From assembly GCF_025311495.1 (NCBI RefSeq), contig NZ_CP104398.1:1426001-1490000 (forward strand): a DNA stretch of 64,000 nt, read 5' to 3'. Below are positions 1-64,000 of this stretch, in pieces. The first letter of the stretch is position 1, and every line of letters begins with the position of its first letter. The notes under the pieces were generated by a model. It did not search any database and was not told the DNA's origin. It saw only the letters and a list, made by a program, of their open reading frames with translations. Both the position numbers and the translations under genes were made by a program. Origin of the DNA: Limosilactobacillus oris. GTDB lineage: Bacteria > Bacillota > Bacilli > Lactobacillales > Lactobacillaceae.

Positions 1-378
1 GCCCTGGTCCACTCGTTGGACTACGGGGTCGTTGAACAGCTGAAGCGGCTGGAACCACGGCTGCCGGTAATGTATATCCAGCCCTATAATTTTACCTATC
101 CGAATACCGCGGCTAACGGGTACTCGATGGAGTATTCGACCCTTACCTATGACTTCATTACGCTGGCCCATCTGCAGGGCAAACGGGTGTATGCTTGGAC
201 TGTCAATGAGCCGGCCATTATGATGCAAATGATGTATAAGAATGCCGATGGGATCATTACCGATAACCTGGCGGAATTGAACCGGCAAATCGCCGCTTAC
301 GAGGACCAGCGCAGCTATGCCCGGCAGCTCTTAAACTACATCCTAGTCGTGCCGACTAACACGGAGTTTGCGCCTTAA
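1..378 (+). CDS. Glycerophosphodiester phosphodiesterase, C-terminal part
   Basis: The reading frame is open from the first base, so only the last 125 residues are present. They match the end of the GDPD TIM barrel: a segment near QGKRVYAWTVNEP followed by NADGIITDNLAELNR is the usual final strand and loop. The family hydrolyses glycerophosphodiesters to glycerol-3-phosphate and an alcohol. The start, any N-terminal membrane domain and the catalytic His and Glu residues lie outside the window, so membrane-anchored and soluble forms cannot be told apart. Confidence 0.8.
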   Translation, partial: ALVHSLDYGVVEQLKRLEPRLPVMYIQPYNFTYPNTAANGYSMEYSTLTYDFITLAHLQGKRVYAWTVNEPAIMMQMMYKNADGIITDNLAELNRQIAAYEDQRSYARQLLNYILVVPTNTEFAP

Positions 379-458
379 CGGAATTTTAAGGACTTGCCCC
401 TAATAAAGTCAAACAAACGTTGTTAAAATAGCAAAAAGCACAAGGAGTTGGGAAAGCA

Positions 459-1079
459 ATGTCGATTTACGGGCCCTATGAAGAAACCCTTAATAATATC
501 CTGGCAGACGTTGAACAGCGGCTGGCGGAGTGGAATAACTACCAGCTGGCGGCTAACCAGCCCAAGCTGTATGAGCACTTGATCGGCCGGGTAAAGACAC
601 CCGCTAGCATGGCAGAAAAGTGCCGGCGGAAAGGCTACCCGGAGACTACGACGGCAGCCCTGCGTCAGTGCCGGGACGCGGTCGGGGTCCGGCTGGTCTG
701 CAACTTTATTAGCGACATTACCCGCTGCCTTTCCCTGATTGAGCAGGCGGACTGGTGTACGGTAGTTAAGAAAAAGGACTACATCACCAATGCCAAACCC
801 AACGGCTACCGGAGCTATCATCTGATTTTAGACGCGGTGGAACCATACGAGGACGTCGACGGTCAGCAACCCGGCCACTTCTTCGTGGAAGTACAGCTGC
901 GGACGATTGCCATGGACTCCTGGGCGAGCCTGGAGCATGAGATTAAATATAAGCACCACGTTGCCAACCCAGAGCGGTTCAGCAAGGAATTGAAGCGGTG
1001 CGCCGACCAGTTAGCGTCGTGTGACGTTCAGATGCAAACGATTCGGCAGCTGGTCCAGGAAGGAGAAGAGGATAAATGA
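459..1079 (+). CDS. relP: Small alarmone synthetase RelP (GTP pyrophosphokinase)
   Basis: This 206-residue protein is a single RelA/SpoT synthetase domain with no hydrolase, TGS or ACT domain. It would transfer pyrophosphate from ATP to GDP or GTP to make (p)ppGpp. Visible family blocks are GRVKTPASMAEKCRRKG, CNFISDI, KKKDYITNAKPNGYRSYHLI and VQLRTIAMDSWASLEHEIKYK. The FISDI, KPNGYRS and RTIAMDxWASLEH forms resemble RelP (YwaC/SasA) more than RelQ. The stop codon overlaps the ATG of the response regulator (ATGA), so the two are translationally coupled. The arrangement matches the relPRS operon known from Streptococcus mutans. AAGGAG lies about 13 bases before the ATG. Confidence 0.88.
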   Translation: MSIYGPYEETLNNILADVEQRLAEWNNYQLAANQPKLYEHLIGRVKTPASMAEKCRRKGYPETTTAALRQCRDAVGVRLVCNFISDITRCLSLIEQADWCTVVKKKDYITNAKPNGYRSYHLILDAVEPYEDVDGQQPGHFFVEVQLRTIAMDSWASLEHEIKYKHHVANPERFSKELKRCADQLASCDVQMQTIRQLVQEGEEDK

Positions 1080-1741
1080 AAATTCTGCTTGCGGAAGATG
1101 AGGCCCAGCTAGCCCGGGTGCTAAAGCTGGCGATGACCAGCAGCGGCTACCAGGTTGACGCGGTCGACAATGGACAGAAGGTTGTGGACCTAGCGGCGGC
1201 CAACGCCTACGATGTGATGATTTTAGATATCATGATGCCGGTCAAAAGCGGTCTGGACGCCCTTCGTGAATTACGGGCCCGTGGTGACCGCACCTACGTC
1301 ATCATGCTGACGGCGATGGCGGAGGAAGACGACCGGGTGACTGGCCTGGACACGGGGGCGGATGATTACCTGACCAAGCCTTTTTCGCTCAAGGAACTGC
1401 TGGCCCGCTTGCGGTCATTAGAACGGCGGGTCAAAAGCTATGATGACCAGGACCTGACCTTTGCCGACCTCCACCTCAATAGTGATGAGCAGGTGCTGGA
1501 AAGTCATAATTCTATCAGCCTGTCCCGAGAGGAAACCAAGATGCTCCAGTATCTGATTCATAATGCTGGAAAGGAGTTGCCGGCGGCCGACATTTTGCAG
1601 CGGGTGTGGGACGGTGACCAAGGCGCGGATGAAGAAGATGTCTGGATTAACATCTCCTACCTCCGTCACAAGCTGCAATCGATCCAATCGACGGCCGCGA
1701 TCGTTGGTAAAAAAGGTGGTCCATACCTACTAAAGGGGTGA
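1076..1741 (+). CDS. relR: OmpR-family response regulator (RelR-like)
   Basis: This 221-residue protein has a receiver domain (about residues 1-115) with acidic residues near ED8 and phospho-acceptor D51 in MILDIMMP, followed by a winged-helix DNA-binding domain (about 125-221). It lies between the alarmone synthetase and a histidine kinase, overlapping the former by four bases. In S. mutans the equivalent pair controls relP; the same job here is inferred from synteny. The symbol rests on gene order. Confidence 0.82.
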   Translation: MKILLAEDEAQLARVLKLAMTSSGYQVDAVDNGQKVVDLAAANAYDVMILDIMMPVKSGLDALRELRARGDRTYVIMLTAMAEEDDRVTGLDTGADDYLTKPFSLKELLARLRSLERRVKSYDDQDLTFADLHLNSDEQVLESHNSISLSREETKMLQYLIHNAGKELPAADILQRVWDGDQGADEEDVWINISYLRHKLQSIQSTAAIVGKKGGPYLLKG

Positions 1742-1747
1742 GTTGTG

Positions 1748-2995
1748 ATGATTCAGCATTTTCGCAAAAAATTTATCCTCATTTCAACCAGCGCGCTGCT
1801 AGTCGTAATTATCACGATTATCGGCAGCATTAGTGCTGTGACCTACTTTCAAGCGCAACAGGAGGTTAACTCTGTGTTGTCGATTCTGAGTGACAATCAG
1901 GGGCGGATGCCGGCCCGTCAGGTTCCCAGCCAGTCGAACTTCTTTCCCCAGCAGCGCTTTACACGGGAAAGCCTTTCCCAGTATCGCTACTTTAGTGCCA
2001 CAATTCCGCACAACGGCGACCCGATTCAGGTCGATAACCAGCACATCCTATCGGTGTCGGCGGCTACGATTCGGCAACTGGCGCAGCGTGTAGAACGGCG
2101 GAATAATGACCATGGTCAGGTCCTGTATAACAGCAACATGTATGCTTACCAGGTTCGGCGGATGGGCAAGTGCACGCTGGTCGTCTTTTTGGATGAGAGT
2201 TTGATGATGTCCCGTGCCCGTGAAATTATCAATCTGGGAGTCTTGCTGGGTGTGGTTAGCTTGGTCCTTTATACGATTATCCTGGTCCTCTTTTCCCGGC
2301 GCGCAATTCGGCCCATCATCGAGGCAGAGCAGCGGCAAAAGGAATTTATCACCAATGCTGGCCACGAGTTGAAAACGCCGTTGACGGTGATTTCTGCCAA
2401 CACCGAAATGCAGGAATTGACGAATGGGGAGACGGAACTAACGACCAGCACAAAGGAGCAGGTTAGCCGGATGACCAAGCTGATCAACTACCTGGTATCG
2501 CTCGCCCGCCTGCAGGAACAGCCGCGGATGAACATCGTCCCGGTCGACGCGAGCGCGGTGGTGGACAGGGCAGTGGCGGGCTTTAAGAACGTTGCGGCCA
2601 GTGCGGGCCACCGGTTTGAAGCGGCGGTCGCGCCCGCCATTACCGTGATGGCCGACGAAAACTACCTGTATGAGTTGGTCAGCATTCTGATTGATAACGC
2701 CAATAAGTACTGTGACCCCGATGGTACCGTTAGCGTTCAGCTCGCCACGGTCAAAAAGAACGCGGTCCTGACGGTTACCAACAGCTACGCGAAGGGCGCA
2801 CAAGTAAATACGAAGCGTTTTTTTGAGCGCTTTTACCGGGAAAACAAGGCCCGGACCCTGTCGAAGAAAGCGGGGTATGGAATTGGCCTGTCAATGGCGC
2901 AGACGATCGTTCACAACTTCAATGGCCGGATCAGTGCGAAGTACGCCGCTGGTCGGATTTCCCTAGTGGTGAGCTTCCGGCGGGTAACAAAGTAA
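1748..2995 (+). CDS. relS: Sensor histidine kinase (RelS-like)
   Basis: This 415-residue membrane kinase has a first TM segment at about residues 8-33, an extracytoplasmic loop of about 125 residues rich in Gln, Arg and Ser, and a second TM near 160-182. The HisKA box NAGHELKTPLT (His206) follows the second TM within about 20 residues, leaving no room for a HAMP domain. The ATPase domain shows DNANKY and GYGIGLSMAQ. GTG at 1745 is possible, but ATG 1748 is better spaced from the AAGGGGTGAG ribosome binding site. It is the last gene of the relP operon and ends at a strong terminator. Confidence 0.85.
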   Translation: MIQHFRKKFILISTSALLVVIITIIGSISAVTYFQAQQEVNSVLSILSDNQGRMPARQVPSQSNFFPQQRFTRESLSQYRYFSATIPHNGDPIQVDNQHILSVSAATIRQLAQRVERRNNDHGQVLYNSNMYAYQVRRMGKCTLVVFLDESLMMSRAREIINLGVLLGVVSLVLYTIILVLFSRRAIRPIIEAEQRQKEFITNAGHELKTPLTVISANTEMQELTNGETELTTSTKEQVSRMTKLINYLVSLARLQEQPRMNIVPVDASAVVDRAVAGFKNVAASAGHRFEAAVAPAITVMADENYLYELVSILIDNANKYCDPDGTVSVQLATVKKNAVLTVTNSYAKGAQVNTKRFFERFYRENKARTLSKKAGYGIGLSMAQTIVHNFNGRISAKYAAGRISLVVSFRRVTK

Positions 2996-2996
2996 T

Positions 2997-3030
2997 AAAA
3001 AACGCAAGCGATTCGTCGCTTGCGTTTTTT
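2997..3030. terminator. Bidirectional terminator between relS and guaC
   Basis: Perfect stem AACGCAAGCGA / TCGCTTGCGTT with a TTCG loop. It has A-runs on the left and T-runs on the right, so it serves both converging genes. Confidence 0.92.
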
Positions 3031-3036
3031 ATAGTC

Positions 3037-4011
3037 TTAGTAATCACCGTTCAAAATGGAGTTCTTGACGATAACGTAGTCGACCTTGCGAATCGCTTCC
3101 AGGTCGCGGCCACCAGCATAGGAAATCGATGACTGGAGGTCTTCTTGCATCTCCTGGAGCGTATCCTTGATGGAGCCGCGGAATGGGACCAGCATTTGTT
3201 TGCCTTCGACGTTCCGGTAGGCACCCTTCTGGACTTCCGAAGCGGAGCCCCAGTATTGCTTATACTGTTTGCCATCAATTGTAATTACGTGACCGGGAGA
3301 CTCGAGGTGACCGGCCAGCATGGAGCCAATCATGACCATTGAGGCCCCGAAGCGGACGGACTTGGCGATGTCCCCGTTGTGGCGGATTCCACCGTCCGCG
3401 ATGATTGGCTTCCGGGCAGCCTTGGCGCAGAGCCGGATTGCAGCCAATTGCCAGCCCCCGGTTCCGAAGCCGGTCTTGAGCTTGGTAATGCAAGCTTTGC
3501 CGGGGCCGACCCCGACCTTGGTCGCATCCGCGCCAGCGTTTTCTAAGTCCCGCACGGCTTCTGGAGTCGCAACGTTACCGGCAGTCACGAAGCTGGTCGG
3601 CAATTGCTTTTTGATGTACTGGATCATTTTAATAACAAAATCCGAATGACCATGGGCAACGTCAATCGTAATGTATTCTGGAACCGATTGTTCGGCCTTT
3701 AGCTGATCGATGAAGTTGTATTCAGCATCCTTGATGCCGACAGAAATGGAGGCAAATAGCTGCCGGTCATGCATCCGCTGAACAAAGGCCAGCCGGTCCT
3801 CGGGCTGGAAACGGTGCATGACGTAGTAGTAGCCGTTTTGCGCTAGCCAGACTGCTAAATCTTCGTCAATGACGCTTTCCATATTTGCCGGGACGACCGG
3901 GATCTTAAAGGTCCGCGGGCCAAACTGAATGCTGGTATCAGCCTCTTTCCTACTCTTGATCACACACTTATTCGGAATCAGTTGAATATCATCATAGTCG
4001 AACGTTTCCAC
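3037..4011 (-). CDS. guaC: GMP reductase
   Basis: This 324-residue NADPH-dependent enzyme converts GMP to IMP with loss of ammonia and links guanine salvage to the adenine branch. It belongs to the IMPDH/GMPR TIM-barrel family. The catalytic cysteine is C174 in [15 protein letters not shown], and the NMES and [14 protein letters not shown] segments are typical of the short GuaC2 type. It runs divergently from purA, with about 200 bases between the starts, so both directions of AMP/GMP interconversion sit side by side. Confidence 0.95.
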
Positions 4012-4081
4012 AATAACGGCTCCTTTTCGTTAAAAAATTCCGTTAGCTATTATGCACTAAACTTTGTCCCCCGTCAATGAT

Positions 4082-4126
4082 AATTTCGTACAATTTTGTC
4101 GATAATTTTAAAAATAGTTCGATTCA
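4082..4126 (+). promoter_or_regulatory. PurBox-like pair upstream of purA
   Basis: Two imperfect matches to the PurR box AWWWCCGAACWWT stand in opposite orientation: AATTTCGTACAAT at 4082-4094 and ATAGTTCGATTCA at 4114-4126, separated by 19 bases. Neither is exact. The support is that similar inverted pairs with an 18-base gap precede purE and purC in this window. Confidence 0.4.
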
Positions 4127-4129
4127 TTA

Positions 4130-4158
4130 TTGACCTTTAGGGTGAACTTCGGTAGGAT
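4130..4158 (+). promoter_or_regulatory. purA promoter
   Basis: TTGACC (4130-4135) and TAGGAT (4153-4158) are separated by exactly 17 bases, about 50 bases upstream of the purA start. Confidence 0.7.
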
Positions 4159-4208
4159 AGGGAAGTAAAAACGTCTTTTTACGAAAATAAACGATGAGGT
4201 GAAAATAA

Positions 4209-5504
<1,296 letters not shown>

Positions 5505-5510
5505 TTAAAA

Positions 5511-5556
5511 AATAAGTAAGGTTTTGGCCGTGGGGCTGAAACCTTTTCTTATTTCT
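5511..5556 (+). terminator. Terminator after purA
   Basis: AAGGTTT pairs with AAACCTT inside an outer AATAAG/CTTATT stem, followed by T-rich sequence. Confidence 0.75.
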
Positions 5557-5605
5557 GCCTAAAACGCGGTACAATATTACTAAATCAACAAAATGAGGGA
5601 TGAAG

Positions 5606-6403
5606 ATGGCAAACTTGACAATTACGGTGAGCCGGCACTACCTGGACTGGCCGCTCCACCAGACAATCAACCAGGCCGACCTGGTTCGGCAGCTTGGCGT
5701 GCACGTAACCGGCAGCAATGGAGAAGATTTGACGAACAAGCTCGTGATTAACTTGACCCAGGTCAACATTGACCAACAGGGTGAGTACCCGGTGATGCTG
5801 AGCGCGATGGATGCCACCGGGCAGACGGATCAGCAGAGCGTCACCCTGCACGTCCGTCCGGCGGAACAAGTTGGCAGTCGCCAGCAGGCCGCGGCTCCGG
5901 CACAACAGACAAAGGGCAAGAAACGGAACTGGTTGTTAGCAATTTTGGCAGTTATTATCCTCCTGCTGGTATGGTGGGGAGTGAGCGCTCATCACCGTGC
6001 CCAGCAGCAGGAACAGGCCGCTAATAATGCTCAGCAAAGCAGCCAGATTTCGGATAATTCCAGTAGCATCGCTAAGCTGAGTTCCGATAACCAAAAGTTA
6101 GCTAATCAGGTTGCCCAGCTGAAGGGCGCCGCCAAGCAATACCAAAAGGATCATGACCAGCAGGCCTTGAATGAGCGGTTGGATCAAATTCAGTCGCAAA
6201 ACCAGGAACTGCTTAACCAAACTCAAAACTCAACCACTAAGGAACACCTGAATGAGGTTACTAATGTTGTTAACCAGGTGCGGCAAGATCCGGATAACGG
6301 TGTTAGCGTTGTGAATGACCTGAAGAACCAGCCGGGCTTTAATCAAATTTGGACTACCGTTTCCCAGCGCCTGTCGACTTGGCTGAGTCGCTTTAGTAAT
6401 TAA
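5606..6403 (+). CDS. Membrane protein with N-terminal Ig-like domain and coiled coil
   Basis: I do not recognise this 265-residue protein. Residues 1-88 resemble a bacterial Ig-like fold (alternating strands ending in QQSVTLHV). A basic stretch KGKKRNW then leads into one TM helix (about 108-128), followed by a Gln/Asn/Ser-rich region with heptad-like spacing suggesting a coiled coil, and a short C-terminal domain. There is no signal peptide. Lys and Arg lie just before the TM, so the positive-inside rule puts the Ig-like domain in the cytoplasm and the coiled coil outside, an unusual layout. ATG 5606 is chosen because GAGG at 5594-5597 is too close to the in-frame ATG at 5600. It is a single gene between purA and pyrR. 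Confidence 0.7.
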   Translation: MANLTITVSRHYLDWPLHQTINQADLVRQLGVHVTGSNGEDLTNKLVINLTQVNIDQQGEYPVMLSAMDATGQTDQQSVTLHVRPAEQVGSRQQAAAPAQQTKGKKRNWLLAILAVIILLLVWWGVSAHHRAQQQEQAANNAQQSSQISDNSSSIAKLSSDNQKLANQVAQLKGAAKQYQKDHDQQALNERLDQIQSQNQELLNQTQNSTTKEHLNEVTNVVNQVRQDPDNGVSVVNDLKNQPGFNQIWTTVSQRLSTWLSRFSN

Positions 6404-6407
6404 ACGA

Positions 6408-6436
6408 TTGACAGTAGATTGGGAGCCAATTACAAT
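6408..6436 (+). promoter_or_regulatory. pyrR promoter
   Basis: TTGACA (6408-6413) and TACAAT (6431-6436) with 17-base spacing; the hexamers are near-consensus. Confidence 0.85.
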
Positions 6437-6450
6437 AAAATAAATAGTTT

Positions 6451-6535
6451 CCTTTAAGTGGCCCAGTGAGACCGGCAAGGACCGATGGAATGTTGTTCTC
6501 CGTTAGTTGCTTGTGCTGCTAACGGAGCTTTTTAG
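6451..6535 (+). promoter_or_regulatory. PyrR-binding attenuator leader of pyrR
   Basis: The RNA has a PyrR anti-antiterminator hairpin: an outer CCTT/AAGG stem around GGCCCAGTGAGACC, close to the consensus ARUCCNGNGAGGYU. An intrinsic terminator follows (CTCCGTTAG / CTAACGGAG then CTTTTT, 6499-6535), just before the ribosome binding site. PyrR with UMP bound would favour termination, so pyrR is autoregulated. Confidence 0.88.
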
Positions 6536-6557
6536 TTGGAAGAGAGAGTGGAATTAA

Positions 6558-7109
<552 letters not shown>

Positions 7110-7115
7110 GTAAGC

Positions 7116-7149
7116 AAAAAGCGGTCTAGCAATAGCTCGACCGCTTTTA
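7116..7149. terminator. Bidirectional terminator after pyrR
   Basis: AAAAGCGGTC pairs with GACCGCTTTT around a short loop. It serves pyrR and the converging gene on the minus strand. Confidence 0.88.
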
Positions 7150-7162
7150 CGTGTCGGGGAAT

Positions 7163-7176
7163 ATTTCCCGGGAAAT
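7163..7176. other. Noc-binding site (NBS), exact palindrome
   Basis: ATTTCCCGGGAAAT is an exact match to the nucleoid-occlusion binding site described for B. subtilis Noc. It overlaps the first base of the neighbouring minus-strand stop codon. A Noc gene is present at 24.7 kb. Confidence 0.7.
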
Positions 7177-7580
7177 TATTTTTCCTTCCAGTAACGGGCA
7201 TTGGTGAGGATTTGCCGGGAGCGTTCGTCAGCTGGTCGGTAACCCTTATTGAAGAGGTGCCGGAAGTACATCATGTTGTAGAAGAAGGCAAAAATGACGG
7301 AGGGAATTGGGAATTCCAACAGCCAGTTAAGGCCAAAGAACAGGGCCACCAGGGCGTAGTCCAGGTCTAAGACGATGATTAACAAGAAGTTGTAATAGTC
7401 GCCCCGAAAGAGTGCCGGTAGTGGGCCAAACCAGAGGGTCGTCCATGAGATTCCCACCTTGGCGATCCGGATGTCACCCTGATTATTAACAATCTTAGCG
7501 TAATTTGGTGGGAGGGGGAGATTATTCAAGTTAAACGGGTTTTGGTCATTATTATTGTTGTTGCCAAATGGGTTTTGCAT
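7176..7580 (-). CDS. DUF2628-like small membrane protein
   Basis: This 134-residue protein has an Asn-rich N-terminus (FGNNNNNDQNPFNLNN), a conserved-looking NPFxLPPNYAKIVNNQG region, a WTTLWFGPLPALFRGDYYNF segment and three hydrophobic stretches typical of DUF2628/HrgC-like proteins. Function is unknown. ATG 7580 follows AAGAG; a GTG at 7622 would add 14 residues but lacks a ribosome binding site. Confidence 0.65.
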   Translation of the reverse strand: MQNPFGNNNNNDQNPFNLNNLPLPPNYAKIVNNQGDIRIAKVGISWTTLWFGPLPALFRGDYYNFLLIIVLDLDYALVALFFGLNWLLEFPIPSVIFAFFYNMMYFRHLFNKGYRPADERSRQILTNARYWKEK

Positions 7581-7643
7581 ATCTCTTGTCCACTTCTTTC
7601 TGTTAAATAATAATGATAACACATTCGGGTGACTGACACTACT

Positions 7644-9035
7644 TTAGTGCCGGAGAGACAGCTTGACGACGGCTTCACAGCGGGCCGTCTGGGGCATCAT
7701 GTCAATGGGCTGGATGTAGTCAACGTGGTAGACGCTGGTTAGCCGCCGAAGATTACGGGCTAAGGAGGCCATTCCACAGGAAACGTAGGCAAATTTGCGG
7801 GGCTTGACCCGTAGAATCTGTTTAATCAGCTCGTCATCTAAACCGGTCCGCGGTGGATCAACGACGAGGGCGTCAAATTGCAACCCTTCATCGAGCCAGC
7901 GCGGTATCAGCTCTTCCGCCTTGCCAACTTCGTACTGGGCGTTGGCAATCCCGTTCAGCTTGGCATTGGCATTGGCGTCCGCGACGGCCTCAGGGATGAC
8001 TTCCATCCCCCGGACGGCCTTCACCCGGGAGGCCAGCGAAAGACCGATGGTACCAATCCCGGCATAGGCATCAATTAAGGTGTCTTCCGGGGCGAGTTCC
8101 AGAGCTTCAGCGGCCTGCTCGTAGAGGACCTCCGTTTGTTCCGGGTTCAGCTGGAGGAAGGACCGGGCGGAGAGTTCGAAGTCGAGCCCCATCAAACTTT
8201 CGGTGATGGTCTCCTTCCCTGCCAGGTGGATCATTTGCTCACCCCAGACAAGTGGCGTATCACCGGGATTGACATTTTGCATGACGGAAACGACCTCTGG
8301 CAGTTGCTGGGCAATCGCTTCCAGGAGGGGCCGCTTGTGAATCAGCTTGGGGGTATTGGTGATCAGGGTCAGTTGGAGTTCGCCGGTTGTCCAGGATTCA
8401 CGGACGACGATGGTCTTGATAATGCCGCTGTTGTGGTCTTCGTCGTAAACGGGGATTTGCAAGTCCTCAATCAATTGGACGACCGTCCGGACAACCTTCA
8501 TTGTCCGCGGCATTTGAACCGCACACTCCTGCATATCAACGAGGTCATGGCTGTTAGGCTTGTACAGACCCGCCGCCACGTGACCGTCCACCATCCGGAC
8601 CTGGAACTGAGCTTTGTTGCGGTAATGATATTCTTCCGGCGCCGCAATCGTCCGGCGAACGTCATATTTGCGGTAGCCGTATGGTTGAAACTTGGCGAGA
8701 CTATCAAGGACGACCTGCCGCTTAAAGGCTAGCTGCTGCGGGTAGGCGAGGTTTTCCAGCTCAAACCCGCCAGCAACATTGGTGTAGCTATCCCGCGGGG
8801 TGACCCGGTGACGGCTGCGCTTGCGGATACGGTGGATGGTTGCCTCTAAGAAGCGGGGATGAATACCGGTAACTTCGGCAACCACGACTTCGCCCGGGAG
8901 CGCGCCGGGAACAAAGCAAACCTTGTGCTTGTAGTAGCCAATTCCGTGCCCATTTACGCCCAAGCGGCGAATCGTCAGCGGGAAGCGCTCCCCAATGTTA
9001 ACTTCAACGTCCGTTTTTACTTGCTCTTTTGCCAT
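7644..9035 (-). CDS. rlmD: 23S rRNA (uracil-5-)-methyltransferase, RumA/RlmD family
   Basis: This 463-residue S-adenosylmethionine-dependent RNA methyltransferase has an N-terminal TRAM domain (about residues 10-70) and a C-terminal Rossmann domain. The catalytic cysteine is C420 in YVSCGMASL, and DALVVDPPRTG is the preceding substrate motif. The start MAKEQ at 9035 has GGAG 9 bases upstream; the frame runs open for 29 more codons without a better site. Which uridine or uridines it modifies is not visible; in B. subtilis the homologue RlmCD modifies two. Confidence 0.9.
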   Translation of the reverse strand: MAKEQVKTDVEVNIGERFPLTIRRLGVNGHGIGYYKHKVCFVPGALPGEVVVAEVTGIHPRFLEATIHRIRKRSRHRVTPRDSYTNVAGGFELENLAYPQQLAFKRQVVLDSLAKFQPYGYRKYDVRRTIAAPEEYHYRNKAQFQVRMVDGHVAAGLYKPNSHDLVDMQECAVQMPRTMKVVRTVVQLIEDLQIPVYDEDHNSGIIKTIVVRESWTTGELQLTLITNTPKLIHKRPLLEAIAQQLPEVVSVMQNVNPGDTPLVWGEQMIHLAGKETITESLMGLDFELSARSFLQLNPEQTEVLYEQAAEALELAPEDTLIDAYAGIGTIGLSLASRVKAVRGMEVIPEAVADANANAKLNGIANAQYEVGKAEELIPRWLDEGLQFDALVVDPPRTGLDDELIKQILRVKPRKFAYVSCGMASLARNLRRLTSVYHVDYIQPIDMMPQTARCEAVVKLSLRH

Positions 9036-9251
9036 GTTTTTACTCCGTTCATTATAATATCCCTTCATTTTACCATCTTCAGCCGGGGAGTGGGGATATG
9101 ATAAGACTAAGATTATAACCAAATCGTTGAAAAGTATCTATTAAGTGGAAAGAATGCTAATAATTAGCCTGCTTTGGTATCGCTGGTATTGAAATTATAG
9201 TAAAATGACAGTGTGAAATGTTACATAAATAATTATAAGGAAGTGACAAGT

Positions 9252-9827
9252 TTGAAGATTGCTGCGATTGCAGGATCCAATGCGAACCATTCTTATAATC
9301 GAATGCTGTTAGAGTACATCGCGAAGGACTTTCGCGACACTGACGATGTTGATGTGATTGACATTCGCAAGGTTCCACTGTTTAACGAAAACTACAAGGG
9401 CAAGACACCGGACGTGGTAGCTGATATTGACCGCCGGGTAGCTGCGGCCGATGCGGTGATTATTGCCAGTCCCGAATACAACCACTCAATTACCTCCGCG
9501 CTAAAGAGTATGGTAGAGTGGCTTTCTTATGAGCTGCACCCGTTGGAGAACAAGCCCGTTATGATTATCGGGGCTTCGACCCACGAGCAGGGTTCTTCCC
9601 GTTCACAGGTTCAACTGCGGGATATCTTGATTTCTCCTGGGGTCAACGCCCACGTCTTCCAGGGGGAAGAATTCTTTATGAGCAACGTTGCCAGCTTGAT
9701 GGATAAGGATGGCAACATTACTGACCCAGGGACAATCAAATTCCTCGAAAAGTGCATGCGGGAATTTAAACCCTACGCGGCGGCGATTAACGGGATGGTT
9801 GCGAAAAAGGAGGAGGCAAATAACTAA
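9252..9827 (+). CDS. NAD(P)H-dependent FMN reductase, short paralogue
   Basis: This 191-residue flavodoxin-like FMN reductase (PF03358 type) starts KIAAIAGSNANHSYNRMLL, the phosphate-binding loop for FMN, and shows SPEYNHSITSALKSMVEWL, the typical flavin ring loop. The start is TTG 9252, placed well behind AAGGAAGTGA; an upstream GTG at 9213 precedes that site and is rejected. It overlaps the next gene by one base (TAATG) and is clearly paralogous to that gene's N-terminal half. The pair may form a heterodimer, which is inference. Confidence 0.88.
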   Translation: MKIAAIAGSNANHSYNRMLLEYIAKDFRDTDDVDVIDIRKVPLFNENYKGKTPDVVADIDRRVAAADAVIIASPEYNHSITSALKSMVEWLSYELHPLENKPVMIIGASTHEQGSSRSQVQLRDILISPGVNAHVFQGEEFFMSNVASLMDKDGNITDPGTIKFLEKCMREFKPYAAAINGMVAKKEEANN

Positions 9828-11074
9828 TGAAAATTTTAGCGCTTGTCGGAACGAACGCAAACTTCTCCTATAACCGGATTTTACTCCAGTTCATGAAGAA
9901 ACACTTCCAGCAGATGGCCGACATTGAAATTTACGAAATTAGCAAGTTGCCCGCTTTCGGGGTCGACGTCCCGCTGAGTGAGCAGACAGAGGTATGGAAA
10001 CTCAAGCAGAAAGTCAAGGCTGCGGATGGGGTGGTGTTCTCCACGCCAGAATACGACCACGGGATTCCAGCAGCCCTCAAGAGCGCGACGGAATGGTTAT
10101 CCTACCACACCGAAGTTTTGAAGCATAAGCCGGTGATGGTTGTTGGGGTTTCTTACGGACGGCAAGCCTCTGCCCGTTCGCAGGTTCAAATGCGGCAGAT
10201 TCTGATTTCGCCTGACTGTGATGCCAACCTCCTTCCCGGAAACGAAGTGCTGATCGGTGGTGCGAGCCGGGTCTTTTCTAAAGACGGCCGCTTGATCAAC
10301 GCCGAGATGCGTGACAACCTGGAAAAATGCTTTACGCACTTTATCGAATACATTCAAGTGTTTAAGAATATTACTAAGGAGGAAGCTGAGATGCCTATTA
10401 AACGCCCAACCATCAGTGATGCTTACATTAACTTCCCGACTGGCCGCTTGACTCTGAAGGAAGTTCAACAGATTTTCAGTACGATTCCGTTTGAAATTGA
10501 CCTAGTAGATAGCTCTGACCGCTTTGCTTGGTACTCAGATAAGCCAAATCGGGAACACGTCCGCAGCGTGGCTTCGCTGAACGAACCGGTTACGGAATGC
10601 CACCCGCCAAAGGCTGTTCCGATCGTTATGCAAATTATCAACAGCTTCCGTGATGGTAAGAAGGATGTTGTTACCCGGCCATTATGGATGAATGGCCACC
10701 GCTCTCTGATTCAATACTACGCCCTGCGCGATGTTGACGGCCACTACCTGGGGACGATCGAATTTACGGGGAGTGTTGAATACATCCTCAACCTGTTTGA
10801 AAATGGCGGCTGGGACCAGAATCCGGATGCGATGACTGGTGCTTCCAAGCACGATGATGCTCCAGCAGACGCGGCGGCACCCGTTGCTGATGCTTCAACT
10901 GGTGCTTCGGAATCCTCTGCTGACGATGACACTGCTAGCCCTGCGGAAGCCGCGGGAACGCCAGCTGCGGATAGCGAAGATGGCGACGACGCAACGACCG
11001 GCGCCTCCGAAAGTGGCAGTGTGGATGCTGACGAAGAAACTGCCGATGCTTCTACCGGTGCCTCTGAAAACTAG
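9827..11074 (+). CDS. Flavin reductase-PAS fusion with four predicted covalent-FMN sites
   Basis: This 415-residue protein has three parts. Residues 1-180 are an NAD(P)H:FMN reductase domain (GTNANFSYNRILL, STPEYDHGIPAALKSATEWL) like the preceding gene. Residues about 205-325 resemble the PAS-like C-terminal domain of DUF438 proteins, with CHPPK at 258-262, GHRSLIQYYALRD and YLGTIEF. Residues 330-415 form an acidic Ala/Asp/Ser-rich tail with four copies of DAxTGAS at D334, D355, D388 and D407. This is the ApbE flavinylation consensus (D-x-x-S/T-G-A-S/T), and an ApbE gene follows directly. No signal peptide or TM segment is present, so the protein should be cytoplasmic. The covalent FMN load is predicted, not shown. 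Confidence 0.85.
   Translation: MKILALVGTNANFSYNRILLQFMKKHFQQMADIEIYEISKLPAFGVDVPLSEQTEVWKLKQKVKAADGVVFSTPEYDHGIPAALKSATEWLSYHTEVLKHKPVMVVGVSYGRQASARSQVQMRQILISPDCDANLLPGNEVLIGGASRVFSKDGRLINAEMRDNLEKCFTHFIEYIQVFKNITKEEAEMPIKRPTISDAYINFPTGRLTLKEVQQIFSTIPFEIDLVDSSDRFAWYSDKPNREHVRSVASLNEPVTECHPPKAVPIVMQIINSFRDGKKDVVTRPLWMNGHRSLIQYYALRDVDGHYLGTIEFTGSVEYILNLFENGGWDQNPDAMTGASKHDDAPADAAAPVADASTGASESSADDDTASPAEAAGTPAADSEDGDDATTGASESGSVDADEETADASTGASEN
10826..11074 (+). repeat. Four-copy flavinylation-motif repeat within the reductase tail
   Basis: Codons for DAMTGAS, DASTGAS, DATTGAS and DASTGAS begin at 10826, 10889, 10988 and 11045. The threonines T337, T358, T391 and T410 would be the FMN acceptors. 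The unit extends to DAxTGASE in three of four copies. Spacers of 21, 33 and 19 residues are low-complexity Asp/Ala/Ser/Glu, suggesting flexible linkers that grew by duplication. Confidence 0.8.
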
Positions 11075-11076
11075 GG

Positions 11077-12000
11077 ATGGCAAGTGAATTGATGGCCCAG
11101 CAGCACAGCATGGTTCACCGGGCCCTGGGGACCAAAATTGTGCTGACGGTCTACGGGGACGAGTATTTTCCCCTGCTGAGCCAAGCGATGAAGATGATTG
11201 ATGGCTACGAGGACCGGCTGACGGTCAACCGGCCGGTCTCCGAAGTGATGGCGGTCAACCAGGCTGCCGGGCGGACCCCTAAATTAGTGTCGCCGACGAC
11301 CTATGAACTGATCAAGCTGGCGGTTCATTATAGTCGGGGGAATTTTGGCTTCAATGCCCTGATCGGCCCGCTGGTAAAGCTGTGGAAAATCGGTTTTACT
11401 GGGGCGAATGTTCCCAGTGACCGGGCGATTAAGGACCGGCTCCGGCTCATTGATCCCTACCAGGTGCTGCTGGATGATGATAACCGGACTGTCTACCTCG
11501 AGCAGCCGGGGATGGAATTGGACCTGGGCGGGATCGCAAAGGGCTACATTGCCGACCGGGTCCGGGACTTTTGGCTGGCTCAGGGAGTTCCTGCTGGGAT
11601 CATTAACCTGGGCGGCAACCTGGTTTTTGTCGGTCAATCACCCCGGCGAGCAGACGGACAATGGATTATTGGTGTCCAGGACCCGCAGCTCAAGCGGGGA
11701 CATGACCTGGAAACGGTTCGCCAGCCGGCATGCTCGGCGGTGACCTCGGGGATTTACGAACGCTTCCTGGTGAAGGACGGGCGGCGTTATCACCACCTTT
11801 TGGATCCCCGGACTGGCTACCCGCTGGAGACCGACCTTAGCAGCGTAACGGTCTTTACTGACCAGTCGGTGCTGGGTGAAATCGAGGCCAAACGGCTCTT
11901 CTTTAACGGGGCGCCGTTAGCCGGCTGGGCGAGTCACCCGGGCAACCGGGGGGCGGTTTTTATTCACAATGACGAACGCGTCGAAAATATAAATATTTAA
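11077..12000 (+). CDS. apbE: Cytoplasmic ApbE-type FMN transferase
   Basis: This 307-residue protein belongs to the ApbE family, which moves FMN from FAD onto a Thr or Ser in target proteins. Family motifs seen are LDLGGIAKGYIAD (149-160), INLGGN (176-181) and HHLLDPRTGYP (239-249). It lacks a signal peptide and lipobox, unlike exported ApbE, so it should act in the cytoplasm, where its presumed target, the preceding protein, also lies. The usual C-terminal metal-site segment of the form DALxT is GEIEAKRLFFNG here (267-278), with Glu for Asp and Lys for Thr. The gene starts two bases after the previous stop with only AGGG directly before it; ATG 11092 is an alternative start. Confidence 0.88.
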   Translation: MASELMAQQHSMVHRALGTKIVLTVYGDEYFPLLSQAMKMIDGYEDRLTVNRPVSEVMAVNQAAGRTPKLVSPTTYELIKLAVHYSRGNFGFNALIGPLVKLWKIGFTGANVPSDRAIKDRLRLIDPYQVLLDDDNRTVYLEQPGMELDLGGIAKGYIADRVRDFWLAQGVPAGIINLGGNLVFVGQSPRRADGQWIIGVQDPQLKRGHDLETVRQPACSAVTSGIYERFLVKDGRRYHHLLDPRTGYPLETDLSSVTVFTDQSVLGEIEAKRLFFNGAPLAGWASHPGNRGAVFIHNDERVENINI

Positions 12001-12007
12001 AATGGGG

Positions 12008-12052
12008 GACGGCCGCTGAGCACTAGCTGTATGCTTGGCGGCCGTCTTTTTT
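12008..12052 (+). terminator. Terminator after apbE
   Basis: GACGGCCGC pairs with GCGGCCGTC, followed by six T. It closes the flavin operon. Confidence 0.92.
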
Positions 12053-12075
12053 GGTGAGAAATAATTAAATTTCGA

Positions 12076-12104
12076 TTGCTTAATTTGAATAAATGTAATA
12101 TGAT
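12076..12104 (+). promoter_or_regulatory. serS promoter
   Basis: TTGCTT (12076-12081) and TATGAT (12099-12104) with 17-base spacing, immediately before the T-box leader. Confidence 0.7.
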
Positions 12105-12109
12105 AATGG

Positions 12110-12337
12110 CAAAATCAAACACGGAAGCATTTCAAGTAGGTTATTCAGAGAGGCCGCGGCTGGTGTGAGCGGCTGACCGAAACTCCGGTGCTGTTAAATG
12201 TGGGCGGGTAATGCCGCACGGCGGATGGCCGTTATCCATCACGAGGGTGACAGTTTGACTGTCGAACTTGGGTGGTACCGCGGAACTAAGAGCCATTTCG
12301 TCCCAAAATTTTTGAGGATGGAATGGCTCTTTTCGTT
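12110..12337 (+). promoter_or_regulatory. T-box riboswitch of serS
   Basis: The leader carries the T-box GGGTGGTACCGCGG at 12270-12283 and a Stem I with the GGCTGGTGTGAG type loop near 12158. A terminator follows (AAGAGCCATT / AATGGCTCTT then T, about 12288-12334). A UCC serine triplet at 12184-12186 is the likely specifier, which fits serS downstream. Uncharged tRNA-Ser would release expression. Confidence 0.9.
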
Positions 12338-12350
12338 AGGAGGAATTCAG

Positions 12351-13652
12351 ATGCTAGATATTAAGAAGATTCGTCAAAACCCAGACTTTTACAAGCAAAA
12401 GCTCGCTACCCGGGGCATTCAGGCGGAAGAAATCGATGAAGTCCTGGCCCTTGACCAAAAGCGGCGGGACCTGCTTCAGAAGACGGAAACGATGAAGGCG
12501 CAACGGAACGCCGCATCAAAGAAAATTGGTGAAGCCAAGCGCAACGGTGAATCCGCGGATGAAGCCATCAAGGAAACCCGGGAACTCGGCGATCAGATCA
12601 AGCAGCTGGACGAACAGGTCGAAGCTAACGACGAAGAACTGCACGACAAAATGTCCCGCCTGCCTAACGTTCCGCACGATGGTGTCCCGGTCAGCCTGAC
12701 CGAAGACGGGGCCGTTGAACTGCGGAAGGTCGGCAAGATCCGTAACTTTGACTTTGAACCCAAGCACCACTGGGACGTTGGTGAACAGCTTGGCATCCTT
12801 GACTTTGACCGGGCAGGGAAGGTTTCTGGCTCCCGGTTCGTCTACTACCTTGGCTTGGGGGCGCAGTTGGAACGGGCCGTTTACAACTTCATGCTCGATG
12901 AACACATGAAGGATGGTTATACCGAAGTGCTGCCGCCATACATCGTTAACGCTGACTCCATGTACGGGACGGGGCAGTTCCCGAAGTTCAAGGAAGGGGT
13001 CTACCAGGTCAATGGCGAAGACATGACCCTGATTCCGACGGCGGAAGTGCCGTTGACCAACTACTACCGTGGCGAGGTCATCCCAGAAGAAGAACTGCCG
13101 GTATACGTGACTGCCCTGACGCCGTGCTTCCGTTCTGAGGCGGGGGCTGCTGGCCGGGATACCCGGGGCTTGATCCGGATGCACCAGTTCAACAAGGTCG
13201 AAATGGTGAAGTACACGAAGCCAGAGAATTCATGGGATGAACTTGAAAAGATGACGGCCAATGCCGAAAATATCCTGAAGAAGCTGGACATTCCGTACCA
13301 CGTTATCACTTTGACAACGAGTGATATGTCCTTCACCGCTTCTGAGACCCACGACCTGGAGCTGTGGATGCCTGCCCAGAAGAAGTACCGGGAAGTTTCC
13401 AGCTGTTCTAACTGCTTAGACTTCCAAGCACGGCGGATGCACACTCAGTACCGGGACGAAAACGGTAAGCTGCAATACGTTCACACCCTGAACGGTTCTG
13501 GACTGGCGGTTGGCCGGACCGTGGCTGCAATCTTGGAAAATTACCAAAACGCGGACGGCTCCGTGACGATTCCAGAGGTCTTAGTACCTTACATGCACGG
13601 GGTAACCAAGATTACTAAGGAAAATGCGGTACCATTCCGGAACAAGAAGTAA
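12351..13652 (+). CDS. serS: Seryl-tRNA synthetase
   Basis: This 433-residue class II synthetase has an N-terminal coiled-coil tRNA-binding arm (about residues 30-100, with [17 protein letters not shown]). Motif 2 appears as [21 protein letters not shown] and motif 3 as [22 protein letters not shown] 12351 follows AGGAGG. The frame is open further upstream only through the T-box RNA, so the longer form is rejected. Confidence 0.97.
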
Positions 13653-13677
13653 CTAGCAATAACAAGAGAATGAGAGA

Positions 13678-13722
13678 ACACCGAAAATCGGCTGGCAAGC
13701 TGGTTTTCGGTGTTTGTCTTTT
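13678..13722 (+). terminator. Terminator after serS
   Basis: ACACCGAAAA pairs with TTTTCGGTGT around a GC-rich loop, followed by a T-rich stretch. Confidence 0.8.
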
Positions 13723-13854
13723 GCTACGCGGCAACGCGGTTGGCCTGCCTGCTAGCTGACTGCGTCCCCCTCCGCGATTTCTGTTCATTTCCACCTATGC
13801 CCTATATATAATTAATGGGGAAATAACTTTGATTTTTACGGGGGGTTATTAGTG

Positions 13855-15021
13855 ATGGTAAACAGAAACGTTATAAGCAGCGGTTCAGCTTGCGAAAGCT
13901 CAAGATTGGCACCGTATCAGTACTCTTGGGGGCCACTTTCTTCCTCCTTGGTGGCAATGGTTCGGTCAAGGCGGATACGGCTAACCCTGGTTCGGCCACC
14001 GTCCAAGTTTCGGCGAGTCACCAGGAGCAGGTAAACAACCAGCAGCAGACTCAGGATGCAATCAAACTGGTTCAACAGGACCTGGGCGATAATGGCGAAG
14101 TCCAGAGCGACCAGGCGGTAACGATTGATCGGACCATCCACTACCAAGAACAGGGAACTAATAAAACGCTGGCGGACGATGCTAACCAAAACATCAGTAT
14201 TGTGCCCTACTACCAGCTCGGTCACGTCACGGTTAACTGCGTCGACCAAGACGAAGGTAATAAGGTTTTTGCTTCCGAACCGTTGAGTGGCCAGCGCGGG
14301 AGTGCGGTTAACTATAATCCGCAAAACACTATTCGTGATTATGAAGGTATGGGTTATGAATTAGTATCGAATGGTTATCCGCAGGACGCGACCTTTACTG
14401 GCACGCCGCAGGTCTTTACGATTGTGTTTAAGCACCGTACAACGCCGGTGGTGCCGGATAATCCAAATATTCCCCGGACATTTGCTCTTTACGCCGCGGC
14501 GAGCGCAGACCAGGACGAGGACGGTCTTTACTATGACCTTGTTCAGGGCAACAAGATTATCGCAAAGGGCTTGACGAAGGATCAGGCCTGGGCAAAACTG
14601 GCAGAAATCGTTTCGCCGGAGATTGCTGGTTACCACCTAGTAAACAATAAGCAAAAGGTGATCGACGACCTGATTGCTGACGCCCAGGCAAATAGGCACA
14701 CCGTCTATACGGTCTACTACACCCGGGACCAGCAGCCAACCCCGACCCCAGCTCCAGGTGAGACACCAACGACGACCCCCTCGGAAACGCCAGTAACGCC
14801 GGAAACAACGGGCAACAAGACCGCTACTCCAGTAGGGGGACCATTAACCGTCCAGACTGGCCGGTCAGCCCTTGTTAGTGCCACTACCAAAACAGGCGGC
14901 TTCAGCAGCCCAATTGCCACAAACGGGGACGCAAGCAGGACGGGAGAGCATGCTGGGCTTAGGCGTAGCAATGCTCACCACGCTGCTTGGTCTCTTGGGA
15001 ATTAAGAAACGTGAACATTAA
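13855..15021 (+). pseudogene. YSIRK / LPQTG cell-wall protein with two frameshifts
   Basis: The long frame encodes a YSIRK-type signal (KQRFSLRKLKIGTVSVLLG, from about 13878). It is followed by about 110 residues of unclear sequence, a MucBP-like domain (near VTVNCVDQDEGNKVF...LSGQRGS), a second small domain and a Pro/Thr-rich wall spacer. No start codon exists in this frame after the TGA at 13830. ATG 13855, well placed behind GGGGGG, is in another frame, so one base seems to be missing just after it. At the other end an intact anchor (LPQTGTQAG, hydrophobic helix, KKREH, stop at 15021) is in a third phase; the shift must lie between 14850 and 14914. As written it would not be anchored. It could be a pseudogene, a phase-variable adhesin or the result of two sequencing errors. 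Confidence 0.8.
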
Positions 15022-15082
15022 AACGGAAACCGTTGGCGGCGATGATGGCACCGCTAGGAGTTTCTACTAAAAATAATCAGGA

Positions 15083-15118
15083 CCCAGCTTTCGGCAGTGC
15101 CGGAGCTGGGCTTTTTTT
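15083..15118 (+). terminator. Terminator after the surface protein
   Basis: CCCAGCT pairs with AGCTGGG, followed by CTTTTTTT. The 330 bases from 15022 to 15352 hold only this, a cre-like site and the upstream region of the ABC transporter. Confidence 0.85.
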
Positions 15119-15237
15119 AGGCCCGCAGCCCCGTTTTGGAAATTTACTGAGAAAGTTCTAACCAAACCAGGATTAGCCATCAAAACTGCTTAATAAAATT
15201 AAGTACTCACCTGGCCCTACATTAACTTTTCACTATT

Positions 15238-15251
15238 TAAGAGCGCTTTCA
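15238..15251 (-). promoter_or_regulatory. Candidate CcpA cre site upstream of the ABC transporter
   Basis: Reading on the minus strand, TGAAAGCGCTCTTA matches TGWNANCGNTNWCA at 13 of 14 positions. It is about 100 bases upstream of the transporter start. Confidence 0.5.
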
Positions 15252-15352
15252 CGTTGGATAAATACACGATTCTCGTATATCTATTCACTTCCGGCTTCAC
15301 AGATGATAATGTATTATCAACGTTAAAATTTGATTAGAAAAGGAGTCGGTAG

Positions 15353-16819
15353 ATGATGCGGAGAACGGTTTTAAGAAAGTGGCTAACCGCAGTTGTTGCA
15401 GTCGTTGGGATTGCAGTGGGGTGGTTATTAGTCGAACCACAGAGCGTGTCAGCTGCGGAACCGACTTATACTTTTGCTACTAACAACACCTTTGCCCCTT
15501 TTGAAATTCAGGATAGCAAGGGCGGCTACTCGGGGAAGAACCCCGGAATCGAAATTGAAATTCTAAAGAAAATTGCCAAGCACGAGCACTTTAAATACAA
15601 GCTCAAGCCAATGAGTTTCAATGGGGACCTGCAAGCCCTCGAAGGCGGCCAAGTGGATGCCGTGATTGCCGGAATGAGTGTGACGGACGAACGGAAAGCC
15701 AAGTTTGACTTTTCCAAAGCCTACTACACGGATGGGGTAGAAATGGCGGTTGCCAAGGACAGTAAGATTCACTCCCTCAAGCAGCTCAAGGGCAAGACTG
15801 TTTCCGCTAAGGCGGGGACCAGTGCCGCCCTTTTCTTGAAGAAGAACCAGAAGAAGTACGGCTACCAGATCAAGTACTTCGATTCCTCCAACACGATGTG
15901 GAACGACGTCAAGAACGGGAACACGGCCGCGACCTTTGATGATGGGCCGGTTCTGGAATACGGGATCAAGACTGGAGTTCCGCTGAAAATCGTGACGAAG
16001 AAGCCGATCGACGCCCAGCCGGTGGCCGTTGGTTTTCAAAAGGGCAAGAACCTCGCTCTGCAAAAGAAGATTAACAACGGGATTGACTGGCTGAACGAAA
16101 CCGGTCAGATGAAACAAATCGTTGACAAGTACACCAAGAGCGACAAGACGGCGAAGTCTAGCACGGCCAGCCGGACCATCTGGGGCCTGCTGAAGGCCAA
16201 CCGGGTCGCCCTCCTGAACGGGTTATGGATGACCATCCAATTGACGATCGTCGGGATTGCTTTGGCCCTGGTCTTCGGCCTGATTCTCGGGGTACTGGGA
16301 GTAATGCAGAGCAAGGTTGCCAACGCCATCTCCAGTACAATTATTTACATCTTCCGGGGGCTGCCAATGATCGTTTTGGCCTTCTTCATCTACATGGGGT
16401 TGCCAAACGTGATTGGTCATAAGGTACCGCTCTTCCTCGCTGGGGTTGTGACCCTGATGCTTGACGAAGGGGCCTACATTGGGGCCATCGTTAAGGGTGG
16501 TTTTGACGCCGTGGACCCTGGACAGTGGGAGGCAGCGCGGAGCCTTGGTTTGCCATACCGCAAGGCCCTAGTCAAGGTCGTTGCGCCGCAGGGGATTAAA
16601 ATCATGGTACCGTCACTGGTCAACCAGTTCATCATTACCTTGAAAGATACGTCGATCCTGTCGGCCATCGGGGTGATGGAGCTGACCCAGACGGGGACCG
16701 TGATCATCTCGCAAAACATGGAAGGGTTCCGGATGTGGCTGATTATCGGGACAATCTACATTATCATCATTACCCTGTTAACTTGGTTGTCAAACTACAT
16801 TCAAAAGAGGATGGCTTAA
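15353..16819 (+). CDS. Amino acid ABC transporter, fused binding protein and permease
   Basis: This 488-residue protein has a signal sequence (1-35), a family 3 solute-binding domain (about 36-270; [34 protein letters not shown]), a short linker, and a His/Glu/Gln-type permease domain (about 285-485) with [22 protein letters not shown], the EAA loop that contacts the ATPase. This GlnPH arrangement is common in lactic acid bacteria. The AAAAGGAG ribosome binding site and a one-base gap to the ATPase gene mark an operon. Specificity is probably glutamine, glutamate or a basic residue and cannot be fixed from sequence. Confidence 0.93.
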
Positions 16820-16820
16820 T

Positions 16821-17564
16821 ATGGATAAACAATATAAGGTACAAGTAAAAGACTTACACAAGAGCTACGGTAAAAACGAAGTCCTCCAGGGAATCAATTT
16901 GAACGTCTTACCGAGTGAAGTGGTCTGCATGATTGGCCCGTCTGGTTCCGGTAAGAGTACCTTCCTACGCTGCCTGAACCGGCTGGAAGTGCCGAACGGT
17001 GGTCACATTTACGTTGACGGCTATGATATTGCGGATCCGAAGATCAATATCAACAAGGTCCGGGAAAACATCGGGATGGTCTTCCAACACTTCAACCTCT
17101 TTCCGAATATGACGGTGCTGGAAAACGTGACCCTTGCGCCAATCCAGCTGAAAAAGGCCAATAAGGAACAAGCGGTCGAAGAAGCACTCCACTACCTGGA
17201 AATCGTTGGCTTAAAGGAAAAGGCAAACGTCAACCCAAAGACCCTCTCCGGGGGCCAAAAGCAGCGGGTGGCAATTGCCCGGGCCCTGGCGATGAAGCCT
17301 GACGTGATGCTCTTTGACGAACCGACTAGCGCCCTTGACCCTGAAATGGTGGGGGACGTCCTGGAAGTAATGAAGAACCTGGCAAATCAGGGGATGACAA
17401 TGATTGTCGTCACCCACGAAATGGGCTTTGCCAAGCAAGTCGCCGACCGGGTCGTCTTCTTCCATGATGGCAATATCCGTGAGCAGGGGACGCCAGAACA
17501 GATTTTTGACCACCCGCAGCACGCCGATACGCAGAACTTCTTGGATAAGGTATTAAATGTTTAG
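16821..17564 (+). CDS. glnQ: Amino acid ABC transporter ATP-binding protein
   Basis: This 247-residue ATPase shows Walker [10 protein letters not shown] (39-47), signature LSGGQKQR, Walker B VMLFDEP and the switch histidine in VVTHEMGF. It energises the permease encoded one base upstream and closely fits the GlnQ/HisP group. Confidence 0.94.
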
Positions 17565-17599
17565 TGCTTAATAAAAATAATAAATTAACGTGAACATAC

Positions 17600-17627
17600 T
17601 TGCCTAGTGACGCCCTTGGTTTATAAT
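17600..17627 (+). promoter_or_regulatory. Promoter of the first permease
   Basis: TTGCCT and TATAAT with 16-base spacing, about 40 bases before the start codon. Confidence 0.7.
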
Positions 17628-17664
17628 ACTAAGGACGTCTTAGCTGTCTTCAAGGAGGGATTCG

Positions 17665-19023
17665 ATGGCTAATAAAAATGAACCAAAATTGGAACGATCG
17701 CTGAAAAGCCGCCATGTGATGATGATCGCGATTGGTGGTGCGATCGGGACCGGGCTGTTCTTAGGCTCTGGTGAAGCAATTAAGCAGGCCGGCCCGGCAA
17801 TCATTCTTTCGTACTTAATCGTGGGAATTTTTGCCTTCTTTATGATGCGGGCCCTCGGTGAACTGATTTTAGCGGACCCGACCAAGCACTCCTTCATTGA
17901 ACTGATCAAGGTGTACCTGGGCGACCGGGTCGAATTTATTGCCGGCTGGATGTACTGGGCCTGCTGGCTGACCCTGGCGATGGCCGACCTAACCGCCACC
18001 GGGATTTACCTGCGTTACTGGTTTCCCAGTCTGCCGCAGTGGGTGGGCCCGCTGGTAATCATCATTCTGCTGATGCTGGTCAACATGGTCAACGTCGGCC
18101 TCTTCGGGGAACTGGAGAGCTGGTTCTCGATGATCAAGGTAGTGGCAATTTTGCTGCTGATTGGGATCGGCGTGGTGTTGATTGTGATGCACGCCCGGGT
18201 CAACGGCCGCTTTGTTGAGCTGCAGAACCTAACCCGGTACGGGGGCTTCTTCCCGAACGGCCCGGTGAACTTCTTAATGTCTTTCCAGATGGTTGTCTTT
18301 GCCTTCGGGGGGATTGAGATGGTTGGCCTGACCGCAGGGGAAACTAAGGACCCGGAAAATGATATTCCCAAGGCGATTAACTCCCTACCAGTCCGGATTG
18401 GACTGTTCTACATCGGCTCGATGATTGCTCTGATGTCGATCTATCCGTGGTTCAAGATTGAAACAACTTCGAGCCCCTTCGTCCAAGTCTTTGCTGCCAT
18501 CGGGATTCCGGCCGCGGCAGGAATCGTGAACTTCGTGGTACTGACTGCGGCGATGTCAGCAACCAACAGTGCCATTTTTAGTACCAGCCGGTCGCTCTAT
18601 TCGCTTGCCCGGGGTGGCAACGCACCGCGGTCCTTCGGCAAGCTGAGCGCGAAGGTTGTGCCGAGCCGGGCCCTATGGTTTTCCTCGGCGATCCTCTTTA
18701 TCATGGTGGTCCTGAACTATATCATGCCGGCGGGAATCTTTAATTTTATCGCCAGCGTCTGCACGATTACCTTTATCTACATCTGGCTAATCCTGCTCTT
18801 CGCCCACATCCGCTACCGGCAGCAGAATCCTGCTGGTGCCGCGGCCTTTAAGATGCCCGGTTACCCGGTCACCAGCTGGTTGACAATCGTATTCTTTGCG
18901 GCCGTACTGGTCGTGCTCCTTTTTAGTACGACCAGCCGGATCCCTGTTTTGGTATCCTTCGTCTTTCTCGCAATTCTCGCCGTGGTGTATGAAATAAAAA
19001 AACGACGGCAGACGCAAAAGTAG
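17665..19023 (+). CDS. APC-family amino acid permease, copy 1
   Basis: This 452-residue, about 12-TM transporter of the amino acid transporter branch of the APC superfamily shows the family hallmark HxxMIAIGGAIGTGLFLGSG at about residues 14-33. It is strikingly similar over its whole length to the next permease (for example EFIAGWMYWACWLTLAMADL in both), so the two arose by tandem duplication. Substrate is unknown. It has its own promoter and no T-box. Confidence 0.9.
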   Translation: MANKNEPKLERSLKSRHVMMIAIGGAIGTGLFLGSGEAIKQAGPAIILSYLIVGIFAFFMMRALGELILADPTKHSFIELIKVYLGDRVEFIAGWMYWACWLTLAMADLTATGIYLRYWFPSLPQWVGPLVIIILLMLVNMVNVGLFGELESWFSMIKVVAILLLIGIGVVLIVMHARVNGRFVELQNLTRYGGFFPNGPVNFLMSFQMVVFAFGGIEMVGLTAGETKDPENDIPKAINSLPVRIGLFYIGSMIALMSIYPWFKIETTSSPFVQVFAAIGIPAAAGIVNFVVLTAAMSATNSAIFSTSRSLYSLARGGNAPRSFGKLSAKVVPSRALWFSSAILFIMVVLNYIMPAGIFNFIASVCTITFIYIWLILLFAHIRYRQQNPAGAAAFKMPGYPVTSWLTIVFFAAVLVVLLFSTTSRIPVLVSFVFLAILAVVYEIKKRRQTQK

Positions 19024-19086
19024 GCTATTCTCGGAATGGCAGCGATTGCAAGAGACGAATGATTAGATTAAATTGTTGAATTTCGT

Positions 19087-19114
19087 TTGACATTTATGAT
19101 AGAATGCTTATAAT
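19087..19114 (+). promoter_or_regulatory. Promoter of the T-box permease
   Basis: Consensus TTGACA and TATAAT with 16-base spacing. Confidence 0.85.
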
Positions 19115-19124
19115 TATTAGTAAA

Positions 19125-19310
19125 TTCTAATCACTGGTTAACAGAGACCCTCACAAGTGATGAAAGTAGGGACCAGTTTAATGGCATGTTCGTAAAAGTG
19201 GGTGGTTCCCTTATCGACTGAGAGGTAGTTCACGAATAGTGGGCTATGAAGATGGGTGGAACCGCGTTAAAAACGTCCCTGGCTAAAGATAAAGCCAGGG
19301 GCGTTTTTTT
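19125..19310 (+). promoter_or_regulatory. T-box riboswitch of the second permease
   Basis: The leader contains T-box TGGGTGGAACCGCG at 19253-19266, a variant with AACC instead of TACC, and a terminator AAACGTCCCTGGC / GCCAGGGGCGTT plus T run (19270-19310). Stem I looks short: ACTGGT near 19133 can pair with ACCAGT near 19171. The specifier is not secure; ACC (Thr) at the foot of Stem I is one candidate. Confidence 0.85.
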
Positions 19311-19346
19311 ACGTTCACGCTGAAAATGACTAAGGAGGTCAACAAT

Positions 19347-20702
19347 ATGGATGAACAGCAAAGCCAAAAACTGCAACGCTCGCTAAAGAGCCGTCACATT
19401 ACGATGATTGCCATCGGTGGGGCCATTGGAACGGGGTTATTCCTGGGCTCCGGTTCTGCCATCCACGCTGCCGGTCCATCGATCATCCTTTCTTACTTGA
19501 TTGTCGGGGTCTTCATCTTCTTCATGATGCGGGCCTTGGGCGAATTGCTGCTGGAGGATCCTTCCCGCCACTCCTTTATCGACGCCATCCAATACTACCT
19601 GGGTGACCGGATGGAATTCATCGCTGGCTGGATGTACTGGGCCTGCTGGCTGACCCTGGCGATGGCCGACCTGACTGCCACCGGGATCTACCTGCGCTAC
19701 TGGTTTCCCAACCTTCCGCAATGGGTCGGACCACTGGTCATCGTGGTAGCGCTGATGCTAATCAACATGATTAACGTCGGCCTCTTCGGTGAGCTGGAGA
19801 GCTGGTTCTCGATGATCAAGGTCCTGGCAATCGTTGCTTTGATTATTACCGGATTAGTGCTGATCTTGCTGCACAGCCACGTTGATGGTCGGACGGTATC
19901 ACTAAGCAACCTGGTCAACCAGGGAGGCTTTTTCCCAACCGGGCCGGCTGGGTTCCTTGTCTCGTTCCAGATGGTCGTCTTTGCCTTTGTCGGCATTGAG
20001 ATGGTCGGCCTGACGGCGGGGGAAACCCGGAACCCGCAAAAGGATATCCCGAAGGCCATCAATACCCTGCCGGTCCGGATCGGTCTCTTCTACATCGGTT
20101 CGATGATTGCCCTGATGTCCATTTATCCCTGGTTCCATGTCAAGACGACTTCCAGTCCCTTCGTTCAGGTCTTCGCGGCCATCGGTATTCCCGGGGCGGC
20201 AGGGATTTTGAACTTTGTGGTGCTGACCGCGGCAATGTCGGCCACTAACAGCGCTATTTTCAGTACCAGCCGGTCGCTCTACGCCCTGGCCGAAAGCGGC
20301 AACGCGCCGCAGCGCTTCAAAGAGCTGAGTCCCCAGGCGGTTCCAACCCGGGCACTGACTTTCTCGACCATTATCTTATTTGTCACCGTCATTTTGAACT
20401 ACGTTATGCCTGCAGGAATCTTCGACGTTATCGCCGGGGTCTCGACGATCACCTTTGTCTTTACCTGGCTGATCATCCTCTTTGCCCACATTAAGTTCCG
20501 GCAGGCGCACCCGGCGGGGATCACCAGCTTCAAGATGCCTGGTTATCCATTCACCAGCTGGCTGACGATTATCTTTTTCTTCGGCGTGCTGGTTATCCTC
20601 TTGTTCATTGATACCACGCGGATTCCGTTGATTATTTCCGCGGTGATCTTTGTCCTGCTGGCAATCGGGTTTAACTACACCCCAAAGGGAAAAAAGAAAT
20701 AA
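19347..20702 (+). CDS. APC-family amino acid permease, copy 2, T-box controlled
   Basis: This 451-residue paralogue of the preceding permease has the same 12-TM layout and HITMIAIGGAIGTGLFLGSG motif. ATG 19347 lies behind AAGGAGG; an ATG at 19326 precedes that site and is rejected. Because its leader senses a tRNA, this copy is likely induced when one amino acid runs short, while copy 1 is not. This suggests the duplicates have been split by regulation. Confidence 0.9.
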   Translation: MDEQQSQKLQRSLKSRHITMIAIGGAIGTGLFLGSGSAIHAAGPSIILSYLIVGVFIFFMMRALGELLLEDPSRHSFIDAIQYYLGDRMEFIAGWMYWACWLTLAMADLTATGIYLRYWFPNLPQWVGPLVIVVALMLINMINVGLFGELESWFSMIKVLAIVALIITGLVLILLHSHVDGRTVSLSNLVNQGGFFPTGPAGFLVSFQMVVFAFVGIEMVGLTAGETRNPQKDIPKAINTLPVRIGLFYIGSMIALMSIYPWFHVKTTSSPFVQVFAAIGIPGAAGILNFVVLTAAMSATNSAIFSTSRSLYALAESGNAPQRFKELSPQAVPTRALTFSTIILFVTVILNYVMPAGIFDVIAGVSTITFVFTWLIILFAHIKFRQAHPAGITSFKMPGYPFTSWLTIIFFFGVLVILLFIDTTRIPLIISAVIFVLLAIGFNYTPKGKKK

Positions 20703-20831
20703 AATTTTTTTCAAAATGAGATACTGACCAAACTGGGGTTAAACAGTTTAGAAGCAGCGAGCTATCCACTCAAAAATCGCCAACCGTCTAAGTTTGTTAA
20801 TCGCTACCAACGCTGTCATGCCGCGGTTTGT

Positions 20832-21164
20832 TTGACCTCATAGTGGCGATGGATTATACTGAACATGTGAAAGGACGACGGCTAGTTTTGAACAAACATC
20901 TTCTCATAATAAACTACTTTAAAGCTGGTTAATTAATAATACGATAATTAACGATACCCCACTCCACATGAAACGCTTTAGTTTCCTTGAAAAGTATGTT
21001 AGCTAAAAATTAGTGGCCATATCTACAACCTTAAATGATTGAGCTTCAGTTCTTCATCCTTGGCGGAAGAACGCAAGATACGTTAACAAACCTTAATAGA
21101 GTTAACCGCGGCTGTTGTCTTTTCATTGGGAGCACGGAGACATCTACTTGTCTCCGCTTTTTTT
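20832..21164 (+). ncRNA. Candidate untranslated transcript upstream of nupC
   Basis: A near-consensus promoter, TTGACC and TATACT with 17-base spacing (20832-20860), has no gene after it. The only start behind AAAGGACG gives a 14-codon peptide. About 275 bases later comes a strong terminator (CGGAGAC / GTCTCCG plus C and seven T, 21135-21164). I do not recognise a known RNA family. It could be a small RNA, a leader remnant or a relic gene. Confidence 0.4.
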
Positions 21165-21166
21165 GT

Positions 21167-21236
21167 TATAATGATGGTCCTTGGCAGGGGCGGTCCCGGG
21201 AACAAGCGGTGAGCTTGTAACTGGGACTTCTTTTTT
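21167..21236 (+). ncRNA. Second, very short candidate transcript with terminator
   Basis: An extended -10 (TGTTATAAT, box at 21167-21172) directly follows the previous terminator, and a second terminator GTCCC...GGGAC then TTCTTTTTT (21193-21236) follows within 60 bases. The inner stem ACAAGC / GCTTGT strengthens it. No coding sequence fits. Confidence 0.35.
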
Positions 21237-21246
21237 GTTAGTGCCA

Positions 21247-21291
21247 GGGAAGCGCTTTCTATAAATTTTAGCGAGTTTGTGAACGCTTCCA
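21247..21291 (+). promoter_or_regulatory. Two candidate cre sites upstream of nupC
   Basis: GGGAAGCGCTTTCT (21247-21260; minus-strand reading AGAAAGCGCTTCCC) and TGTGAACGCTTCCA (21278-21291) match the CcpA consensus TGWNANCGNTNWCA closely, the second at 13 of 14 positions. A weaker one lies at 21299-21312. They suggest catabolite control of nucleoside uptake. Confidence 0.6.
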
Positions 21292-21370
21292 GAGTCAGTA
21301 AAACGTTTCAATAACCGCGATAAGTAAACCGATTTATGGCCTATTAGCACAACTAAACCGTTCTCAGTTC

Positions 21371-21408
21371 ACAAACTTGTTTATATTTAAGCCTTTACAC
21401 AAGTTTGT
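21371..21408. promoter_or_regulatory. Perfect 10-base inverted repeat, candidate operator of nupC
   Basis: ACAAACTTGT (21371-21380) and its exact reverse complement ACAAGTTTGT (21399-21408) are 28 bases apart centre to centre, just upstream of the nupC promoter. Each arm is itself nearly palindromic (ACAAnnTTGT). The spacing of almost three helical turns suggests a dimer-of-dimers regulator site rather than a hairpin. Confidence 0.5.
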
Positions 21409-21435
21409 TTTTAAGATATTCTTAAAGTTGTAAAG

Positions 21436-21463
21436 TTGTCTCGTCGAACAAAGCAATTATAAT
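21436..21463 (+). promoter_or_regulatory. nupC promoter
   Basis: TTGTCT and TATAAT with 16-base spacing, 70 bases upstream of the nupC start. Confidence 0.65.
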
Positions 21464-21533
21464 TTTTCGATTTTAGTAGTAGAGGCGACAGTGTTTATTA
21501 CATGGATTTTTTTATTAAGGGGTGTATACAACC

Positions 21534-22739
21534 ATGTATTATATTGCAATCAATGTTCTTGGGTTGATTGTTTTCCTGGCAATTGGTTGGCTGTTCTCAA
21601 AGGACCGTAAAGCCATCAACTGGAAGACGGTCGGCATTATGATTGTGCTGAACTTACTGTTGGCATGGTTCCTGACTGGTTCTGCTGCGGGCCGGGCCGG
21701 TGTTAAGGCCGCTGCCGATGGGTTCGTTTGGATCGTCGACGTTTCCGCAAAGGGGACTGTCTTTGCATTGGGTGATTGGTACAACGTTAAGAACTTGAAC
21801 TTCATTTGTTCTGCGCTGATGCCAATCCTGATGATTGTTCCACTGTTCGATATCTTGACTTACATTGGCCTGTTGCCATGGATCATCAAGTGGATCGGAC
21901 GGGGACTTTCCTACATCACTGGTCAACCAAAGTTCGAATCATTCTTTGCTGTTGAAATGATGTTCTTAGGGAACACTGAAGTGCTGGCCGTTTCCGGGAT
22001 GCAAATCCGGAAGATGGGTAAGGAACGTAACTTGACGCTGGCCATGATGTCAATGTCTTGTGTTACCGCCTCTATCCTAGGTGCCTACATCGAAATGATG
22101 CCTGGTCAATACATTTTGACCGCTGTTCCGATTAACATCATTAACGCGCTGATTGCTACCAGTATGCTGAACCCAGTCAAGGTATCTCCAGAAGAAGATA
22201 CAATTGAAAAGGTTGGTGCTACTGATAACGGTAAAAAGGAACCATTCTTCAGCTTCTTGGGTGACTCAATCCTCGGTGCTGGTAAGTTGATCTTAATCAT
22301 CATTGCCAACGTTGTTGCCTTCGTTGCCTTGGCTGCTTTGATTGATAAGGTTTTGGCATTGTTCTGGAAACCATTATCATTGGAAAGCATTCTGGGTGTA
22401 ATTATGTTCCCATTCTCTTGGCTATTGGGTCTGCCAGTTCACCAAGCATGGCAACTGGCCCAAGATATGGGGATGAAGTTAGTTACTAACGAATTCGTTG
22501 TTATGGGTAAGGTTACGGCTGATATTGCCCACTACCCAGAACACTTGAAGGCTGTCTTGACCGTCTTCGTTACCTCCTTTGCTAACTTTGGTACTTTAGG
22601 TATGATTATCGGTGCCTTCAAGGGCCTGGCTAACAAGGAAGATAACGACTACATCGCTTCTAACATTGGCTACCTGCTGTTGTCTGGTATCTTGGTATCA
22701 CTCTTATCAGCTGCCTTTGTTGGCCTGTTCGTTTGGTAA
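21534..22739 (+). CDS. nupC: Concentrative nucleoside transporter, NupC family
   Basis: This 401-residue membrane protein of the CNT family is a proton- or sodium-coupled nucleoside importer. It shows family segments such as FFAVEMMFLGNTEVLAVSGMQI, SMSCVTASILGAYIEMM and FVTSFANFGTLGMIIGAFKG. ATG 21534 is preferred over the in-frame GTG 21522, which abuts the AAGGGG ribosome binding site. The nucleoside hydrolase follows after a terminator, a logical uptake-then-cleavage pair. Confidence 0.94.
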   Translation: MYYIAINVLGLIVFLAIGWLFSKDRKAINWKTVGIMIVLNLLLAWFLTGSAAGRAGVKAAADGFVWIVDVSAKGTVFALGDWYNVKNLNFICSALMPILMIVPLFDILTYIGLLPWIIKWIGRGLSYITGQPKFESFFAVEMMFLGNTEVLAVSGMQIRKMGKERNLTLAMMSMSCVTASILGAYIEMMPGQYILTAVPINIINALIATSMLNPVKVSPEEDTIEKVGATDNGKKEPFFSFLGDSILGAGKLILIIIANVVAFVALAALIDKVLALFWKPLSLESILGVIMFPFSWLLGLPVHQAWQLAQDMGMKLVTNEFVVMGKVTADIAHYPEHLKAVLTVFVTSFANFGTLGMIIGAFKGLANKEDNDYIASNIGYLLLSGILVSLLSAAFVGLFVW

Positions 22740-22746
22740 GAAAATT

Positions 22747-22772
22747 AAAGCAGCTTGCGGGCTGCTTTTTTT
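22747..22772 (+). terminator. Terminator after nupC
   Basis: AAAGCAGC pairs with GCTGCTTT, followed by further T. The next gene is 50 bases on and may be reached by read-through or its own promoter. Confidence 0.8.
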
Positions 22773-22784
22773 AACCTAAAGGCT

Positions 22785-22798
22785 CGTAAACGCTTGCA
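22785..22798 (+). promoter_or_regulatory. Candidate cre site before the nucleoside hydrolase
   Basis: CGTAAACGCTTGCA matches the CcpA consensus at 12 of 14 positions and lies 24 bases before the start codon, where bound CcpA could block elongation. Confidence 0.5.
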
Positions 22799-22821
22799 AT
22801 TTAAACAAGGAGGAATTTGCA

Positions 22822-23730
22822 ATGACTACTAAGATTATTATGGATACTGATCCGGGGATTGATGACGCTGCTGCTTTGACCATGGCGATTAACGATCCGT
22901 CAATCGACCTGAAGCTGGTAACGGCCGTGGCTGGGAACGTCACTGTTGATAAGACGACCGCCAATGCCTTGAAAATTATCCACTTCTTTGGCAAGGACAT
23001 CCCAGTAGCTGCCGGGGCAGAACAACCGCTGATCAAGCCGTTTGAAGATGCTGCCCGGATTCACGGTGAATCAGGAATGCCGGGTTACGACTTTGGCAAC
23101 GACTACGGTCAGCCAATCAAGAAGACTGCGGTTGAAGCCCTCCACGACGCCATCATGGCCGAGGACGAAGTTACCCTGGTGCCAACTGGTTCCTACACCA
23201 ACATCGCCCTGCTTTTCAGTGAATACCCAGAAGTGAAGAGCCACATCAAGCGAATCGTTGCCATGGGTGGTTCGATGTCCGGCGGTAACATGACCAGCGT
23301 GGCTGAATTCAACGTCTTTACTGACCCTGACGCAGCCCGGATCATGTACAACTCTGGTATTCCGATTGTCATGGTTGGTCTCGACGTTACTTTGAAGGCC
23401 CTCCTGACTAAGGACACCATTGAAAAGCTCGGTCAGATGAATAAGACTGGTGAAATGCTGCACGCCCTGATTACCCACTACAACGACGGTACGGACGAAG
23501 GGCGGCCGATGCACGACGTTAACACCATCTTCTACCTGCTCCACCCAGAAGCGTTTACCACTAAGAAGATGTGGGTCGATGTTCAGACAGAAGGTCCAGC
23601 AATTGGTGCCACGGTTGGCGACGTGCGGGCAGCTTACCACGACGGCAAGACGAACGCGGAAGTCTGCTTAGACATCGACGCGGACTACTTTAACAAGTGG
23701 TTCCTGAATGAAGTTAGCAAGATGAACTAA
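22822..23730 (+). CDS. Ribonucleoside hydrolase (IU-NH family)
   Basis: This 302-residue hydrolase cleaves the N-glycosidic bond of nucleosides to base and ribose. The calcium-binding motif DTDPGIDDAAAL is at residues 8-19, followed by VAGNVTVDKTTANAL and EFNVFTDPDAA, with the late HDVNTIFYLL segment carrying the active-site His-Asp. The RihC-like sequence suggests broad specificity. AAGGAGG precedes the ATG. Confidence 0.93.
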   Translation: MTTKIIMDTDPGIDDAAALTMAINDPSIDLKLVTAVAGNVTVDKTTANALKIIHFFGKDIPVAAGAEQPLIKPFEDAARIHGESGMPGYDFGNDYGQPIKKTAVEALHDAIMAEDEVTLVPTGSYTNIALLFSEYPEVKSHIKRIVAMGGSMSGGNMTSVAEFNVFTDPDAARIMYNSGIPIVMVGLDVTLKALLTKDTIEKLGQMNKTGEMLHALITHYNDGTDEGRPMHDVNTIFYLLHPEAFTTKKMWVDVQTEGPAIGATVGDVRAAYHDGKTNAEVCLDIDADYFNKWFLNEVSKMN

Positions 23731-23750
23731 GCACCATTTGTTTGGGTGTG

Positions 23751-23786
23751 AAACGGGGCTGGGATATATCCCAGCCCCGTTTGTTG
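23751..23786 (+). terminator. Terminator after the nucleoside hydrolase
   Basis: AAACGGGGCTGGGA pairs with TCCCAGCCCCGTTT across a TATA loop. Confidence 0.93.
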
Positions 23787-23872
23787 TTTTAAACTAAGGA
23801 CGTGGGTGGGGCTGGGCTGATGGCAGCAAGCCAGGCTAGTTGTTTCGGTCCACCTGCCCTTCATTTCTCGGG

Positions 23873-23886
23873 AAATAATTGCCGAT
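23873..23886. other. Noc-binding site upstream of rsmG-noc
   Basis: ATTTCTCGGGAAAT differs from the Noc site ATTTCCCGGGAAAT at one base. It lies about 30 bases upstream of the promoter of the operon that encodes Noc, so autoregulation is possible. Confidence 0.55.
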
Positions 23887-23903
23887 TATCTCAGGCCAAG
23901 CAG

Positions 23904-23932
23904 TTGAAAGAGCGGCCATTTTAGAGTACAGT
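23904..23932 (+). promoter_or_regulatory. Promoter of the rsmG-noc-parAB operon
   Basis: TTGAAA (23904-23909) and TACAGT (23927-23932) with 17-base spacing. Confidence 0.55.
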
Positions 23933-23941
23933 ATAAGGGTA

Positions 23942-23963
23942 CGTGAAACATAAATGTTTCACG
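23942..23963. promoter_or_regulatory. Everted parS-like half-sites before rsmG
   Basis: CGTGAAACA and TGTTTCACG form a perfect 9-base inverted repeat around TAAA. They are the two halves of the ParB site TGTTTCACGTGAAACA in the reversed (back-to-back) order. The repeat sits right at the expected transcription start of the operon encoding ParB and Noc. It could be a ParB/Noc operator, an RNA hairpin, or a rearranged parS. Confidence 0.5.
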
Positions 23964-23982
23964 AAAAGGAGCGCTTACTTAA

Positions 23983-24705
23983 ATGAACCCAGAACAATTT
24001 CAACAGGCACTTGCTGAGCGGGGGATTAACCTTACCGACCGGCAGATGCAACAATTTGCGGATTACTACCAATTGTTGGTGACGACCAACCGGCAGGTGA
24101 ATTTGACCCGGATCACAGAAGAAAACGATGTGTACCTCAAACACTTTTACGACTCATTGACGGGAGCATTTGCCGAACCGCGGCTCCAGACCGAGCAGCT
24201 GACCCTTTGCGACATTGGTGCCGGCGCCGGCTTTCCATCGCTGCCGCTCAAAATTGCTTTTCCCCAGCTCCAGGTAACCATTGTTGATTCCCTGAATAAA
24301 CGAATCAACTTCCTGCAGGAGCTAGTTGCCAAGTTAGGCCTGAGCGGGGTCACCCTGGTTCATGACCGGGCGGAGACCTTTTCAGCGAAAAAGGCAGCAA
24401 ACCGGGAAAAGTATGACCTTGTCCTTGCCCGTGCGGTTGCCCGGCTCAGTGTTCTAGCTGAACTGTGCCTTCCCGCAGCGCGAGTCGGCGGTGAGCTGGT
24501 AGCGTATAAGGCGAGTGCGGCAGATGACGAACTGGCGGACGCGCAAGGGGCAATCAGTAAGCTGGGCGGCGAAGTGCAGAGGGAATTTGCAATGACCCTG
24601 CCAGGAACCGCTGACCAGCGCAAGATCATCATTATCGATAAGGTCACGGCAACGCCACCGAAGTATCCCCGTCGTCCAGGCCTGCCAAATAAGAAACCGT
24701 TATAG
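23983..24705 (+). CDS. rsmG: 16S rRNA (guanine-N7)-methyltransferase RsmG
   Basis: This 240-residue SAM-dependent methyltransferase modifies a conserved guanosine (G527 in E. coli numbering) of 16S rRNA. The SAM motif CDIGAGAGFPSLPLK is at residues 76-90. It starts the operon with noc, as in many Firmicutes near the replication origin. Confidence 0.95.
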   Translation: MNPEQFQQALAERGINLTDRQMQQFADYYQLLVTTNRQVNLTRITEENDVYLKHFYDSLTGAFAEPRLQTEQLTLCDIGAGAGFPSLPLKIAFPQLQVTIVDSLNKRINFLQELVAKLGLSGVTLVHDRAETFSAKKAANREKYDLVLARAVARLSVLAELCLPAARVGGELVAYKASAADDELADAQGAISKLGGEVQREFAMTLPGTADQRKIIIIDKVTATPPKYPRRPGLPNKKPL

Positions 24706-24723
24706 AAGTAAGGAGGATGAAAG

Positions 24724-25698
24724 ATGGCTTTTTCATTATTTAACTTTGGGAAGAGTGACAGTAATGACAGCAAGCAGAAGGTCGTAGAGATCAAGCTCGA
24801 CCAGATTGTTCCTAACCGTTATCAGCCCCGCCAGGTCTTTGATAAGGAAGGAATCCAGGAACTTGCCCAGACGATTGACGAACACGGCCTGCTCCAGCCG
24901 ATTGTAATTCGGGAATACGAACCCGCTAAGTACGAAATCATTGCTGGGGAGCGGCGTTTTCGCGCGATGAAGCTGTTACAGTGGGAAACCGCGCCGGCAA
25001 TTATCGAAAAAATGAGTGATCATGAGGCCGCCTCCCTTGCCTTAGTAGAAAACCTCCAACGCTCCCAGCTGAGTTCGGTCGAGGAGGCCCAGGCCTACCG
25101 TCGGCTGATGGATCTCAACCACTTGACCCAGGCGGCCTTAGCGAAGGGGATGGGCAAGAGCCAGTCCTTTGTGGCCAATAAGCTGCGCCTCCTCAAACTG
25201 ATCAAACCGGTGCAAACGGCCATCCTTGACCACCGAATTTCTGAACGGCACGGACGGGCAATGTTGGACCTCAACGAGAAACAACAGCGTGAGATGCTGA
25301 TGCGGATAGTCAATAGCCGGTTGACGGTTCGCCAAACCGAAGACGAAGTGGCCCGACTGCTAGGCCGGCCTCTGCCATCAGAAATCGCCAAACAAAAGGC
25401 CGCTGCTCGTCAGCGGGAACTATCCTCAATTGCCCCAGTCGCCGAACCGGGCCAGGAAGCGAGTCCCGCCCCGGCGCTGGCTAATGACGCAGCCCCAGCT
25501 AGCAAGCCGGCGAAGAAGGCTCTCCGCAAGAAGAATAAGACGAAGCCAGCCAAGCAGATCAATGATGCCCGGTTAGCGTTGAATACGATTAAGAAGTCAA
25601 TTAAGCTGGCAACTGATAGTGGTTTTAAGGTCACGACCAAGGAATCGGACAACGACCAATCCTACCAACTGGTAATTGAGATTCCGAAGAAGCAGTAG
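24724..25698 (+). CDS. noc: Nucleoid occlusion protein Noc
   Basis: This 324-residue ParB/Noc family CTPase-type DNA-binding protein keeps the division septum off the nucleoid. The N-terminal MAFSLFNFGK is a plausible amphipathic membrane-targeting helix. The ParB box follows (QIVPNRYQPRQVFD, IIAGERRFRA, VENLQRSQLSSVEEAQAY) and the helix-turn-helix is near TQAALAKGMGKSQSFVANKLRLL. Residues about 225-280 form an Ala/Pro/Lys-rich insertion, longer than I recall for the B. subtilis protein. Candidate binding sites are at 7163, 23873 and 40087. Confidence 0.93.
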   Translation: MAFSLFNFGKSDSNDSKQKVVEIKLDQIVPNRYQPRQVFDKEGIQELAQTIDEHGLLQPIVIREYEPAKYEIIAGERRFRAMKLLQWETAPAIIEKMSDHEAASLALVENLQRSQLSSVEEAQAYRRLMDLNHLTQAALAKGMGKSQSFVANKLRLLKLIKPVQTAILDHRISERHGRAMLDLNEKQQREMLMRIVNSRLTVRQTEDEVARLLGRPLPSEIAKQKAAARQRELSSIAPVAEPGQEASPAPALANDAAPASKPAKKALRKKNKTKPAKQINDARLALNTIKKSIKLATDSGFKVTTKESDNDQSYQLVIEIPKKQ

Positions 25699-25709
25699 GA
25701 GGAATATTA

Positions 25710-26480
25710 ATGGGTTCAGTAATTGCATTAGCTAACCAAAAAGGCGGCGTGGGTAAGACCACCACGAGCGTTAACCTGGGTGCCTGCCTGGCAGACCAGG
25801 GCCAGCACGTTTTGTTAATTGACCTTGATCCTCAGGGGAACGCCACCAGTGGCTTAGGAATTGAAAAGCGCAATATTGAAAAGAGTGTCTACGACGTTTT
25901 AATCAATGATGAGCCGCTAGCCAACGTCATCCAGCATTCCAGCCACCCGGGCTTGGACATTGCACCGACCACCATTGAGCTATCCGGGGCGGAGGTTGAG
26001 CTGACGAACTTGATGGCCCGGGAGACCCGGCTCAAGGATGCCTTTGGTGATGTTAAGGGCGACTATAACTTTATCCTGATTGACTGCCCGCCGTCGTTGG
26101 GACTGTTGACCATCAACGCCTTTACCGCTTGTGACTCCATTTTGATCCCGGTTCAGAGTGAATACTATGCTTTGGAGGGGCTGAGCCAGCTGCTGAACAC
26201 AATCAAGCTGGTTCAAAAGCACTTCAACCCGGCGCTCAAAATTGAGGGCGTTCTTCTGACAATGTATGACAAACGGACCAACCTCGGCCAGCAAGTTAAC
26301 GCGGAAGTTAAGAAATTCTTTGGCAATCAGGTCTACCAGACCGTGATTCCACGCAATGTCCGTTTATCGGAAGCCCCGAGCCATGGCTTGGCAATTGTTG
26401 ATTATGATAAACGGTCGACCGGTGCCGCGGTCTATCAAGCATTAGCAAAGGAAGTGTTGGCGAATAATGGCAAAGCGTAA
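25710..26480 (+). CDS. parA: Chromosome partitioning ATPase ParA (Soj)
   Basis: This 256-residue ParA-family ATPase has the deviant Walker A motif KGGVGKTTTS at residues 11-20, LLIDLDPQGNATSGLG, and LIDCPPSLGLLTINA. With ParB it drives segregation and controls replication initiation. Its end overlaps parB by 14 bases. Confidence 0.96.
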   Translation: MGSVIALANQKGGVGKTTTSVNLGACLADQGQHVLLIDLDPQGNATSGLGIEKRNIEKSVYDVLINDEPLANVIQHSSHPGLDIAPTTIELSGAEVELTNLMARETRLKDAFGDVKGDYNFILIDCPPSLGLLTINAFTACDSILIPVQSEYYALEGLSQLLNTIKLVQKHFNPALKIEGVLLTMYDKRTNLGQQVNAEVKKFFGNQVYQTVIPRNVRLSEAPSHGLAIVDYDKRSTGAAVYQALAKEVLANNGKA

Positions 26481-27354
26481 AAAGGGCGGCCTTGGTCGCG
26501 GAATTGAAGCCCTATTTGAAGAAAATACCATTGAAGAGCCGGTAAATGGCGAGACAGTCCAGGATGTTAAATTGTCACTAATCCGCCCCAACCCCTACCA
26601 GCCGCGGCGGACATTTGATTCCGCGGCTTTGCAGGAGCTGGCCGATTCAATCAAGGAAACCGGTGTTTTTCAGCCGGTTATCCTGCGGCAGCCGGATGCG
26701 GCGGTCGAACGGTATGAGCTGATTGCCGGTGAACGGCGCTTTCGGGCGTCAAAAATGGCCCGGCAGGAAACGATTCCGGCGATTGTGCGGAACATGACCG
26801 ATGAACAGATGATGGAGGTCGCGGTTCTCGAAAACTTGCAACGGGAAGACCTGACCCCCTTAGAAGAGGCCCAGGCCTACCAGACGCTGATGGACAAACT
26901 TTCCCTAACGCAGGCCCAGGTTGCTAACCGCTTGGGCAAGAGCCGGCCTTACATTGCCAACTACTTACGCTTACTCGGCCTGCCACCCCTGATTAAGGAA
27001 GCCTTGAACGAGGGGCGGCTCTCAATGGGGCAGGCCCGGACGATTCTGGGACTCAAGGATAAAAAGCAGCTGGTCGGTCTGGCGAAGCGGGCGATGGACA
27101 AAAACTTGACCGTCCGCCAACTGGAAGAAATCGTTGCCCAGATGAACGGGACCAGCAAGAAGAAGGCCCAGAAGAAGGGACAGCGGAAGCCCGTTTACCT
27201 GCGGGAGGCGGAAGCCCAGCTGCAAAGCAAGTTTGGTGCGAAGGTCGCTGTTTCCCAAAGTCGCAAGCGCGGCGCCGGCAAGATTGAAATCCCGTACACG
27301 TCCAATGATGACTTAACCCGGATTTTGGAAGTATTAAACATCTCTTTAGACTAG
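26467..27354 (+). CDS. parB: Chromosome partitioning protein ParB (Spo0J)
   Basis: This 295-residue ParB CTPase shows RPNPYQPRRTFD, the CTP-site block YELIAGERRFRASK, ENLQREDLTPLEEAQAY, and a helix-turn-helix near TQAQVANRLGKSRPYIANYLRLL, followed by a C-terminal dimer domain. It is a clear paralogue of the noc product two genes upstream. A canonical contiguous parS was not seen in the window. Confidence 0.96.
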   Translation: MAKRKKGGLGRGIEALFEENTIEEPVNGETVQDVKLSLIRPNPYQPRRTFDSAALQELADSIKETGVFQPVILRQPDAAVERYELIAGERRFRASKMARQETIPAIVRNMTDEQMMEVAVLENLQREDLTPLEEAQAYQTLMDKLSLTQAQVANRLGKSRPYIANYLRLLGLPPLIKEALNEGRLSMGQARTILGLKDKKQLVGLAKRAMDKNLTVRQLEEIVAQMNGTSKKKAQKKGQRKPVYLREAEAQLQSKFGAKVAVSQSRKRGAGKIEIPYTSNDDLTRILEVLNISLD

Positions 27355-27367
27355 GAGGGACTTAACC

Positions 27368-27568
27368 ATGGCAGCTTATGATAAGGGCGATGTTGTTTTG
27401 ATGAAGAAAGCCCACCCCTGTGGCACCAACCGCTGGCTGATTACCCGGGTCGGCGCTGATATTAAAATCCAGTGTCAGGGCTGCGGCCACGTCGTCATGA
27501 TGACCCGTCAGAAATTTGATAAGGGCTTTAAGAAAGTCCTTGAAAAAGTACCAGCAGACAATCAATAA
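27368..27568 (+). CDS. DUF951 family protein
   Basis: This 66-residue protein belongs to a family of unknown function usually placed between parB and ychF, as here. Conserved-looking features are KKAHPCGTNRWLITRVGADIK and a CQGCGH pair of cysteines followed by MMTRQKF, suggesting a small metal- or nucleic-acid-binding fold. The start has a GGAGG site 14 bases after the parB stop. Confidence 0.9.
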   Translation: MAAYDKGDVVLMKKAHPCGTNRWLITRVGADIKIQCQGCGHVVMMTRQKFDKGFKKVLEKVPADNQ

Positions 27569-27618
27569 TTAGGTGTTCTTAGTTAAAAAATATAATTAAA
27601 AAGGAAAGTGAAGATTTC

Positions 27619-28716
27619 ATGTCATTAACTGCAGGAATTGTCGGCTTGCCAAACGTCGGCAAGTCAACGTTGTTTAACGCAATCACGAAGGCGGGCGCCG
27701 AAATGGCTAACTACCCATTTGCCACAATTGACCCGAACGTGGGGATGGTGGAAGTGCCGGACAAGCGCTTGGACCGGATTCAAGAACTGATTCCGGCTAA
27801 GAAGATTGTCCCGACCACCTTTGAATTTACCGACATCGCCGGGATCGTCAAGGGGGCCAGCAAGGGTGAAGGACTGGGTAACAAGTTCCTGGAAAACATC
27901 CGGCAGACCGACGCCATCGTTCACGTGGTGCGGGCCTTTGACGACGATGACATCACCAGTGTTTCCGGGAAGGTCGACCCAATCGAAGACATCGACACCA
28001 TCAACCTGGAACTGGTCATGGCGGACCTCGATGCCGTTAACAAGCGCTTAGCCAAGGTTCAGCGGGTAGCCAAGGGCCGTGATAAGGACGCCCTGGCTGA
28101 GCTGGCGGTGCTCAACAAGATTAAGCCGGCCCTGGAAGACGGGAAGAGCGTGCGGTCCCTCGACTTTAGCGACGATGAAAAGAAGATCGTCAAGGGTCTC
28201 TTCCTCCTGACCAGCAAGCCGGTGCTCTACGTTGCCAACATCGCGGAAGATGACATGGCGGATCCAGATGCCAACAAGTACATGGACCAGATTAAGGAAC
28301 ACGTGAAGGATGACGGTGAAGTCATCGGTGTGGCTGCCGCGGCCGAAGAACAGATTGCTGAAATGGACGATGCCGATAAGGCGGACTTTTTGGAGATGGA
28401 AGGGGTGACCGAACCAGGGTTGAACCGGTTGATCCGGGCAGCTTACAAGCTCCTGGGTCTGGAAACCTTCTTTACTGCCGGGGGTCCCGAAACCCGGGCT
28501 TGGACTTACCGGAAGGGCACGAAGGCCCCTCAAGCGGCTGGGATTATTCACTCTGACTTTGAACGGGGCTTTATCCGGGCCGAAGTAATGAGCTTTGAAG
28601 ACCTGGACCAGTTAGGCTCAGAGGCGGCCGTTAAGGAAGCGGGTAAGCTGCGGCTGGAAGGAAAAGATTACGTCATGCAGGACGGTGACATCGTTGAATT
28701 CCGCTTCAACGTTTAA
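27619..28716 (+). CDS. ychF: Redox-regulated ATPase YchF
   Basis: This 365-residue Obg-family P-loop NTPase (YchF/OLA1) is more active on ATP than GTP and associates with ribosomes. The P-loop GLPNVGKST is at residues 9-17, then [20 protein letters not shown] and a C-terminal TGS domain ending in [11 protein letters not shown]. Confidence 0.96.
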
Positions 28717-28761
28717 GCGCCGTTAAACTCAGAAAAGTAAAGTGATGAGAGGAGTTTCACA

Positions 28762-29523
28762 TTGAGCGAGGAACAACCACGAAATGCGCAGGCCGGCCAA
28801 CGGCAAAAACAGCGTGAGAAAGCCCAACGGCAAGAAAAGGGCAACGCTTTTGCTAACTTTGGCCTGACCCGGAAAAACGAAGAATTTATTTATCAGCTAA
28901 ACAAACAGCTTGACCGGCTGGGTGTCGCTAAGGACAAGCGGGACACGATGATCAACGAGACGGTTGCCAAGCTGCAGGATGGTCAAAAGAAGGGGCAGAC
29001 CGCGAAGACCCTTTTTGGCACGCCGACGGAATACGCCAAGGAATTAAAGAATCCGAAACCTAAGGATGAACCGGCGGATGGCAAGCAGTCGATGAAACTG
29101 TTGTCCATTGACAATACCCTGATTTTCTTTAGTATCTTTACCTTCATGTACGGAATTATGTTCCTGCTGTCGCCAGAAATCCTCAAGACGAAGCAGTATG
29201 GTAGCTCTGGAATTACCGCAATCGTCCTCGTGGCGGTCATCGGGGGTGTCCTCTTTAGCTACATTATGCTCCAGTTGCAACCGCGGGGTCGGACGAAGAA
29301 GCGGCCACTGGCGACCCGGATTTTAATCCTGGTCTGTGGACTGATCCTCTGGCTGGGAATCTACATGATGGCTAGTTGGCTGCCGAACGTGATTAACCCA
29401 CGGCTGAATGCTTGGGTCTACATCATCTTGGGGATGGTGGCCTTCGGTGGGGATATGTACTTCCGGAACAAGTACCACGTTTCCGGGGGGTACCCAGTTG
29501 GCCGGCATTCGCAACGGCGGTAA
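28762..29523 (+). CDS. DUF1129 family membrane protein
   Basis: This 253-residue protein has a charged Gln/Arg/Lys-rich N-terminus, a DUF1129-like region (NEEFIYQLNKQLDRLGVAKDKRDTMINE, TLFGTPTEYAKEL) and four predicted TM helices in the C-terminal half. Function is unknown. The start is TTG 28762 behind GAGAGGAG. It may belong to the ychF operon. Confidence 0.85.
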   Translation: MSEEQPRNAQAGQRQKQREKAQRQEKGNAFANFGLTRKNEEFIYQLNKQLDRLGVAKDKRDTMINETVAKLQDGQKKGQTAKTLFGTPTEYAKELKNPKPKDEPADGKQSMKLLSIDNTLIFFSIFTFMYGIMFLLSPEILKTKQYGSSGITAIVLVAVIGGVLFSYIMLQLQPRGRTKKRPLATRILILVCGLILWLGIYMMASWLPNVINPRLNAWVYIILGMVAFGGDMYFRNKYHVSGGYPVGRHSQRR

Positions 29524-29545
29524 ATTGCAATAACTGGTATTATGA

Positions 29546-29571
29546 GGTTGGGCATTAAGCCCAGCCTTTTT
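29546..29571 (+). terminator. Terminator after the DUF1129 gene
   Basis: GGTTGGGC pairs with GCCCAGCC across ATTAA, followed by TTTTTA. Confidence 0.85.
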
Positions 29572-29719
29572 ATTTTAAAGTTAATAATGACCCATCCTGG
29601 CAACTGTTATCAAAAAAATAATTAAACAGTAGCCATGATTTCAGTGTTAATTGTGCTAAAATAAGATTATTTATAATTTATATTTTTAAAGATATGATAA
29701 TGGCTAGGAGGTGGTCAAA

Positions 29720-30492
29720 TTGAACCTGCAAGAGGTTATTGATAATAATTTGGCTAAAACTGCTAATGGAAAAGTAGCAGATTACATTCCCGCGCTTGGC
29801 CAAGTCGCGCCTAAGCAGCTTGGCGTTGCGCTTTATAATTTAGATCAAAATGAATTAGAACAGGCTGGTGACGCGAACGTTCGCTTTGCCATTGAAAGTA
29901 TTTCGAAAGTAATTGTTTTTTTATACGCCGTAAAGCAGCTGGGGCTGGACGAGGTAACTAAACACGTGGGCGCCCGGCAGACCGGCTTCCCATTTAATTC
30001 CATTTTAAATCTAGAAATTGAACGGGCCCAGCACCCGCTGAACCCGTTCATTAACGCGGGCGCGATTGAGGTCACGTCGTTGATCAAGCCGCTTGCCGAC
30101 CGGCAGCCGTTTGAACAGATTATCATGTTCGCCCGGGAAATCTGCCATGACCCGCAAATTACGCTCAATAATGAAATTTTGAATCCGAAGACCGGACCGG
30201 CGATACGGACCGTTCTTTGGCATACTACTTGAAAGCCAATGGGATAATGCAGGGCGACGTGACCTCGAGCCTGACGACCTACTTTAAGCAGTGCTCGATG
30301 ATGGTTACTGCCGTGAGCCTGGCGAACCTTGGTGCGGTCCTGGCAAATAACGGGGTCAAGCCCTGGGACCAGGACCGGCTGATTTCCAGTCAGGCGGCGA
30401 CCTACGCCAAGTCATTAATGATGACGACCGGCCTTTACAATGAGTCAGGGACTTATTCGTCCATTATCGGGGTACCGACAAAGAGCGGGCTT
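29720..30492 (+). pseudogene. glsA: Glutaminase A pseudogene
   Basis: The reading starts at TTG 29720 behind AGGAGG and gives a typical glutaminase N-terminus (RFAIESISKV, NPFINAGAIEV, the SxxK and N motifs of this beta-lactamase-fold enzyme). After NEILNPKTG the frame breaks. The rest (DTDRSLAYYLKANG, FKQCSMMVTAVSLANLGA, SGTYSSIIGVPTKSG) continues in another phase. The break coincides with a tandem ACCGG ACCGG at 30191-30200; deleting one unit restores KTGDTDRSLAYYLKANG. A second lesion follows VPTKSG (about 30489), where the expected C-terminus is missing. The intact enzyme would hydrolyse glutamine to glutamate. Confidence 0.88.
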
Positions 30493-30658
30493 AGGCGCCT
30501 TAGGGGACCTGAGCACCGATTTGAAATTAGATATTTTCCGGTATTAAAATGCGTTCTCCCAAGCATTGTAGCAAACAGTTATATCAATATTAAGGGTCCT
30601 CGTGCGGTTCATCGCTACGGGGCCTTTTATAATTATTTCCTAAAAGTCTTTAGTTTTT

Positions 30659-30693
30659 GAAAAAATGTTCCCAGATTATGTGGACATTTTTTC
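30659..30693 (+). terminator. Hairpin with T run before the deo operon
   Basis: AAAAAATGT pairs with ACATTTTTT. It overlaps the candidate -35 of the deoC promoter (TGGACA 30681, TAAACT 30703, spacing 16). Confidence 0.6.
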
Positions 30694-30724
30694 ATTTCAT
30701 GTTAAACTATACACATAGCAAAAA

Positions 30725-30738
30725 TGAAAGCGAATTCA
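30725..30738 (+). promoter_or_regulatory. cre site of the deo operon
   Basis: TGAAAGCGAATTCA matches TGWNANCGNTNWCA at 13 of 14 positions, between the promoter and the deoC ribosome binding site. Confidence 0.65.
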
Positions 30739-30760
30739 AAGAAAAAGAGGAGATTCAATA

Positions 30761-31438
30761 ATGAAGTTAACACAAGCACAATTAGCCAAGTACATGGACC
30801 ACACGATGCTCAAGCCGGAAGCAACGGCGGAAATGATTGACAAGACGGTTGAGGAAGCTCGGAAGTACAATACCGCTTCTGTCTGCATCAACCCCTACTG
30901 GGTCAAGCGGGTTCACGAGGGCCTGGAAGGAACGGACGTTAACACTTGTACTGTGATTGGCTTCCCTCTCGGGGCAACGTCAACGGCCAGCAAGGTCTTC
31001 GAAACTAAGCAGGCGATTGCCGACGGGGCTGATGAAATTGACATGGTTATCAACATCGGCGAATTAAAGGGCGGCAACGACCAAGCGGTTGAAGACGACA
31101 TCCGGGCCGTGGCCGAAGCAACTCACGCTGAAGGCAAATTGCTGAAGGTCATTATTGAAAACTGCCTGCTAACTGACGAAGAAAAGAAGCGGGCTTCTAA
31201 ACTGACCGTCAAGGGTGGTGCGGACTTCGTTAAGACGTCCACCGGGTTCTCCACTTCGGGTGCCAAGGCCCAGGACGTTAAACTGATGCGGGAAGCAGTT
31301 GGTCCAGACTTCAAGATCAAGGCCGCCGGTGGCATCCACAGTTTAGCCGAAGCCTACGATATGATTGAAGCGGGCGCAAACCGGCTTGGGGTTTCCGCCT
31401 CCGTGAAGATTTTGGAAGAAGCCGCTAAGCAAGATTAA
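30761..31438 (+). CDS. deoC: Deoxyribose-phosphate aldolase
   Basis: This 225-residue class I aldolase splits 2-deoxyribose-5-phosphate into glyceraldehyde-3-phosphate and acetaldehyde. The Schiff-base lysine is K158 in [13 protein letters not shown], and D94 in EIDMVINIG is the usual proton-relay residue. It opens a compact operon with deoB, pdp and deoD that burns nucleosides as a carbon source. Confidence 0.96.
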
Positions 31439-31484
31439 CTTTCGGCCACGGTACGTTTTTAGTTAACAAATTGGAGGGGTCAAG

Positions 31485-32678
31485 ATGTCATATAAACGTG
31501 TATTTGTGATTGTAATGGACTCAGTTGGTACTGGTGCCGCTCATGACGCCGACAAGTTCGATGATGTTGGTTCAGATACTTTGGGCCACGTTGGTGAATA
31601 CTACAAGAGTAAGCTGGCTTTGCCAAACCTGGGCAAGCTGGGAATCAGCAACCTGCGGGACACGCCAATCGAAGGCGTCCCGGTCGCTGATCCGGCAATT
31701 GGTGACTACGGTAAGATGGAAGAAATCTCAGCTGGTAAGGATAGTATGGATGGCCACTGGGAAATGATGGGTCTGCCGGTTACCAAACCACTGTCAACCT
31801 TCCCGAACGGGTTCCCCCAAGAAATCGTCGACAAGTTGGAGAAGTTCTCCGGCCGGAAGGTCATCGTTAACAAGCCGTACTCCGGAACCGAAGTTATTCA
31901 CGATTATGGTGAACGGCAGATGAAGACCGGCGAACTGATTCTTTACACTTCTGGGGACTCAGTAATGCAAATTGCCGCCCATGAAGATGTCATTCCAGTT
32001 GAAGAACTCTACAAGATCTGCGAATACGCCCGGACCCTGGTGAACGGCCCTGAATACACGGTAGGACGGATTATTGCCCGGCCATACGTGGGACCTGACA
32101 AGGACCACTTTACCCGGACCGCCAACCGCCACGACTTTAGCCTGAAGCCAATCGGTGAAACTGACATGGACCGTCTGCGGGCCGCTGGCTACGACGTTAT
32201 TGGTGTGGGGAAGATCAACGATATCTTCTCCGGCCAAGGGATTGACAAGGGTTACCACAACGAAAGCAACATGGACGGGATGGACCATGTGGACGAAGTG
32301 ATGAAGCAGGACTTCACCGGCTTCTGCTTCACCAACCTAGTGGACTTTGATGCCATGTACGGTCACCGGCGGAATCCAAAGGGCTTTGGTCAGGCACTGA
32401 TGGACTTTGACAAGCGTCTGGGAACCGTCTTGAAGGAAATGAAACCGGATGACCTGCTGATGATTACAGCCGACCACGGGAACGACCCTGGCTTCCGGGG
32501 CACTGACCACACCCGTGAAAATGTTCCATTGCTGGTTTATTCCCCATCAATGAACAAGAGCAACCAGTCACTCGGCCTGCGGAAGACCTTCTCCGACCTC
32601 GGGGCCACGATTTTGGAAAACTTTAATGTGGAAGCAAAGCGGGGGACGAGCTTCTACAAGGAAATCAGCAACGACTAA
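31485..32678 (+). CDS. deoB: Phosphopentomutase
   Basis: This 397-residue metal-dependent alkaline phosphatase-superfamily enzyme interconverts ribose or deoxyribose 1- and 5-phosphates. The metal ligand D12 is in [27 protein letters not shown] and the C-terminal [19 protein letters not shown] motif are complete. Confidence 0.97.
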
Positions 32679-32700
32679 CTAAAAAAGGAGGACGCCAACA

Positions 32701-33999
32701 ATGCGGATGGTGGACATAATTGACGCCAAACGAAACGGCCACGAGTTGACCGACGACCAGCTCCAGTTCTTCGTAGACGGGGTGGTTGACGGGTCAATCC
32801 CGGACTACCAGGTCAGTGCGCTGTTAATGGCAATTTACTTTCAGGGGATGACGAGTGAAGAACAGACTAGTCTGACCATGAAAATGATGCACTCGGGAAC
32901 CCACTTGGATTTAAGTGCCATCCCGGGGACCAAAGTTGATAAGCACTCGACCGGCGGGGTCGGTGACAAGGTGAGTCTACCGCTCGCAGCGATGGTGGCG
33001 GCCACGGGGATCCCCGTACCGATGATTTCCGGGCGGGGACTCGGCCACACTGGTGGAACCCTGGATAAGCTGGAGGCGATTCCTGGATTCAAGGTCGAGA
33101 TTAGCGAAGCCGATTTTATCCGGCAGGTGGCTGACGAGAAACTAGCCATCGTTGGTGCGACCGGGGAAGTGGCGCCGGCTGATAAGAAGATTTACGCTCT
33201 CCGTGACGTGACCGACACGGTGGACTCAATTCCGCTGATTGCCAGCTCAATCATGAGCAAGAAGATTGCTTCGGGTACCGACGCCCTGGTGATTGACGTC
33301 AAAACGGGGGCCGGGGCCTTCATGAAGACCCTCGACCAGTCACGGGCACTAGCACACGCCCTGGTTGGCATCGGCAAGCAGGCTGGTCTCCAGTGCATGG
33401 CGGTGATTTCAGACATGAACCAGCCCCTGGGCAACAAGGTCGGCAATTCCTTGGAAATCGAAGAGTCGCTTGACGTCTTAAAGGGCAAGGGCCCTGCTGA
33501 CCTGACCGAGCTGGTACTGACCCTCGGTAGCTACATGGTGGTGATGGGTGGCAAGGCAGCTAACCCTGCGGAAGGCCGGCAGCTGCTGGAACAAACCATT
33601 GCCGACGGAACGGCTCTCGACCGTTTCCGGGCGATGGTGGTAGCCCAGGGCGGCGATCCCCGGGTGATTGATGACTATACGGTAATGCCGCAAGCCCAGT
33701 ACAAGATTCCGTACCGGGCAAAGCGGGCCGGAGTCCTTAGTCGGCTGGCGGCGGATGAAGTCGGGATGGCAAGTATGCTCCTCGGTGGTGGCCGTCAGCA
33801 GGCCGATGATCAGCTGGATTACAGCGTCGGAATCGAGCTCCACCACAAACTCGGCGACCGGGTCGAAGCGGGCGAACCGCTCCTGACGATTTACAGCAAC
33901 CAGGAGGAGGTGCCAGCCGTCGAAAAGCTCCTCGATGAGAGCATTGAAATCAGCGACCACTATGACCAGCCAGAATTGATTCACGAAATTATTGAATAA
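32701..33999 (+). CDS. pdp: Pyrimidine-nucleoside phosphorylase
   Basis: This 432-residue enzyme phosphorolyses uridine, thymidine or deoxyuridine. Motifs include [22 protein letters not shown], the phosphate and base site [16 protein letters not shown], and a C-terminal biotinyl-like domain. The TTACQ-type domain signature and length fit both Pdp and DeoA; Pdp is the usual Firmicutes form. Confidence 0.92.
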
Positions 34000-34016
34000 T
34001 TAAGGAGGAACACGAA

Positions 34017-34727
34017 ATGAGTACACATATTGGTGCCCAAATGGGTGATTACGCAGACACAGTTTTACTTCCGGGTGACCCTCTCCGGGCAAAGTACATT
34101 GCGGAAAACTTCCTGGACAACGTTAAGCAGGTTAACTCCGTCCGGAATGCCTTTGGTTATACTGGTGAATACAAGGGCCACCGGGTTTCCGTCCAGGGCT
34201 CTGGGATGGGGATTCCATCAATGTCTATCTACATCAATGAACTGGTGAAGTTCTTTGGTGTTAAGACGATTATCCGGGTCGGCTCCTGTGGGGGCATTGC
34301 ACCGGACGTTCACCTGCGGGACGTCATCCTGGCCCAAGGTTCCTCAACGGACTCCGCGGTGACAATGAACACCTTCGGCCCCGGCTTCCACTACGCACCA
34401 TTGGCTGATTTTAAGCTGCTGGATACTGCTTACCACACGGCTGAAAAGCTGGGGATTGACACCAAGGTGGGTGACATCTTCGCGGCAGACCGCTTCTACA
34501 ATGATGAACTCGACATGCAGAAACTCCGTGACTATGGCATCCTGGGAACGGAAATGGAATCTGCTGGTCTGTATCTGCTTGCCGCTAAGCTGCACTTCCG
34601 AGCCCTGTCCGTACTGACCGTCAGTGACCTGATCTTTGGTGAAGAAAAGACGACCGCGGAAGAGCGGGAGAAGACATTCAACGATATGATTAACATTTCA
34701 CTGGAAACTGCGATTGCTGGGAAGTAA
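34017..34727 (+). CDS. deoD: Purine-nucleoside phosphorylase, DeoD type
   Basis: This 236-residue hexameric PNP shows [11 protein letters not shown] near residues 21-31, [20 protein letters not shown] and EMESAGLY. It phosphorolyses purine (deoxy)nucleosides and supplies deoB with pentose-1-phosphate. Confidence 0.97.
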
Positions 34728-34774
34728 TGGTATAATAGGCCGTAAATTAATACCGGCCAGTCAGTGACGATAGT

Positions 34775-34814
34775 GGGGCCTGTTTCAGAAAAGTTCTGTA
34801 ACGGCCCCCTTCTT
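34775..34814 (+). terminator. Terminator between deoD and deoR
   Basis: GGGGCC pairs with GGCCCC with an inner CAGAA/TTCTG stem, followed by a T-rich run. An extended -10 (TGGTATAAT at 34727-34735) just upstream could start a separate deoR transcript that must pass this hairpin. Confidence 0.6.
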
Positions 34815-34830
34815 TTGTTGAGGAGGAGCA

Positions 34831-35784
34831 ATGATGGTTAACGATGATACAAAAAAGATAAGTCAGGCCCTCAAGGTGGCGACCCTGTACTACCGGGATG
34901 GCTACAACCAGCAGGATATTGCAACCGAACTGAATATTTCCCGGGCAACGGTTTCCCGCCTGCTGCAATTTGGTCGTGACCAGGGTCTAGTGACCGTCAA
35001 AATCAATAACCCCTTGGCCCCTCTCCAACAGTTGGAGTCCGAGTTGTTAGCGAAGTACCCGACCCTGAAAAAAATAATTATCGTTCCGGGGAAAAAGGAC
35101 CCGCTGGAAGAGGTGGGGGTTGCCGGCGCCCACTACCTGGAAGAAATCGTCCAGGATAACGACATCATCGGCCTCGGCTGGGGACGGACGGTCTACCAGG
35201 TGGCTTTGCACATCGCACCGAAGGACGTTTCGGGAGTGAAGGTTGTTCAGATGAAGGGGAGCATGGCAAACACCGAAACCCGGAATTACGCCTTTGAAAC
35301 GGTCAACACCTTTGCCAGTGCCTTCAGTACGCCGCCCCAGTATCTACCGGTTCCGGTCATCTTTGATCATGCCCAGACGAAGGAACTGGTCGCCAACGAC
35401 ACCCACATTAAATATATTCTCAAACTAGGGCGGGAGGCCGATATTGCCATGTTCACCGTCGGCACCGTTCGGGATTCGGCCCTGCTCTTTCGCCTGGGCT
35501 ACTTCAAAGAGCATGAGCAGCAGGTCCTCCAAGAGGCGGCGGTCGGGGACGTCTTCTCCCGCTTCATCGACAGCCAGGGGCGGGTTGTTAACCAGGACAT
35601 TAATCGCCGAACCATCGGCATCGACCTGCCGGAGCTAAAAAAGAAGAAGCATAGCATTTTGGTCGCCGCCAACGTTGCCAAAGTGCCGGCAATTAACGGG
35701 GTATTGACTGCCGGCTACGCCAACACCCTGGTGATTGACCAGGAAAGTGCGAACAATTTACTGACTTTTTCGCCGGAATCTTAA
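34831..35784 (+). CDS. deoR: Deoxyribonucleoside regulator DeoR (SorC family)
   Basis: This 317-residue protein has an N-terminal helix-turn-helix (YNQQDIATELNISRATVSRLLQ, about residues 29-50) and a sugar-phosphate-binding domain (GLGWGRTVYQVA, IGIDLPELKKKKHSILVAA). It matches the B. subtilis DeoR type, which represses nucleoside catabolism until deoxyribose-5-phosphate binds. Its place directly after deoD supports this. It starts ATGATG behind GAGGAGG. Confidence 0.88.
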   Translation: MMVNDDTKKISQALKVATLYYRDGYNQQDIATELNISRATVSRLLQFGRDQGLVTVKINNPLAPLQQLESELLAKYPTLKKIIIVPGKKDPLEEVGVAGAHYLEEIVQDNDIIGLGWGRTVYQVALHIAPKDVSGVKVVQMKGSMANTETRNYAFETVNTFASAFSTPPQYLPVPVIFDHAQTKELVANDTHIKYILKLGREADIAMFTVGTVRDSALLFRLGYFKEHEQQVLQEAAVGDVFSRFIDSQGRVVNQDINRRTIGIDLPELKKKKHSILVAANVAKVPAINGVLTAGYANTLVIDQESANNLLTFSPES

Positions 35785-35791
35785 CTTTTTC

Positions 35792-35820
35792 TTGATTTTG
35801 TTCCCAATTCCTAGTAGCAT
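35792..35820 (+). promoter_or_regulatory. Candidate guaB promoter
   Basis: TTGATT and TAGCAT with 17-base spacing, about 35 bases before the guaB start. Confidence 0.5.
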
Positions 35821-35851
35821 TGACCTAACCAAAATTAAGGAGTGTGTATGA

Positions 35852-36997
<1,146 letters not shown>

Positions 36998-37016
36998 TCG
37001 CTAACCAAAGCGAGAT

Positions 37017-37048
37017 TAAAAAGCTCCGAGAAATTTCGGGGCTTTTTT
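37017..37048 (+). terminator. Terminator after guaB
   Basis: AAAAAGC-CCG pairs with CGG-GCTTTTTT with small mismatches. Confidence 0.8.
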
Positions 37049-37111
37049 GTTTAGCGGGGAGAGAAACTGGTACAATCAGTAGTGAGATTGAATAATGGGG
37101 GGATTATAAGC

Positions 37112-38119
37112 ATGAATAACCAAGATGAGGAGCAATTTGAAAAACGCAGCGACTACCGTCAACGGGAGGACCGGCCCCACCGCCACCGCGGCTGGAAAAT
37201 CTTCGGCTGGCTAGTCCTGATTGTAGCGGTAATTGCCGGAATCTACGCCTTCTTGGCCTGGCACAACGTCAAGGTAACGACTAATCAAATGTTTAATTCG
37301 TCTGGCGCGACCCGTCAACGGGATGCCCAGAAAGTGCTTGACCAGCGGCGCCCAGTGTCAATCTTATTGCTGGGAACCGATACGGGGGCGCTTGGGCGTT
37401 CCTACAAGGGTAGGACCGATACGGTAATGGTCATGACGATCAACCCGCAGAAACAACAAACAACGATTGTCAGCATTCCCCGGGATATGAAGGTCAACCT
37501 ACCGGGCTACCCGGAGGATTCACCCGCCAAAATTAACGCGGCCTACACTTTCGGTGGTGTTAAGGAAACCATCAACGTGGTCCAAAAGCACTTCAACATT
37601 CCGATTGACTACTACGTCCTCGTTAACATGGGTGGCCTCAAGCAGGCGATTAACCAGGTCGGTGGGGTCACCGTTACCTCGCCGCTGACCTTCGACTATG
37701 AGGGCAGCCACTTCGAAAAGGGTGAAACTTACCACCTGAACGGGGCCACGGCTTTGAAATTTAGCCGGATGCGCTACGACGATCCCCAGGGCGACTATGG
37801 CCGGCAGCAGCGTCAGAAGCTGATAATTGAGGCCCTCTTGAAGAAGTCTGTTTCGTACAAGACGGTCCTGAACCAGGCCTTCCTCAAGTCGATTTCGCAT
37901 AACTCCAAGACTGACCTGACTTTTGATGATATGCTCCAACTGGCCCGTCACTACCGGAAGGCGACGAAGAACATCCGCCAGGACCACGCCCAGGGTGAGG
38001 GCGAGAACAGCGATGGTCAGGCCTTTGAAGTCGTTCCGCGGGACGAACAGCAGCGGATTTCCAACCTGCTGCGGAAGAGCCTTGGACTGGAAATGGCCAA
38101 CCTCGATGCTGAAAACTAA
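37112..38119 (+). CDS. LytR-CpsA-Psr (LCP) family cell wall transferase
   Basis: This 335-residue protein has a charged cytoplasmic start, one TM helix (about 30-52) and an extracellular LCP domain: SILLLGTDTGALGR, RTDTVMVMTINP, IVSIPRDMKVNLPGY, KINAAYTFGG and SRMRYDDPQGDYGRQQRQ. LCP enzymes attach teichoic acids or polysaccharides to peptidoglycan. ATG 37112 follows GGGGGG. A two-component system follows, which may tie wall polymer attachment to stress sensing (inference). Confidence 0.93.
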   Translation: MNNQDEEQFEKRSDYRQREDRPHRHRGWKIFGWLVLIVAVIAGIYAFLAWHNVKVTTNQMFNSSGATRQRDAQKVLDQRRPVSILLLGTDTGALGRSYKGRTDTVMVMTINPQKQQTTIVSIPRDMKVNLPGYPEDSPAKINAAYTFGGVKETINVVQKHFNIPIDYYVLVNMGGLKQAINQVGGVTVTSPLTFDYEGSHFEKGETYHLNGATALKFSRMRYDDPQGDYGRQQRQKLIIEALLKKSVSYKTVLNQAFLKSISHNSKTDLTFDDMLQLARHYRKATKNIRQDHAQGEGENSDGQAFEVVPRDEQQRISNLLRKSLGLEMANLDAEN

Positions 38120-38229
38120 CCGGCCCGGCTTAAACTTTTCGTTAAGCTAGCGCGAATCCATCGTTATTAACCAAGGAGTTCGCTATAATAGATAATGAGA
38201 TTAAGTGCGAAAATAAGGAGTGGCCATAA

Positions 38230-38919
38230 ATGAAAATTCTAGTTGTTGATGATGATAAAGAAATTGTTCAACTGCTTGAGATTTATATCCGCAACGAGGG
38301 CTACGAGCCGCTATCCGCGTATGACGGCAAGGAAGCGTTGACTAAGCTCAACACGAACCCGGACATTAACCTGGTGATTTTGGATTTGATGATGCCGGAA
38401 ATGGACGGAATGGAAGTCATTAAGCAGGTGCGGAAGGATTCAGACATTCCAATCTTAGTTTTATCAGCCAAGACGGCGGATATGGACAAAATCCAGGGGC
38501 TGATTTCCGGGGCGGACGACTACGTTACCAAGCCGTTCAACCCGCTAGAAGTGATGGCCCGGGTCAAGTCCCTGCTGCGGCGGACCCAGGGGGAAGTGAC
38601 CAACGACCAGCCAGATGTCCTGAACGTCGGCCCGTTGATTATCAACAAGGACTCCCACGAGGTTAAGACGATCAAGGGGGATGTCATTCAGCTGACGGCC
38701 CTGGAATTCGGGATCCTGTACCTGCTGGCGAGCCACCCGAACCGGGTCTTTTCGGCCGATGATATTTTCGAACGGGTCTGGCAGCAGGAAAGTGTTGTTT
38801 CGGCCAAGACGGTCATGGTCCACGTCAGTCACCTGCGGGATAAGATTGAAGAAGCTACTAACGGTGAGAAGGTTATTCAAACCGTTTGGGGCGTTGGGTA
38901 TAAGGTTGAAAGCCATTAA
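38230..38919 (+). CDS. OmpR-family response regulator, VanR-like
   Basis: This 229-residue regulator has a receiver domain with phospho-acceptor D52 in LVILDLMMP and K in TKPFNPLEV, followed by a winged helix (about 130-229). It is paired with the kinase 23 bases downstream. A TATAAT box at 38184 probably starts the pair. The target is unknown; the LCP neighbour hints at the cell envelope. Confidence 0.9.
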   Translation: MKILVVDDDKEIVQLLEIYIRNEGYEPLSAYDGKEALTKLNTNPDINLVILDLMMPEMDGMEVIKQVRKDSDIPILVLSAKTADMDKIQGLISGADDYVTKPFNPLEVMARVKSLLRRTQGEVTNDQPDVLNVGPLIINKDSHEVKTIKGDVIQLTALEFGILYLLASHPNRVFSADDIFERVWQQESVVSAKTVMVHVSHLRDKIEEATNGEKVIQTVWGVGYKVESH

Positions 38920-38942
38920 TTGCGGTTGCCGGAGGAAAAAGA

Positions 38943-40073
38943 GTGAAGTTAACTGGACGTGAAAAAAGTTCGTTGATTTTGGAGGGGGTCGTTACCGTCG
39001 TCCTCCTGGTCTTGCTTAACATGGCAATCATCATGATTATCCAGGACGTAATTCAGGGCAACCCTGGCGTCACGAACGGGATTTTTATGATTAAGCAGTC
39101 GTTGCGGCTGGGCCCGTTTCAGACCCAAATCTGGAGTTACCAACGGATTATCATCGCCCTTTTTGTGGTGATTGATGCCTGGGTTGTCTGGTGGCGACTG
39201 CGCCGGCGTTACCACCTCTACCAGATGAACCATATCATTGGCGAACTGCACTACATTGCTCAGGGGCACCTCGACCACCGGATTCCGTTCCGGCTCAAGG
39301 GGAGCGAGCAGCACGTTATCAGTAGTGTTAATGCCCTGGTAGATAGTGCGGTCAAGTCAATGGATGATGAACGCAAGATCGAGAAGTCAAAGGATGAGCT
39401 GATTACCAACGTCAGTCACGACCTGCGAACCCCGCTGACCAGTATCATTGGCTACCTGGGGCTGATTGAGGACAAGCAGTACCAGAGTGAAGAGGATATC
39501 CTCAAGTACACTCACACGGCCTACGAGAAGGCCAAGCAGATGAAAAACCTCGTGGAGGACCTCTTTGAATACACCAAGGTCCAGCAGCACGGCGCCCCGG
39601 TCAATATCATGCAGATTGACCTTAACCAGCTGTTAGAGCAGCTAACCGCGAGCTTCGAACTGGAAGGCCAGCACCGGGGGATTGAAATCTCCTCCAAGGT
39701 GGTGCCGAACCCGTTGATGATTGAGGCGGACCCAGAAAAGCTCGGCCGGGTCTTCAACAACCTGGTTGCCAACGCCTTTAAGTACGGCAACGGTGCGAGC
39801 TATATCAGGGTGGATGCCCGCCAACGGGCTGATCAGGTGGAGGTAACGGTTGCCAACGACGGGACCCCCATTCCTGCCCAGTCCCTTGACCACCTTTTCG
39901 AACGCTTTTACCGGGCGGAAGCCTCCCGCTCTCGGGCAACCGGGGGGACGGGGCTAGGGTTGGCAATCGTCAAGAGTATCGTTGATCTTCACCACGGGAC
40001 GGTGACGGTGACCTCGGATGAAAACGAAACGGCCTTCGTGGTCACCTTGCCGTTAAAACAGGCTAAAAAATAA
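38943..40073 (+). CDS. Sensor histidine kinase, VanS-like
   Basis: This 376-residue kinase has two TM helices (about 11-33 and 60-80) with a very short external loop, so it probably senses within or at the membrane. A linker follows, then HisKA with His159 in TNVSHDLRTPLTS and an ATPase domain (NLVANAFKYG, ATGGTGLGLAIVKSI). It starts at GTG 38943 behind GGAGG. It ends at a palindromic terminator that contains a Noc site. Confidence 0.9.
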   Translation: MKLTGREKSSLILEGVVTVVLLVLLNMAIIMIIQDVIQGNPGVTNGIFMIKQSLRLGPFQTQIWSYQRIIIALFVVIDAWVVWWRLRRRYHLYQMNHIIGELHYIAQGHLDHRIPFRLKGSEQHVISSVNALVDSAVKSMDDERKIEKSKDELITNVSHDLRTPLTSIIGYLGLIEDKQYQSEEDILKYTHTAYEKAKQMKNLVEDLFEYTKVQQHGAPVNIMQIDLNQLLEQLTASFELEGQHRGIEISSKVVPNPLMIEADPEKLGRVFNNLVANAFKYGNGASYIRVDARQRADQVEVTVANDGTPIPAQSLDHLFERFYRAEASRSRATGGTGLGLAIVKSIVDLHHGTVTVTSDENETAFVVTLPLKQAKK

Positions 40074-40075
40074 GG

Positions 40076-40111
40076 AAGAGCAGAAAATTTCCCGGGAAAT
40101 TTTCTGCTCTT
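40076..40111. terminator. Perfect 36-base palindromic terminator
   Basis: AAGAGCAGAAAATTTCCC is followed at once by its exact reverse complement, with T residues after it. It closes the kinase gene. Being a loopless palindrome, it is also an excellent protein-binding site on DNA. Confidence 0.8.
40087..40100. other. Noc-binding site (NBS), exact palindrome
   Basis: ATTTCCCGGGAAAT is the centre of the 36-base palindrome. It is the third Noc-type site, about 16 kb after the one at 23873, which itself is about 17 kb after the one at 7163. Confidence 0.65.
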
Positions 40112-40202
40112 TATATACTCAAGCAATTTATTGTATGTTAGACTAAAGAGGCATTGTGTCGTCTTAATTATTAATAAGTTGACAAACATTGGAGGAAATT
40201 CT

Positions 40203-41054
40203 GTGGCAAAAGCACAAATAAATCCAGGTAGAGCACGCTGGCTCGAAGTCCTCGGGGTTTCGATGCCGCTTTGCTTGAGCTATATTCCGATTGGGTTAGC
40301 TTGTGGGATTTTATTGCACGCGGCGGGCTTCAATTTCATTATGATCCTGATCGTGTCGATCGTTGTTTTTTCAGGCGGTGCCCAGTTTATTCTGGCGTCC
40401 CTGTTGACCATTAACGCGCCCCTATCTTCAATTTTCTTAACGCTCTTTTTCTTAGAGCTGCGGTATGCGTTACTGGGTTCGAGTCTATCCAAGTATATTA
40501 AAAGTGAGTCGCAGCACTTTATCTGGCTGTTCGCCGTTTCAATGAACGACGAAAACTACGCGATCAACTACTTGAAGTTTGCGACGGACAAAAAATGGAC
40601 CCCGAAAGATGCCTTGATGGTCGAGCACTACTCACTGATTTCGTGGTCGGTTGCCAACATGGTCGGGGGACTGATTGGTAGCGCCATTTCAATCAACCTG
40701 GAAGTGGTTGACTTTGCGCTGACGGCCCTGTTCTTATACATGATCGTTATGCAGGTTCAAAGCCACCTGACCCTGCTGATCAGCATCCTGTCAGCGGTTT
40801 TGGCAGTCGTCTTTATGGTGCTGACCAAGAGTATCATTGGGGTCATTATTGCCACCCTGATTGCCTCCTTTGTCGGCTTCCTGATTGAAAATACTGTCCG
40901 GCGGCGCAGCAAGCACCCGGAAAGCAACTGGTTCTTGACGAAACTATTCCGGCCGAAGATTACCCGGACCACGGTGGAAGATCAGCAGGAACGCCGGCAG
41001 TTAGCCGAGGTTAAGAAGCAGCTTGAGGCTCAAGAGCAGTCACAGGATAAGTAG
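40203..41054 (+). CDS. azlC: Branched-chain amino acid exporter subunit AzlC
   Basis: This 283-residue membrane protein has the AzlC start (ALGVSMPLCLSYIPIGLACG-like), the SGGAQFI motif, LRYALLGSSLSKY and about seven TM helices. AzlCD pairs export branched-chain amino acids or analogues. GTG 40203 follows GGAGGAAA. The C-terminal tail is unusually long and charged (RRQLAEVKKQLEAQEQSQ). Confidence 0.9.
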   Translation: MAKAQINPGRARWLEVLGVSMPLCLSYIPIGLACGILLHAAGFNFIMILIVSIVVFSGGAQFILASLLTINAPLSSIFLTLFFLELRYALLGSSLSKYIKSESQHFIWLFAVSMNDENYAINYLKFATDKKWTPKDALMVEHYSLISWSVANMVGGLIGSAISINLEVVDFALTALFLYMIVMQVQSHLTLLISILSAVLAVVFMVLTKSIIGVIIATLIASFVGFLIENTVRRRSKHPESNWFLTKLFRPKITRTTVEDQQERRQLAEVKKQLEAQEQSQDK

Positions 41055-41066
41055 TGGGGACAGAGG

Positions 41067-41447
41067 ATGGAACAGCTATTTAGTAATCTGCCGGCATTAA
41101 TTGCACACGCCGGTCAAAACAAAATTTTATATCACCTGGTAGTCATCATTTTCGCTGCCTTTGCGGCCTTCATTCCCCGCTATTTCCCGGTACTCTTTTT
41201 CTCAACCCGGCATATCCCAGAGTGGTTCAACGAGTGGATGAAGTACGTGCCCGTCAGCCTGTTCACGGCCCTGGTCGTGAAGAATATCTTCATTACCACA
41301 GCGGGCTACCGTTTCGTGCCGTTTGGTCATGTTGAACAAATTTTGGCTGCGGTGATCGTAATGATTGTTGCCTACTTCACCCGGTCGATGTCGATGTCCG
41401 TCATTGCCGGCTTGGTCGGTGTCTGGCTGTTGAGCCTGGTGGTTTAG
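41067..41447 (+). CDS. azlD: Branched-chain amino acid exporter subunit AzlD
   Basis: This 126-residue protein with four TM helices contains the family segment AAFIPRYFPVLFFSTRHIPEWFNEWMKYVP. It forms the small subunit with AzlC encoded 12 bases upstream. N-terminal residues 1-22 are extra compared with the minimal family. Confidence 0.88.
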   Translation: MEQLFSNLPALIAHAGQNKILYHLVVIIFAAFAAFIPRYFPVLFFSTRHIPEWFNEWMKYVPVSLFTALVVKNIFITTAGYRFVPFGHVEQILAAVIVMIVAYFTRSMSMSVIAGLVGVWLLSLVV

Positions 41448-41470
41448 CCAGGATTGCGGGGAAAAGGGAG

Positions 41471-41499
41471 TTGACTTTTTCTCCCGGAGTGATTATTAT
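41471..41499 (+). promoter_or_regulatory. pyrDFE promoter
   Basis: TTGACT and TATTAT with 17-base spacing, 20-30 bases before the first PyrR site. Confidence 0.7.
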
Positions 41500-41526
41500 C
41501 AATACTAACAAATTTACCTTTAAACT

Positions 41527-41609
41527 AGTCCTGTGAGGCTAAGAAGGATTTAATTGTGCGTTACCAAAAACGGCCTTCTTAGTCCACTGCTAAGATGGCC
41601 TTTATTTTT
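41527..41609 (+). promoter_or_regulatory. PyrR attenuator 1 of pyrDFE
   Basis: AGTCCTGTGAGGCT (41527-41540) fits the PyrR consensus ARUCCNGNGAGGYU fully. GGCTAAGAAGG (41537-41547) can pair with CCTTCTTAGTCC as an antiterminator; the competing terminator is GGCC-CTTAG / CTAAG-GGCC followed by TTTATTTTT (41572-41609). All three mutually exclusive hairpins of the B. subtilis model are visible. Confidence 0.9.
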
Positions 41610-41610
41610 G

Positions 41611-41700
41611 CCAGAATTTCTCCAGCCATTTGCAGTGGATTGAGGTGCCGGGAGCGGAAACCATCAATGTGATCAAAGGTATTTTGTTGAATACGAAAAC
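41611..41700. other. Spacer between the two attenuators, possible gene remnant
   Basis: About 90 bases separate the attenuators. On the minus strand they read as a protein-like tail (DGFRSRHLNPLQMAGEIL ... stop at 41579) that I cannot assign. It could be a remnant of a lost gene, or chance. Confidence 0.25.
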
Positions 41701-41710
41701 CATTTAATTG

Positions 41711-41808
41711 ACTCCTGTGAGAGCAAAACGGTACGGTGTTTGGCATTAGAGAAAGACTAGGGCACAGCGATCGCTTAATCAGGATGATTAGGTGGCTCGC
41801 TGTTTTTT
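41711..41808 (+). promoter_or_regulatory. PyrR attenuator 2 of pyrDFE
   Basis: ACTCCTGTGAGAGC (41711-41724) keeps the PyrR loop core UCCUGUGAG and can form the bulged stem. A second terminator follows (ACAGCGA ... TCGCTGT then six T, 41764-41808), 28 bases before pyrD. It would act in series with attenuator 1. Confidence 0.75.
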
Positions 41809-41835
41809 GTTGTCGAGCGAAAGGAGCACGTTTAG

Positions 41836-43484
<1,649 letters not shown>

Positions 43485-43486
43485 CC

Positions 43487-44128
43487 ATGACCTATTCAGA
43501 AACAGTTGCTAAGGATCTGCTAGAAATTCATGCGGTGACGCTCAGTCCAGACCAGCCTTACACCTGGGCCAGCGGCTTGCATTCGCCGATTTATACCGAT
43601 AACCGGCTGACCATCTCCTACCCCAAGGTCCGGCGAGCGATTTATCAAGGAATGACGACCTTGATCAAGGAACATTTTACGGACGTTGACGTCGTAGCAG
43701 GGACGGCAACAGCCGGGATTCCCCACGCTGCCTGGGTAGCGGAAGAACTGGGCAAGCCCTTGATTTATGTTCGTTCTAAGCCCAAGGACCATGGCCGGGG
43801 AAAGCAAATTGAGGGCGTGTTGACGGCTGGGCAACGGGTCGTTGTAATCGATGACTTGATTTCGACTGGTGGCAGTGTCCTCAACGCGGTCCGGGCAGTC
43901 CAGCAGGCCGGCGGTGAGGTCGTCGGTGTGATTGCCGTCTTTAGTTATCAATTACCGGCGGCAGATCAGAATTTCGCGACGGCGGGCCTGAATTACTATG
44001 CCGTTACTAATTACCCGACCTTGATTAACGTGGCTAAGGAAGACGGGTTAATCAGTGCCGCTCACCTGAGCTCACTGCAAGACTGGCGCCAAGACCCGGC
44101 AGCCTGGAGCGCCCAGCACGCCAATTAG
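43487..44128 (+). CDS. pyrE: Orotate phosphoribosyltransferase
   Basis: This 213-residue enzyme joins orotate to PRPP. The PRPP motif VVVIDDLISTGGSVL is intact. Only two bases separate it from pyrF. pyrB, pyrC and carAB are not in the window, so the pathway is split across loci. Confidence 0.95.
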   Translation: MTYSETVAKDLLEIHAVTLSPDQPYTWASGLHSPIYTDNRLTISYPKVRRAIYQGMTTLIKEHFTDVDVVAGTATAGIPHAAWVAEELGKPLIYVRSKPKDHGRGKQIEGVLTAGQRVVVIDDLISTGGSVLNAVRAVQQAGGEVVGVIAVFSYQLPAADQNFATAGLNYYAVTNYPTLINVAKEDGLISAAHLSSLQDWRQDPAAWSAQHAN

Positions 44129-44168
44129 AAGTAGCCCCCTAGGGAATAATGGCTGCATATCGAAAGAC

Positions 44169-44213
44169 ACCCCCGAAAATCAGCTTGCCAGCCGATTTTC
44201 GGGGGTTGTTCTT
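44169..44213 (+). terminator. Terminator after pyrE
   Basis: CCCCCGAAAATC pairs with GATTTTCGGGGG, then TTGTTCTT. Confidence 0.88.
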
Positions 44214-44333
44214 ACCCTCCTATATCACACCCATAAAAAATCCTGGTTGACTTTTACCCCGCCAACGATTAAAGTATCATTAAAACAAAATTAGAAAATG
44301 ACAAGGCGAATAGTGGAAAGGAAGGGACCATGG

Positions 44334-45278
44334 ATGACACGTAAAGTTGGTGTGATTGGTCAGGGCCACGTTGGTGAGACCCTGGCGAATAATTTATTAG
44401 TAACGGGGACGGTGGATGAACTGGTCCTAGTCGATACCGACCAGAAAAAACTCAACGCCAACGCGACGGACTTCGAGGACGCGGCGGCGAACCTGCCGAC
44501 CCATACCCGGATCAGAAAGAATGACTATGCCGCGTTGGCGGACGCCGATGTGGTGGTAATCGCCGTGGGAAATATCGGCATTCAAAATGACGATGCCAAA
44601 CACGATCGCTTCATGGAACTGAAAGTGACGAGCCGGGCAGCCAAGGAGGTCGGGACGAAACTCAAAGAGGTGGGCTTTAAGGGAGTGTTAGTTTCGATTA
44701 GCAATCCCTGTGACGTGATCGCGGCGCTGTTTCAAAAGTATACCGGCTTGCCGAAAAAGCGGGTGATCGGGACAGGGACCCTGCTTGATACGGCCCGCTT
44801 GAAGAAGGTTGTGGGCGAGGCTCTGGATGTTGATCCGCGGTCCGTATCTGGCTACGCGCTAGGTGAACACGGTAATTCCCAGTTTGCGGCCTGGTCGCAG
44901 GTTCGGGTTCTGGGACAGCAGATCACGGACTTAGCTACGGTGAGTGACCAGCTGGACCTTGATGGTCTGGCGGAAGCAACGAAGGCGGGTGGCTATACGG
45001 TCTTCCATGGAAAGTACTACACGAACTTTGGGATTGCCGCGGCGGCACTCCGCCTTGTCATCGCCATCCTGAACGACGCTAATATTGAACTGCCAGTCTC
45101 AAATTTCCGTGAAGAATACGGAACGTACTGTGGTTATCCAGCGGTAATTGGCCAGCAGGGGGTGGTGAAGCCCTTGCAGCTAAACCTGACCGCCGAAGAA
45201 GAACGACAACTGGCGGCGTCGGCTAACTACATCAAGACCCGCTTTGATGAGGTCGCCCAGCAGCTGGAAGCAGAATAA
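44334..45278 (+). CDS. L-2-hydroxyisocaproate dehydrogenase (LDH/MDH family)
   Basis: This 314-residue NAD-dependent dehydrogenase has GxGxxG (GVIGQGHVGETLANN, residues 6-20), active-site His179 in GYALGEHGNSQFAAWS and SISNPCDVIA. The extended ANLPTHTRIRKNDY and VGNIGIQNDD segments resemble lactobacillar L-HicDH, which reduces branched 2-oxo acids, more than L-lactate dehydrogenase. ATG 44334 lies 10 bases after AAAGGAAG; ATG 44298 lacks a site. Confidence 0.85.
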   Translation: MTRKVGVIGQGHVGETLANNLLVTGTVDELVLVDTDQKKLNANATDFEDAAANLPTHTRIRKNDYAALADADVVVIAVGNIGIQNDDAKHDRFMELKVTSRAAKEVGTKLKEVGFKGVLVSISNPCDVIAALFQKYTGLPKKRVIGTGTLLDTARLKKVVGEALDVDPRSVSGYALGEHGNSQFAAWSQVRVLGQQITDLATVSDQLDLDGLAEATKAGGYTVFHGKYYTNFGIAAAALRLVIAILNDANIELPVSNFREEYGTYCGYPAVIGQQGVVKPLQLNLTAEEERQLAASANYIKTRFDEVAQQLEAE

Positions 45279-45306
45279 ACAGCTGCTTGGTAGTGAACCG
45301 GTAAGT

Positions 45307-45350
45307 AAAAGCCCTCGCAAACACGACAGAGCCGCTTGCGAGGGCTTTTT
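45307..45350. terminator. Bidirectional terminator between hicDH and cfa
   Basis: AAAAGCCCTCGCAA pairs exactly with TTGCGAGGGCTTTT. Confidence 0.92.
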
Positions 45351-45359
45351 CAGTTGGCA

Positions 45360-46538
45360 TTACTTTTCATACATGTATTCCCGGGTCATCGGCAGGTTCT
45401 TCCCTGACGCACCCTTGGTGATCAGGTACTGGATAACGTCGATGTTGCCGGACTCAAATGAGGCGGCGCAGGCCTGGAGGTAGAGGTCCCACATCCGGGT
45501 GAAGCGTTCGCCCATCATGTCCTGGATTTGGTTCCGGTTAGCGTTGAAGTTGGCGTCCCAGATTTCCAGCGTCCGTTGGTAGTGCCGCCGGAGCATTTCC
45601 ATGTCGGCAATCTGCATGTGGTTTTCTTCGATGTGGCCGATTATTTCTTCCAAGCCAGGAACGTAGCCGCCAGGGAAGATGTACTTGTTGATCCAGCCGT
45701 TGTAGGCTCCACCTTGCTGGCGGGTGATCCCGTGGATCAATGCCACCCCGTTATTCTTCAGGTAGCGGTTAACGTCCTTGAAGTAGAGACCCAGGTTTTC
45801 CTTGCCGACGTGTTCAAACATCCCGACGGAGGTAATGTAATCCCAGGTTTGGTCACCGAGTTCCCGGTAGTCGATTAATTTGACTTCGGCAACGTCTTCC
45901 AGTCCTTCATCCTTGATCCGTTGCTGAACCAGGCGGTACTGTTCTTCACTCAGGGTCACCCCGGTAACTTTGAGCCCGTATTCCTTGGCCGCGGTCAGCA
46001 TCAGGGTTCCCCAGCCACAGCCGATATCAAGGAGGGTCTTCCCTGGTTGGGGATCGAGTTTCTTGAGGATGTGGTGAACTTTATCTTCCTGGGCTTTGGT
46101 GAGGTCATCCCAATTGCCATCCGTGAAGTAGGCACAGGAGTAAGTCATGGTGTCATCCAGCCACAGCTTGTAAAAGTCGTTACCAACGTCGTAGTGACTC
46201 TGCACGTCGGACTCGCTTTCCTTCTCGGAGTGGCCCTGCTTCGGCAAGAACTTGCGGAACTTTGAACTCCGCATGAAGCTGTTGGCACTCTCGTAGGCGG
46301 AGGCAATCAGCTTTTGGATGCTGCCCTCAATTTCGATGTTCCCGTCCATGTAGGCTTCCCCCAGGGCGATTGAGGCGTTCTTGGTAACGTCGCGAATCGG
46401 AATCTTCTCCTTAAAGGTGATGGTTACTTCCGGCTCGCCGTTGCCATAAACAGCACTTTTACCATCCCAGTACACAACCTTAACGGGAAAGGTAAAGGAA
46501 CGGCTAAGCAGTGACTTGTAGAACGTCTTTTCTAACAT
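45360..46538 (-). CDS. cfa: Cyclopropane-fatty-acyl-phospholipid synthase
   Basis: This 392-residue SAM-dependent enzyme converts unsaturated membrane acyl chains to cyclopropane forms under acid or stationary stress. SAM motif [37 protein letters not shown] and [12 protein letters not shown] are all present. An extended -10 (TGTTATAAT on the minus strand, near 46583) probably starts it. Confidence 0.95.
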
Positions 46539-46684
46539 TGCAACGTTTCCTTCTTTCTTTTCTAACGTAATGTGCTTATTATAACACCCTATACATTATT
46601 TATCGGAAAAGAAGAACAAGTCTGGCAAAATAATGGGAATATTTTATACTATTATTAAATAGCAATTAAAAAAGGGATGATGAT

Positions 46685-47728
46685 ATGACGGATGCTTGGC
46701 ATCGCTTTATAGAAAACGTTGAGGTGCGCCGCTTTGCTGTCCTGGCGGTAGTTGTTTTTGCCCTCTGGATGATGCGGTCGATGATGAACATGATCCTGTT
46801 CACCTTCATCTTGACCTACATCGTGGTCAACTGGGTCCACCTGGTCCGGCGCTGGCTGCCCAAACTATCGCCCGCAGTGGTGGTGATTATCACCTATACG
46901 CTGTTGGTTCTCCTGCTGTACTTTGGAATCACCCAGTACCTGCCCGTGCTGGTTCGGCAAATCATTAAGATGGTCAACTCGGTCCTGAAGTTCTACAGTA
47001 CCAATGATGCGACGGTACTTTATCATTACGTTAATCAGTACGTTAGCACCGGGACGATTATGACCCAGCTCCGGCACGGTTTGACAATCGCGGTCAGCAC
47101 CATCACCAGCGTGGGCGTGGTGGCCTTCACTTTCCTCCTCTCGCTGATTTTGAGCTTCTTCTACACCCTGGAACTGCCCCAAATGGAGAGCTTCTCCCGG
47201 CTCTTTCTCGACAGCAAGTTTGACTGGTTCTTCCAGGATATTGCCTACTTTGGCAAGAAGTTTACCAATACCTTTGGGGTTGTCTTGGAAGCCCAATTTT
47301 TCATTGCCATCTGCAACACGGTGATTACGACGATCTGCCTCTTCTTTATGAAGATGCCGCAGATTTTCGCCCTTGCCCTCGTGGTCTTCGTCTTTAGCCT
47401 AGTCCCGGTCGCCGGGGTGATTATCTCGACGATTCCGTTGAGCATCGTGGCTTACTCGGTCGGCGGGATCCGGGACGTGATTTACATCATCATTATGATT
47501 ATTGTTATTCACGCCTTTGAAGCCTATGTCTTGAACCCGAAGTTTATGTCCAGCCAGACGGATTTGCCGATTTTTTACACCTTCATTGTCCTCTTGATTG
47601 GAGAACACTTCTGGGGAACCTGGGGGCTGATTGTCGGGGTGCCGATTTTCACCTTCCTCTTGGATATCCTTGGTGTCAAATCAATTCACAAGACGAAAAG
47701 AAAACGCTCCCAGACTAATGGGCAGTAA
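46685..47728 (+). CDS. AI-2E family transporter
   Basis: This 347-residue protein with about eight TM helices belongs to the AI-2E (PF01594, TqsA/YdiK) family. The conserved C-terminal block is visible (VVFVFSLVPVAGVIISTIPLSIVAY, LNPKFMSSQTDLPIFYTFIVLLIG, HFWGTWGLIVGVPIF). Substrates in this family vary, including autoinducer-2 and ions; none can be assigned. Confidence 0.9.
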   Translation: MTDAWHRFIENVEVRRFAVLAVVVFALWMMRSMMNMILFTFILTYIVVNWVHLVRRWLPKLSPAVVVIITYTLLVLLLYFGITQYLPVLVRQIIKMVNSVLKFYSTNDATVLYHYVNQYVSTGTIMTQLRHGLTIAVSTITSVGVVAFTFLLSLILSFFYTLELPQMESFSRLFLDSKFDWFFQDIAYFGKKFTNTFGVVLEAQFFIAICNTVITTICLFFMKMPQIFALALVVFVFSLVPVAGVIISTIPLSIVAYSVGGIRDVIYIIIMIIVIHAFEAYVLNPKFMSSQTDLPIFYTFIVLLIGEHFWGTWGLIVGVPIFTFLLDILGVKSIHKTKRKRSQTNGQ

Positions 47729-47753
47729 TCATTACAACTTGTGCAAGTAATAG

Positions 47754-47801
47754 CATGGTCAAACTAGGAAAAACTTTTTTGCCGGTTTGACCATGTTTTT
47801 T
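47754..47801 (+). terminator. Terminator after the AI-2E gene
   Basis: CATGGTCAAAC pairs with GTTTGACCATG, then TTTTTT. Confidence 0.92.
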
Positions 47802-47896
47802 GTATGTGAAGAAGCAACAATCTTGTGAAAATCATTGAAGGGGCCTAAACTTTTCTCAATGGATTTAATTTTAATTTAGGTACAGAGGTGGTTAAG

Positions 47897-49576
47897 ATGG
47901 AAAAGAAACAGTATGGTGCGGACGTCATTATCGATAGCCTGCGGAAACACGGTGTCGACCTAGTCTTCGGGATTCCCGGCGCCAAAATTGATCGTCTGTT
48001 TGAAGGCTTAGATGGGCAGGACAGTGAGGACGCGCCCAAGTTAATCGTCACCCGGCACGAGCAAAACGCGGTATTCATGGCCCAAGCCTACGCCCGCTTA
48101 ACCGGCAAAACCGGGGTGGCTATCAGCACGTCCGGCCCGGGGGTTGGTAATTTGACGACCGGGATTATGACGGCCAATGCGGAGGGGGACCCGATTTTAG
48201 CAATCGGTGGTCAGGTGCAGCGGAAGGACCTGCACCGGTTGACCCACCAGAGTACCCCGTCGGCTGAAATTATGGCGCCAATTACCCGGTACAGCGCTGA
48301 AATCCAGGATCCCAACAACATTTCGGAAATAATGGCCAACGCCTTTGAAGCCAGCCAGGGCGCCGAAAAGGGAGCGGCCTTTGTCAGCCTGCCGCAGGAC
48401 GTGGACGACGCGGTGGTTGATGAACAGCCGTTGCCAATCTACGAGGCCCCAAAGATGGGACCAGCGGATCCCGGTGAGCTGGCTAAACTGGTCGACCTCA
48501 TTAAGCACAGCAAACTGCCGGTCATCCTGGTCGGTCAGCGGGGCGGTAGTGCGGCCGTTGCCAACGCCCTCCACCAGCTATTGCGGCACTACGCCTTTCC
48601 GGTGGTTGAAACCTTCCAGGCGGCTGGGGTGGTGTCCCGGGACCTGGAAGACCAGTCTTACTTTGGCCGGGTCGGCCTCTTCCGCAACCAGGTGGGTGAC
48701 CAGCTCCTCCAACAGAGCGACCTGGTAATCGCGGTCGGCTATGACGCAATTGAATACGAGCCGCGGAACTGGAACAAGGAAGACCAGCTGCGGATTGTCA
48801 ACCTCGACACGAAACCGGCTCAGATTGACAACCACTACACGCCAGTAATGCAGCTGGTCGGTGACCTGACGAGCAGCTTGACCCAGCTCGACCAGCTTTT
48901 GACCGGCTTTAGCTACCCGGCAGCGGCGAAGAAGCAACTGGCAATGTACCGCCAGCAGCTCGACCGGGATAAGCAACTGCCGACACCGCCAGCTGGTCAG
49001 CAGAGCCACCCCTTAGCGGTCGTTCAAGCCATCCAGGAGAACGTCACCGATGATATGGTCGTTTCCCTGGATGTCGGTTCACACTACATCTGGATGGCCC
49101 GGCACTTCCGCTGTTACCAGCCACGCCATTTGCTGATCAGCAACGGAATGCAAACCCTGGGCGTTGGTCTGCCATGGGCGATGGTGGCCGCGATGCTCCA
49201 CCCCGAGCAGAAGGCCGTTGCAGTCTGCGGGGACGGGGGCTTCCTCTTCTCCGGGGCCGAACTGTCGACTGCCGTCCAGCACCATCTCAACTTGGTAGTG
49301 GTCGTTTGGAATGACGGTGGACACTACGACATGGTCAAGTTTCAGGAAGAAATGAAGTACCCGCAAGCCGCCGGGGTTAAGTTTGGCGACTGCGACATCG
49401 TCAAGTATGCGGAGAGCTTCGGCGCGACCGGCCTGCGGGTTGACAAGCCAGCTGACCTGAACAAGGTTATGCACCAGGCCTTCAGCACTGACGGCCCAGT
49501 AGTCGTGGACGTTCCCGTTGATTACAGCAACAACAAGGACCTGGCCGCCCACTTGATTGATTCACAATTAGGATAA
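47897..49576 (+). CDS. alsS: Acetolactate synthase, catabolic
   Basis: This 559-residue thiamine-diphosphate enzyme condenses two pyruvates to 2-acetolactate. ThDP motif CGDGGFLFSGAELSTAVQHHLNLVVVVWNDGGHYD and the N-terminal VFGIPGAKIDRLFEGL are present. It is the FAD-independent catabolic type because no regulatory subunit follows and aldB is directly coupled. ATG 47897 is preferred over GTG 47888, which lies inside the ribosome binding site. Confidence 0.95.
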   Translation: MEKKQYGADVIIDSLRKHGVDLVFGIPGAKIDRLFEGLDGQDSEDAPKLIVTRHEQNAVFMAQAYARLTGKTGVAISTSGPGVGNLTTGIMTANAEGDPILAIGGQVQRKDLHRLTHQSTPSAEIMAPITRYSAEIQDPNNISEIMANAFEASQGAEKGAAFVSLPQDVDDAVVDEQPLPIYEAPKMGPADPGELAKLVDLIKHSKLPVILVGQRGGSAAVANALHQLLRHYAFPVVETFQAAGVVSRDLEDQSYFGRVGLFRNQVGDQLLQQSDLVIAVGYDAIEYEPRNWNKEDQLRIVNLDTKPAQIDNHYTPVMQLVGDLTSSLTQLDQLLTGFSYPAAAKKQLAMYRQQLDRDKQLPTPPAGQQSHPLAVVQAIQENVTDDMVVSLDVGSHYIWMARHFRCYQPRHLLISNGMQTLGVGLPWAMVAAMLHPEQKAVAVCGDGGFLFSGAELSTAVQHHLNLVVVVWNDGGHYDMVKFQEEMKYPQAAGVKFGDCDIVKYAESFGATGLRVDKPADLNKVMHQAFSTDGPVVVDVPVDYSNNKDLAAHLIDSQLG

Positions 49577-50310
49577 TGAAAGGAAATGGTATTATCAGTA
49601 CCTTATACGAACACGGCACGCTGGCCTCGTTAATGGCTGGCAATATGGCGGGGACGATTACCCTGGCGGACCTGTTGAAGCACGGCTCCACCGGGATTGG
49701 CACCTTTGACGGCCTGGACGGGGAGGTCATCATCCTCGACGGCGAGGTCTACCAGGCAGTTTCTGATGGAACGGTCAACCACGTTACCGACCGCCAGGCG
49801 AAGATGCCGTTTGCCTCAGTCCATACGCCAGCCGATCTGGAAACATTAAAGCTGACTGACGTTGACTTCAATGCGCTTAACGGGGAGTTCGTCCGGCAGC
49901 ACGAACTCAAGAACGTCTTCGCGGCCCTGCACCTGACGGGGAAGTTCAGCCACGTCAAGGTGCGGATCGCGCCCAAGCAGAAAAAACCGTACCCGAGTCT
50001 GTTGGAAGTCGCCCAGGGCCAGCCGACCTTTGCCCGGGATGACGTTGACGGTACGATCATTGGTTACTACGCGCCGGAGATTTTTGGCAGCGTAACGGCG
50101 GCCGGCTGGCACCTCCACTTCATCAGTGATGACCGCCAATTTGCCGGGCACCTGCTGGAATTTACCGCGCCGGCACTGACCGGTGACTTGCAGATTTTCG
50201 ACACGCTCGAACAGCACTTGCCAATCGCCGACCAGGCTTTCCGCCAGAGCGAGGTCGACATGGCAACCCTGCGGGACAGCATTGCCCAGTCCGAGGGAAA
50301 TCAGGATTAG
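49576..50310 (+). CDS. aldB: Alpha-acetolactate decarboxylase
   Basis: This 244-residue zinc enzyme makes acetoin from 2-acetolactate. The family segments TLADLLKHGSTGIGTFDGLDGEVIILDG, YPSLLEVAQGQP and WHLHFISDDRQFAGHLL (zinc-site histidines) are intact. Its ATG overlaps the alsS stop by one base. Together they remove excess pyruvate and spare acid. Confidence 0.95.
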   Translation: MKGNGIISTLYEHGTLASLMAGNMAGTITLADLLKHGSTGIGTFDGLDGEVIILDGEVYQAVSDGTVNHVTDRQAKMPFASVHTPADLETLKLTDVDFNALNGEFVRQHELKNVFAALHLTGKFSHVKVRIAPKQKKPYPSLLEVAQGQPTFARDDVDGTIIGYYAPEIFGSVTAAGWHLHFISDDRQFAGHLLEFTAPALTGDLQIFDTLEQHLPIADQAFRQSEVDMATLRDSIAQSEGNQD

Positions 50311-50375
50311 AAGTGCTAAGCCAGCTCCTCGCCAGGGCGAGCAGTAATAGTTGAACTAATAAAAAGTCGTTGAAA

Positions 50376-50427
50376 TGAACCCCCATAGTTAGAATTCTTT
50401 ATCCAACTATGGGGGTTCATTCAGTTC
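50376..50427. terminator. Terminator after aldB
   Basis: TGAACCCCCATAGTT pairs with AACTATGGGGGTTCA. It may serve the converging small gene as well. Confidence 0.92.
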
Positions 50428-50442
50428 AATAGGTTAGCTTTT

Positions 50443-50652
50443 TTACTTCCAAAAAATCATCGTAAGCACAAACACTCCGAAACATAAGTAAAATATTCCT
50501 AGTCCCTTGTGATGCTTTTCTACAGAATCATTATTATCTCCAAATATATTCCCGGCGATTAAACGATAAAATTTTTTGTTTCCTCGATATATTTCCCAAC
50601 CGAACCAGAAGAAAGATAATGCTATTGCACATATTAAAATAATTGGCGTCAA
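50443..50652 (-). CDS. Small two-TM membrane protein
   Basis: This 69-residue protein starts at TTG 50652 behind AAGGTGA. It has two hydrophobic helices (about 3-20 and 48-67) joined by a charged loop with GNKKFYRLIAGNIFGDNNDSVEKHHKG. It is visibly more AT-rich than its neighbours. I do not recognise a family beyond a DUF3784-like layout. Confidence 0.6.
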   Translation of the reverse strand: MTPIILICAIALSFFWFGWEIYRGNKKFYRLIAGNIFGDNNDSVEKHHKGLGIFYLCFGVFVLTMIFWK

Positions 50653-51098
50653 CTAAAATCACCTTCCACACTATTAGGTATTGGCAAAGTTCTTCCTAGG
50701 TGAGCTTTAAGATACTCTTTCGTTTCCGCACACTGTTTTGCAATCTGTATGCTATGGATTGACTTCATTTTGAGGTTCAAGGCGCAGAATCAGTCACTAG
50801 TTTGAGCAATAGTGGAGATGGAGTCCTGTACTTACAGCAAATATTATCAATAAGCTGGCGCAAAACGTTTGTATTTTGTTGCCCTTCATAATTAATAATA
50901 AAATGACTATTATCTACAAGATATTATATTCCCACATTGTGAATATTTAAACAATGGAGGGTTATTTAAACTATTGCTTTATATGCTGCTTTGGCGTTTT
51001 TCGATAGATTATTTTAAATAAACCAAGTTCACTTGTAGCCTAAAACAAAATAAGTAATTGACAACAGTTCTAATATTGTAAAGTAACTTATGTAAAAT
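50653..51098. other. AT-rich gap with a possible gene remnant
   Basis: No complete gene is seen. On the minus strand about 50 codons from 50777 to 50926 stay open and read protein-like (FIINYEGQQNTNVLRQLID ... stop), but there is no start codon and I cannot name a parent. The rest is AT-rich with no clear elements. Confidence 0.3.
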
Positions 51099-51126
51099 AA
51101 AAAGGAGTCTGCACGACTCCTTTTTT
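51099..51126. terminator. Terminator of the minus-strand DUF2975 operon
   Basis: AAAAAGGAGTC pairs with GACTCCTTTTT across TGCAC. Confidence 0.88.
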
Positions 51127-51511
51127 AGTCATGACGTTGGATGAAAGAACCAACAGTAGCAATAACGCCGAGCACGAAGAAGGTGATGTTTTCCCACCGG
51201 TCGAGTCCTGTTCCAAACGGTAAATCAATCAGGATTATAAAAAGACCAGTGTAGAAGTTGCCCCGGCGGTAAAAGTGACGGTTGAATTCCAGCTGGCGGC
51301 CCCGTCCTGCGATAATCCAGTCCCCAGTATCACCGTCATCAAAGAAGAGGGTGAAGATGAGCATGATTAGTCCAAATAATGCAAAGAGCAGCTGGAAGAA
51401 GTTGACGAAGATATTACTAGGCTGCAAGATAACAATCGCCAGGGGCCAGCAGAGAAAGCAGAGGGCAAAGTAGAAACTGGCAGATTTATAGAATTGGTGA
51501 TTAAAGTGCAT
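51125..51511 (-). CDS. Membrane protein with two FNxxFY repeats
   Basis: This 128-residue protein of unknown family consists of two similar halves. Residues 1-55 begin MHFNHQFYKSASFYF and residues 75-128 begin EFNRHFYRRGNFYTG; each is followed by hydrophobic helices. The start at 51511 has GGGAGG 9 bases upstream and overlaps the end of the HTH gene, so translation is coupled. A one-repeat relative is encoded at 59438. Confidence 0.7.
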   Translation of the reverse strand: MHFNHQFYKSASFYFALCFLCWPLAIVILQPSNIFVNFFQLLFALFGLIMLIFTLFFDDGDTGDWIIAGRGRQLEFNRHFYRRGNFYTGLFIILIDLPFGTGLDRWENITFFVLGVIATVGSFIQRHD

Positions 51512-51719
51512 TCGACTCATCCTCCCGGTATTCAAGAATGTCGCCTGGCTGGCAGTCCAGCTCGTGACAGATTTTAGATAGGGTTTCGAAACGGATCCTG
51601 CGGGCCTTTCCTGTCTTGAGAATTGAGAGGTTGGCCGGGGTAATGCCGATTCGTTGTGCTAGGGTTTTCGAAGTCATTTTACGTTCTGCTAATAAAACGT
51701 CCAAATTGACCGTAATCAC
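51501..51719 (-). CDS. Small Cro/CI-type HTH regulator
   Basis: This 72-residue single-domain helix-turn-helix protein (LAQRIGITPANLSILKTGKARRIRFETLSKICHELDCQPGDIL) is of the YozG type that habitually pairs with DUF2975 membrane proteins, as here. GTG 51719 has AAGGAGG 9 bases upstream. Confidence 0.88.
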   Translation of the reverse strand: MITVNLDVLLAERKMTSKTLAQRIGITPANLSILKTGKARRIRFETLSKICHELDCQPGDILEYREDESNAL

Positions 51720-51738
51720 GGTGGTCAGCACCTCCTTG

Positions 51739-52248
51739 CTAGATTATTTCATCCGCGTCCTTTTGCAGGGCGATTCCCCGTTTGAAGATCAGGTAGATTA
51801 AAAAGAAAATCACCAGTGAAAAAAGGTTGTTGCTGAAATCGCCCTCGCGAAAAGTCATTAGGCCCATTAAATCCTGAATATTCCAGAGACGAAAACAGAT
51901 GGAAGCCAGAGATTGCAAGACGAAGACTACTAATGACGGCCATAAAATTTGCCGAACGGCCACCAGGTTTTGATTAACGAAGTAGAGGCCGCTATTGATA
52001 TTGCGCAAAAGGCTATGGACGCCGACAAACATAATGATGGCGAGGAAGACCAATACGGACGTCGTGACTGCTTGGAGGACCAGACTCCACCAGCTGTGGT
52101 AGTCAAAAAGTTCATGGGCAAAGCCAGTGAATGGGGTACTTGCGACGAGAATGATTACAATGACTAGTGAAATACTGGCCGCGACAATACTAAAATCAAC
52201 GGAAAGCTGGATGAGCGTCAAGATAAGGCTGATGAGTTTCTTTTTCAT
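51739..52248 (-). CDS. DUF2975 family membrane protein
   Basis: This 169-residue protein with four TM helices is the first gene of a three-gene minus-strand operon (DUF2975, HTH regulator, FNxxFY protein). GGAGGAGG precedes the ATG. DUF2975-HTH pairs are widespread in Firmicutes, with no settled function. One idea is that the membrane protein controls the small regulator. Confidence 0.82.
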   Translation of the reverse strand: MKKKLISLILTLIQLSVDFSIVAASISLVIVIILVASTPFTGFAHELFDYHSWWSLVLQAVTTSVLVFLAIIMFVGVHSLLRNINSGLYFVNQNLVAVRQILWPSLVVFVLQSLASICFRLWNIQDLMGLMTFREGDFSNNLFSLVIFFLIYLIFKRGIALQKDADEII

Positions 52249-52429
52249 GGTCGGAAACCTCCTCCGGTAAATTCGTAATTATTGTAAAGCAATAATTGAA
52301 CTTGAAATGAACTTTGACAGCTGCTCAGGAAAAAGTTAAGCTTAAAAAGGCAACTGATTTTAATTTAAAATCGCCAATTATTCGTGAAAAGAGGTTTACT
52401 TAACGCAGAAAATACAGTATTGTATGAAT

Positions 52430-52473
52430 ATAAACGGATGATAGTTTATATTATAAAAATAAAGTTCGTGAAT
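52430..52473 (+). promoter_or_regulatory. Weak PurBox-like pair upstream of fhs
   Basis: AAAGTTCGTGAAT (52461-52473) matches the inverted PurBox at 11 of 13 positions. A poor partner, ATAAACGGATGAT (52430-52442), lies 18 bases upstream, the same gap as before purE and purC. In Lactococcus fhs belongs to the PurR regulon. Confidence 0.3.
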
Positions 52474-52493
52474 AATGGAAGGGGACGATTGCG

Positions 52494-54155
52494 ATGATGA
52501 CTGATATCGAAATTGCTGACCAGGCGGAAATGAAGCCGATTAAGGAGATTGCTGCCCAGATTGGTTTGGGTGAAGACGACATTGAGCAGTACGGCAAGTA
52601 CAAAGCTAAAATTAGTTTGCCTGTCAAAGCACACCCGGATAAGAAACACAAGCTGGTGTTGGTCACGTCGATTAACCCAACGCCGGCCGGTGAAGGTAAG
52701 TCGACGGTGCTGGTTGGCCTGGGGGATGCCCTCAACCAACTCGGGCACCAAACGATCATCGCAATGCGGGAACCATCCATGGGACCCGTCTTCGGGATCA
52801 AGGGGGGTGCCACTGGTGGTGGTTACAGCCAGGTAGTACCGATGGAAGACATCAACCTCCACTTTACTGGTGACCTTCACGCCCTGACCAGTGCCAATAA
52901 TACCCTGGCGGCTTTAGTTGATAACTACATCATGCGGGGCAACGAGCTGGGCCTGGATCCACGGCGGATTATCTGGAAGCGGGTCGAGGACGTCAACGAC
53001 CGGGCACTGCGGAACGTGGTCACGGGTCTTGGCGGCCTCATGCAGGGGGTTCCCCGTCAGACCGGCTTTGACATCACCGCGGCGTCCGAATTGATGGCAA
53101 TCCTGTGCCTGTCCACTGACCTGATGGACCTCAAAAAGCGGGTCGGCCAAATTGTCGTGGGTTATAACTATGACAAGCAGCCGGTGACGGTCGGTGAATT
53201 AGGCTTTGCCGACGCCATCACCATCCTGCTGAAAGACGCCATTAAGCCTAACCTGGTTCAGACCCTGGACCACACCCCAACCATTATCCACGGGGGGCCG
53301 TTTGCCAACATCGCCCATGGATGCAACAGTGTGCTGGCGACCCAGACGGCCTTACAGCTCGCAGACTACACCGTCACTGAATCCGGCTTCGGTGCTGACT
53401 TGGGAGCGGAAAAGTTCATGGACATCAAGCGGCGGGTCCTCGGTAAGAACCCGGATGCCGTAGTAATTGTGGCAACGGTCCGTGCACTCGAATACAATGG
53501 TGGTGCGGCCCTGGCCGACCTCAAGGACGAAAACCTGCCAGAACTGAAGAAGGGGCTGGCAAACCTGAACCGCCACATCAAGAATATGCAGCGTTACGGT
53601 GTTCCATTGGTGGTTGCTATCAACCACTTTGCCACTGACACACCAGCCGAAATCAAGATGATTGAGGATAACTGCAAGGCCTTAGGGGTCAACGTGGTAA
53701 CGGCAGACGCCTGGGCAAAGGGCGGTGCCGGCACGCAGGACCTAGCGCAGGAAGTTGTTCGCCTGGCTGACCAAGACAGCGACTTCCACGAGCTGTACAG
53801 CCTGGATGCGAGTCCGGCAGATAAGGTGCGGATCGTGGCTACTAAGATTTACGGCGCCAAGGACGTTGAATTTAGCCGCAAGGCCCAGCGCCAGTTAAAG
53901 CAGTTTGCCGAGTTAGGCTGGGACAAACTGCCCGTCTGCATTGCCAAAACCCAGTATTCCTTTACTGATGACCAGACTCAGCTGGGGGCACCGACCGACT
54001 TCACCTTCCACATTCGGGAATTCGTGCCGAAGCTCGGCGCCGGCTTCATCGTGGCCCTATCCGGCAACATGATGACCATGCCGGGGCTCTCGAAGGTTCC
54101 GGCCGCCGTTAACATGACGATTGACAAGGACGGCAAGATTACCGGTTTGTTCTAA
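52494..54155 (+). CDS. fhs: Formate-tetrahydrofolate ligase
   Basis: This 553-residue ATP-dependent enzyme makes 10-formyl-tetrahydrofolate, the one-carbon donor for purine synthesis. P-loop TPAGEGKST is at residues 63-71; [24 protein letters not shown] and the C-terminal [12 protein letters not shown] motif are intact. Confidence 0.97.
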
Positions 54156-54175
54156 ATCAAACGCTAAATAAATGC

Positions 54176-54208
54176 AAAGAGGCTGGGAATTATCTCAACC
54201 TCTTTAAT
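54176..54208 (+). terminator. Terminator after fhs
   Basis: AAAGAGG pairs with CCTCTTT with an inner TGGGA/TCTCA stem. Confidence 0.75.
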
Positions 54209-54300
54209 ATTTTAAAGTTAGTAATGCCTCAGCGCAGTAGCTGGCTGGCAGTTCAAACGCTGATAAATCAGCATTTGACCAACCTAGCCATCCTTGCGGA

Positions 54301-54346
54301 GGTGGGACGACGAACTAGACAAGCTAGTTCTGTCCCACTCTCTTTT
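54301..54346 (+). terminator. Strong hairpin directly before the GH127 gene
   Basis: GTGGGAC-GAACTAG pairs with CTAGTTC-GTCCCAC and is followed by TCTCTTTTT. No gene lies between the fhs terminator and this one, so it probably belonged to a lost gene or to a mobile repeat. GH127 coding sequence resumes at its 3' edge. Confidence 0.75.
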
Positions 54347-54366
54347 TATGTTTCCGTTGGAAAGTC

Positions 54367-56220
54367 ATGAATGACGAGGCGGGAATCAACATTGCTGATG
54401 ATCCCCAGAATAACGGGCAGGACCAAAACAGTCACGCCATCGCTAACTTAAGGATAGCGGCTGGCAAGATGAAGGGCCACCACTACGGTTTTCCCTTTCA
54501 AGATACGGACGTTTACAAGTGGCTGGAGGCGGCGGCTTATACACTAAAGTACCACCCGGACGATGACCTGCGAAAGATTACCGATCGCCTAGTTGACCTA
54601 ATTGCGGCGGCCCAGGAAGATGATGGCTACCTCTCAACCTACTTTCAAATTGACGCCCCTGATCGCAAGTTTAAGCGTCTCCAGCAGTCCCACGAGCTGT
54701 ATACGATGGGGCACTACATCGAAGCAGGGGTGGCCTACTATCAAGTTACTGGTAGTCAAAAGGCACTGGCGATTGCCGAGAAAATGGCTGACTGCATTGA
54801 CCGCCACTTTGGTCGGGACGAGGGAAAAATTCGTGGAGTAGATGGTCACCCGGAGATTGAACTGGCGCTGGCACGGTTATACGAAGTTACGACAGATCAC
54901 CGTTACCTGGAATTGGCACATTTCTTCTTGACTGAACGGGGACAGGATCCAGACTTCCTTGACCGGCAAGTCCAAGCGGACGGTCCTGACCGGGACATTA
55001 TTCCCAATATGCAGGGATTACCCAAGGAATACTATCTGACTAATGCTCCGCTTAAAGACCAGCAAGCACCACATGGGCACGCGGTCAGGGTAGTGTACCT
55101 CTGCACAGGGATGGCTTACGTAGCCCGCTACACCCACGATAAAGAGCTGCTTGCCGCCTGTGACCGTTTCTGGAACGACATCGTTAAACGACAGATGTAT
55201 ATTACCGGCAACATTGGGCAGACGACAACTGGAGAGGCGTTTACTTACGACTATGACTTGCCAAACGATACTAACTATGGTGAAACGTGCGCCTCAGTCG
55301 GGCTGGCATTTTTTGCCAACCAAATGCTCAAACTACGGCCGCTTGGTGAATATGCTGACGTCTTAGAGAAGGAGCTGTTCAACGGGGCTCTAGCTGGGAT
55401 GTCGTTAGACGGTAAGCATTTCTTTTACGTCAACCCCTTGGAAGCTGATCCGGCGGATAATAAATGGAATCCCGGAAAGGCTCATATCCTGACGCGCCGG
55501 GCAGAATGGTTTGGTTGTGCCTGCTGCCCATCGAATTTGGCGCGGCTGATTGCGTCTGTTGATCGTTATATCTATACGGTTAGCGACGAGACGGTGCTTT
55601 CTCACCAGTTCATTGCCAATGATACGCAGTTCAGCAATGGTGCTCGGATTCAGCAGGAGAACAACTATCCGTGGTCTGGCGACATTCACTACCGGGTTAG
55701 CCCCGGAAAAACGCCGTTCCGGTTAGGAATTCGGCTCCCACACTGGTCGGCAAAGACTGCTTTGACCGTTAACGGGCAGAAAAAAGAGCTGGCCGTTGAT
55801 AATGGCTTTATCTACTTTGAGGTAGCGGATAAGGAATTAGCCATCGACTTGCAGCTGGATATGAGTGTGAAGTACATGGTTGCTAACAACCGTGTTAAGG
55901 CTGATATTGGCAAGGTCGCCATTCAACGGGGCCCGCTTGTTTATGCGGCAGAAGGAACTGATAACGACTTTCCTCTCTGGACCGCCCGGGTGCTGACAGA
56001 AGAAGAGCCAAGAGTTAGTTTTGAACCGCAGCTCCTAGGTGGAGTAGCGATGGTCCGGGTTCCCGTCGAAAGTGACCAGTTGGCAAGTGTGGATGCGCCA
56101 CTCTACCAGGCACTGCCAGAGAAGGTGCACCGCCAACGGACAACGTTAAAACTGGTCCCTTATTATGCTTGGGCTAATCGACGGGATGGTGCCATGCAGG
56201 TTTGGCTTCATCGCCGGTGA
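54367..56220 (+). CDS. GH127 beta-L-arabinofuranosidase, N-terminally truncated
   Basis: This 617-residue frame matches HypBA1-type GH127 enzymes (usually about 650-660 residues), which release arabinose from plant hydroxyproline-linked arabinans. Zinc and catalytic residues remain: E306 and C308 in YGETCAS, and C384, C386 and C387 in WFGCACCPSN. About 30 N-terminal residues that open the family are missing. Just before the ATG the frame still reads FRWKV, as expected of the lost part, then meets the upstream hairpin and a TAG. No good ribosome binding site or promoter is seen. It is either a decaying gene or a weakly expressed shortened enzyme. Confidence 0.8.
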   Translation: MNDEAGINIADDPQNNGQDQNSHAIANLRIAAGKMKGHHYGFPFQDTDVYKWLEAAAYTLKYHPDDDLRKITDRLVDLIAAAQEDDGYLSTYFQIDAPDRKFKRLQQSHELYTMGHYIEAGVAYYQVTGSQKALAIAEKMADCIDRHFGRDEGKIRGVDGHPEIELALARLYEVTTDHRYLELAHFFLTERGQDPDFLDRQVQADGPDRDIIPNMQGLPKEYYLTNAPLKDQQAPHGHAVRVVYLCTGMAYVARYTHDKELLAACDRFWNDIVKRQMYITGNIGQTTTGEAFTYDYDLPNDTNYGETCASVGLAFFANQMLKLRPLGEYADVLEKELFNGALAGMSLDGKHFFYVNPLEADPADNKWNPGKAHILTRRAEWFGCACCPSNLARLIASVDRYIYTVSDETVLSHQFIANDTQFSNGARIQQENNYPWSGDIHYRVSPGKTPFRLGIRLPHWSAKTALTVNGQKKELAVDNGFIYFEVADKELAIDLQLDMSVKYMVANNRVKADIGKVAIQRGPLVYAAEGTDNDFPLWTARVLTEEEPRVSFEPQLLGGVAMVRVPVESDQLASVDAPLYQALPEKVHRQRTTLKLVPYYAWANRRDGAMQVWLHRR

Positions 56221-56245
56221 TGGGAGAACAATGTAGTAAAGTGAT

Positions 56246-56276
56246 AAAAAGACTGAGCCAATGCCCAGTCTTTTTT
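56246..56276 (+). terminator. Terminator after the GH127 gene
   Basis: AAAAAGACTG pairs with CAGTCTTTTT with an inner GCC/GCC-type mismatch. Confidence 0.8.
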
Positions 56277-56280
56277 AGTT

Positions 56281-56324
56281 TTAAACGAACTATATAATTT
56301 AAAATATCAATTTTGTTCGTAAAA
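56281..56324 (+). promoter_or_regulatory. PurBox-like inverted pair upstream of purE
   Basis: TTAAACGAACTAT (56281-56293) and, inverted, TTTGTTCGTAAAA (56312-56324) resemble AWWWCCGAACWWT and are 18 bases apart. They share the core ACGAAC / GTTCGT. This is the clearest of the pairs in the window. Confidence 0.55.
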
Positions 56325-56382
56325 ATATTGAAGCCGGCGTCCTTATCTGTTATCCTTAAAGCAGTTTTAAGGAGGTAGGACA

Positions 56383-56868
56383 ATGAGTGCAATTAGTGTT
56401 GTAATGGGTAGTAAGTCTGACTGGCCTACGGTTAAAGAGGCCTGCCGGATTCTGGATCAGTTTGGCGTTGATTATGACAAACAGGTAATTTCAGCTCACC
56501 GGATGCCACAGGAAATGTTCGCCTTTGCCCAGGGAGCCGTGGCGGCAGGGACCAAGGTCATTATTGCCTGCGCTGGTGGTGCCGCCCACCTGCCGGGGAT
56601 GATTGCGGCCAATACACCACTGCCGGTGATTGGGATTCCGGGTCAGACCAAGGCCCTCGGCGGGATGGATTCACTCCTGTCTATCGTTCAGATGCCAGCT
56701 GGGATTCCCGTTGCTACCACTGCCATTGGGGTCGCCGGGGCCAAGAATGCCGCCCTGCTCGCTTTACAGATCCTGGGGATTAACGACCAGCAAATCCAAC
56801 AGCAGATTGTTGACTACCGCCAGCAAATGCACGATCAGGCAGCAGAAAGCGGGGCGCACCTTGACTAA
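56383..56868 (+). CDS. purE: N5-carboxyaminoimidazole ribonucleotide mutase
   Basis: This 161-residue class I PurE converts N5-CAIR to CAIR. The motif MGSKSDWPTVKEAC (8-21), SAHRMP and AGGAAHLPGMIAA are present. It starts behind AAGGAGG and its end overlaps purK. Confidence 0.96.
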   Translation: MSAISVVMGSKSDWPTVKEACRILDQFGVDYDKQVISAHRMPQEMFAFAQGAVAAGTKVIIACAGGAAHLPGMIAANTPLPVIGIPGQTKALGGMDSLLSIVQMPAGIPVATTAIGVAGAKNAALLALQILGINDQQIQQQIVDYRQQMHDQAAESGAHLD

Positions 56869-57985
56869 GCTGATTCAACAAGGACAAACCATCGGGATCA
56901 TCGGCGGGGGCCAGCTCGGTCAGATGATGGCGTTAGACGCTAAGCAGACGGGGATGAAGGTCATCGTCCTGGACCCAACTCCGGCTTGCCCAGCCGGCCA
57001 GGTTGCCGATGACCAGATTGTGGCCGAATACGCGGACGTGTCCGCAATTGAAGAATTAGCCCGCCGGTCGGACGTCCTGACCTACGAATTTGAAAACGTT
57101 GACTTGAACGCCCTCAAAGACGTCGCTGACCAGGTTTACATTCCCCAGGGCACCCACCTGCTCTATACGACCAAGAACCGGATTCGGGAAAAGACCTTTC
57201 TCCGGGATGCGGGCCTCCAGACGGCACCGTTTTGGGCGGTCAAGGACGCGGCGGACTTGAAGCGCGCCGTGGCAGAACTCGGCTACCCCTGTGTCCTCAA
57301 GACTTGTGAGGGTGGCTATGACGGCCATGGTCAGGAAGTCCTCCATAGCGATGCCGACCTTGCCAAGTGTACCGGTATCCTGTCAACCCGGGACGCGATT
57401 TTGGAGGGCTGGGTGCCATTTGAACTTGAATGTTCGGTCATGGTGGGGCGGAACGAAAATGGTGAAGTCACCGTCTTCCCGGTTGCCGAAAACATTCACC
57501 ACGACGAAATCCTCCACATCAGTATTATCCCGGCACGGATTTCGCCAGAATTGCAAGAGAAGGCCCAGCAGATGGCAGTTCAAATTGCCCACGCGATCGA
57601 CCTGCGCGGGATCCTCGGCGTGGAAATGTTTATTGGCCGTGACGGCGAAATCTACATCAACGAGCTGGCACCGCGGCCGCACAATTCCGGTCACTACTCC
57701 ATTGAAGCCTGCAACTTCTCCCAGTTTGCAATCCACAACCGGGCTGTTTGCAACTGGCCGCTGCCAAAGATTGAACTGCTCAAGCCGGCTGTGATGGTGA
57801 ATGTCCTCGGCCAGCACGTTGCCGGTGTGCGGGAACAAATTAGCCAAAAACCGAACTGGCACTTCCATGATTATGGCAAAGCGGCGGTCCGCCATAACCG
57901 CAAGATGGGCCACGTAACGATTTTAACTGATGACGTTGAGCAAACACTAACAGAAATTGACAATACGGGTATCTGGTCTGAGTAA
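56861..57985 (+). CDS. purK: N5-carboxyaminoimidazole ribonucleotide synthase
   Basis: This 374-residue ATP-grasp enzyme uses bicarbonate and AIR. It starts TIGIIGGGQLGQMMALDAKQ and has ELAPRPHNSGHYS near the active site. The start is TTG 56861, overlapping the purE stop by eight bases; the frame extends upstream through purE, but that part is out-of-phase sequence. Confidence 0.95.
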   Translation: MTKLIQQGQTIGIIGGGQLGQMMALDAKQTGMKVIVLDPTPACPAGQVADDQIVAEYADVSAIEELARRSDVLTYEFENVDLNALKDVADQVYIPQGTHLLYTTKNRIREKTFLRDAGLQTAPFWAVKDAADLKRAVAELGYPCVLKTCEGGYDGHGQEVLHSDADLAKCTGILSTRDAILEGWVPFELECSVMVGRNENGEVTVFPVAENIHHDEILHISIIPARISPELQEKAQQMAVQIAHAIDLRGILGVEMFIGRDGEIYINELAPRPHNSGHYSIEACNFSQFAIHNRAVCNWPLPKIELLKPAVMVNVLGQHVAGVREQISQKPNWHFHDYGKAAVRHNRKMGHVTILTDDVEQTLTEIDNTGIWSE

Positions 57986-58057
57986 AGTTCGGCTTTACGG
58001 CATGGCAGTGCCTGTGCGATAATAACTGGAGAACAAAATAGAGAGGATTTTGAACTG

Positions 58058-59353
58058 ATGATTGATCGCTATACAAGTCCGGAAATGGCAAAGATTTGGA
58101 GCCTGGAAACCCAGTACCAGTGCTGGCTGGAAGTCGAAATTGCTGCCGACGAAGCCTGGAGCAAGCTCGGCCACATTCCGGCAGAAGACGTGGAAAAGAT
58201 TAAGAAGAATGCCAAGTTTACCGTTGACGGGATTGCGGAAATCGAAGCCGTCACCCACCACGACGTCATCGCCTTTACCCGGGACGTTTCCAAGTCCCTT
58301 GGCCCGGAAAAGAAGTGGGTGCACTATGGAATGACCAGTACTGACGTGGTGGACACCGCCCAGGGACTGCGGCTCAAGAAGGCCAACGATATTTTACGCC
58401 AGGACATCGACAACTTTATGGCGGTCCTGAAGGAAATGGCGGAGAAGTACAAGTACACCGTCTGCATGGGCCGGACCCACGGAATTCACGCCGAGCCAAC
58501 CACTTTTGGCCTCAAGGCGGCCCGCTGGTATTCTGAAATGAAGCGGAACAAGGAACGCTTTGAACACGCGGCCCGGGGTGTTGAAGCTGGTAAGATTTCC
58601 GGGGCGGTCGGCACCTTCGCCGAAATCGACCCCTTCGTTGAAGAATACGTCTGCAAGCGGCTTGGCCTGCGTCCTCAGGAAGTGTCTACCCAGGTACTGC
58701 CGCGCGACCTGCACGCCGAATACATTGCGACGATTGCCCTGATTGGGACCAGCCTGGAAGAAATGGCGACGGAAATCCGCTCCCTCCAGCGGACGGAAAT
58801 CCACGAGGTCGAAGAACACTTTGCCAAGGGACAAAAGGGTTCTTCGGCAATGCCGCACAAGCGGAATCCGATTGGCTCGGAGAACATCTGCGGATGTGCC
58901 CGGGTCCTGCGCGGCCACGTGGTCACGGCTTATGAAGACGTGGCCCTCTGGCATGAACGGGACATTTCCCATTCCAGTGCGGAACGGATGATCCTGCCGG
59001 ACTCTACTTCGCTGCTGGACTACATGCTTCGGCGGTTCGGCCGTATTTTGAAGAACCTGGATGTGTTCCCAGAAACAATGAAGAAGAACATGGACAAGAC
59101 CCTCGGCTTGATTTACTCCGGCCGGGTCCTGCTCAAACTGGTCAACAGTGGGATGAGCCGGGAGGCCGCCTACGACCTGATTCAGCCGTACACTGCGAAG
59201 TGCTGGGCCGAACAGATTGCCTTCCGTCCGTTGCTGGAAGCTGACCCGACTATCCAAAAGCAGCTGACCAAGGAAGACCTGGACGATGCCTTCGACTACC
59301 ACTGGCACCTCCGCCACGTCGACGACATTTACAAGCGAATTGGCTTAGACTAA
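58058..59353 (+). CDS. purB: Adenylosuccinate lyase
   Basis: This 431-residue fumarase-superfamily enzyme acts twice in purine synthesis (SAICAR to AICAR, and adenylosuccinate to AMP). The superfamily signature [11 protein letters not shown] is intact, with [14 protein letters not shown] and MTSTDVVDT. It follows purK after 70 bases and is closed by a terminator. Confidence 0.97.
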
Positions 59354-59357
59354 TTAG

Positions 59358-59397
59358 TAAAAAGCGGCCCTGGACTTTTATCCGGGACCGCTTTTTG
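59358..59397 (+). terminator. Terminator after purB
   Basis: AAAAAGCGG pairs with CCGCTTTTT with an imperfect inner stem. Confidence 0.82.
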
Positions 59398-59437
59398 TTA
59401 TGGTAAGGACAATTATGTTGTAGTGAGGAATACTCAG

Positions 59438-59617
59438 ATGAAATTTAACCGTCAATTCTATAAGACAAGCAGCTTCTACTTCGGCTGGGCCCTGGTATTA
59501 GCGCCCCTCGTCAACCTAGCCGTTAGTCAGGACCCGGTGGGGAAGATTCTCAATTATGGGTGCCAGCTTTTTGGCCTGCTTTTCCTGATTGCGTCCCTTA
59601 TTAAACGCGAACGCTAG
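59438..59617 (+). CDS. Small one-repeat FNxxFY membrane protein
   Basis: This 59-residue protein, MKFNRQFYKTSSFYFG followed by two hydrophobic helices, is clearly related to each half of the minus-strand protein at 51125-51511. GTGAGGA precedes the ATG. Function is unknown. Its 3' end overlaps the end of the converging acetyltransferase gene by 17 bases with no terminator between. Confidence 0.65.
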   Translation: MKFNRQFYKTSSFYFGWALVLAPLVNLAVSQDPVGKILNYGCQLFGLLFLIASLIKRER

Positions 59618-60119
59618 GGTAGTTCTTGCCATAAATCTTGAGTTCCCGGTATTCGCCGGCAACTTTGGCGATGGCGGGGAGGTGGCCCCAGTATTCAAAG
59701 CCACTCTGCTTGAAGAGCCCCTGGCTCGCCTGGTTGCGTTCGTAAATGTAGGCAACGACCGTCTTAAAGTGGAGCTCTTCTTTGATTTGCTGGTCGGCAA
59801 ATGCGAGGAGCCGGCGGCCGAGGCCCTGCCGGTGGGCGCCGTGGTGGATGTAAATCGCAATTTCTGCCGTGTCTGTGTAAGCGGGGTGGGTGGAAAAGTA
59901 TTCCAGGGCGCACCAGCCGCTGACCTTGCCATCGCTGTCAACTACCCAGAGGGGGTGGCGGTCGTCAAACTGGGCGAACCACTCTTCGCGGTCCGCAACG
60001 GTAATCGGCCTGCTTTCGTCGGTGGCAATGCCGGCCGCAACGGCCTCATTAAAGATGTTGATGATGGTTTCCCAGTCGCTGGCCTCTGCCCGGCGAATCT
60101 TAATTGTTGCTTTTGTCAT
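59601..60119 (-). CDS. GNAT N-acetyltransferase, PAT/BAR-like
   Basis: This 172-residue acetyltransferase shows IRRAEASDWETIINIFNEAV at the start and the acetyl-CoA loop HRQGLGRRLL, with the GWCALEYFSTHPAYTDTAEIAIYI strand pair typical of the phosphinothricin acetyltransferase-like group. The physiological substrate is unknown. ATG 60119 follows AAAGGAG; 60143 lacks a site. It interrupts the purEKB and purCSQL blocks on the opposite strand. Confidence 0.87.
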   Translation of the reverse strand: MTKATIKIRRAEASDWETIINIFNEAVAAGIATDESRPITVADREEWFAQFDDRHPLWVVDSDGKVSGWCALEYFSTHPAYTDTAEIAIYIHHGAHRQGLGRRLLAFADQQIKEELHFKTVVAYIYERNQASQGLFKQSGFEYWGHLPAIAKVAGEYRELKIYGKNYPSVRV

Positions 60120-60235
60120 TGTAAGATCTCCTTTACGAATCATTGTAGACGCTCTTACGGGTGCTGACCAGTTATCTGGTCGGCACCGTTTTATTTACGG
60201 ACAAAGTTAGGTGACTATCCCTTTCTATTAGCAAT

Positions 60236-60279
60236 AATAGCGAACAATATCACGGAATGAATGGCTAAAGTTAACGAAA
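60236..60279 (+). promoter_or_regulatory. PurBox-like pair upstream of purC
   Basis: AATAGCGAACAAT (60236-60248) matches AWWWCCGAACWWT at 12 of 13 positions and is centred about 77 bases before the expected transcript start, the distance reported for PurBoxes in Lactococcus. A degenerate inverted partner AAAGTTAACGAAA (60267-60279) lies 18 bases downstream. Confidence 0.5.
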
Positions 60280-60283
60280 ACCG

Positions 60284-60312
60284 TTGACAGACAGCACCGC
60301 CGATAGTATATT
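60284..60312 (+). promoter_or_regulatory. purC operon promoter
   Basis: TTGACA (60284-60289) and TATATT (60307-60312) with 17-base spacing. Confidence 0.82.
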
Positions 60313-60388
60313 GTTAGTATAAAAGGGCGAATGAATTCCGCCTATTGCTTAACATAGTTCGTGATTTGGTAAAGGAGACGCGACTGAG

Positions 60389-61108
60389 ATGGAAAAACTA
60401 TTGTACACCGGTAAGGCAAAACAGATGTGGCAAACCGACGACCCCGAGGTTTTACGGGTCGTTTACATGGACCAGGCCACGGCACTGAACGGCAAGGAAA
60501 AGGACCATTTTGCTGGTAAGGGGAAGGCCGCCAACGCAATTTCCACCCTGGTTTTCCAATACTTAGTCCGTCATGGTATCCAGACCCACTTCATCAAGAA
60601 GCTGTCTGATAAGGAAGAGTTGGTTAAAAAGTGTCAGATGGTGCCGCTGGAATTTGTGACCCGGAATGTGATCGCGGGCCACTTTGCCAGCCGTTACGGC
60701 TTGCATGAAGGGGACTCTTTAACCGAACCAGTGGAAGAAACTTTCTACAAGAGCGACCAGCTTGACGACCCATTCATCAACGAGTCCGCGACGATTGCGC
60801 TCGGGATTGCGACCCACCAAGAACTCGAACAGATGTGGGGTGTCTGCCGGGAAGTCAACACCCTGCTGACCCACCTTTTTGCCCAGGCGGGAATGCGGTT
60901 GGTGGACTTCAAACTGGAATTTGGCCACCTCAGTGATGGCAAGATTATTCTGGCTGACGAGTTTTCGCCGGACAACTGCCGGCTTTGGGACCTCAAGACG
61001 AACGACCACCTGGACAAGGACGTTTACCGGCGGGGCCTCGCCGACTTGACGACCACCTACGATGAAGTGCTGGCCCGGTTACAACAAGCAATTGCGGAGG
61101 AAAACTAA
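60389..61108 (+). CDS. purC: SAICAR synthetase
   Basis: This 239-residue enzyme joins aspartate to CAIR. Its start LLYTGKAKQMW, the block PLEFVTRNVIAGHFASRYG and LVDFKLEFG are typical. Its stop shares a base with the purS start (TAATG). Confidence 0.96.
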   Translation: MEKLLYTGKAKQMWQTDDPEVLRVVYMDQATALNGKEKDHFAGKGKAANAISTLVFQYLVRHGIQTHFIKKLSDKEELVKKCQMVPLEFVTRNVIAGHFASRYGLHEGDSLTEPVEETFYKSDQLDDPFINESATIALGIATHQELEQMWGVCREVNTLLTHLFAQAGMRLVDFKLEFGHLSDGKIILADEFSPDNCRLWDLKTNDHLDKDVYRRGLADLTTTYDEVLARLQQAIAEEN

Positions 61109-61359
61109 TGACTAAAGTTCGGATTTTCGTTACCTACAAGCCGTCCGTATTTGACCCCCAGGGGGACACGATCAAGAAGACCATTCACAACCTCGGACAC
61201 GATGAAGTCCAGGATGTTCAAGTCGGCAAGTTCTTCGACGTCATGGTTGACGGGGGCAGCGACCAAGTTGCCGCTACCGTCAAGCAAATCGCCGATCAGC
61301 TCCTGGTCAACTTCAACATGGAAACCTACACCTACCAAGTAATGGAGGATCATCAATGA
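61108..61359 (+). CDS. purS: Phosphoribosylformylglycinamidine synthase subunit PurS
   Basis: This 83-residue small subunit bridges PurL and PurQ for ammonia transfer. [21 protein letters not shown] and the C-terminal [11 protein letters not shown] fit the family. Its stop overlaps purQ by four bases. Confidence 0.95.
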
Positions 61360-62036
61360 AAATTGCGGTAATCGTTTTTCCAGGTTCCAATTGTGATATT
61401 GATATTTACGAGGCCCTGCACACGGTCTGTGGCGCGGACGTCGACTACGTTTCCCACAAGCAGGAGAGCCTGGCAGGCTACGACGCGGTGATGCTTCCCG
61501 GGGGCTTTTCCTACGGCGACTACCTGCGGGCCGGAGCAATCGCCCGCTTTTCACCCGTGATGGGGGCCGTGGTTGAAATGGCCCGGGCTGGAAAACCAGT
61601 TTTTGGGACCTGCAATGGCTTTCAGATTTTAACTGAGGCGGGACTGTTGCCTGGCGGCTTGAAGCGCAATGATAGCCAACAGTTTGTCTGCAAGACGGTA
61701 CCGCTGGAGGTGGTTTCCAACCGGACCCTCTTTACCAGCCAGTACCAAGAGCACGAACGGATTGCCCTACCAATTGCTCACGCAGACGGTAGCTACTATG
61801 CCGACCAGGAGACCCTTGACCAGCTCGAGGCGCACCACCAGGTCGTCTTCCGTTATGCCGAAGAAAACCCGAATGGCAGTCTGCGGAACATCGCTGGAAT
61901 TTGCAACGAGCGGGGCAACGTGCTCGGCATGATGCCGCACCCGGAGCGGGCCGTTGAAGCGCTCCTCGGCAATACCGATGGGCTGCGGTTGTTCAAGTCC
62001 CTGTTAGCAAACGGCAGTGTGAAAGTGGAGGAATAG
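61356..62036 (+). CDS. purQ: Phosphoribosylformylglycinamidine synthase subunit PurQ
   Basis: This 226-residue class I glutamine amidotransferase supplies ammonia to PurL. The nucleophile is Cys86 in FGTCNGFQ and the His-Glu pair is in [11 protein letters not shown]. Confidence 0.96.
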
Positions 62037-62039
62037 ACG

Positions 62040-64000
62040 ATGAAGCAAGCAATGTCACCGGAAGAAATCAAAGCCCAAAAGCCTTACCTGGACTGGAGCC
62101 TGAGCGAAGCGGAATACAACTACATCAGTGAACAGCTCCTGGGGCGGTTGCCAAACTACACGGAGACCGGCCTCTTCTCCGCAATGTGGAGTGAACACTG
62201 TTCTTACAAGAAGTCCAAGCCGGTCCTCCGGCTCTTCCCCAACAAAAACGCCCGGGTGCTCCAGGGACCAGGTGAAGGCGCCGGGGTCGTGGACATTGAT
62301 GATGGTCAGGCGGTTGTCTTCAAGGCCGAAAGCCACAACCACCCGACGACCGTGGAACCTTACCAGGGGGCCGCAACCGGAATCGGCGGTATCCTGCGGG
62401 ACATCTTTAGTATGGGTGCCCGCCCGGTAGCATCGCTTGACTCCCTTCACTTTGGCGAACTGACGGACGCGCAGACGAAGATGCGGGTTACCGGGACCGT
62501 CCGCGGCATCGGTGACTACGGCAACTGTATGGGGATTCCCACGGTCGCTGGGGAAACGACCTTTGATTCTTGCTACCAGGGCAACGTCCTCTGTAACGCC
62601 ATGAGTGTCGGCCTGATGGACCAGAAAGACCTGCAAAAGGGGAAGGCGGCCGGAATCGGCAACGCGGTCATGTACGTCGGTGCTAAGACTGGCCGGGATG
62701 GAATCCATGGCGCGACCTTTGCCTCCGCGGACTTTAGCGACGAAAACGCGACCCAGCGTTCCGCTGTCCAGGTCGGGGACCCCTTCATGGAAAAACTCCT
62801 GTTGGAGGCCTGCCTAGAAGTAATCACGAAGCACCCCGACTGGCTGGTCGGCATTCAAGACATGGGGGCCGCTGGAATCGTTTCCTCCAGTGCCGAAATG
62901 GCTTCCGAGGGGAACAGTGGGATGGAACTAGACCTGGACCTGGTTCCCCAGCGTGAAAGCGGGATGTCGGCCTATGAAATCATGCTCAGCGAGTCCCAGG
63001 AACGGATGCTGCTCTGTGTTAACAAGGGCCACGAGGAAGACGTCAAGAAGGTCTTTGACTTTTACGACCTTGAGGCGGTCACCATTGGCCGGATCACGGC
63101 TGGTCACCAGTACGTCCTCCACCATGACGGCGAGGTAGTCTGTGACATTCCGGTCAGCAGCCTGACCGACGACGTGTTGGAAGAACACAGTGAGGAAAAG
63201 AAGCCCGCCCGGATCATTGCGGCTGAACAGGAACCAGCTTGGCAGCCCCAGATTACGGACGTGGAAGCAACCCTCCACTCCCTGCTCCAGCAAAGTACGG
63301 TTGCCGACAAGAGCAGCCTTTACCAGCAGTACGACTCCCAGGTGCGGACGAACACCGTTGTCGGTCCCGGCAGTGATGCTGGGGTAATCCGAGTGCGGGG
63401 GACGCATAAGGGCCTGGCAATGACCACCGACGGCAACGGCCGTTTCGTCTACCTGAGTCCGAAGGTTGGCGGGCAGATTGCCCTAGTTGAAGCGGTCTGC
63501 AATATCATCGCCAGCGGGGCCGAACCATTGGCGATTACTGACTGCCTTAACTACGGTGACCCGAACGACCCGGAAATCTTCTGGGAGCTGCACCAGTCCG
63601 TCCAGGGGATGGCAAATGCCTGCCGGGTCTTTGATACCCCGGTCATCTCCGGGAACGTTTCCTTGTACAACGAAAATAACGGTCAGGCTATCCACCCGAC
63701 CCCGATGGTAGGGATGGTCGGCCTGGTCAAGAACCTCGACCACGTTATCCCGTCCTTTGCCCAGCATCCTGGGGACCGTGTTTACCTGGTGGGGCAGACC
63801 GGCGACGACTACGCGGGCTCCGAACTGCAAAAAATGCTCCAGGGGGATATCAGCGGGACGTTAGCTGATTTCGACCTGGAAACCGTCCGTGACTACCTGC
63901 ACCGCCTGCTCAAGCTAATGCAGGCTGGTAAGGTTGCCAGCGCCCATGACCTCAGCGAGGGCGGCCTCGGGGTGGCCCTGAGCGAAACCCTCTTTAAGAC
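62040..64000 (+). CDS. purL: Phosphoribosylformylglycinamidine synthase subunit PurL, partial
   Basis: The frame starts at ATG 62040 behind GTGGAGG, three bases after purQ, and runs open to the window edge (653 residues seen; small-type PurL is about 740). [40 protein letters not shown] and [10 protein letters not shown] identify it. It makes FGAM from FGAR with ammonia from PurQ. The 3' end is outside the window. Confidence 0.96.

What the first reader, a model, noticed from the sequence alone, without database searches (positions are those of the whole stretch)
9252..12000. Cytoplasmic multi-flavin reductase system: reductase pair plus dedicated ApbE
Seen: two paralogous FMN reductases and an ApbE homologue in one overlapping operon closed by a terminator. 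The second reductase adds a PAS-like CHPPK domain and a flexible acidic tail with four DAxTGAS motifs. Known: ApbE attaches FMN to Thr/Ser in D-x-x-S/T-G-A-S/T, mostly in exported or membrane proteins such as NqrC and RnfG. Inference: here an all-cytoplasmic protein would carry up to four covalent FMN plus a bound FMN and a PAS cofactor, acting as an NAD(P)H-fed electron wire or buffer. I do not know of a description of this architecture.
Basis: partly seen in the sequence, partly recalled or inferred. Interest (0 to 1): 0.88.

Follow-up and report, generated by a model that had tools for sequence, protein, structure and literature searches.

The report
Flavin reductase with tethered-flavin tail
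A lactic acid bacterium carries a small operon for a two-part NADH-driven flavin enzyme whose loose tail has four tags where a dedicated partner enzyme should attach vitamin B2-derived flavins, and the same kind of arrangement, with one to seven tags, recurs in many relatives.

Summary
In a Limosilactobacillus oris-like genome, window 9252-12000 encodes FMN_red, FMN_red-PAS_10-tail and ApbE, then a strong hairpin terminator. The tail has four D-x-x-T-G-A-S motifs; 100,000 shuffles of it never gave more than two. In 17 Limosilactobacillus rows the fixed motif positions are 99% conserved, linkers 55%. The ApbE is the only one in the genome and has no signal peptide. Corrections: the FMN acceptor should be the last serine of each motif (S340, S361, S394, S413), not the listed threonines; and close precedents exist. 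Huang 2024 showed ApbE-flavinylated FMN_red with C-terminal extensions in Lactococcus. Valladares 2015 described the FRedA/FRedB heterodimer with a PAS partner, sometimes fused, in H2O2 production, without mention of ApbE. New here: both lines join in one Lactobacillales family. The PAS (or the reductase) carries 1-7 motifs, stands alone, or is fused to FMN_bind and a fumarate-reductase-like domain; a small second protein of Limosilactobacillus carries the same tag. Against: in some families outside Lactobacillaceae the repeats are DxxSSAS-like although ApbE stays. Best reading: an NADH-fed heterodimeric flavin reductase passing electrons to covalently tethered FMNs. Flavinylation and the final acceptor are untested.

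The parts
9252..9827 (+). FMN_red protein (FRedA-like partner), 191 aa, inferred TTG start, no motif
   Evidence: PF03358 E=3e-36; a separate FMN_red gene sits next to 91 of 91 FMN_red-PAS genes counted
9827..11074 (+). FMN_red-PAS_10-tail protein, 415 aa (FRedB-like)
   Evidence: PF03358 7e-32 at aa 1-145; PF13596 1.8e-14 at aa 214-313
10817..11071 (+). acidic low-complexity tail, aa 331-415, net charge -21; disorder inferred from composition, not modelled
   Evidence: linker columns 55% conserved against 90% in aa 1-330
10826..10846 (+). flavinylation motif 1 DAMTGAS, predicted acceptor S340
10889..10909 (+). flavinylation motif 2 DASTGAS, predicted acceptor S361
10988..11008 (+). flavinylation motif 3 DATTGAS, predicted acceptor S394
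11045..11065 (+). flavinylation motif 4 DASTGAS, predicted acceptor S413
11077..12000 (+). cytosolic ApbE (FAD:protein FMN transferase), 307 aa, the only ApbE in the genome
   Evidence: PF02424 2.5e-66; single genome match; no hydrophobic N-terminus; no lipobox in the L. oris orthologue
12004..12052 (+). intrinsic terminator (hairpin 12004-12050, six T)
   Evidence: -31.2 kcal/mol, z -5.4

Best explanation
The operon makes a cytosolic NADH-driven flavin-reductase heterodimer (FRedA/FRedB type). The FRedB subunit carries a PAS domain and a disordered tail. The co-encoded ApbE attaches FMN from FAD to the last serine of each tail motif. The dimer's non-covalently bound FMNs take hydride from NADH and reduce the tethered tail FMNs, which replace free FMN as the electron acceptor. 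The swinging tail then passes electrons on: to oxygen (H2O2), to a fumarate-reductase-like domain where one is present, or to other tagged proteins. Shown by sequence: genes, motifs, selection on motifs, signal-less ApbE, modular variants in relatives. Inferred: FMN attachment, disorder of the tail, electron path, acceptor.
For: Motif enrichment and selective conservation. A signal-less ApbE that is the genome's only one; its L. oris orthologue lies in a clade of 32 rows that are all from FRed/PAS loci (support 99/97), apart from lipoprotein ApbEs (100/100). 67 of 67 Lactobacillaceae genomes in which I read a canonical motif in a PAS or FMN_red protein have ApbE, against 252 of 396 overall (not corrected for kinship). 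G217 has a 44%-identical PAS without motif and no ApbE. Tail number and position vary: up to six motifs on a stand-alone PAS, five or seven on FMN_red with a motif-free PAS next door (L123, L127, L128). Natural fusions to FMN_bind and FAD_binding_2 occur with either FMN_red type (L019/L022; L104), which points to onward electron delivery. Closest enzymes: FRedA/B uses NADH and FMN or FAD and yields H2O2 (PMC4500961); Lactococcus FMN_red tails are flavinylated by their ApbE in E. coli (PMC11334425).
Against: No biochemistry on this protein, and no structure model (job never placed). Huang et al. explain such tails as securing the enzyme's own FMN, which needs no relay. All four acceptors are Ser, which ApbE uses less well than Thr (PMC12052999). 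Fourteen of 91 FMN_red-PAS proteins have only DxxSxAS and one neither form, though ApbE is near. Motif-free stand-alone PAS proteins exist too, 14 of 53 counted, one of them in this genome (L146). No acceptor gene lies in the operon, and the only two ORFs of 80 aa or more with an in-frame canonical motif in this genome are this protein and a 126-aa one, so no motif-bearing FMN_bind reductase is there.
Confidence: 0.5

Rival explanations
1. Cofactor leash: the tail FMNs only anchor the reductase's own weakly held FMN. The tethered flavin docks into the FMN_red active sites, and extra motifs are redundancy.
For: Huang et al. proposed this for Lactococcus FMN_red. L. johnsonii FRedA/B binds FMN weakly (KD about 2 uM) and is purified part-filled, 0.58 FMN per dimer (PMC4500961).
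Against: Motif number (up to 6-7) exceeds the two sites per dimer. Tails occur on stand-alone PAS proteins with ApbE and no FMN_red found in the fetched stretch (L084, L085, L089, L092, L094) and on a small protein without FMN_red.
Confidence: 0.28
2. Oxygen-handling or signalling module: the flavinylated PAS tail senses redox state and controls FRedA/B assembly and H2O2 output, rather than carrying catalytic current.
For: Purified LjPAS slows formation of the active FRedA/B complex, and its gene is expressed less without oxygen (PMC4500961).
Against: LjPAS was made in E. coli and the text has no occurrence of ApbE, so if it carries motifs it was probably unmodified; whether it does was not testable here. 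Repeated motifs suit capacity better than sensing (inference).
Confidence: 0.15
3. Flavin store: the tail holds FMN as a covalent reserve without redox role.
For: Many sites on a cheap tail.
Against: The modification is called irreversible in the review abstract (listing); association with FMN_red pairs and with reductase fusions.
Confidence: 0.03
4. The motifs are low-complexity coincidence and are not modified.
For: Tail is rich in A, D, S, T and G.
Against: 0 of 100,000 shuffles reach four; 99% motif against 55% linker conservation; ApbE nearby in many loci.
Confidence: 0.04

Closest known systems
ApbE-associated flavinylated FMN_red proteins of Lactococcus (Huang et al. 2024, PMC11334425; passages and sections 5, 6 and 13 read)
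   Same: FMN_red domain, unstructured C-terminal extension with the motif, serine acceptor, apbE co-localised; flavinylation shown with cognate ApbE in E. coli
   Different: One to two motifs; 'PAS' and 'heterodimer' do not occur as words in the main text (supplements not seen); covalent FMN thought to sit in the enzyme's own site. Here four motifs beyond a PAS domain, and a second FMN_red gene
FRedA/FRedB heterodimer with LjPAS, L. johnsonii (Valladares et al. 2015, PMC4500961; abstract, passages, sections 18 and 26 read)
   Same: Two adjacent paralogous FMN reductases and a PAS_10 partner; the paper notes fusion of PAS to FMN reductase in other lactobacilli
   Different: The main text has no occurrence of ApbE or 'covalent'. 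Whether LjPAS itself carries motifs was not testable here
Hydroxycinnamate reductase HcrA/HcrB (PMC10295242; passages read) and NADH:cinnamate reductase CrdA/CrdB of Vibrio ruber (recalled; not listed)
   Same: An FMN_red protein paired with a larger flavoenzyme that has its own FMN_red domain; Crd (recalled) also carries ApbE-attached FMN
   Different: The window protein has no FAD_binding_2 or FMN_bind domain; relatives L019, L022, L104, L105, L108 do
Soluble fumarate reductase of Klebsiella with cytosolic ApbE (through review PMC12052999; passages and section 8 read)
   Same: Cytosolic ApbE modifying a cytosolic enzyme
   Different: To my recall a single FMN in a folded domain rather than a multi-site tail
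Multi-flavinylated FMN_bind-repeat proteins (PMC10339131 seen in a search listing only; PMC11334425 passages)
   Same: Several covalent FMNs on one chain
   Different: Folded FMN_bind repeats, generally predicted outside the cytosol

Membership tests
ApbE flavinylation substrate | D-x-x-[ST]-G-A-[ST] motif | tested here: met
   four copies; selection
ApbE flavinylation substrate | ApbE encoded in the genome | tested here: met
   one ApbE, next gene
ApbE flavinylation substrate | covalent FMN on the motif | not testable with these tools
   needs mass spectrometry or UV gel
ApbE-associated FMN_red (Huang 2024) | FMN_red domain with C-terminal extension bearing one to two motifs | tested here: inconclusive
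   extension present, but behind a PAS domain and with four motifs
ApbE-associated FMN_red (Huang 2024) | apbE co-localised | tested here: met
   next gene
ApbE-associated FMN_red (Huang 2024) | tail close to the flavin pocket in a model | not tested
   structure job not accepted, machine busy
FRedA/FRedB-PAS system | two adjacent paralogous FMN_red genes | tested here: met
   in relatives 91 of 91 loci counted
FRedA/FRedB-PAS system | PAS_10 partner, free or fused | tested here: met
   fused, PF13596 1.8e-14
FRedA/FRedB-PAS system | NADH oxidation with H2O2 formation by a heterodimer | not testable with these tools
   needs enzyme assay
HcrB/CrdB-type reductase | FAD_binding_2 catalytic domain | tested here: not met
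   no such domain in the window protein
Multi-FMN FMN_bind proteins | FMN_bind domains | tested here: not met
Lipoprotein-type ApbE | signal peptide with lipobox | tested here: not met
   (L. oris orthologue); separate clade

The most novel reading that the evidence does not exclude
Lactic acid bacteria use covalent FMN tags on disordered tails as an intracellular electron-routing system: a soluble multi-flavin wire (PAS or reductase tail, one to seven FMNs), charged by an NADH-driven heterodimer and discharged into oxygen, fumarate-reductase-like domains or other proteins bearing the same tag, such as the small tagged protein of Limosilactobacillus. It would be a cytosolic counterpart of multihaem cytochromes built without any folded flavin domain for the carried flavins.
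Probability: 0.25. Interest if true: 0.85.

Novelty: new variant of a known kind. Interest (0 to 1): 0.64.

Why it matters
Huang et al. find their results consistent with ApbE flavinylation serving mainly to prevent flavin loss in the extracytosolic space (PMC11334425), and an earlier survey left out genes without a signal peptide (PMC8238504 passages). A conserved cytosolic system with many sites per chain would need another reason. It also gives a testable role to the PAS partner of the H2O2-forming reductase of lactobacilli, and raises the question whether that partner was studied in an unmodified state. It would help explain signal-less ApbEs in this order.

Tried and rejected
Chance motifs: rejected. 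Another substrate for the only ApbE: a pattern scan of the whole genome (16 sites) read in frame gave only two ORFs of 80 aa or more with the motif, this protein and a 126-aa protein at G000:C1:538669-539046; so the tail is the main but not the only candidate. The 16 sites were fewer than the 19 of the reversed-pattern control, so a single site means little; the small protein counts because its tag recurs in 14 of 15 tailed homologues. Long PAS proteins without FMN_red (340 aa or more, DUF438-like by length, not checked by Pfam) as members: rejected, 0 of 23 have motifs. Spread outside Lactobacillales: of the 29 best PAS loci of a Bacillota sample (398 genomes, 120 with a hit; the other hits were not read) none had a motif or FMN_red. 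One exception elsewhere is a Bifidobacteriaceae MAG contig (L024), whose ApbE falls inside the lactobacillus clade: transfer or misbinning. Identity of the small tagged protein: resembles HesB/YneR proteins by recall; no Pfam or NCBIfam hit; hit to HI1723 (ErpA by recall) only at E=0.6, below unrelated chains; structure model pLDDT 44, not used. A plasmid search found only PAS relatives under 60% identity. Rfam found nothing in the window at gathering cut-offs.

In-print check: the listings of full-text searches in an open-access library showed no paper on a multi-motif tail of a PAS or FMN_red-PAS protein; subscription papers and supplements were not covered.
Full report
What is there. The window lies in a 2.0-Mb genome close to Limosilactobacillus oris: the L. 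oris DSM 4864 locus matches the query protein at 100% in the best segment. Three genes run on the + strand from 9252 to 12000, between an RNA methyltransferase-like gene on the other strand and a seryl-tRNA-synthetase-like gene (my reading of the translations). Pfam assigns FMN_red, FMN_red plus PAS_10, and ApbE. A strong hairpin with a T run follows. None of the three shows a hydrophobic N-terminus or membrane stretch.

The tail. Residues 331-415 are rich in Ala, Asp, Ser, Thr and Gly, with net charge -21, and hold four copies of the ApbE motif. Shuffling the tail gave at most two copies in 100,000 trials, mean 0.019. In the 17 Limosilactobacillus-type rows of alignment A1 (20 of 24 proteins aligned, three Secundilactobacillus rows set aside) the 20 fixed motif positions of the window are 99% conserved, linker positions 55% and residues 1-330 90%. 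All 23 loci of the first search keep at least one motif in the tail; the 19 Limosilactobacillus-type ones have four (16), three (2) or five (1). The window's copies differ at synonymous sites in 19 of 30 comparisons. By the published rule the FMN goes to the last residue, here always Ser (PMC12052999 section 8).

The ApbE. It is the only ApbE in the genome. Among 53 ApbE rows from FRed/PAS loci (51 without repeats) none matches a lipobox pattern. Of 20 comparison ApbEs, the ten of the top-scoring 360-aa class all have a hydrophobic N-terminus and 8 of 10 match the pattern; the ten shorter ones have neither, and their gene neighbours were not read. In a tree of 61 ApbEs (the window type stands as L. 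oris L002), one clade of 32 rows (99/97) is wholly from FRed/PAS loci, and the lipoprotein type is a clade of its own (100/100). The FRed-linked label as a whole needs six changes on the tree, so linked ApbEs are not one clade.

The family. A PAS model from these proteins, searched in 396 Lactobacillaceae genomes, matched 112 at E<=1e-20; a broader one matched 157 of 295 genomes of the order at 1e-15. Both totals include long PAS proteins of the DUF438 kind. I read 167 PAS ORFs in 162 of the fetched loci. Of 91 FMN_red-PAS proteins (two further fused to FMN_bind and FAD_binding_2), 76 have canonical motifs, 14 only DxxSxAS forms, one neither. Of 53 stand-alone PAS proteins the figures are 36, 3 and 14. 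Of 23 long ones none has a motif. A separate FMN_red gene is next to 91 of 91 FMN_red-PAS genes. ApbE lies within 1.5 kb on the same strand for 83 of 129 genes with motif-like tails; about 3.4-kb loci are often too short to tell. Canonical motifs per PAS tail run from one to six; there are seven in the two-PAS protein of L024 and seven on FMN_red tails.

Permutations. Stand-alone PAS with five or six motifs and ApbE next door (L084, L085, L089, L092, L094). The tail on FMN_red with a motif-free PAS beside it (L123, five; L127 and L128, seven). One motif on FMN_red, ApbE, motif-free PAS (L150, L155), which recalls the Lactococcus arrangement. FMN_red-PAS-tail-FMN_bind-FAD_binding_2 as one chain (L019, L022). 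FMN_red-FAD_binding_2-FMN_bind as the partner gene, followed by FMN_red-PAS with one motif and ApbE (L104, L105, L108). That the tail changes place while the other parts stay together suggests that it serves the complex, not one fold.

Co-occurrence. All 67 Lactobacillaceae genomes in which I read a canonical motif in a PAS or FMN_red protein have ApbE, against 252 of 396 overall (Fisher 1.7e-15). Relatives are not independent, and 67 is a lower bound, since not every hit was read (G162 and G237, for instance, were not). In a further check 55 of 56 chosen genomes had ApbE; the one without, G217, has a 44%-identical PAS with no motif.

Against the simple reading. Gly to Ala still allowed about half flavinylation in Klebsiella (PMC12052999), so these may still be substrates, or may be losing the modification. 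L227 has only HAVSGAS and NAVSSAS.

A second tagged protein. In the same genome a 126-aa protein ends in DASTGAS plus two residues. It had a match in 187 of 396 Lactobacillaceae genomes. I read the 30 best and three from the first search: 14 of 15 tailed ones, all Limosilactobacillus-type, keep the motif (one has DASTSAS), while 18 of 18 untailed ones of about 100 aa from other genera lack it. Second copies in Limosilactobacillus genomes were not examined. In 3 of 23 loci (L005, L007, L009) it is encoded 1.7-4.2 kb from the operon on the other strand. Its fold is not established.

Mechanism. L. johnsonii FRedA/B is a heterodimer that uses only NADH, needs both subunits to bind FMN (KD about 2 uM), takes FMN or FAD as acceptor and yields H2O2 by way of superoxide (PMC4500961). 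Covalent FMNs next to such an enzyme would turn a diffusing acceptor into a tethered one. I rate this relay at 0.5, a cofactor leash at 0.28, regulation at 0.15. Attachment of FMN itself I think likely, given the Lactococcus experiment.

Novelty. Flavinylated FMN_red with a C-terminal extension is in print, and so are FRedA/B with PAS, PAS-FMN_red fusions and cytosolic ApbE. In the searches named under Tried and rejected I found no description of the multi-site tail on the PAS module, of the union of these systems, or of the tagged small protein. So: a new variant of a known kind.

Noticed in passing
G000:C1:538669-539046 (L033, L157), outside the window: 126-aa HesB/YneR-like (by recall) protein with a C-terminal DASTGAS tag; tailed homologues in Limosilactobacillus mostly keep it
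   Followed up: partly
L225, L231, L238, L245, L249, L257, L258, L262-L266, L272, L273: FMN_red-PAS tails with DxxSxAS repeats instead of DxxSGAS while an ApbE gene stays near; possibly a variant recognition motif
   Followed up: partly
L024 4992-7629: Bifidobacteriaceae MAG contig (58% GC, next to a ribF-like gene by my reading) with a two-PAS, seven-motif protein and an ApbE nested among lactobacillus ApbEs
   Followed up: partly
L022, and L078 8718-9693: ApbE near the Secundilactobacillus fusion gene reads as two pieces; the same protein's tail shows decayed motifs (DTTTAAS, DATTSAS)
   Followed up: no
window 12100-12340: Leader before the seryl-tRNA synthetase-like gene looks like a T-box by eye (ggtggtaccgcgg); Rfam gave no match at gathering cut-offs
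   Followed up: no
G000:C1:998105-999415 (L075, L076): FAD_binding_2-like protein (471-aa frame), 37% identical to the Secundilactobacillus reductase domain, no canonical motif found there; a possible acceptor enzyme in this genome
   Followed up: no
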